From positions 1 through 26,259 of IMG/VR virus record IMGVR_UViG_3300017530_000026: 26,259 nucleotides of DNA. One strand, written 5' to 3'. The stretch comes from a virus. Positions within the stretch are counted from its first letter, which is position 1, and each line of letters begins with the position of its first letter. This document shows positions 1-26,259 of the stretch, piece after piece. Below the pieces are notes generated by a model, which was given only the letters and a program-made list of their open reading frames with translations, was not told the origin of the DNA and ran no database searches. A program made the position numbers and the translations under genes.

Positions 1-2
1 GA

Positions 3-503
3 GCAGTAGCCGTCTCTACCACCGGGGCGGAGATGTTCAACGAGAACTCCAAGATTGGGCGGCTCATCGAGTCGATCAAAGAGCTTGGCGACGATGCGAT
101 CAAAGTGATGATGGGTAAGGGCGAGTCTTTCGAGGCCGCGTCCTGGTCTGGCATCAGCATCGACCTCGACCGGATCAAGACTGGCACTTACGAGGATCAG
201 AAGACGGGTGAGGTGAAAGACTCCCACGCGATGGTTGCTCGTGGGTTGAGAGAGCTGAGCGAAACAGCCGAGGCCGAGACTGCCGCTTCAGCACCAGCCT
301 CTTCCAACAGTGGGTCTAGCAAGGCGGCTGCCGCCAAGCTGAAGATCGCTGTCAAGAAACTTGCCGCTGACTACGACAACAACGACGATTTCATCGCTGC
401 TGTCCTCGATGCTGCTGTCTTCTCAAAGGCTGAAGAGGTTGAAGCAGATGAGGAACTCCTCGACGCGATTGTTGACGGGTCTATCCATGCGGAGGCTCAC
501 TGA
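3..503 (+). CDS. Truncated acidic phage protein, possible ssDNA-binding or recombination partner
   Basis: The reading frame is open to the left edge of the window, so the true start is probably outside; an internal ATG lies at 33. About 165 residues are visible. The N-terminal part (to about residue 80 from the internal ATG) is compact and contains a W-S-G motif and a conserved-looking K-T-G-E-V-K-D-S stretch. An Ala/Ser/Gly-rich linker follows, then an acidic helical C-terminal domain of about 50 residues. I do not recognise the family with confidence. The position directly upstream of a Cas4-like exonuclease and a Sak4-like ATPase, together with the linker and acidic tail, would suit a single-strand DNA-binding or annealing partner. 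That role is inference only. Confidence 0.6.
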   Translation, partial: AVAVSTTGAEMFNENSKIGRLIESIKELGDDAIKVMMGKGESFEAASWSGISIDLDRIKTGTYEDQKTGEVKDSHAMVARGLRELSETAEAETAASAPASSNSGSSKAAAAKLKIAVKKLAADYDNNDDFIAAVLDAAVFSKAEEVEADEELLDAIVDGSIHAEAH

Positions 504-507
504 ACCA

Positions 508-597
508 ACAAATTTGAGGGGGAAGATGGTTGCAACAAGGCTGTTCCGTCCGTCCAAACCCGGAACTCCGCCTTACCTCCCTTCCCCCTCAATTTGT
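508..597 (+). other. Rod-like inverted repeat, possible structured RNA element
   Basis: The gap between two genes folds into nested stems. The outer arms, 508-525 and 581-597, pair over 17 bp with one bulged T. A middle stem pairs 537-541 (aaggc) with 570-574 (gcctt). An apical stem pairs 543-548 (gttccg) with 561-566 (cggaac), leaving a 12-nt loop. No T-run follows, so it is not a standard intrinsic terminator. The structure ends just before the ribosome-binding site (gaggag at about 601-606) of the next gene. It could be an mRNA stability or processing element, a leader controlling the next gene, or a DNA cruciform. The pairing is seen directly; any function is inference. Confidence 0.5.
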
Positions 598-611
598 AGA
601 GAGGAGTCTTC

Positions 612-953
612 ATGGCCCAAAGGCCACTAGAACCGTATGAGCCGCCCGAAGTAGCTGATATTTCTCTTGAGTTGCCACCCCCGATGCGTGGCAAGCGTGG
701 AGAGAGTGTTTATGACGAGGTGATCCTGGCTACTGCCGACCATGAGGGACAGTGGGTGGCAGTGGATCCTAAGGGAAGATCAGCAGGTGCGTTCAGGACC
801 GGGGTGGTGGACCGTCTGGAGAAGCTTGGACTAGAGATGCTGGTGAAACAACGAGGCGCGTATATGTACATGAAGTTTGAGGGTGGAGGCGAGCCGGTGG
901 AGGCTCTGATCGAGCGAGTGCGAGCGGAGAGTCGAGCTGCGTATGGTGAGTGA
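612..953 (+). CDS. Hypothetical protein (113 aa)
   Basis: ATG is preceded by gaggag about 6 nt upstream, a clear ribosome-binding site. The N-terminal 30 residues are proline- and acid-rich (EPYEPPEV, ELPPPM), and a mixed alpha/beta segment follows with a conserved-looking WVAVDPKGRSAG motif near residues 46-58. This is consistent with a small DNA- or nucleotide-associated phage protein, but no family is recognised. Its 3' end overlaps the start of the Cas4-like exonuclease gene by 11 nt, so it is co-translated with the recombination module. There are no signal peptide, membrane segments or cysteines. Confidence 0.75.
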   Translation: MAQRPLEPYEPPEVADISLELPPPMRGKRGESVYDEVILATADHEGQWVAVDPKGRSAGAFRTGVVDRLEKLGLEMLVKQRGAYMYMKFEGGGEPVEALIERVRAESRAAYGE

Positions 954-1911
954 GGTTCAACTCCCCACCGTCTACAACGACAACAACATCATGGTGGTGC
1001 GCGCCTCCGGTCTCGGTAGCTGCGTCCGTGCCCTCGCCGCTTACGGCCGGTATGAGGAAGTCGTCCCTCTCCAGCGCAAAGAGATGCTCAACCGGACAGC
1101 CCAGGAAGGAAACCTCCACGAGGGGACCGTCATCGACCACCTCCGCAGTGAAGGCTACGACATTGTCGAGTCTCAAGGTGTGGTCAGCCTGTCCGTTATC
1201 AAAGATCGTGTCGAGGTCCGTGGCCATGTAGATGGCATAGAGCCAGACCGTTCCGTGGTGGAAGTCAAATCAATGTCCAAGTCACGGTTCGATGACTGGC
1301 AGCGCCACGGCCTCGACGCCTTCCCCAAATATCAGTGGCAGCTCTCCGCATATATGTATTCAGTGATGGAGATGATGGGCCACAACATACGCGCCATCTA
1401 CGCAGTCAAACGCCGGGATGATGGGTTGATAGATGTGAAGATCATCGACTCTCCACCCATCTCCTACATCAACATCAAAAAGAAACTGCTCGATGTGTGG
1501 TCCCATCGCAAAGCCCGCACCCTCCCTCCCTGTGACATCACTGGCAATGAACAGTTTTGGTGTCCTTTCCCCTTCCTCCATGAAGAGGATGTGAAGGATA
1601 TGGAGCTACCTGAGGAGACCAACCTGGCGATAGCTGAGCTGGTCCTCCAATACGACGAGCTGAGAGGGATCGAGAAGACGGGAAGGGATGCTGGCGAGAG
1701 GAAGAAAGAGTTGGGGAAAGAAATCTTGAAGCTGATGGATGACCGGGATGTTGCATCCGTTGGTGACTACAAGATTGTTCGTGTCCGGCAAATCCAGAAC
1801 AGGGTTGATTTGGATCTGCTGAGGGCCGACATGGACAAGGACGAGTTGGCCAAGTACGAGCGGAACAACCCAATCGAATACGCCAAGGTGACAAAGAGAA
1901 AGAAGAAGTGA
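943..1911 (+). CDS. Cas4/RecB-like PD-(D/E)XK exonuclease
   Basis: Expected to digest DNA ends and make single strands for phage recombination, working with the Sak4-like ATPase downstream. The nuclease core is visible: D97 in GHVDG, E107-V-K109 in VVEVKS (the D...ExK motif), and Q133xxxY137 in QLSAY, which is the RecB/Cas4 arrangement. C27 near the N terminus and C197 and C207 (PPCD, FWCPF) may be remnants of, or ligands for, a Cas4-type iron-sulfur cluster. Only three obvious cysteines are seen, where Cas4 uses four. The C-terminal 80 residues are charged and end in TKRKKK, resembling the tail of YqaJ/lambda-exonuclease-like phage proteins. The ATG overlaps the previous gene; GTG at 946 is an alternative start. 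No CRISPR array or cas1 is nearby, so this is a phage recombination nuclease rather than an adaptation protein. Confidence 0.85.
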   Translation: MVSEVQLPTVYNDNNIMVVRASGLGSCVRALAAYGRYEEVVPLQRKEMLNRTAQEGNLHEGTVIDHLRSEGYDIVESQGVVSLSVIKDRVEVRGHVDGIEPDRSVVEVKSMSKSRFDDWQRHGLDAFPKYQWQLSAYMYSVMEMMGHNIRAIYAVKRRDDGLIDVKIIDSPPISYINIKKKLLDVWSHRKARTLPPCDITGNEQFWCPFPFLHEEDVKDMELPEETNLAIAELVLQYDELRGIEKTGRDAGERKKELGKEILKLMDDRDVASVGDYKIVRVRQIQNRVDLDLLRADMDKDELAKYERNNPIEYAKVTKRKKK

Positions 1912-2123
1912 TGGCTGAGTATCTAATCATGGATGAGGACCGCGCCTACCCGCAGGGTCAGATTGTGGAAGCTTCCACCATGAAGAAGGCAGTGCAGATG
2001 GCCGGACCCAGTGGTGGTGGTGTGCTGACTGTCTATCGAATAGCGAGTGGACCGGTGATGGTGACAGTGAGGGAGGAAACCAACACGGTGTTCGACTTCG
2101 GGACAGTGGACGAAGAAGAGTAG
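1911..2123 (+). CDS. Hypothetical small protein (70 aa)
   Basis: The ATG at 1911 shares its A with the TGA stop of the exonuclease gene (TGATG), so translation is probably coupled; GTG at 1908 would add one residue. The protein is short, ends in an acidic VDEEE, and has a beta-rich centre (VLTVYRIASG, VMVTVRE). The MKKAVQMAG segment looks like one amphipathic helix. It may be a small beta-sheet regulator or partner of the neighbouring recombination enzymes. No family is recognised. The next gene starts immediately after its stop. Confidence 0.65.
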   Translation: MAEYLIMDEDRAYPQGQIVEASTMKKAVQMAGPSGGGVLTVYRIASGPVMVTVREETNTVFDFGTVDEEE

Positions 2124-2339
2124 ATGTCAACCCCTTATACGGAAGAGGGTCAAACGGCTCGGCACTTTGTTGCTGGGATGTTGTCCACTATCGACTACAC
2201 CCCCTCAGAAGTACATCCAGCATCCATGCTCAATATGGCAGATCGAATAATTCACCATGTTCGGTTGCTAGATAGTGATACACGCGAGAACCCAGGAGAG
2301 GTACAGACAGTAGATCGACTTGCGGAGCCACCCTTCTAA
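2124..2339 (+). CDS. Hypothetical small protein (71 aa)
   Basis: Starts at the base after the previous TAG, and its own TAA shares an A with the ATG of the Sak4-like gene (TAATG). It is therefore embedded in a coupled four-gene run. The middle is helical (ARHFVAGMLSTID, MLNMADRIIHHVRLLDSD) and the ends look disordered. No cysteine cluster, membrane segment or known motif is seen. Position suggests a small accessory factor of the recombination module, but the function is unknown. Confidence 0.65.
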   Translation: MSTPYTEEGQTARHFVAGMLSTIDYTPSEVHPASMLNMADRIIHHVRLLDSDTRENPGEVQTVDRLAEPPF

Positions 2340-3190
2340 TGCCTCTCCATGCACCCCCCAACTCCGAGTACGAACGCATCCTTCTCTACGGAGGGGAGGA
2401 TGCGGGCAAGACCTACGCATGGCTGGGGATAGCCGACCTCTCTCAGAAGACCAAGTCTTCAGCCCACTTCCATGTCATTGACACTGACCGCGCGGTCCTC
2501 CGCAACCTGAACGGACCCAACGCTGAGTTTGGCCACCTCAACAACGTCACGATCTACCAAGCTCGCAACATTGAAGCTGCCCAGGAAGCGTCAGAGAAGA
2601 TCCTCGCCAACGTCACATCAGAAGACGACTGGATCGTCATAGACATGCTCTCCAACATCTGGGACGACATGAGCAACTGGTGGATCTCCAAGGTCTATGA
2701 CGAGAACCCTGTCACCTACTGGGCCGGAGTACGTCAAGACATCATCACTGCTAAAGCGGAAGGCAAGGGAGACCCCCGAGAGTTCGGTGGCCAGTCAGGC
2801 CCCGACTGGAACTACATCACCAAGACCTACATGGCCTGGGAGCTACCCATCTCCATTGACGCCCCCTGTCATGTGCTTGCCACTGCCGCTGAGACTGAGA
2901 TCCAAGAACGGTATGACCCCACAGGTGAGAAGCGGGCCAACTACCTATCAACCAACTTCATGGCTCCCCGAGGTCAGAAGATGACCGCGCATCGCTTCCA
3001 CACTGTCCTCCGTGTTAGTCGAACAGTCACCTTCAAAGATACGAAGCGTGAGCTAACCAAGCACAAGGATCGGGTGGCGCAAGCAGTGTGGCAAGAGTTT
3101 GGGGGGAAGGGGTTGACGATGGAGCTGAGAGAGGGGCCGAAGTTTGGGATGGATTATTTGAGGAGGGTTGGGAAATGGTCACTGAGCTAG
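2339..3190 (+). CDS. Sak4/RecA-like P-loop ATPase, phage recombinase
   Basis: A RecA-fold ATPase of 283 residues that probably supports single-strand annealing or strand exchange together with the Cas4-like nuclease. Walker A is at residues 18-25 (GGEDAGKT). Walker B is WIVIDM at about 98-103, after HVIDTD at 45-50, which resembles the second acidic strand of Sak4 and AAA_24-type proteins. The C-terminal half has conserved-looking APRGQKM and HTVLRVSR segments followed by a charged tail. This length is typical of phage Sak4 and related ATPases. The last codons (VGKWSLS) lie in a 32-bp sequence repeated downstream at 3541-3572. Confidence 0.8.
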   Translation: MPLHAPPNSEYERILLYGGEDAGKTYAWLGIADLSQKTKSSAHFHVIDTDRAVLRNLNGPNAEFGHLNNVTIYQARNIEAAQEASEKILANVTSEDDWIVIDMLSNIWDDMSNWWISKVYDENPVTYWAGVRQDIITAKAEGKGDPREFGGQSGPDWNYITKTYMAWELPISIDAPCHVLATAAETEIQERYDPTGEKRANYLSTNFMAPRGQKMTAHRFHTVLRVSRTVTFKDTKRELTKHKDRVAQAVWQEFGGKGLTMELREGPKFGMDYLRRVGKWSLS

Positions 3191-3194
3191 AGAT
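3163..3194 (+). repeat. Direct repeat copy 1 (32 bp, pairs with 3541-3572)
   Basis: The sequence starting gagggttgggaaatggtc recurs at 3541-3572 with one mismatch (C at 3182, T at 3560). Copy 1 covers the last codons and stop of the Sak4-like gene. Copy 2 begins at the stop codon of the next gene. The spacing is 378 bp, and one small gene lies between the copies. Confidence 0.9.
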
Positions 3195-3225
3195 CAAGCA
3201 TCGAGCTTTCAGATTGATCCGCTGA
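3175..3225 (+). CDS. Possible 16-residue bridging peptide
   Basis: ATG at 3175 lies 8 nt after a perfect aggagg (3161-3166) and opens a short frame encoding MVTELEIKHRAFRLIR. It starts inside the end of the Sak4-like gene, and its TGA shares an A with the ATG at 3225. It could be a leader that carries ribosomes from one gene to the next. The matching downstream repeat opens a similar frame, MVIELEMGKRS, at 3553-3588. The peptide itself may have no function. Confidence 0.25.
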   Translation: MVTELEIKHRAFRLIR

Positions 3226-3542
3226 TGGCGATATTGGCCAGTCGCTATTCGTTTCCTGAACGCAAGTACTACAACATTGAGTTTGAGGGCATATACAGGA
3301 CGATGGAATATCGAGGGAATCAGGTACTTGTTAGAGATCCCAATCGACGGGTGAAGTACCTGAGAAAGTACCTGAAGAACAAGACCGACTGGTGTGAAAA
3401 TGGTCAGACCATTGTGGTGTCATGGAGAATGGATGAAGAAGATTGGACCAAATGGTGGGGTCAGAGGTTCATTCTTCGAGGTGGAATCTGGATAAGCATA
3501 GGACCTGCTCACGAAACCTCATGGGATAGAAATGCTGATTGA
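3225..3542 (+). CDS. Hypothetical protein, possible inserted gene (105 aa)
   Basis: The protein is unusually rich in aromatic and basic residues (DWTKWWGQRF, RKYLKNKTDW) and predicted to be mixed alpha/beta. A single cysteine and no known motif are seen. The gene is visibly more A-rich than its neighbours and is flanked by 32-bp direct repeats. That suggests it entered by recombination or duplication at the gene boundary, like a phage moron. The ATG overlaps the stop of a short bridging frame (TGATG). No terminator or promoter of its own is evident, so it probably relies on read-through transcription. Confidence 0.65.
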   Translation: MAILASRYSFPERKYYNIEFEGIYRTMEYRGNQVLVRDPNRRVKYLRKYLKNKTDWCENGQTIVVSWRMDEEDWTKWWGQRFILRGGIWISIGPAHETSWDRNAD

Positions 3543-3572
3543 GGGTTGGGAAATGGTCATTGAGCTAGAGAT
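3541..3572 (+). repeat. Direct repeat copy 2 (32 bp, pairs with 3163-3194)
   Basis: Second copy of the 32-bp repeat, one mismatch from copy 1. It starts at the second base of the TGA of the preceding gene. It carries a gaggg ribosome-binding-like sequence and ATG at 3553, opening an 11-residue frame MVIELEMGKRS. It runs directly into a 20-bp tandem duplication. Confidence 0.9.
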
Positions 3573-3601
3573 GGGTAAAAGGAGCTAGAGATGGGTAAAA
3601 G
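3562..3601 (+). repeat. 20-bp perfect tandem duplication
   Basis: The unit gagctagagatgggtaaaag occurs twice back to back (3562-3581 and 3582-3601), immediately upstream of the ATG at 3607. The duplication is not a multiple of three. Without it, the short frame starting at 3553 would read MVIELEMGKRTNVQT and stop just inside the downstream gene. Confidence 0.95.
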
Positions 3602-3606
3602 AACCA

Positions 3607-3972
3607 ATGTTCAGACCTGATGACGATCCAGGACTGTCCCAACAAGTTCATCCAAGTCCTGAGGAATGGGATCCAAGCATTTACTTAGCTGCCAAGGTCG
3701 AAGTTGTCGTTGACGTTGTTGACATTTTCCAGCCAGGAGATATTGAACTTTTTGTGGCTAATTGGATCAATGCAGGTCTACGGAATGAACAGGAAGAGGA
3801 TGAGGATTGGAAAGAATATGAAGCGTATCCACTTCCTGGTGCCAAGTTGATATCAGTCGAGTATGTAGGGAAAGAACGACCTTTACCTGTCTATGGCGAA
3901 AGGGCTTATGAGGCCTTGGGGAAAGAGATGACAGATCAGATTGAAGATTGGCTTAAGCAAGAGGAGGAATGA
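3607..3972 (+). CDS. Hypothetical acidic protein, possible inserted gene (121 aa)
   Basis: A strongly acidic protein with no recognised family. There is a central segment of hydrophobic and beta-branched residues (KVEVVVDVVDIF), a helical FVANWINAGL, a run of Glu/Asp near the middle, and an acidic C-terminal helix ending in KQEEE. Base composition is more A-rich than the flanking recombination genes, like the preceding gene, so both may have been acquired together. The start follows a 20-bp tandem repeat, and the ribosome-binding site is weak (aaaag). The acidity would suit a DNA mimic or an inhibitor, but that is speculation. Confidence 0.6.
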   Translation: MFRPDDDPGLSQQVHPSPEEWDPSIYLAAKVEVVVDVVDIFQPGDIELFVANWINAGLRNEQEEDEDWKEYEAYPLPGAKLISVEYVGKERPLPVYGERAYEALGKEMTDQIEDWLKQEEE

Positions 3973-4614
3973 GTGCTGATCTCCCCAACTGAACCCACCC
4001 CTATCAAAGACCTTGGCAAGATCTCATCCCTCTCCGAAAAGTACGGCTCTGACATCCTCATCATGGCCAAGACCGTTCGCATCGGCATTCAGCGCAAGGC
4101 CTTCCCCAACGACCTGCTCGCCTCTCTCGCGGACGGACGCCTCTATGACCAGATCCGCAAGATGGTCGAACTCGACCATGCCATCATCATCTTCGAGGGG
4201 CGAGGTGAGTGGACTTCAGACGGTGCCCTCGTCCACATGACCAGCTTCACCCGTGACCAATACCACGGTCTCATCATGTCACTCAGCTTCGAGTTCGGCA
4301 TCCAGGTAGTCCAAGTCAGAGACATCGGTGAGACCTGCCAGTTCCTCACCAACATGGAGAAGTGGGTTCACAAGCCTGCCCACACCTCACTCCTCCGGCG
4401 CCCAGGCCCGCCCAAAGACTCATGGAATCAGAAGTCGGAGCGGATGAACGGGATCCACCTCATCCAATCGTTCCAAGGGGTGGGGCCGACACTGGCAGCG
4501 CGGATCTACGACCACTTCGAGGGGGTGCCCATGCACTGGGATGAGGGGGTTCAGTTTGAGGATGTACCGGGGATCGGGAAAGAGAAAGCCAGACAGTTGA
4601 TGGAGGCGTTATGA
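3973..4614 (+). CDS. ERCC4/XPF-type structure-specific nuclease
   Basis: Probably cuts branched DNA such as flaps, forks or recombination intermediates. The ERCC4 nuclease motif is visible: G38-I-Q-R-K at 38-42, N46-D47, D54-G-R-L, Q60 and a strand ending I-F-E75-G76. This matches the family pattern ERKxxxD...DGRL..Q...EG, with Gln in place of the usual Glu of ERK. The C-terminal third carries two helix-hairpin-helix elements, GVGPTLAARI near 170 and VPGIGKEKARQL near 198, as in XPF, Mus81 and Hef. At 213 residues it is a minimal, helicase-free form. GTG follows the upstream TGA directly, with gaggagg as ribosome-binding site. Confidence 0.8.
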   Translation: MLISPTEPTPIKDLGKISSLSEKYGSDILIMAKTVRIGIQRKAFPNDLLASLADGRLYDQIRKMVELDHAIIIFEGRGEWTSDGALVHMTSFTRDQYHGLIMSLSFEFGIQVVQVRDIGETCQFLTNMEKWVHKPAHTSLLRRPGPPKDSWNQKSERMNGIHLIQSFQGVGPTLAARIYDHFEGVPMHWDEGVQFEDVPGIGKEKARQLMEAL

Positions 4615-4796
4615 GTACAGATGCGATCACTCCCAGTTTGATTGAAGATATCACTGAGGTACGCAATGGTGGTGAGGTCAACATGATGGATCGTAAAGGG
4701 GTCCAGACCGTTGCCAACGACATGGAGTTTTTCGATCTTGTTGTCTGGATCGAAGACAACAAGCAGGATTACATGAAGTTGTTGAAAGCGATATGA
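4611..4796 (+). CDS. DUF5049-like small protein
   Basis: A 61-residue protein whose core (EVRNGGEVNMMD, then VQTVANDMEFFDLV and a C-terminal I-E-x-N-K-x-x-Y) matches my memory of the DUF5049 pattern found in phage and firmicute proteins: VR.TG..NM.D...VQ.IA...G...LV.FI...Y. The function of the family is unknown. The ATG overlaps the previous TGA by 4 nt (ATGA), and its own stop overlaps the next small frame in the same way, so it is coupled on both sides. Confidence 0.7.
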   Translation: MSTDAITPSLIEDITEVRNGGEVNMMDRKGVQTVANDMEFFDLVVWIEDNKQDYMKLLKAI

Positions 4797-4930
4797 GCGG
4801 GACAACTCTATCGAATGCGCCAGGACGATTGCAGTTGCCGACCAAACCTGTGAGCCGTATCAAGAAGATTGAGATACGACTGTTCCACTGGACCATCCTC
4901 ACCATCATCATCAAAGAGATGCCAGCGTGA
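4793..4930 (+). CDS. Hypothetical small basic protein (45 aa)
   Basis: A short frame that fills the space between the DUF5049-like gene and the glycosylase gene. It overlaps both by 4 nt (ATGA at the start, GTGA at the end), which argues that it is translated. It has a basic middle (PVSRIKKIEIR) and a hydrophobic C-terminal half (WTILTIIIKEM) that could be a short membrane-associated helix or a beta strand. No family is recognised. Confidence 0.5.
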   Translation: MSGTTLSNAPGRLQLPTKPVSRIKKIEIRLFHWTILTIIIKEMPA

Positions 4931-5856
4931 AGCTCTCCACCATCCAGAAAGTTCCCAACACTGCCACCCGTCGCCGTCTCATCCACCAGTACGTCCATGA
5001 GAAGAAAGTCGCCAGCGTGCGCGACCAGATCCTCACCTGTGACAACTGCATCCTCCGCAAAGAGGTTAAGGCTCCTGTCCCCTGGTCCGGCCCCACACCA
5101 GCTCCCCTCGTGTTCGTAGGGGAAGGGCCTGGAGCTGAAGAGGACAGGTTTGGGATCCCATTCGTGGGTCGAGCAGGCCAGCTCTTCGACCACCTCCTCA
5201 CCCAAGCCCAGCTCAACCGTGATGAGGTGGTGGTGCTCAACGTGGTTTGCTGCCGCCCCCCCGAAAACCGTGACCCTCTCCCCGCCGAGATTGCCGCCTG
5301 TAAGCCCAACCTGGAGGCTCAACTGTCTCTGGCTGGAGCGTGGGTCGGTGTCACCCTTGGCGCCTACGCTCTGGCCGCCATCACCGGCCGGACTCGTTCT
5401 GAAGTGAAGATCACAGCCGAGCGTGGTCGCCCCATTTCCATCGACGGCCGCATCTGGATCCCCACTTTCCATCCCGCCTACGCTCTCCGCAACACTTCCG
5501 CCTCCAAGCAGATCCTCGATGACATCCGCTCCGCCGACAACCTCCAAAAAGGGGAAGAGTCCCTCCCTTCAGATGAGTACATGCACGCGGTGGTGGACAC
5601 CGACTCAACTCTCATCGACCAGCTAGGCGACCGAGGCTGGGCGCTCATCCGTTCCAGTCGGATCATGGACCTGATGGTGGTGATGAAGGACGCTCAAGTT
5701 TCTGTTCCCCAACAGCTCCTCGATAACTATGTTGTGTACACGATGGAGGAATTGATGCGACTAGGTGAAATAGGTCAAGGAGCATCCTTCACCACTGACG
5801 ACTATCAACGGATACATCTGGTGAAGAGGGAGTTTGGCGCGATGGTGGTGTCCTGA
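4927..5856 (+). CDS. Uracil-DNA glycosylase, family 4-like, with C-terminal extension
   Basis: Removes uracil (or another damaged base) from DNA. The catalytic-site motif GEGPGAEED is at 65-73, followed by the family signature G-I-P-F-V-G-R-A-G at 76-84, and the second active-site motif HPAYALR is at 182-188. Four candidate iron-sulfur ligands are C38, C41, C108 or C109, and C125, spaced as in the thermostable family-4 enzymes. Those enzymes are about 190-220 residues. This one has about 115 extra residues after the core with no recognised motif, predicted mixed alpha/beta. The GTG start overlaps the previous stop (GTGA). It belongs to the recombination and repair module. Confidence 0.85.
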   Translation: MKLSTIQKVPNTATRRRLIHQYVHEKKVASVRDQILTCDNCILRKEVKAPVPWSGPTPAPLVFVGEGPGAEEDRFGIPFVGRAGQLFDHLLTQAQLNRDEVVVLNVVCCRPPENRDPLPAEIAACKPNLEAQLSLAGAWVGVTLGAYALAAITGRTRSEVKITAERGRPISIDGRIWIPTFHPAYALRNTSASKQILDDIRSADNLQKGEESLPSDEYMHAVVDTDSTLIDQLGDRGWALIRSSRIMDLMVVMKDAQVSVPQQLLDNYVVYTMEELMRLGEIGQGASFTTDDYQRIHLVKREFGAMVVS

Positions 5857-6257
5857 TGATTTTGCCTGAGTTGAATCGAGCAGTGTGGAGCTATGGGGTT
5901 CATCCTCCTATACGCATGAATGAGTGGTGGGTGAATCTTCTCCAGCTAGAACCCATCGGCCAGGGCCATCTCCGCGAATACACAGGCCATCATGTTCGTC
6001 TGATTGTCAGTGCCAGGTTGTGGAGCAAGCTGTTGGGCCAGTCTGGTGGGGTTACCCGAGGAGCCTCTGGCTTTAACGAACCTCATCCCAAATCAACTCA
6101 CATGCTGCTCTTGAGGGAGGCCATATCTATGACAGCAGACAACAACCACGACTGGGTCAAGGTTGGTGAAGGTCATGTCTCAGCAGTGGACCATCCCACT
6201 CCCAACACCTTCATCAACGGTGCTGCTCTACTCCCAGTCCCAAACTGGCGACACTAA
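5856..6257 (+). CDS. Hypothetical protein (133 aa)
   Basis: The ATG shares an A with the glycosylase TGA (TGATG). The protein is rich in Trp and His (NEWWVNLLQL, TGHHVRLIVSARLW, HDWVKVGEGHVSAVDHPTPNTF). Clustered histidines could bind metal, but no defined catalytic pattern is seen. No membrane or signal segment is present. The family is not recognised. It lies at the end of the repair module, just before a small CxxC protein and the terminase genes. Confidence 0.65.
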   Translation: MILPELNRAVWSYGVHPPIRMNEWWVNLLQLEPIGQGHLREYTGHHVRLIVSARLWSKLLGQSGGVTRGASGFNEPHPKSTHMLLLREAISMTADNNHDWVKVGEGHVSAVDHPTPNTFINGAALLPVPNWRH

Positions 6258-6274
6258 TCAAGTAGAGTGAGATC

Positions 6275-6493
6275 ATGTTTGGCATAAGCGACGGCACCAC
6301 CTACACGATCCAATCTGGAACCTGTGACCATTGCAAGGACACTGTGGTTATTCTCACCTTCACACGCACCGTCATCAAGACACTCGGTGTCAACCAAACC
6401 TTCACCCTCCAACTCCACCGACCGGAGGCAGTTGACTTCGCTCGAAGCATTCAAGATGCGACCGTTATCTCCAACCTTGAAGAGCAGTTTTGA
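6275..6493 (+). CDS. Hypothetical small CxxC protein (72 aa)
   Basis: Preceded by a weak ribosome-binding sequence (tagagtgag). The N-terminal half has a single C-D-H-C knuckle (SGTCDHCKDTVVILTF) of the kind that can bind zinc with partners elsewhere, followed by beta strands and a C-terminal helix. No second cysteine pair is present, so an independent zinc finger is doubtful. Its TGA overlaps the TTG start of the small terminase gene, which places it in the packaging operon. Confidence 0.6.
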   Translation: MFGISDGTTYTIQSGTCDHCKDTVVILTFTRTVIKTLGVNQTFTLQLHRPEAVDFARSIQDATVISNLEEQF

Positions 6494-7311
6494 GTCGTCT
6501 GCTCCAAACCGAGGATGACCTCGACCTTCCCGAAAACTCTGCTGATTTGATGCGTTTGGGACTTGAAGTTGCCAATGAGGTCCATCTCGAACGGGACATG
6601 ACAACACCCGACATTGAGATTGACCCTGATAACGAACCTTGGCTCGATGCTGAAGATACTCATGGCAACCCTCAACTATGGGCACAGCAACCGGACGAAT
6701 CAGCACGCGCCTATGCCCTATTCCGCTACTACTGCTCCATGCCAAGAATCGAGCGGTCCTACGTTGGAGCAGATCGTCACTACGGGATCAAGCCAGCCGC
6801 AAGCAAGTACGCCAACAAGTACTCATGGCCCGAGCGTGTGGCTGCTTGGGACCTGGAGAGAGACCGGATCTATCAGTCGCGCGTACTGGAGAAACTGCGA
6901 GAAGTAGGGGAACGGCAAGGTGACATCCTGGGGGCAGCTATTGAAGCTGTCGCCATCGTGTACAAACCGATGATTGATCGAATAGAGAACGACCCCGAGG
7001 GAGTATCTGAGGAGCTAGCGGAGAAGTCGATCATTCAGCAGCATGGCATGGCCATGAAAGCCTCCCGTGTCCTTCCCAATCTGATGGCTGCGGAACGTCT
7101 TGCAGTTGGCCTCCCCACCCAAATCACCCAGAATGTCCACACAGGGAAGATAGAGCATGTCCACACCCCCGATCTCGACGCTGTTGCAGACATCCTCGCC
7201 GGACTCAATCAAGCAGGCGCTTTCGACACTGACACCGATAGAGTTATCGACGTTGGCGAAGTCGCTGGTGACGAGGCAGAACCCCTACCTGAAGACGACA
7301 CCGACCTCTAA
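6490..7311 (+). CDS. Terminase small subunit (TerS)
   Basis: Would recognise the phage packaging site and load the large terminase. Evidence is position, directly upstream of the large subunit, and a helix-turn-helix-like region at about residues 75-125 (ARAYALFRYYCSMP then RSYVGADRHYGI, ending KYSWPERVAAWDLERDR). The W-P-E-R...A.D signature is common in phage TerS proteins. A central helical region (about 125-190) would serve for oligomerisation, and the C-terminal tail is acidic (PLPEDDTDL). The TTG start overlaps the previous stop; a later start near residue 18 is possible. The last 155 nt are also read in another frame as the start of the large terminase gene. Confidence 0.7.
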   Translation: MSRLLQTEDDLDLPENSADLMRLGLEVANEVHLERDMTTPDIEIDPDNEPWLDAEDTHGNPQLWAQQPDESARAYALFRYYCSMPRIERSYVGADRHYGIKPAASKYANKYSWPERVAAWDLERDRIYQSRVLEKLREVGERQGDILGAAIEAVAIVYKPMIDRIENDPEGVSEELAEKSIIQQHGMAMKASRVLPNLMAAERLAVGLPTQITQNVHTGKIEHVHTPDLDAVADILAGLNQAGAFDTDTDRVIDVGEVAGDEAEPLPEDDTDL

Positions 7312-8602
7312 GCAGACCGTCTTTCATCTGATGAATGATGTACTGGAAGTGTTGTTTGGTGGGGCAGCAGGAGGGGGCAAGTCTGAAGCTCTACTCAGAG
7401 GCTCGGCCGAATATGTGGACATCCCCAGATATTCAGCTCTCCTCCTCCGGCGCTCATACAAGGAGCTGTCCAAATCTGGGGCGCTAATGGATCGTGCTCA
7501 AGGGTGGTGGGGAGCTACTGACGCCCACTGGTCAGCAGAGAACCACACTTGGACATTCCCTTCAGGGGCCAGTGTCGAGTTCGGCTATCTCGAACGTGAA
7601 GCCGACCTCCTCCAATACCAATCAGCCGAATACCAATTCATCGGCTTTGATGAGCTGACCCAGTTCCCCGAACACCACTACATGTATATGTTCTCGCGTC
7701 TCCGCCGCCTCAAAACTGTTGACGTACCCATTCGCATGAGAGGCGCCACCAACCCTGGAGGTCCAGGTCATATGTGGGTCAAAAAGCGTTTCAACCTCCC
7801 CCACGGACCTAAAGACCCAGACCGGTCTTTCGTCTTCTCCAAACTCGAAGACAACCCCCACCTCGATATCGAGACCTATGAGAAATCTTTTGACCAATTG
7901 GCAGCAGTCACCTACGCACAACTCCGTCAAGGAGATTGGGATGTTCATGTGCGTGGAGGCCGGTTCGATGCCGCCTGGTTCCAAACCATCTCCCGTGATG
8001 AGATCCCAACCCCTGACATGAAGATCCGGTTCTGGGACCTGGCCGCGTCTGAACCTTCCGAGCTTGACCCTGACCCTGACTGGACGGCCGGTGTTCTCGT
8101 CTCACGCTCCAATCTCCCTCCAGCTCGCTATGCCGAACAACTCCTAGAGCAGAAGGTCCCCATCACTGGCCCCTTCTACACCATCGAGGACATTGTTCGG
8201 GTAAGGAGAAAGTCAGGCGCGGTAGAGGATGTGGTTCTTGAAACAGCCCGACATGATGGGATCCACACCCCAGTTTGGATCGAGCAAGAGCGGGGTGCTA
8301 CAGGCAAAGGAGCTATCCAGCGGTATCGGGAGTATGTCCTGTCCGGCTTCAAGGTTCGTGGCCTGTGGTTGACCGGAGACAAGGCAACTCGCATCACTGC
8401 CCTCTCCTCGCGCGCCCAAGAGGGTAGATTCTTCATGGTCATAGGACCTTGGAACGAAGCCTTCCTCGATGAAGCAGTCCTCTACACCGGAGACACCAAG
8501 GGCGGTCCCCATGACGATCAGCTAGATGCGGGAGCGGGCACGCTCTATGCGATGGACAAGGAAGGGTATATGGGAGAAAGGCGTCAAGCAGGTGAACACT
8601 GA
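7157..8602 (+). CDS. Terminase large subunit (TerL)
   Basis: The DNA packaging motor. ATPase: Walker A GGAAGGGKS at 68-76, Walker B FIGFDE at 161-166, and coupling motif TNPGG at 198-202. Nuclease: D294 in IRFWDLA, later acidic residues in VVLETARHD, and the final acidic pair in PHDDQLDAGAG near residue 450. A typical motif, NPYLKTTPTSKQ, at 42-53 lies inside the overlap with the TerS gene, so some overlap is certain. The ATG at 7157 has aggga about 9 nt upstream and gives a 155-nt overlap. GTG at 7268 is an alternative that would shorten the N terminus by 37 residues. Confidence 0.92.
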   Translation: MSTPPISTLLQTSSPDSIKQALSTLTPIELSTLAKSLVTRQNPYLKTTPTSKQTVFHLMNDVLEVLFGGAAGGGKSEALLRGSAEYVDIPRYSALLLRRSYKELSKSGALMDRAQGWWGATDAHWSAENHTWTFPSGASVEFGYLEREADLLQYQSAEYQFIGFDELTQFPEHHYMYMFSRLRRLKTVDVPIRMRGATNPGGPGHMWVKKRFNLPHGPKDPDRSFVFSKLEDNPHLDIETYEKSFDQLAAVTYAQLRQGDWDVHVRGGRFDAAWFQTISRDEIPTPDMKIRFWDLAASEPSELDPDPDWTAGVLVSRSNLPPARYAEQLLEQKVPITGPFYTIEDIVRVRRKSGAVEDVVLETARHDGIHTPVWIEQERGATGKGAIQRYREYVLSGFKVRGLWLTGDKATRITALSSRAQEGRFFMVIGPWNEAFLDEAVLYTGDTKGGPHDDQLDAGAGTLYAMDKEGYMGERRQAGEH

Positions 8603-8783
8603 CGTAGGGTGGATGGTGCGCGCGCGATGCACCTTCAATGGTCATCTCTGGGAGGTTGAGCAATTCGACATTGCTACTCATCGGATGTTGCTGATGTGCA
8701 ACCGCTGCGGAAACCGGCGCTCGACTACTGTGGGCAAAGTTAAGCTGTCAGAAGACAACACCCCACAGGCGGATAAACATTGA
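8592..8783 (+). CDS. Small zinc-ribbon-like protein
   Basis: Probably binds one zinc ion through C...H...C-x-x-C. From the GTG start the protein has about 63 residues, with ARCTFNGHLWE followed about 20 residues later by LMCNRCGNRR. The same C...H...(V/I)...C-x-R-C layout appears in the unknown protein at 14527-14730. The frame is open further upstream inside the TerL gene (ATG at 8526), but a start at GTG 8592 or ATG 8613 avoids a long overlap. Its TGA overlaps the TTG start of the portal gene. The function is unknown. Confidence 0.65.
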   Translation: MNTDVGWMVRARCTFNGHLWEVEQFDIATHRMLLMCNRCGNRRSTTVGKVKLSEDNTPQADKH

Positions 8784-10225
8784 CACTCCCTCTGGATTAT
8801 GCCACTCAGGATGAGACCCTAGACCTATCTACATCTCTGGCAATTCTTCGCACTGAAACCAACGCTCTAGCTGACGACCTCACCCTCCTGAACCTCTACC
8901 GGGATTACTACGATGGGGTTCAATACCTCGCCTATGGAACCGACCGCTTCAAGGAAGAGTTTGGTGAGGCTTTCAACGGGTTGGTCTCCAACTGGTGTGA
9001 AGTTGTGGTGGATGCAGTCCTCGACAAGCTAGCTGTGATCGGGGTTGCCATCCCCGACAATGAAGATCTATCCAAGGAAGTTTGGGAGGCGTTGCGAGCC
9101 AACGACCTCGATGAGCAACAGGAGGAGCTGCACGAGGGGATCTTGGTCGAGTCCCGCTCCTACGCCATCCTCTGGCCGGACCCTGAACTTGGCATCCGCT
9201 TCGACTGGAATCCCGCTCAAAACGTGCGGATCAAATACGCCGATGATGATGCACGTACCCCCGTCTGGGCGATGAAGAGATGGCTGACCTCATCTGGTGT
9301 GATTCGAGTCAACCTCTACTTCGCTGACCGGATCGAGAAGTGGCAGCAGTCTCCAAATGAGCAGCAAGGGAACATCACTCAAATCCCCGGCACATCCCCT
9401 CAGACCGGCCTCACCCAATTCTTCACTGATGGTGAGCCGTGGCCCCTACCCAACCCTTTCGGTGAGATCCCCGTAGTTGAGTTCTCCAACCGCAAGGGAA
9501 GTGAGATCAAATCTGTCATCCCTCAACAGGACGGTGTGAACTACCTCCTCACTTCAGCATTCGGTGCTGCCGAGTTCAACGCCATGCAACAGAAAGTGAT
9601 GATGACAAACGTGGCCGAGCCTAAAGGTGGATGGTCGAATACTCCTGGCCGAGTGTGGCATCTCCCTCATGCGTTGGATGCCGATGGCAAACCGATTGAA
9701 TCATCCATAGGTGAGTTCAGCGCAACTGACTTGGACCCTTACCGAAACCTCATTGAGATGACCCTCCAGCATGTGGCCCTCACCTCCAAGACCCCAGTGC
9801 GGATGTTCTTTCAATCGGACAGGGGTGGACGTGGGGATGCCCCTTCTGGTGAAGCTCTACGCGTGGAGGATCAACCCCTCATAGATAAGGTCCAGTCGAA
9901 GCAAGTTCGTTACGGCAACAGTTGGTACAAGGTGGTTCGTCTCACCGCCAAAGCTGTGAGTGGGGATTATGGGCTGGTCCTGCCGATGGGAGAAGTGATC
10001 TGGCAGGACACTCAAGCAGACTACCGATCTGCTCTGCTCGATGATGCGATCAAGATGTCAGAGATTGGAGTTCCATACGACTTCATCATCTCCAAGCTTG
10101 GACTATCCCCCGATGAAGTGGAGATGTTGATTGAGATGGGTAAAGAGGAAGAGCCGGTTGTGGAGGTGGCGGCTGAGACGAATGAGGCGTCTGAAAGGCC
10201 AAATCCAGTCACTTCGGACAGATGA
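8780..10225 (+). CDS. Portal protein (SPP1 gp6-like)
   Basis: Forms the dodecameric ring at the head vertex for DNA packaging and tail attachment. Support comes from size (481 aa), position right after the terminase, and features typical of actinophage portals: LNLYRDYYDGVQYLAYG near residues 36-52, NWCEVVVDAVLDKL near 71-84, and NPFGEIPVVEFSNR at 225-238. A long helical segment follows (DGVNYLLTSAFGAAEFNAMQ), then a flexible acidic C terminus. The TTG start overlaps the stop of the zinc-ribbon gene, and no strong ribosome-binding site is visible, so coupling is likely. Confidence 0.88.
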   Translation: MTLPLDYATQDETLDLSTSLAILRTETNALADDLTLLNLYRDYYDGVQYLAYGTDRFKEEFGEAFNGLVSNWCEVVVDAVLDKLAVIGVAIPDNEDLSKEVWEALRANDLDEQQEELHEGILVESRSYAILWPDPELGIRFDWNPAQNVRIKYADDDARTPVWAMKRWLTSSGVIRVNLYFADRIEKWQQSPNEQQGNITQIPGTSPQTGLTQFFTDGEPWPLPNPFGEIPVVEFSNRKGSEIKSVIPQQDGVNYLLTSAFGAAEFNAMQQKVMMTNVAEPKGGWSNTPGRVWHLPHALDADGKPIESSIGEFSATDLDPYRNLIEMTLQHVALTSKTPVRMFFQSDRGGRGDAPSGEALRVEDQPLIDKVQSKQVRYGNSWYKVVRLTAKAVSGDYGLVLPMGEVIWQDTQADYRSALLDDAIKMSEIGVPYDFIISKLGLSPDEVEMLIEMGKEEEPVVEVAAETNEASERPNPVTSDR

Positions 10226-10229
10226 CGTT

Positions 10230-10258
10230 TTGACGATCTCGCCCTAACCTGCTAGAGT
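10230..10258 (+). promoter_or_regulatory. Sigma70-like promoter for the head genes
   Basis: TTGACG at 10230-10235 and TAGAGT at 10253-10258 are separated by 17 bp, a near-consensus vegetative promoter for an actinobacterial or general sigma70 factor. It lies in one of the few non-coding gaps, after the portal gene and before the head genes. The predicted transcription start, near 10265, falls inside the following inverted repeat. Confidence 0.55.
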
Positions 10259-10259
10259 A

Positions 10260-10283
10260 GGTCTCCTATATGGGAAGGAGACC
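10260..10283 (+). promoter_or_regulatory. Perfect inverted repeat covering a Shine-Dalgarno site
   Basis: The 7-bp arms ggtctcc (10260-10266) and ggagacc (10277-10283) enclose a 10-nt spacer. The right arm contains the ggag ribosome-binding site of the gene at 10286. The element could be an mRNA hairpin that hides the site, or, because it sits at the predicted transcription start, a repressor operator. Confidence 0.5.
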
Positions 10284-10285
10284 CA

Positions 10286-10546
10286 ATGCAGGTAGCCAAG
10301 GACCTAGCTCCAACAATGTTTGGAATCCAACTAGGGCCAGACCAATGGCAGCTACGTCTCAACAAGCGAGAGATCGACACTCTCGAACAAGCCATCGCTA
10401 TTCGTGAGGAAGCCCGAGATCGGTTGCGGGAAGGTATGGGTTGGGAAGAGTTCGAGAGCAGTGTTCTCTATGTCCTGAGTGTTGACGATCTCGTTGACAC
10501 GCCCGTAATCAACTTCGCTCTCGACTATTCGGGAATGAAACCCTGA
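10286..10546 (+). CDS. Hypothetical protein (86 aa)
   Basis: First gene after a likely promoter, with ggaaggag as ribosome-binding site. It has a helical middle rich in Arg/Glu (KREIDTLEQAIAIREEARDRLREGMGWEEF) and an acidic C-terminal third. No motif ties it to a known head protein. Position between portal and scaffold is where phages often carry a protease or minor head protein, but no protease triad is visible in 86 residues. The TGA overlaps the next ATG (TGATG). Confidence 0.65.
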   Translation: MQVAKDLAPTMFGIQLGPDQWQLRLNKREIDTLEQAIAIREEARDRLREGMGWEEFESSVLYVLSVDDLVDTPVINFALDYSGMKP

Positions 10547-10881
10547 TGGCCGTCTACACCAAAGACTCAGCTAAAGCAGGCACTACCGAATACGTCGCCA
10601 CCGTCTACACCCTCGTTCCTGACCCTGACGGGATACGCCAATCCAATGACGGCAACTACCGGGAAGATACTCAGGTGAGCCGTCCATACAAGACCTCTTT
10701 TGGCGCATCAAACTGGGTGCGGCGGCAGATTGGGGACTACGCCGATGTCAACCAGTTCGAGTGGATCTCAGACTCCTTCCATGATGAAGAATATGGACAG
10801 GTCATTGACGCCTATCCAGAGATCGAATCCATCATTTACCTCTGGTGGGATGGGAATGAGTGGGAGTCAGAACCCACCTAG
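10546..10881 (+). CDS. Hypothetical protein (111 aa)
   Basis: Translationally coupled to the previous gene (TGATG). The protein is acidic and aromatic-rich (NQFEWISDSFHDEEYG, IIYLWWDGNEWESEPT), with beta-like N-terminal segments. No motif is recognised. It lies between portal and scaffold genes and is probably transcribed from the promoter at 10230. A 108-nt gap to the scaffold gene follows. That gap holds the scaffold ribosome-binding site (aggagg) and an upstream cctcct that could pair with it weakly, but nothing else is clear. Confidence 0.6.
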   Translation: MAVYTKDSAKAGTTEYVATVYTLVPDPDGIRQSNDGNYREDTQVSRPYKTSFGASNWVRRQIGDYADVNQFEWISDSFHDEEYGQVIDAYPEIESIIYLWWDGNEWESEPT

Positions 10882-10989
10882 CCAATCCGAATCCAGCTCG
10901 AATCGTAGCAATCCTTCCCTCCTCGGTTATGCTCACCACAGAGCAGCACCCAAACTGCTTAGACAACGTCGATTTCCCAGGAGGAAACC

Positions 10990-11604
10990 GTGCCAGAGGA
11001 GAAAGGGACCGAGACTCCAGAAGAGTCGAAGCCACCTGAGGAGTCTGAAACTCCCGCAGTAGTGGAGACTGAGACCGAGATTGAAACCAAGTCAGAGGCT
11101 AAGTCCTTTGACGAGGGGTATGTCAAGGACCTCCGCACTGAATCCGCCAAGTACCGCAAACGTGCCCAGGAGGCAGAGGCAAAGATCAAAGAGTTCGAGC
11201 AGGAGGGGATGGATGAGCTGGAAAAGGCTCAGACCGTCGCCAAGGATGCAACTGAGAAGGTGGGCCTTCTGGAACGCCAGCTCAACTCGGAGCGCACTCG
11301 GAACGCAGTCACTCTGGCTGCCGCCGAGATGAACTTTCGTGACGCATCCGATGCTCTCTCGATGATCGACACCGAAGCACTGACCTACGACGACGACACT
11401 GGCAGGCCAACTGACAAGAGCATCAAAGGTGCCCTCAAGTCATTGGCCAATCAAAAGCCCTACCTCGTTGATACAGGTTCAGGAACCGCTGATGGTGGCG
11501 CCCGTGGTGGTGCTGGCGAGCTAACTGAAGACCAAAAGGTTGCTGGCTACGAGAAGAAGCTCCAGGAACGGTACGGCTCGATTCCGATGCCGACCAACTA
11601 CTAG
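10990..11604 (+). CDS. Capsid scaffolding protein
   Basis: Guides capsid assembly and leaves before maturation. The 204 residues show the usual layout: a disordered Glu/Pro/Thr-rich N terminus (1-35), then FDEGYVKDLRTESAKYRKRAQEAEAKI, a signature start of actinophage scaffolds, a long charged coiled coil to about 110, and a C-terminal domain ending SIPMPTNY. It sits directly before the decoration and capsid genes. GTG start with a strong aggagg 7 nt upstream. Confidence 0.8.
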   Translation: MPEEKGTETPEESKPPEESETPAVVETETEIETKSEAKSFDEGYVKDLRTESAKYRKRAQEAEAKIKEFEQEGMDELEKAQTVAKDATEKVGLLERQLNSERTRNAVTLAAAEMNFRDASDALSMIDTEALTYDDDTGRPTDKSIKGALKSLANQKPYLVDTGSGTADGGARGGAGELTEDQKVAGYEKKLQERYGSIPMPTNY

Positions 11605-11611
11605 ACCTGTC

Positions 11612-11654
11612 GCTCCTCCTCTAACTCAGCAATCATCAAACATGCAGGAGGAGC
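11612..11654 (+). promoter_or_regulatory. Inverted repeat that can bury the decoration-gene Shine-Dalgarno site
   Basis: gctcctcct (11612-11620) is the exact complement of aggaggagc (11646-11654), which is the ribosome-binding site immediately before the ATG at 11655. The 25-nt loop has no evident internal structure. If formed, the 9-bp stem would block ribosome loading, implying control of the decoration protein relative to the scaffold. Confidence 0.45.
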
Positions 11655-12086
11655 ATGGCACGAATTGACAAGGCCCCAGAAGGTGGCAAGTTCCGTGCGC
11701 TCGCAGCCGCATCACTCGATGCAACTGCCGGAGCATGGGGCGTAGGAGATCTCCTCAACGTCACGATTGATTCCAGCGGCGAACTCGTCGCGGCATCAGC
11801 CACGAACGTTGATGGAGTCATCCTCACCTCAGAGGGTCAATCAGCCGATGCAGCAGCCAATAAGACTGTCATCGGTGGCCGTATGTACACGGTTTTCTTC
11901 CAGGCTGAGGTAGTGGAGGTAGGCGATTTCGTCGCTCCCACTCTCGCAGCAGGAAACCTTGTGTACGCCGCGGCAGCAGGTGATGTCACCGCTACCCCAG
12001 GCACAGGCGCAGTCTTCATTGGCTACGTCATGGACTCGGGTGAGCGCATGGTCATCAACCTGAACGCACGGATCGTTTCGGTCTAG
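11655..12086 (+). CDS. Capsid decoration protein
   Basis: A 143-residue Ala/Gly/Val-rich beta protein directly upstream of the major capsid gene, matching the size, position and style of head decoration proteins (GDLLNVTI, NKTVIGGRMYTVFF, AGNLVYAAAAGDVT, VFIGYVMDSGERMVINLNARI). It would bind the outside of the capsid and stabilise it. No cysteines. The start has an aggaggag ribosome-binding site that is part of an inverted repeat. Confidence 0.75.
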   Translation: MARIDKAPEGGKFRALAAASLDATAGAWGVGDLLNVTIDSSGELVAASATNVDGVILTSEGQSADAAANKTVIGGRMYTVFFQAEVVEVGDFVAPTLAAGNLVYAAAAGDVTATPGTGAVFIGYVMDSGERMVINLNARIVSV

Positions 12087-12097
12087 AAGGAGAGACA

Positions 12098-13240
12098 ATG
12101 ACACTTGAGAATTTGTCGCTCCTGACCATTCAGGAACGACTAGCCCTCGGCTTGTACGGTGCGGCGGAAGATGGGACTGCCCCTTCAGGTATGCTGAAGA
12201 GGTCGGACGCCATTGCCACCGTTCCCGGCACAGCCCTAACAGTCGATGGTCAACCAATCGCGGAGATCTGGAACGAACTCCAGTCCCGGCTGACCGCGTA
12301 CAACAACCAAATAGCACCGATCCTGGGACTGTTTTCGGATCTGACCATCAGGTCCAACGATCAGATAGCCACCTACTCAACGCGCGGCTTCGAGCAGGCG
12401 ACTGAGTTTGGCCGTCCCACCAACATCTCCCTCCAGTATCTAGCTCGGGCCTTTCCGATAGATAACTACGACATTGGCTTCGGGTACACCCAGAAGTTCA
12501 TTGATCGTGCGAAAGGTCGCGAGATCTTGGCAGTGCAGGACACAGTCGAGAACGCATGGTGGAACCTGCTTCTCAACACCGTGTTCAACGCAATGTTCGA
12601 CAACGCTCCAGGCGTGGACCCAGATGGTGTCCAGCCGCTACCCCTCTACAACGCTGACGGTGAGCTACCTCCGCCTTACAAGCGGTACACCCACCTGACA
12701 ACGCACACTCATTACCTGGCCGATGCCGGGGCAATCACGACTGCGTTGGTTGATGTGATAGAGGAGCATGTCACCCACCACGGATTCGGAGACTTTGGGG
12801 AGCAGTTGTTCCTCCTTCTCCACCGCGATGAGATGGCAACGGCTCGGGGCTTCGCGAACTTTGTGCCCGCTGAGTCGGCAAGCGTCAAGGCCATAGTGAC
12901 TGGCCCAACAATTGGCGCTGCCCCTTCAGCCGCAGCCCTCATCGGCCTCCCGGTCGAAGGGTTCATCGGCAAGTTCGCTGTCGTCCAGATGCTCGACGTT
13001 CCTAGCGGCTACGCCCTCGGTTTCGCGACCGGAGGCCAGTTCGCTTCCCAGAACGTCGTTCGTTTGCGTCAGCATGAGAATGAGTCTGCTCGTGGTCTAC
13101 GTCTCATCGAAGGCCCCCGGCAGAGGTACCCGCTCTACGATGCCGTCTACGACGGTTACACCGGAGCAGGTGTTGCCCAACGTGGCGCCGCTGTGATCCA
13201 TCGCTTCGGCAATGGCACATATGCACCGCCCGTCTTCTAG
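12098..13240 (+). CDS. Major capsid protein
   Basis: A 380-residue protein of the size, position and style of an HK97-fold capsid protein. It follows scaffold and decoration genes and is followed by an intrinsic terminator. Visible features: an N-terminal helical segment (TIQERLALGLYGA), an extended middle, DTVENAWWNLLLNTVFNAMFDNAP near 148-170 as a long backbone-type helix, and a C-terminal beta-rich half (VEGFIGKFAVVQMLDVPSG, YALGFATGGQ, then RGLRLIEGPRQRYPLYDAVYDGY). The ribosome-binding site aaggag lies 7 nt before the ATG. The exact family was not verified. Confidence 0.85.
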   Translation: MTLENLSLLTIQERLALGLYGAAEDGTAPSGMLKRSDAIATVPGTALTVDGQPIAEIWNELQSRLTAYNNQIAPILGLFSDLTIRSNDQIATYSTRGFEQATEFGRPTNISLQYLARAFPIDNYDIGFGYTQKFIDRAKGREILAVQDTVENAWWNLLLNTVFNAMFDNAPGVDPDGVQPLPLYNADGELPPPYKRYTHLTTHTHYLADAGAITTALVDVIEEHVTHHGFGDFGEQLFLLLHRDEMATARGFANFVPAESASVKAIVTGPTIGAAPSAAALIGLPVEGFIGKFAVVQMLDVPSGYALGFATGGQFASQNVVRLRQHENESARGLRLIEGPRQRYPLYDAVYDGYTGAGVAQRGAAVIHRFGNGTYAPPVF

Positions 13241-13260
13241 GAGCACCTAGTTGGATGATG

Positions 13261-13290
13261 AAAGGAGGGCCTTCACCGGCCCTCCTTTTC
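13261..13290 (+). terminator. Intrinsic terminator after the capsid gene
   Basis: A perfect 11-bp stem, aaaggagggcc (13261-13271) with ggccctccttt (13278-13288), has a 6-nt loop and is followed by a pyrimidine-rich TTTTCTCT tract. It lies 20 nt after the capsid stop codon. This is the strongest terminator in the window and would separate head from downstream transcription. Confidence 0.85.
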
Positions 13291-13300
13291 TCTACCATCC

Positions 13301-13330
13301 TTGACCATTACTCCAACCGATTGATAGTGT
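13301..13330 (+). promoter_or_regulatory. Possible promoter directly after the terminator
   Basis: TTGACC (13301-13306) and TAGTGT (13325-13330) are 18 bp apart. The match to sigma70 elements is moderate, but the position, 11 bp after a strong terminator and about 100 bp before the next gene, supports a separate transcription unit for the genes that follow. Confidence 0.4.
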
Positions 13331-13378
13331 GGAATCCTGAAAGTGCTTCCGTGGTCTGGCGTGGACGCTTTCTCGACG

Positions 13379-13417
13379 CTCTCAGCCCTGGGGGACTCAA
13401 CTCCCCCAGGTTGAGAG
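13379..13417 (+). promoter_or_regulatory. Leader hairpin before the gene at 13431
   Basis: The inner stem cctggggga/tcccccagg (13387-13395 with 13402-13410) has a 6-nt loop. It is extended by ctctca/tgagag (13379-13384 with 13412-13417) across a small internal loop. The structure ends just before the ribosome-binding site (aagggag) and lacks a T-run, so it is more likely a leader, processing or stability element than a terminator. Confidence 0.5.
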
Positions 13418-13430
13418 AAGGGAGATTTAG

Positions 13431-13781
13431 ATGTCGATAACAACCAAAGACCGCAACAAGATCTACAACCGCATTCGTCACTACAGGATGAGGGGCGAAC
13501 CAACACACGCCCACACCCTTGAGCTAGCAATGGCTGCTGGTGAGATGCCCGATCCAACCTTGATGTCTGATTCAGGTGTCAACACCGACACCCCTCTTGT
13601 GGGGAGTGTGGACCTGACCATTCCTCCCACACATGGGAAAGGGTCTGGGATAAAAGCTTGGGTTGAGTTCGCTGCCAAAGTCACCGACATTGATAGTGAG
13701 GTGTTACAACGGATGGGTCGAGATGACATCATCGAAACTCTCAAAGCTAGAGGGAACATTCCCGCCGATGGGGATGAGTAG
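13431..13781 (+). CDS. Hypothetical protein (116 aa)
   Basis: The N terminus is basic and helical (TTKDRNKIYNRIRHYRMRGE), followed by a Pro/Thr-rich acidic linker and a C-terminal helical domain (GIKAWVEFAAKVTDIDSEVLQRMGRDDIIETLKARG). That last domain resembles the small C-terminal modules with a D-I-I-E-x-L-K pattern seen in phage head proteins, but no named family is claimed. It is first in the unit after the capsid terminator. The stop is followed directly by the next ATG. It may be a head-associated or connector-type protein. Confidence 0.65.
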   Translation: MSITTKDRNKIYNRIRHYRMRGEPTHAHTLELAMAAGEMPDPTLMSDSGVNTDTPLVGSVDLTIPPTHGKGSGIKAWVEFAAKVTDIDSEVLQRMGRDDIIETLKARGNIPADGDE

Positions 13782-14150
13782 ATGGCTTCCTTCAGAGAGT
13801 TGATGGTAGGCCCTGGCTCAGTAGCAGTTGCTTCAGCGGTTTATGGCGCCACCACCCTTACCAGTGGTCTTCTAGTCCCTCACGGAGCTTCCAAACTGGG
13901 TCTCTTCATAAACGTGACAGCCGCCTCAGGAGGCTCACCCACTCTTGATATTGATGTGGAGTGGTCATCTGATGGAGGTACCACATGGTTCGATAATGAT
14001 CCTGTGGATGAGATCTCACAACTGACAGCCATCAGCACCCTTGCCAAACAATTCACTGTGCTGGCTCCCGACTATCGGTTGCAGTTAGAGCTTGCTGGCA
14101 CCACTCCTAGCTTCACTGTGGTTGTAGACCATGTTGGACTGTTTGTCTAA
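13782..14150 (+). CDS. Beta-rich virion protein (122 aa)
   Basis: A small beta-sandwich-like protein: alternating strands (KLGLFINVTA, TLDIDVEWSSDGGTTWFDND, QFTVLAPDYRLQLELAG, FTVVVDHVGLFV) with few charged residues. This pattern is typical of phage structural accessory proteins with jelly-roll or Ig-like folds. The gene at 16315-16677 encodes a protein of the same size and style, possibly a distant paralog. The stop codon lies within the first copy of a 21-bp tandem repeat. Confidence 0.6.
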   Translation: MASFRELMVGPGSVAVASAVYGATTLTSGLLVPHGASKLGLFINVTAASGGSPTLDIDVEWSSDGGTTWFDNDPVDEISQLTAISTLAKQFTVLAPDYRLQLELAGTTPSFTVVVDHVGLFV

Positions 14151-14184
14151 GTTGGCTCCATAATTTGTCTAAGTTGGCTCCATA
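14142..14184 (+). repeat. 21-bp tandem repeat with 1-nt spacer
   Basis: The sequence beginning tttgtctaagttggctccat is present at 14142-14162 and again, identical, at 14164-14184. The first copy holds the last codons and stop of the beta-rich gene; the second fills the space before the next start. It looks like a recent slippage duplication of a gene end. Confidence 0.95.
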
Positions 14185-14194
14185 GGCTGGTTCT

Positions 14195-14530
14195 ATGTAC
14201 GAGTACAAAGCCTGGGTGGTGTCTATCTATGACGCCGATACCATCCGCTTTGACATAGACCTCGGCTTCAACCAGCGGATGATGAACCAGTCGATCCGCC
14301 TCTCTGGGATCAACGCCTGGGAGGTTCGAGGTGAGCAAAGGATGCTGGGGATCACCGCCCGAGACGCTGTCCGAGAGCTACTACCCAAAGGCTCTCCAGT
14401 CCTTCTCCGCACCTTCAAGGACAAGAAGGGCAAGTATGGGAGGTGGATAGGAACTATCATCCTTCCTGATGGGACCAACCTGAATGAGTGGTTGGTCGAA
14501 GCCGGACACGCCATAGAGGTTGAATACTGA
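14195..14530 (+). CDS. Staphylococcal-nuclease-like (SNase) protein
   Basis: An SNase/TNase-fold nuclease of 111 residues. The pattern VVSIYDADTIRFD (8-20), then I34-R35-L-S-G-I-N40-A41-W-E43, then K-G-K-Y-G-R83, lines up with SNase residues D21, R35, D40, T41, E43 and R87. R35, E43 and the late Arg are kept. D40 is Asn and T41 is Ala; T41A is common in distant homologs, whereas D40N removes a calcium ligand and may weaken activity. The protein has no signal peptide. Its place among virion genes is unusual; it could degrade host DNA or be a structural SNase-fold protein. Confidence 0.75.
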   Translation: MYEYKAWVVSIYDADTIRFDIDLGFNQRMMNQSIRLSGINAWEVRGEQRMLGITARDAVRELLPKGSPVLLRTFKDKKGKYGRWIGTIILPDGTNLNEWLVEAGHAIEVEY

Positions 14531-14730
14531 TCCTTCCCCGAATCCATCTCCCCCGATGGGTCTGCCAACTACTCCGCCATCCTGGGGTGTTCTGGCTATC
14601 TGACGACACCGGAACTTTCATTATCCAAGACTGTCAACGATGCCGGACAGTCACCATCACCTCTCTCTCAGAATCCCACTCCCGAGAGGATTATGAGAAG
14701 GTTCTGAATGATTGGTTAAGCTTGGATTGA
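14527..14730 (+). CDS. Small zinc-ribbon-like protein with probable CTG start
   Basis: This frame fills most of an apparent 180-nt gap. It begins with CTG at 14527, overlapping the TGA of the SNase gene, with agagg about 8 nt upstream. It ends with TGA at 14728-14730, sharing an A with the next ATG. The 67-residue product has WVCQLLRHPGVFW followed by IIQDCQRCRTV, a C...H...C-x-x-C layout like the protein at 8592-8783. No ATG, GTG or TTG lies before the first cysteine (GTG at 14587 is later). The coupling at both ends supports translation. A base error in the sequence is the main alternative. Confidence 0.5.
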   Translation: MILPRIHLPRWVCQLLRHPGVFWLSDDTGTFIIQDCQRCRTVTITSLSESHSREDYEKVLNDWLSLD

Positions 14731-15107
14731 TGTCCACCATTGCTGAGAAGCCCACTTCCATCCGTATCCGCCATCGCTACAAACACGGCGGCATGGCTCT
14801 CATCCCCATCAACCACAAGCGCCTCTACAAAGACTCAGCCAGGAAATGCCCCAACTGCCAGGTCATCCACACCGATTCTTTTGGTCACCCTGTCAAGACT
14901 GTCCATCTCTGGCTTGATGACACCGGAGCCTGTCTAATCTCTCCCGGCGTTCTGGCCGATCTCCAACACCCCAAAGTTGGGATGCCCAACCTCGACATCG
15001 TTGCCGACATAGTCGATCCTCCTGCTATTACACTCGAAGGCAACAGGTTTGAGGTAGACCAAGACAACGCCCGAATCCACTACTGGAAGGAACCCACAAT
15101 TGTCTAA
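14730..15107 (+). CDS. Hypothetical protein with CPNC motif (125 aa)
   Basis: The ATG at 14730 shares its A with the stop of the preceding frame (TGATG); TTG at 14712 is a less likely start. The core has ARKCPNCQVIHTDSF then KTVHLWLDDTGACLIS, a zinc-knuckle plus beta-hairpin layout that I associate with small conserved phage head-region proteins. A C-terminal segment (PPAITLEGNRFEVDQDN) follows. Possible zinc ligands are the CxxC pair, the following His and C-A-C-type cysteines. The function is unknown. Confidence 0.65.
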   Translation: MSTIAEKPTSIRIRHRYKHGGMALIPINHKRLYKDSARKCPNCQVIHTDSFGHPVKTVHLWLDDTGACLISPGVLADLQHPKVGMPNLDIVADIVDPPAITLEGNRFEVDQDNARIHYWKEPTIV

Positions 15108-15423
15108 GAAGCTAGAGGATCTGTCGGCTGCCAAAGCTGGCGTATCCCAGGCAGAGTTGGAGGAAGCGTTCCTCAGTCTTGGCACCCTTGAACAGGAGAA
15201 TGCCGAGCAGGAGGGACTTCTCGAAGCTGCCACAGCCGCCAAAGAAAAGGCCCGCACCGCTCTCAACAAGGCCAACGACAACATGAGAGCTGTCCTGAGT
15301 GTCCGTGATCCAATTCAGGAAGAGTTGCAGCGCGCATCATGGATTGTGCGTAATGCCGATCCTGACCAACCTGTGCCGCCCTTGGGCAATCAGGCCCCCC
15401 GGATCAAGAGTGTGAGGAGCTAG
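15100..15423 (+). CDS. Coiled-coil protein (107 aa)
   Basis: The TTG start overlaps the previous stop by 8 nt; no upstream ATG fits. Residues 15-75 form a long charged, Ala/Glu/Leu-rich helix (ELEEAFLSLGTLEQENAEQEG and AKEKARTALNKANDN), very likely a coiled coil, followed by a Pro-rich tail ending PRIKSVRS. It may be a trimerising or linking element of a virion fiber, but no family is recognised. The next gene begins 4 nt later, with gaggagc as its ribosome-binding site inside the end of this gene. Confidence 0.6.
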   Translation: MSKKLEDLSAAKAGVSQAELEEAFLSLGTLEQENAEQEGLLEAATAAKEKARTALNKANDNMRAVLSVRDPIQEELQRASWIVRNADPDQPVPPLGNQAPRIKSVRS

Positions 15424-15427
15424 CCCA

Positions 15428-15850
15428 ATGGCTGATGCCTATTACAACGATGCTCCAAACGCCTTCCTAGGCAACGGAGTTCAAGGTGCTATCGACCTGG
15501 ACACTGACGACATTCGGATGATCCTCTACGACGAGGGAGCTGATGCTCTGGACTTGGCCAACACGGTCATCTCCGACATCCTGGCTGGTGCCAGAATCGC
15601 CTCGTCCGCCAACCTAGCCTCCAAGACAGTGGGTACGGTTGCGGCTGGGATCTTCGACCATGCCGACTACGTCTTCACCTCAGTATCGGGCGCCTCGGTG
15701 GAGTCGCTCACCTACTGGAAGTTCAATGCCACGGAGACCATTGCTCCGCTGATAATGAACCTCGACTCGTGGACTGGCCTGCCGGTCACTCCCAACGGAG
15801 GCGACATCACGGCAGCTCCGGCAGCCGGTGGTGTACTCGACATCTCCTAG
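15428..15850 (+). CDS. Phage structural protein, head-fiber-like (140 aa)
   Basis: The pattern (AYYNDAPNAFLGNG then IDLDTDDIRMILYDEGAD, ILAGARIASSANLASKTVG, GIFDHADYVFTSVSGASVESL, GLPVTPNGGDITAAPAAGGV) matches a widespread small phage structural protein made of one beta-sandwich, often found near head or tail fiber genes. The exact virion position is not established. A ribosome-binding site (gaggagc) lies 9 nt before the ATG. A 13-bp hairpin follows the stop. Confidence 0.7.
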   Translation: MADAYYNDAPNAFLGNGVQGAIDLDTDDIRMILYDEGADALDLANTVISDILAGARIASSANLASKTVGTVAAGIFDHADYVFTSVSGASVESLTYWKFNATETIAPLIMNLDSWTGLPVTPNGGDITAAPAAGGVLDIS

Positions 15851-15865
15851 AGGTAACCAAATTGC

Positions 15866-15899
15866 AGAAGCTCGGGAGTCCAGCTCCTCCCGAGCTTCT
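15866..15899 (+). terminator. GC-rich hairpin, terminator-like without T-run
   Basis: A perfect 13-bp stem (15866-15878 with 15887-15899) with an 8-nt loop lies 15 nt after the stop of the structural gene. Only short T stretches follow (ctcctcgtta). Such hairpins can end or attenuate transcription in actinobacteria, or protect mRNA ends. Downstream, ATG at 15918 opens a 9-codon frame whose TGA overlaps the next gene's TTG. Confidence 0.5.
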
Positions 15900-15943
15900 C
15901 CTCGTTAGGATGTGGCCATGAGAAGAGATAAGGAGACTGACCT

Positions 15944-16315
15944 TTGAGCGACTGGCACGCCCTTGACGATGCCGGAGTAGGCAACCGCCTCCGAATCGTG
16001 GTTCACACTTCAGTCCCCGGTGGGAACAACAATGCCTCACCCGCTCCGGTCCCTTGGCAGACTGCCGCTTCTCAAATGAAAGTTTCAGAGGGAGGGACCA
16101 CTTCTATTGTCCCCAACCTCCCCGCTCTTGAGCAGACCGACTTGGACAATGGAGTTCTCTACGAGACGCTCATCCAGGTCTCTTCCTCAGCTAATGACAC
16201 TCCAGCCCAAAGATTGACAGCAGTACAGACTGCGGCCGGAGTCGAGCAGGCCAGAGTAGGCTCAACCCTAGCCAAATCACTCCAGTATTGGGGCGGTAAC
16301 GGGATGGCAACCTAA
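15944..16315 (+). CDS. Hypothetical virion-associated protein (123 aa)
   Basis: TTG start with ataaggag about 9 nt upstream; it also overlaps the stop of a 9-codon frame at 15918-15947. The protein begins with a beta segment (NRLRIVVHTSVPGG), has a Ser/Thr/Asn-rich low-charge middle, and ends with a helix (QRLTAVQTAAGVEQARVGSTLAKSLQYWGG). It resembles other accessory virion proteins in composition, but no family is recognised. The final TAATG overlap couples it to the next gene. Confidence 0.6.
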   Translation: MSDWHALDDAGVGNRLRIVVHTSVPGGNNNASPAPVPWQTAASQMKVSEGGTTSIVPNLPALEQTDLDNGVLYETLIQVSSSANDTPAQRLTAVQTAAGVEQARVGSTLAKSLQYWGGNGMAT

Positions 16316-16677
16316 TGGCACTCACTTGGGCCACCGGTCAAACCATCACACAGCTAACCGCTGTTAACCAGACGGAACAGTTATCAACAGCTCTCGATCT
16401 GCTGCTTGCCTACACGACTCTCTGTGAGGTCAAAGCCAACTCATCTGGGACTCCGACTGACCCTCTGATCATCAACATCTATTTGTCCAACGACAACAGC
16501 GCCTATGACGATCAGCCTTGGTCGGGGTTTTCCTATGAGCCTGGATCAACAAGTACTGAGCAGATGACTGTGTCTCTCCCCGCAGGTTTACGATATGTCA
16601 AGTTCGGGTTCGCGTCAGGGGGAGCTACTGACACCTATGTTGTTGATATGGATTATCAGCGTCTAACAGCAGTCTGA
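16315..16677 (+). CDS. Beta-rich virion protein (120 aa)
   Basis: A coupled gene (TAATG) encoding a beta-sandwich-like protein with low charge. Strand-like segments are TTLCEVKANSSG, PLIINIYLSNDNSA, EQMTVSLPAGLRYVKFGFASGG and TYVVDMDY. It shares size and overall layout with the protein at 13782-14150, suggesting an ancient duplication or two members of one structural fold. It is probably exposed on the virion. The function is unknown. Confidence 0.6.
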   Translation: MALTWATGQTITQLTAVNQTEQLSTALDLLLAYTTLCEVKANSSGTPTDPLIINIYLSNDNSAYDDQPWSGFSYEPGSTSTEQMTVSLPAGLRYVKFGFASGGATDTYVVDMDYQRLTAV

Positions 16678-16680
16678 CAA

Positions 16681-17949
16681 ATGATACGAACCAAGCCTGG
16701 GTTATCAATACTCACCCCTGAGGCTGTTGCCCCGCTCTACCGAAAGTATTGGAACAGTCTTTATGCCGCAGTTCCTCTTATGCGATCAGGACTTGTCGGG
16801 CGGTCTGGAAACCCTCTGCTGTCCTACGGTTCTGCCGATCCCGCCTCTGTGTCAATTGTCGGGACCACAGCCCAGGTTGGCGAGGTCGTCACTCCTTGGG
16901 GTCCAGGATTGGAGTGGTCTGGTACGGCCGGTGTCGGTGATGGAATCGAAATCAGCAATGCTCAGATGGAATTCTCTAATGATCCTTACCTTGGTCGCAC
17001 ACCAGGATTCACAACAGCAGTGTTATTCAAGTGGGATGGGACAACAGGAGACCAGCGGGCACTGATATCCCAGGGGGCATACCGGTTGAGAATCGCCAAC
17101 AAGGCGTCACCATCCGATATCGAGTTCGTTGGCACAGCCCTAATTACAAATACCATCACAACGGATGTTTGGTATCTGATGATCGCAACATCGACTGAAA
17201 ACCCGATTGCCTCAGCAGGCAGCACCAGCTATGTCTATCTGTTCAATGCCACCACAGGTCGTTACCTCGACGGCAATGCCACCAGCTCTTCCAATGCTGG
17301 GAATGTGGGCGAGTCCATTTTCTTTGGCGCCCATTCAACTAACGATCCAGCAGTTGGTGTGACCATTGCTGGAGGGTGGTGCTGGAGTAGACACTTCGGA
17401 ATGTTGTCAGGATTTGCTCCTCACGAGGCCCGAGGCATGGAAGCTTTTATCGAAGATCCGTTCGGGATGTTCCGTCCAAACCTATCTCCCTTCTTCCCAG
17501 CATCCATTAGTGGGGTCACTGTCACCCTCTACGCCACTGCTGATGGCACTCTTACCAATGTCGTTGATGAGATCGACACCACCATCGACCTCTACCAATC
17601 AGTAGATGATGATCCTGCCACTCCCACTGATGCTGACTGGGTCAACAACACTTCCCTCACCGCCTCCACCTTCTTTCTCCTTACCGACATGCCATCCCTT
17701 TTCGACACCGCTACCTCGGCCACTATCATTGTGCGCTACCGAGGCCAAAACTGGTCCGGCGCCTCCCTCACTCTCTACGCCCAGCTTTTCCAATCCGACG
17801 AGTCCACCACCCTGTCTGATGAGATCACGGTCGCTACTGTGTCGGGCAATGGAGCTTTCGCTAACACCTCCTCGATCACTTTCACCAACCTGTCCGCAGG
17901 CTCCAAGACGATATGGGATGGTGCACGCATACGCTTCCGTTGGGCCTAG
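16681..17949 (+). CDS. LamG-like virion surface protein (422 aa)
   Basis: Residues about 75-245 look like a concanavalin/LamG domain: GLEWSGTAGVGDGIEI, GFTTAVLFKWDG, a middle with VWYLMIATS, and GGWCWSRHFGMLSGFAPHEA, then DPFGMFRP at 259-266. That D-P-x-x-x-F-x-P ending is typical of phage LamG proteins. A second beta domain follows (about 275-422), rich in Ser/Thr/Asp. LamG domains often bind sugars, so a host-surface or capsid-surface binding role is likely but inferred. It starts 4 nt after the previous stop, without an obvious ribosome-binding site. Confidence 0.7.
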   Translation: MIRTKPGLSILTPEAVAPLYRKYWNSLYAAVPLMRSGLVGRSGNPLLSYGSADPASVSIVGTTAQVGEVVTPWGPGLEWSGTAGVGDGIEISNAQMEFSNDPYLGRTPGFTTAVLFKWDGTTGDQRALISQGAYRLRIANKASPSDIEFVGTALITNTITTDVWYLMIATSTENPIASAGSTSYVYLFNATTGRYLDGNATSSSNAGNVGESIFFGAHSTNDPAVGVTIAGGWCWSRHFGMLSGFAPHEARGMEAFIEDPFGMFRPNLSPFFPASISGVTVTLYATADGTLTNVVDEIDTTIDLYQSVDDDPATPTDADWVNNTSLTASTFFLLTDMPSLFDTATSATIIVRYRGQNWSGASLTLYAQLFQSDESTTLSDEITVATVSGNGAFANTSSITFTNLSAGSKTIWDGARIRFRWA

Positions 17950-17979
17950 TCCGGTTCAACAAGGATGAGTTGATATCTG

Positions 17980-20900
17980 ATGGCAACTCACGGACGCTGG
18001 ACAGGTGGCGCCAAGAGTCAAGGCAACCTACCCGAAGCGTGGGCGGCTCCCGCCAGCCTCTTCGATGTTCAGGCTCGCAACGACGGATCGGCTTACAGCT
18101 TCGCAGCGGCAACATCCATTCTCACACTGCCGTCATCTGGTCTAGCTGATGGCTATCTACTGGTTGGCCGATACGAATACCTCGACACTTCCAATGGACG
18201 ATTCAACCCTCAAGGGAAAATCATCCAGGCATCAGGGACCGGCACCTTTGTCGGATCTCCCTCAGGGGGCTACAGCCGGAACAACAACAACGATCAGGCG
18301 TTCGTCCAATGCTGGGCATTTGTTGACAACCCGTCAGCATCCGCCACCTTCCAATTCCAATGGAAGGCTGATACTGACGATGCGCTGGGAGGGACTTCAC
18401 TGTCCTCTTTCGATGTTATCCCTCTCTTCTACTCGAACCACGGGATCTATACATCAACATCCAGCAGCCTGTATGGAGGAGTCACACCGAACCAAGTAAC
18501 TGGATGGACAGTGTCGGCGGAAAGCGACACAGCAGCCATCCAGATCGCTACCAATGTGGTGACGGTCAAAGGGAACAACACACGATACCTGCTATTCGGA
18601 TCTCAATTCTATGAAGGACGAGGAGGGAGAACCCAACGGTGGATGGGGTTCGATTACGACGGCACCAAAGATGATGCTGCAAAAGCCTACGCCTACTACC
18701 GCCAGGGCAGCGTTGATGAGGTAGGCAACACCTTCCACGATCTGATCGAGACGGTCACAGCCGACCGGACGGTTGAGCAGTTCTGTTATCGGGGAGATGG
18801 GATCTCTAACAACCAGGGTGGGGCCGATGTTGACGGGACTACTCCTGTTGTTGGGGATCATGCGATGGTTGTCCTTGAGCTGAATAGCACCGCCGAAGTG
18901 TTCAGGACCAAGGATGCGACTGGGGTGCAGAACCTCGATGTTGGTTCAGGCACACCAGTTGACCTGACTGTTACCCGCACGACTGACATTGACTTCAACG
19001 ATGCCGCCTCATTCACGAGAGCGACCGATGTGGGGATGAATGTCGAGCAGGCAATGGACGCTCTTGCCGGAGCCAATGTGTCGGCTGCTAGCCGGACCGT
19101 ATCCAGCGGGACTCGATACACGGGACGCTCCAACATCACTATCAACGGGGTCGAAGACGCCAACGTTTTCCACGGCAACTACATGAGACAGAACCAGGGG
19201 AGTATCGACACGTTCGGCTGGTCGGCCAACCCACTCGGTTATGTGGCTGTGGTCTTGAACGATGATATTGGAGTGTCGGCCGGTCAGGACGGCGATGGGG
19301 GTGATGCCACAACTCAGGCTGGATGGGTTGGTCTGTGGGGCCTCAACCTGGACACACTGGCAGCGGCAACCGGACAGACCCTCTCTGGTGTCCTGTTCTC
19401 CAGACCACCAAGCTTCATCTCTGGTGCAATCACCACTGCCTACACCATTACGGGCGTCCTGTTCTCAAGGCCACCTGCCTTCATCACCGGGATCGTCACC
19501 CCCACCTACACCATTGACGGTGTTCTGTTCTCAAGGCCCCCAACATTTATAGCTGGGACGGTCACTGCTGCTCAGTCCGTCAATGGTGTCTTGTTCTCTA
19601 GGCCCCCAATATTCATCACAGGCACAGTCACTCTCACCAAGGAAGTCCAATTCTCTGGCTTCGCCATCACCATGTCCTATGTGGAGACGGCTGGGCTGAC
19701 TCTCACTGGTGTTCTTTTCTCCAGGCCTCCCACATTCATTGCTGGCAACGTCACTACTGCCTACACCATTACTGGGACAGTATTCGGCCGACCTCCCAGC
19801 TTCATCTCGGGTGCTATCACCACTACATACACCATTTCAGGTGTTCTCTTCTTGCGTCCGCCCACGTTTATAACTGGAGTCACCACTGCTGCTTATCAAC
19901 TAACCGGCATCCTCTTCTCCAGGCCTCCCAGCTTTATCACTGGTGTGGTCACCCCAGGCGGAGTCTCCCTTGATGGAGTGCTATTCGCCAGACCCCCCAC
20001 ATTCATCTCAGGTTCCGTCACCACCGCTTACACCCTGACCGGTATCACCTTCTCAAGACCTCCCACGTTTGTAGTGGGCACCATCACGACCAGCAACACA
20101 ATCTCGGGCATAGTCTTTGCGAAGACTCCGGCATTCGTTTCTGGAACAGTGGTTGCCAGCTACAACATCGTAGGCAACCTGTTTGCCCGTCCTCCGACTT
20201 TCGTTGCGACTGGTTCAGTTACCTCTGCCTACACGATCACTGGTGTTGTCTTTGCGACAGCACCAGTGTTCGTGTCAGGAACAATCATCCCGGCCCAGTT
20301 TGTCAATGGTGTCCTCTTCTCTCGTCCACCGACATTCATTGCTGGTGTTGTCTCATCAAATATCACTCTCACTGGAAGCTTGTTCTCCAGACCACCAAGC
20401 TTCATCTCTGGTGTGGTCTCCACTGCCTACACCCTCTCAGGTGTTCTCTTCTCCCGGCCTCCCTCGTTCATTTCTGGTGATATCCGCAAGATCCTTGGTG
20501 GAGTCCTATTCAGCCGCCCACCCTCATTCATCTCGGGCGTCATCTCTACTACCTACACCATCACTGGTGTTATCTTTGCCCGACCCCCCACGTTCATTTC
20601 AGGAACAGTCGGCCAGATCCTCGTTGGAGTGCTGTTCTCTCGTCCACCGACATTCATTGCTGGTGTTGTCACCCCTGGTGGAGTAACCCTCACCGGGGTC
20701 CTCTTCGCTCAACCCCCATCGTTCATCTCTGGCCAGGTCAATCAGACAGTCATCTCAGGTGGGCCACTGAATGCTCCACCCACATTCATCACTGGAACAG
20801 TCCTTGCTGGAGGAGTGACTCTCGATGGTGTGCTGTTCTCCAGACCACCCAGCTTTATCACAGGTCAGATCAATCTGACCCTTCTCGGAGTGTTATTCTC

Positions 20901-22266
20901 TCGCCCGCCGACCTTCATCTCCGGCACGGTCACTACCCAATACACCCTCGCCGGAACCCTCTTCACACGCCCACCCACTTTCATCAGTGGTCAGATCAAC
21001 CTCACCATCCTGGGGGTTCTGTTCTCCCGGCCACCGACATTCATCTCTGGTGTTATCACTCCCGGTGGAATCACGGTCTTCGGTGTTCTGTTCAGCCGCC
21101 CACCCACTTTCATCAGTGGTCAGATCAACCTCACTGTCATTTCTGGTGGCCCACTCAACACCCCGCCAACATTCATCTCAGGCGTTATCACTCCCACTTT
21201 CACCATCAGCGGAGTTCTCTTCTCTAGGCCTCCCTCATTCATTTCTGGTGTTGTCAGCTCGAACTACACCCTCACTGGGACTCTATTCAGCCGCCCACCC
21301 ACCTTCATCGCCGGGGTCATCACCACTCAGAACACTCTCAGTGGAACCCTCTTCTCTCGCCCACCCACATTCCTAGCTGGACGCCTTGACCTCACCATCT
21401 TTGGTGTCACCTTCCTACGTCCCCCAAGCTTCATCTCTGGTGTGGTCACTCTGGGCGGGGTCACTCTCTCCGGTGTTCTGTTCAGTCAGCCTCCCAGTTT
21501 CATCACAGGGGTTGTCACTCCTGGTGGAGTCACTCTTGCTGGCTCACTCTTTGCTCGCCCACCCACATTCATCACAGGTGTTGTCAGTACCACCTACACA
21601 CTGACCGGCTCTCTATTCAGCCGCCCACCCTCATTCATCACAGGGGTTATCACTCCCACCTACACGATCTCAGGAGTGGTGTTTGCTCAGCCACCAAGCT
21701 TTATCGCTGGTGTCATCTCTCAGATATCAAGTCCACAGACTCTTTCTGGTGTGCTGTTCAGTAGACCTCCAAGCTTCATCTCAGGACGACTCGATCTCAC
21801 CATTTTCGGTGTGGTCTTCACGCGCCCGCCTACCTTCATTACAGGTCAGGTCCTTGCAGGTGGAGTCACCCTATCGGGCGTTCTCTTCAGCCGTCCTCCC
21901 AATTTCATTGCTGGACGACTCGACCTCAGGATCTTCGCCCCTGCCACTTTCCTCCGTCCACCTAGCTTCATCAGTGGAACCCTCACCACCACGGTTGGTC
22001 TCACCGGAGTTCTATTTGCTCGTCCTCCCACGTTCATCCCAGGAGACCTGTTCTTCCAATTCCAGTTCCTCCTCGGTGTCGTATCCCTCAGGCCTCCCAC
22101 CTTCATCACAGGGACCCTTACTGTTGAAGTGTTCTTACCCCCAGAAGGAGGGCGTGAGTTCTCCCCCACGGATCGAACATATGAGGGGGATCGTTCCCTC
22201 AACGGCGCCTCACGGAGCTACTCTGGAGACCGGACATATAGCAACAGGAGCAGAAGTGGTCCTTAA
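17980..22266 (+). CDS. Giant repeat protein, 41 RPP(T/S)FI(S/T/A)G units (1428 aa)
   Basis: The largest gene in the window. Residues 1-468 form a beta-rich globular region (Gly/Ser/Thr/Asn-rich, jelly-roll-like). Residues 469-1384 are 41 tandem units of mostly 20-23 residues with core GVLFSRPPTFISG followed by a variable linker (ITTAYTI, VTPGGVTL, QINLTI or RLDLTI types). The final 44 residues are basic and Tyr/Arg/Ser-rich (DRTYEGDRS, SGDRTYSNRSRS). No signal peptide or hydrophobic anchor. Position among virion proteins suggests a fiber, capsid-surface or adhesion protein. I do not recognise a named family. Codons vary between units, so the repeats are old, with a few recent duplications. 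The start is ATG at 17980 with a weak aaggatgag upstream. Confidence 0.8.
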   Translation: MATHGRWTGGAKSQGNLPEAWAAPASLFDVQARNDGSAYSFAAATSILTLPSSGLADGYLLVGRYEYLDTSNGRFNPQGKIIQASGTGTFVGSPSGGYSRNNNNDQAFVQCWAFVDNPSASATFQFQWKADTDDALGGTSLSSFDVIPLFYSNHGIYTSTSSSLYGGVTPNQVTGWTVSAESDTAAIQIATNVVTVKGNNTRYLLFGSQFYEGRGGRTQRWMGFDYDGTKDDAAKAYAYYRQGSVDEVGNTFHDLIETVTADRTVEQFCYRGDGISNNQGGADVDGTTPVVGDHAMVVLELNSTAEVFRTKDATGVQNLDVGSGTPVDLTVTRTTDIDFNDAASFTRATDVGMNVEQAMDALAGANVSAASRTVSSGTRYTGRSNITINGVEDANVFHGNYMRQNQGSIDTFGWSANPLGYVAVVLNDDIGVSAGQDGDGGDATTQAGWVGLWGLNLDTLAAATGQTLSGVLFSRPPSFISGAITTAYTITGVLFSRPPAFITGIVTPTYTIDGVLFSRPPTFIAGTVTAAQSVNGVLFSRPPIFITGTVTLTKEVQFSGFAITMSYVETAGLTLTGVLFSRPPTFIAGNVTTAYTITGTVFGRPPSFISGAITTTYTISGVLFLRPPTFITGVTTAAYQLTGILFSRPPSFITGVVTPGGVSLDGVLFARPPTFISGSVTTAYTLTGITFSRPPTFVVGTITTSNTISGIVFAKTPAFVSGTVVASYNIVGNLFARPPTFVATGSVTSAYTITGVVFATAPVFVSGTIIPAQFVNGVLFSRPPTFIAGVVSSNITLTGSLFSRPPSFISGVVSTAYTLSGVLFSRPPSFISGDIRKILGGVLFSRPPSFISGVISTTYTITGVIFARPPTFISGTVGQILVGVLFSRPPTFIAGVVTPGGVTLTGVLFAQPPSFISGQVNQTVISGGPLNAPPTFITGTVLAGGVTLDGVLFSRPPSFITGQINLTLLGVLFSRPPTFISGTVTTQYTLAGTLFTRPPTFISGQINLTILGVLFSRPPTFISGVITPGGITVFGVLFSRPPTFISGQINLTVISGGPLNTPPTFISGVITPTFTISGVLFSRPPSFISGVVSSNYTLTGTLFSRPPTFIAGVITTQNTLSGTLFSRPPTFLAGRLDLTIFGVTFLRPPSFISGVVTLGGVTLSGVLFSQPPSFITGVVTPGGVTLAGSLFARPPTFITGVVSTTYTLTGSLFSRPPSFITGVITPTYTISGVVFAQPPSFIAGVISQISSPQTLSGVLFSRPPSFISGRLDLTIFGVVFTRPPTFITGQVLAGGVTLSGVLFSRPPNFIAGRLDLRIFAPATFLRPPSFISGTLTTTVGLTGVLFARPPTFIPGDLFFQFQFLLGVVSLRPPTFITGTLTVEVFLPPEGGREFSPTDRTYEGDRSLNGASRSYSGDRTYSNRSRSGP
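19384..22131 (+). repeat. Protein-coding tandem repeat array (41 units, mostly 60-69 nt)
   Basis: In-frame tandem repeats encoding the GVLFSRPPTFISG-type unit. One unit (near 19630-19710) has a degenerate 19-residue extension. Units 16-27 (20437-21207) alternate strictly between a short form (20-21 residues) and a long form (22-23 residues). Units 20-21 and 26-27 share an SGGPLN(A/T)PPTFI variant, pointing to block duplication. Identical stretches of 38 bp (20968-21005 and 21097-21134) and 36 bp (20317-20352 and 20635-20670) stand out against otherwise diverged DNA. Confidence 0.95.
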
Positions 22267-22636
22267 CCCAGCGACAGTGGCCTTGATCCGAGATGAGATT
22301 GGGAACGATACTGACTTCTCAGATGACATCCCTCATGTTGCTCCACAGCTCGACTCTCTCGAAAACATCTACAACGATGCGAACAGGGGCGCCTCAAATG
22401 TGCTGCGGTCTGCCCTGATCTGTCAGAAGCGGCGGCTGATGAATTTGCAGTCCCGGTCTTTTGATGTGGTGACTGAAGGGTCGTTGCTTTCGCGCAACCA
22501 GAGGATTCGGTTCCTGGCTCGTGAGATCATCCGCCTGGAGACTCTTGTTGACACCACCCATAAGGGTGTCAATGCCAAAGTCTTGTCAAGCGTCCAGGTG
22601 CAGGAGGCAGTCGATGCTGGCTCCGAGTTCGCATAA
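22256..22636 (+). CDS. Head-tail connector candidate (126 aa)
   Basis: The chosen GTG at 22256 has aggag about 6 nt upstream and overlaps the giant gene by 11 nt; ATG at 22181 is an upstream alternative but lies deep inside that gene. The N-terminal motif TVALIRDEIGNDTDFSDDIPHV followed by a helical region (LENIYNDANRGASNVLRSALI) and RSFDVVTEGSLLSRNQRIRFL resembles small phage adaptor proteins that join portal to tail. Position at the head of the connector genes agrees. Family identity was not verified. Confidence 0.65.
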   Translation: MVLNPATVALIRDEIGNDTDFSDDIPHVAPQLDSLENIYNDANRGASNVLRSALICQKRRLMNLQSRSFDVVTEGSLLSRNQRIRFLAREIIRLETLVDTTHKGVNAKVLSSVQVQEAVDAGSEFA

Positions 22637-23003
22637 GCTCGACAAACAGGATGTGATCGAGTCCGTCCATTCTGCTGTGTATGAGATCTGGGGACACATG
22701 CAGGAGAAGGAGGAGGAGGTTGCTGGAGCTGTGTTCAAGGATGGGACTATCCACCGCTTCGACAACATCCATCCCTCACCCAAAACCCACTTCCATGTGG
22801 ATGCTTCCCAATCGGCAGGGTTGGAGAATGTGGTTGCTATCTACCACTCACACCCGAACGGGAACGAGCTGATCTCCGTCACTGACATGAGAGGGTTAGC
22901 TCCAATTCCTGCCGTGATTGTCACATCCCTGGGGATCATTTTATGGTGGCCCCACTCCAAGGTTGGCTACTACCGTATCTGGGACTGGTATGGCCCTGAA
23001 TGA
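22614..23003 (+). CDS. Stand-alone JAMM/MPN-family metallopeptidase
   Basis: The exact JAMM zinc signature is present: H78-x-H80-x7-S88-x2-D91 (HSHPNGNELISVTD), with E35 (EVAGAVF) as the likely catalytic glutamate. The 129 residues contain just the MPN fold. In lambda-like phages a similar domain is fused to NlpC/P60 in the tail tip protein K; here it is free and sits between two connector genes. It could process a virion protein or a cell-wall or ubiquitin-like substrate; the substrate is unknown. The ATG at 22614 follows aggagg with a 6-nt gap and overlaps the previous gene by 23 nt. The frame is open further upstream, but the composition there does not look coding. Confidence 0.8.
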   Translation: MLAPSSHKLDKQDVIESVHSAVYEIWGHMQEKEEEVAGAVFKDGTIHRFDNIHPSPKTHFHVDASQSAGLENVVAIYHSHPNGNELISVTDMRGLAPIPAVIVTSLGIILWWPHSKVGYYRIWDWYGPE

Positions 23004-23421
23004 ATTGATCTCCGCGGACGAGCTGGCTGGGATACGCTCCGACGCGGTCCAACTGTTTGTTGATGCGTGCATCGTGGAGCGCCAACCCACCTCCAAGCTG
23101 GACTCGACCAGAGAGGTAGAACGAGGGACCGGCCAGTTGATTGATGATCCGCGCGAGCTGATCTACACCGGCAACTGCTCGATCTACCCGATCAAATCGA
23201 GAAGAGATCGCTTTGATGAGTTCGGCCAGGGTTTGATATTCACCAGGCAATATCGAGTAGTGTTGCCCTACACCGCTTCCACCATCCAGATCCGTGACAT
23301 CTTCACTTCCACCTCATCCGATGATGCCCAACTTGTGGGCCGTGAGCTAGAGGTGCGAGATGTGATCGTCTCCACCATTCTCGGGTATAGATCTCTCACA
23401 GTCCACGATTCAGCGGAGTAG
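22990..23421 (+). CDS. DUF6093-like head closure / head-tail connector protein
   Basis: The 143-residue product has a layout I associate with DUF6093: MALNELISADELAGIRSDAVQLFVDACIVERQ, then YTGNCSIYP, RQYRVVLPYTASTIQIRDIFTSTS, and LVGRELEVRDVIVSTILGYRSLTV. Proteins of this kind sit between head and tail genes in actinophages and are thought to close the head or fix the connector. ATG at 22990 overlaps the JAMM gene by 14 nt. Confidence 0.7.
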   Translation: MALNELISADELAGIRSDAVQLFVDACIVERQPTSKLDSTREVERGTGQLIDDPRELIYTGNCSIYPIKSRRDRFDEFGQGLIFTRQYRVVLPYTASTIQIRDIFTSTSSDDAQLVGRELEVRDVIVSTILGYRSLTVHDSAE

Positions 23422-23424
23422 CTC

Positions 23425-24285
23425 GTGGGATTCAACACCCGCATAGATCCCAAATCTTTCCCTGGCCCCTACCCACTCAACCCTGGGCCTAACAAGCCAA
23501 ACAATCGACTGTCGGGTGTGATCTTTGAGGTGCAGGGGTTGACCACCATCATCGAGCATTGGGCCACGGTCAGAGCCTTGACCTTAGAGCTGACCCCTCA
23601 GGTGTTGGACTTCTACGCGGATGTGATAGTCCACAATGCGAGACAGTTTGTGCCTAAGAGGACTTGGGCCACCCACGACTCGATCAACAAAGAGCCTGGG
23701 GTATATCAGGTAGGGAAGAACAACTTTGTGGTCGATATGGGTCCTACCACTTTCTACTCCCGATTCTTGGAGTGGGGGACCGTCAATATGATTGCTCGTC
23801 CTTTCATGGTGCCAGCAATCGACATGGCCGAACCTGACTACCTCCGAGCGATGAAGGACATTGCGGGGATAGCCGACCAGCTCTCCACCAATGTTGGTCT
23901 CAAAGGGGATGTGGGGAGAGATCAACGCATCACCGGCACCATCACTGCTTTCCGCTCAGGCCTCTACTCCATCTCAAAGTCATTGGGTGATATTGCTGTC
24001 TTCGGGGGGAACAATGTGATTCGTCCCACCCGGAGCTTCTCAATCAACGCTGCCAAGACGTTGGGTGATGTGAGTGCTGTGATGAAAGGAGCGGTAGGGG
24101 CACGGTTCTCTCGTCGCTTGACAGGACGCGCGGTGGGGAAGCTTGCCGGATTCGGCTCCGCGTCCTTGTCCGCTTCCAAGAACTATTCCGGTCAGATCAG
24201 TGGAGGCCAGCGCGTTTACAACCGTTTCGTTGGAGCACAAACTCAGGGAGTGGTCAGTACCAACCTTGGTGGCTTCGGGTTCTAG
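23425..24285 (+). CDS. HK97 gp10-like tail completion protein with C-terminal extension
   Basis: Residues about 50-150 match the HK97 gp10/tail-component pattern: ADVIVHNARQFVPKRTWATHDSI, FVVDMGPTTFYSRFLEWGT and MIARPFMVPAIDMAEPDYL. This would help attach the tail to the head. The usual protein is 110-180 residues. This one has 286, with a Gly/Ser/Arg-rich C-terminal region (about 155-286) of low complexity ending in NLGGFGF, perhaps a flexible arm. The GTG start lies 4 nt after the previous stop, with cggag as ribosome-binding site. Confidence 0.78.
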   Translation: MGFNTRIDPKSFPGPYPLNPGPNKPNNRLSGVIFEVQGLTTIIEHWATVRALTLELTPQVLDFYADVIVHNARQFVPKRTWATHDSINKEPGVYQVGKNNFVVDMGPTTFYSRFLEWGTVNMIARPFMVPAIDMAEPDYLRAMKDIAGIADQLSTNVGLKGDVGRDQRITGTITAFRSGLYSISKSLGDIAVFGGNNVIRPTRSFSINAAKTLGDVSAVMKGAVGARFSRRLTGRAVGKLAGFGSASLSASKNYSGQISGGQRVYNRFVGAQTQGVVSTNLGGFGF

Positions 24286-24294
24286 GATGGGTCT

Positions 24295-24744
24295 GTGACT
24301 GCTCCCAACTACAACGATGATGTTGTCCTCTACGACCACATCAAAGCTGTCATTGATGTGCTGGATCTGAATTTGCCTTTCCCGATAGGGGATTGGGAGC
24401 GACCCAAAGATGTGAATGAGAAGTTCATTCCTCCTCCCTATGCACTGGTGAGACTGTTCCCCTCAACCGGCCAGTTTGAGGGGGATCTAACCCACTTCCA
24501 GAAGGACATCATCCTGCGTATTCAGATCATGGCGGCTGGGCTTGTTCAGTTGCAATGTCTGGATATACAGGACCTCACTCGCCAGCAAATGTACCGAGAT
24601 AACCTCACCATCCCAGGCCGGTATATCCAGAGCTTGAAAATGATGATTACGTCTGGAGGAATCTCCCGAGATGATGACCTTCCCACCCCCCTGCTGTTCT
24701 CCTATGATGTGTACGAGCTACGAACCACTCCACTGACCGTTTAG
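24295..24744 (+). CDS. Tail terminator protein (gpU-like)
   Basis: Probably caps the tail tube and joins it to the head. Size (149 aa), position between gp10-like and tail tube genes, and the alpha/beta pattern (VLYDHIKAVIDVLDLNLPFPIG, PPPYALVRLFPS, HFQKDIILRIQIMAAG, RDNLTIPGRYIQSLKMMI, PLLFSYDVYELRTTPLTV) all fit tail terminators. GTG start; the ribosome-binding sequence (aggatggg) is moderate. No closer match is claimed. Confidence 0.7.
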   Translation: MTAPNYNDDVVLYDHIKAVIDVLDLNLPFPIGDWERPKDVNEKFIPPPYALVRLFPSTGQFEGDLTHFQKDIILRIQIMAAGLVQLQCLDIQDLTRQQMYRDNLTIPGRYIQSLKMMITSGGISRDDDLPTPLLFSYDVYELRTTPLTV

Positions 24745-24748
24745 GAGC

Positions 24749-25204
24749 ATGATGGCTGCTGATATTTGGGTTGAGAACGAAACACTGCCAGGGCAGATTG
24801 TGAAGATGTCCCCAGCCAGGTTCAGTATCTATGAGCGGAATGGGTGGGTAGAAGTTGATCCCCCTGATTTCGATGAGGATGTGAAGAGACCAGCCTCGGT
24901 CCTGAGTAGGCGTGAGAAGTCAGATAAGAAACCTGCCGGGGGAAGTGTGGCGGGGCGCGCCAAGTCAGATAAGACTCCCGCTGGCCCTCAGGCGGAACGA
25001 GCCAAGTCGGACAAGGCTGCCGCCAAGTCTCAGGTTGAGCGAACCACATCAGACAAGGTAGCCGCTGCTAGTGCTACCACTGAGAGGGTCCACAAGGAAG
25101 AAACTCGTCGTTTAGAAAGTGAAGCTGCCGCGGTGGCCAGGCTGGAAGCCAAGCAATCCAAGAAAAAGACGACTCGTAAAAGATCGTCGTCCTCCAAGAA
25201 GTAA
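24749..25204 (+). CDS. Basic repeat protein with small phage N-terminal domain (151 aa)
   Basis: Residues 1-40 resemble short phage domains ending in Y-E-x-N-G-W-V-E-V. The remainder is Lys/Arg/Ala/Ser-rich and disordered. Four (K/T)SDK-containing units sit at 57, 72, 86 and 100, spaced 14-15 residues (REKSDKKPAG, RAKSDKTPAG, RAKSDKAAAK, RTTSDKVAAA). The last 25 residues are very basic (KQSKKKTTRKRSSSSKK), like a histone H1 tail. It may bind DNA or another anionic partner in the virion. Two ATGs (24749 and 24752) follow taggagc. Confidence 0.7.
   Translation: MMAADIWVENETLPGQIVKMSPARFSIYERNGWVEVDPPDFDEDVKRPASVLSRREKSDKKPAGGSVAGRAKSDKTPAGPQAERAKSDKAAAKSQVERTTSDKVAAASATTERVHKEETRRLESEAAAVARLEAKQSKKKTTRKRSSSSKK
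24911..25087 (+). repeat. Four degenerate 42-45-nt repeats encoding (K/T)SDK units
   Basis: Tandem in-frame repeats inside the basic protein, with cores agtcagataag, agtcagataag, agtcggacaag and catcagacaag. They encode K/T-S-D-K followed by Pro/Ala and, in most units, an E-R or G-R pair. DNA divergence between units shows they are not recent slippage copies. Confidence 0.75.
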
Positions 25205-25251
25205 CCGACTATCTTGTGAGGGTTATAGCCAACCGTAAACGGAGGTTTTAG

Positions 25252-25725
25252 ATGGCTAGGGTCATTGCCGATGGTGAAGTCCGCATCTCAGAAGTTGCGA
25301 CTATCGCTGATACCACTGCTCCAACAGCAGCAGAGATAGCAGCAGGGACGAACATCACCCCATACTTACAGTCGATAGACACGCCTTTGGAGGGCAACCG
25401 CGTCAATGCTGGTGATCTTTCGACTGCGTTCAGAATCACGGCTGCTGGCAAGTTCGGTGGTGATGTGTCGATGGATGTCCATCGTGGCACAGTCTCAGCC
25501 GATGACACTGCCTATACCCTGTTCCCAAGAGGGACACAGACCAACATCGTTCTCAGACGCTTTGGTGGCTCGACCGTCGCCATTGTCGCTACTGATGTTG
25601 TGGAGGTCTGGCCGGTACGGGTTGTCACTCGCTCACCAGCACCACTCGATGAGGAAGCCTTGCAGATGGCCACCGTGGACATGGCTGCCACTGCTGAGCC
25701 GGACATCGACGTAGCCGTCGCTTAG
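25252..25725 (+). CDS. Major tail (tube) protein
   Basis: A 157-residue protein in the canonical position before the tail assembly chaperone. The sequence (ITPYLQSIDTPLEGNRVNAGDLSTAF, AAGKFGGDVSMDVHRGT, DTAYTLFPRGTQTNIVLRRFGG, VVEVWPVRVVTRSPAP, MAATAEPDIDV) matches actinophage tail tube proteins with a small beta-barrel fold. The ribosome-binding site cggagg lies 8 nt before the ATG. A stable hairpin follows the stop. Confidence 0.82.
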   Translation: MARVIADGEVRISEVATIADTTAPTAAEIAAGTNITPYLQSIDTPLEGNRVNAGDLSTAFRITAAGKFGGDVSMDVHRGTVSADDTAYTLFPRGTQTNIVLRRFGGSTVAIVATDVVEVWPVRVVTRSPAPLDEEALQMATVDMAATAEPDIDVAVA

Positions 25726-25751
25726 GTCTTTACAAGTTCATACGGTTGGCT

Positions 25752-25787
25752 GTTAGGGGATCCTTGCTAACGTGAGGGTCCCCTAAC
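25752..25787 (+). terminator. Terminator-like hairpin after the tail tube gene
   Basis: gttagggga (25752-25760) pairs with tcccctaac (25779-25787). The stem extends inward through tcctt and gaggg (with two G-U pairs) to an 8-nt loop, about 14 bp in all. Only tgttt follows, so it may act as a partial terminator or mRNA stabiliser that sets high tail tube expression relative to the chaperone. Confidence 0.55.
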
Positions 25788-25802
25788 TGTTTGGAGTGAG
25801 AA

Positions 25803-26259
25803 GTGACGGCCACCAAAGAGGCCAAAGAACGAGAGAAGGCCAATGAGGAGAGTGTCAAGAGCCTCAAGGACATTCTCAGCCTGAAGAAACAGCATGAGCG
25901 AGGGATTGAGATACTGCTCGACTCAGCTCTAGCTGCGGCCATCAGGGCCAAGGAAGCAGAGCTGGAGAAAGCCAATCGTCGTAAGTCACGCCAGGGGAGT
26001 GACCTGTCTGGTAAGAACAGTGTCAAGCCCTTGGAGCAGGAATTGGATGAGCTGTGGGAGGAAGCTGAGGGGCTAGCCGTCACGTTCACCTTCAAGGATA
26101 TTGGGCGTAAGGTTTTTGACAGTTTGGTCCAGGCTCACCCTGCCACTCCTCAGCAGAAGAAACGGATGGAGGATTTGGGCGGAGGGTTGTTGGAATACAA
26201 CATAGACACCTTCCCTCCAGCCCTAATGGCGGCCACCGCTTCTGATCCAGAGATGACTT
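25803..26259 (+). CDS. Tail assembly chaperone, N-terminal part (truncated by window end)
   Basis: GTG at 25803 with ggag about 6 nt upstream opens a frame that runs off the window (152 codons seen). The first 85 residues are a charged, coiled-coil-like region (REKANEESVKSLKDILSL and AIRAKEAELEKANRRKSR). Then FTFKDIGRKVFDSLVQAHPATPQQK and YNIDTFPPALMAATASDPEMT, the hallmark of actinophage tail assembly chaperones. These usually continue as a longer product by a ribosomal frameshift, which would lie past the window. The N-terminal coiled coil is longer than in many relatives. Confidence 0.8.
   Translation, partial: MTATKEAKEREKANEESVKSLKDILSLKKQHERGIEILLDSALAAAIRAKEAELEKANRRKSRQGSDLSGKNSVKPLEQELDELWEEAEGLAVTFTFKDIGRKVFDSLVQAHPATPQQKKRMEDLGGGLLEYNIDTFPPALMAATASDPEMT

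Follow-up and report, generated by a model that had tools for sequence, protein, structure and literature searches.

A phage protein with a predicted single-chain C1q/TNF-type head on a 41-unit repeat array, a probable modular adhesin

What does a tailed phage do with a protein of 1428 residues, most of which is a single tandem repeat? The question is raised by the IMG/VR record IMGVR_UViG_3300017530_000026, of which positions 1 to 26,259 are hereafter called the window. This stretch is a tailed-phage fragment encoding a terminase, a portal and a major head protein, with a tail completion protein downstream of the array gene. The best matches of its terminase among annotated phages are Methanothermobacter psiM100/psiM2 (39-40%). 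Scanning it for Rfam families and tRNAs gave nothing.

The gene lies at 17,980-22,266, on the plus strand like all features described here, and runs from an ATG start through a head and a 41-unit array to a short C-terminal tail. The initial annotation had given its coordinates and length exactly, and its count of 41 repeats is far above that of shuffled sequences. When the anchor is relaxed to [PTA]P[TSAINV]F[ILV], 41 in-register units are called over residues 468-1388 (19,381-22,143; 64% of the protein), with the consensus LxGVLFSRPPTFISGxVTxxxT. In 1000 shuffled versions of the protein, this anchor occurs 0.27 times on average and 4 times at most. The strict anchor RPP[TS]FI[STA]G, by which the repeats had been described, is absent from shuffles and is present in only 27 of the 41 units; the count holds for the looser form. 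Unit lengths range from 20 to 25 residues, commonly 22 (21 units) or 23 (9), less often 20 (6) or 21 (3), and also 25. The sole large register break is a 41-residue interval after unit 4, due to a 19-residue insertion in that unit (the KEVQFSGFAITMSYVETAG region, 19,579-19,701). Self-identity is highest at a lag of 22 (0.31, versus 0.13 for the 99th-percentile shuffle maximum). In the unit core, the proline at +1 and the phenylalanine at +3 are invariant, and the glycines at -6 and +6 are each found in 40 of 41 units. The tail (residues 1389-1428; 22,144-22,263), previously called basic and Tyr/Arg-rich, is indeed rich in Tyr, Arg and Ser (45% of its 40 residues), but its seven basic and six acidic residues leave a net charge of +1. 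The basic part of the protein is the array, with a net charge of +31 and arginine in 34 of its 41 units.

Relatives of the array were collected by pattern and profile scans. They include L006/L032 (18 units), L034 (13 units), L016/L036 (7 units), and L021, whose 16 units are interrupted by a separate domain. Others are incomplete: L017/L028 is truncated, and L035 (6 units) and L039 (11 units) are cut. Among 50,697 phage records, tblastn with a four-unit query matched Pam2 only, while the whole protein and the head, searched in the same way, matched nothing. No relatives of array or head, and hence neither a host nor a prophage, were found among 84,980 bacterial and archaeal genomes, by a pattern seeding that can miss relatives. 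In Pseudanabaena phage Pam2, protein Pam2_68, like 14 IMG/VR contigs, carries PSLFTNTNTFY arrays. These share with the window a 22/23-residue unit and the pattern L-x-x-x-L-F-x-x-x-x-T-F, but have N-T-N-T-F-Y in place of the RPP/APTF core, and other heads. Alignment of two-unit profiles by hhalign joined the two array types in register over 43 columns (probability 89%, E 2.3e-6), whereas the probability was 0.5% with reversed sequences and 0.02% with an unrelated array of 22-residue units. By this profile comparison, the window repeat and the PSLFTNTNTFY arrays are distant relatives, and both belong to one superfamily.

Other links are looser. The PSLFTNTNTFY arrays (class B) match phrog_8501, a minor tail protein, only as a score summed over repeats. 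Pfam PF23698, "ORF29-like", reaches 39.9 bits summed over repeats (cut-off 27), with at most 18 at any single place. Phrog_22124 gives E 1e-9, again summed over repeats, and matches 13-17 of 52 positions per place rather than its full length. No functional characterisation of PF23698 or phrog_22124 was found. A more distant repeat protein, gp57 of Roseobacter phage CRP-6, is encoded a few genes away from annotated tail fibre genes. Pfam matches to the mitochondrial pyruvate carrier and others were rejected as chance matches inflated by repeats. A match in phage nd12, at 24% identity and within a 2934-base gene that follows the major tail protein gene and probably encodes a tape measure, was also taken as chance. 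The earlier statement that no named family is known with this exact unit stands as far as characterised families are concerned, but the repeat is not isolated: it belongs to a wider superfamily of phage arrays.

The head, earlier described as beta-rich, is so, and its predicted fold can be stated more specifically. The AlphaFold2 model of its 465 residues, built from an alignment of seven sequences, has a pLDDT of 75 and a pTM of 0.80. It comprises three jelly-roll domains: residues 1-147 (17,980-18,420), C1q/TNF-like in the model, with boundaries set by eye; residues 148-302 (18,421-18,885); and residues 303-465 (18,886-19,374). In a VIA-align comparison, the top five matches of the whole model were single-chain C1q/TNF trimers (Z 26-31.5; APRIL-BAFF-BAFF 31.5, single-chain C1q 28, adiponectin 26), aligned over 358-386 residues at 3.5-3.7 Å within residues 1-463. 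After these, Z falls to 8.8 or less and the matches are to single domains only. Compared separately, domain 2 and domain 3 both align with C1q/TNF domains (Z 8-8.8): domain 2 with the BclA C-terminal domain (Z 8.7), and domain 3 with the TNF family, the CBD of the cyanophage A-1(L) short tail fibre and the phi812 spike (Z 8.4-8.8). The head is, on the model and these structural matches, predicted to consist of three C1q/TNF-type jelly rolls in a trimer-like, threefold assembly for which one chain would supply all three domains.

No C1q/TNF match was obtained for the head in Pfam by sequence, its profile matched no PDB sequence, and no sequence homology was detected among its three domains; it is, therefore, the structural model that carries the pseudo-trimer, and the head is predicted to resemble a C1q/TNF knob in fold, not placed in that family by sequence. 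Searched against BFVD, the head model resembles a phage protein annotated as "C1q domain-containing" (TM 0.59/0.72), and also proteins of giant viruses. Its best match was a close relative, A0A516MN79 (990 residues, 52% identity). From such models, single chains of three jelly rolls are probably a wider viral type. In the head model run, made with an alignment without array rows, the first three array units appear disordered (pLDDT about 33).

Head and array are combined differently elsewhere. Six other phage contigs (L003, L004, L005, L041, L042 and L043) encode homologues of the head, 41-60% identical over about 460 residues, and similarity ends right before the start of the array. The sequence that follows is different in each: a WNGSAW motif in L003, SPSASISAS in L004, FSESAxLTGTGAL with a period of 20 in L005, YTGLAPxVxV with a period of 24 in L041, nothing in L042, and a INATHDALTLTEY array with a period of 22 in L043. 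An additional contig, L044, is partial and almost identical to L043. Scanning with the ATHDAL array recovered only two near-identical contigs, both already known relatives. Apart from a nuclease-like gene in L003, the six contigs have no other genes in common with the window, and their portal and capsid proteins, where assignable, belong to other families than those of the window. The converse combination is found in L006, a sister phage (terminase 73%, portal 74% and capsid 68% identical), where another head precedes the retained array and a related C-terminus; the Tyr/Arg/Ser-rich tail is retained in both L006 and L017. Since the head is found on other arrays and the L006 array under another head, the two move separately. 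The replacement of the head in L006, while array and C-terminus stay, fits the head as a ligand-binding module rather than a dock, as does its travel among unrelated virion types.

From these observations, the protein is most likely an adhesin of the virion, probably of its tail, that binds the host and is composed of three modules open to exchange, a reading we hold with fair though not high confidence for a virus known from its contig alone. Its presence in virions, its ligand and the fold of its stalk are what we infer. The N-terminal pseudo-trimer would be displayed outwards as the ligand-binding tip, the array of beta repeats would act as a spacer or stalk that reaches further the more units it has, and the short conserved C-terminal tail would dock on the particle as an anchor. 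As the whole trimeric knob would come from one chain, a homotrimeric stalk like that of classical tail fibres would not be required. Other phages use the C1q/TNF-type fold for binding, as do the C1q/TNF proteins themselves. The repeat class itself is uncharacterised, and the protein would be a variant of the phage adhesion proteins. Of the two roles proposed earlier, surface binding is retained as the best reading, and coating of the virion found no support.

Where on the particle the protein would sit is addressed by its neighbours. In both the window and L006, the array gene lies between the major capsid and neck genes. In the window this is away from the genes of the tail tip, and the protein may instead be mounted on the head: it would be a capsid-attached fibre or decoration, helping the particle to stick to cells or surface polymers. 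In L005, the head gene has upstream of it a gene that matches phrog_240, a "head protein" family, which agrees with such a location, but the product of this upstream gene has no detectable relation to the phrog_644 protein of the sister phage L043. The constant neighbour is phrog_644. Its protein, encoded at 15,428-15,850 in the window, is found upstream of the array gene in L006, L021, L034, L035 and L036, i.e., in all array relatives with the upstream flank covered (51-71% identity to that of the window), and Pam2 also has one (Pam2_64) upstream of its array gene. The phrog_644 gene of the Mycobacterium phages MaryV and McProf comes directly after the block of minor tail protein genes, and the PHROG matched by the class-B arrays is also one of minor tail proteins; both argue against attachment to the capsid, which we regard as unlikely. 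The JAB/MPN-type protein encoded downstream (22,521-23,003), in relatives too, has tail-protein PHROG matches. A 422-residue protein (16,681-17,949) is encoded between the phrog_644 and array genes; it was initially annotated as LamG-like, has no family match and is absent from L006.

Roles might also be reversed, with the array as the active part, either a solenoid binding polyanionic polymers through spaced arginines or an ice- or glycan-binding ladder, and the head as an assembly cap. The charge of the window array and the regular presence of arginine in it would suit this, as would its AlphaFold2 model, which is all-beta and solenoid-like (pLDDT 61) and has beta-solenoids among its structural matches (Z about 15), such as CsgA, HMW1 and an antifreeze protein. 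We do not rely on this likeness: given repeats, AlphaFold2 is known to produce unrealistic solenoids (PMC11795689), often as artefacts, and the confidence of the model is low; a BFVD search with the array model gave no match at E <= 0.001. The elongated beta fibre or solenoid suggested earlier is, accordingly, a possible fold of the array. Charge is also not conserved, ranging from +4.5 to -5.2 per 100 residues across related arrays, which rules out arginine-mediated polyanion binding as a family-wide function. With the head on unrelated arrays elsewhere, an active array appears quite improbable. The SPSAS stalk, a simple Ser/Pro sequence, suggests that what the stalks have in common is a spacing function rather than any particular surface.

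The history of the array can be read at the codon level. Between window units, pairwise identity at codon positions 1, 2 and 3 is 0.67, 0.81 and 0.38, respectively. Identical amino acids share the same codon at a rate of 0.40, against 0.38-0.39 expected by chance from the array's own codon usage, and the rate remains at chance even for neighbouring units. Both CGN and AGR codons are used for arginine, and both TCN and AGY for serine. Codons are likewise randomised in the L006, L034, L035 and L036 arrays; the L021 array alone has a clear excess of codon sharing, which suggests some recent duplication. In the window, synonymous sites are, judging from the coding sequence, saturated, with P, F and G near-fixed, and the 41-unit repeat is, on this evidence, under purifying selection as a protein. 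Random codon choice even in adjacent units indicates no recent expansion or slippage and, with the protein core retained, rules out a recent DNA repeat. The array is either old and selected as a protein or else subject to selection against codon sameness itself. That it is a low-complexity product of replication slippage, merely tolerated and without specific role, is highly improbable: the unit number varies widely among relatives (41, 18, 16, 13 and 7) and L021 shares codons in excess, but the codons of the window are random between neighbours and its P, F and G near-invariant.

A broader proposal can be made, for which the chances seem about even: mix-and-match phage adhesins, whose natural single-chain trimer of C1q/TNF type is carried on swappable, sequence-unrelated stalks with units of similar length (20-24 residues), and in which head, reach and anchor are exchanged independently across unrelated lineages. 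Separate swaps of head and stalk suggest a way in which phages could remodel their host-contacting parts. With the head on at least five types of stalk (window, SPSAS, FSESA, YTGLAP and ATHDAL), stalk function becomes directly testable, and the swaps raise the question of what persists when the stalk sequence is fully replaced. Large "hypothetical" repeat proteins of environmental phages also gain names and signatures.

Among known systems, jelly-roll knobs occur in C1q-like receptor-binding proteins of phages (A-1(L), 8ke9; cyanophage A4, 9k09; TM4 gp23, 9n6a), for which host recognition has been proposed or shown. None of them is known to combine three fused domains with a repeat stalk in a single chain. 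C1q-like genes are found among the variable host-recognition genes of phages, in variable islands (PMC7468147). The C1q/TNF-like knob of Bacillus BclA/ExsF and of the F-ENA tip fibrillum is also alike, with fold matches at Z 7.9-8.8. There, too, the knob is carried on a repeat stalk. Unlike the phage protein, these are homotrimers with a collagen-like stalk and belong to spores. The closest likeness in predicted fold and arrangement is with C1q/TNF trimers and with the single-chain versions of them that have been engineered for biotechnology (4zch, 5hkj, 5hzf, 4dou). The trimers of the C1q/TNF superfamily are built from three chains, whereas one natural chain would suffice in the phage, with no sequence similarity detected between them. 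If true, a natural single-chain C1q/TNF trimer on a monomeric repeat stalk would constitute an unusual adhesin design.

Four other phage contigs each carry a different repeat array joined to a head domain of the window type (L004:6744-9467, L005:6219-8036, L041:602-2686 and L043:4683-7613), and three of these four arrays have a period of 20-24 residues in common, despite their unrelated sequences. L005 and L043 also have a common C-terminal domain (C-termini of L005:8500-9627 and L043:4683-7613), charged and helical-looking, with DEEAIISLL(L/M) as its last residues. It comes after arrays unrelated to each other and may constitute an alternative anchor. In L021, a relative of the window array, the repeats are interrupted by one complete non-repeat domain (about residues 255-425 of a 761-aa protein, - strand).

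In L003, a head-only gene is directly followed by a homologue (50%) of the small nuclease-like gene of the window (14195-14530), the only gene besides the head gene that both contigs share. Gene boundaries in the window carry two perfect short tandem duplications, at 3562-3601 (20 bp x2) and 14142-14184 (22 bp x2).

Downstream of the array gene, within the ORF listed from TTG 21683, 121 codons (window about 22270-22636) are conserved with the sister phage L006 (64%) and the array relative L028 (60%). These are probably the last codons of the ORF, the true start of which probably lies just past the array gene.

Among isolated phages, gp57 of Roseobacter phage CRP-6 (L082:4617-5885), an acidic repeat protein encoded near tail fibre genes, presents weak similarity to the PSLFTNTNTFY arrays, phage repeats distantly related to the window array.
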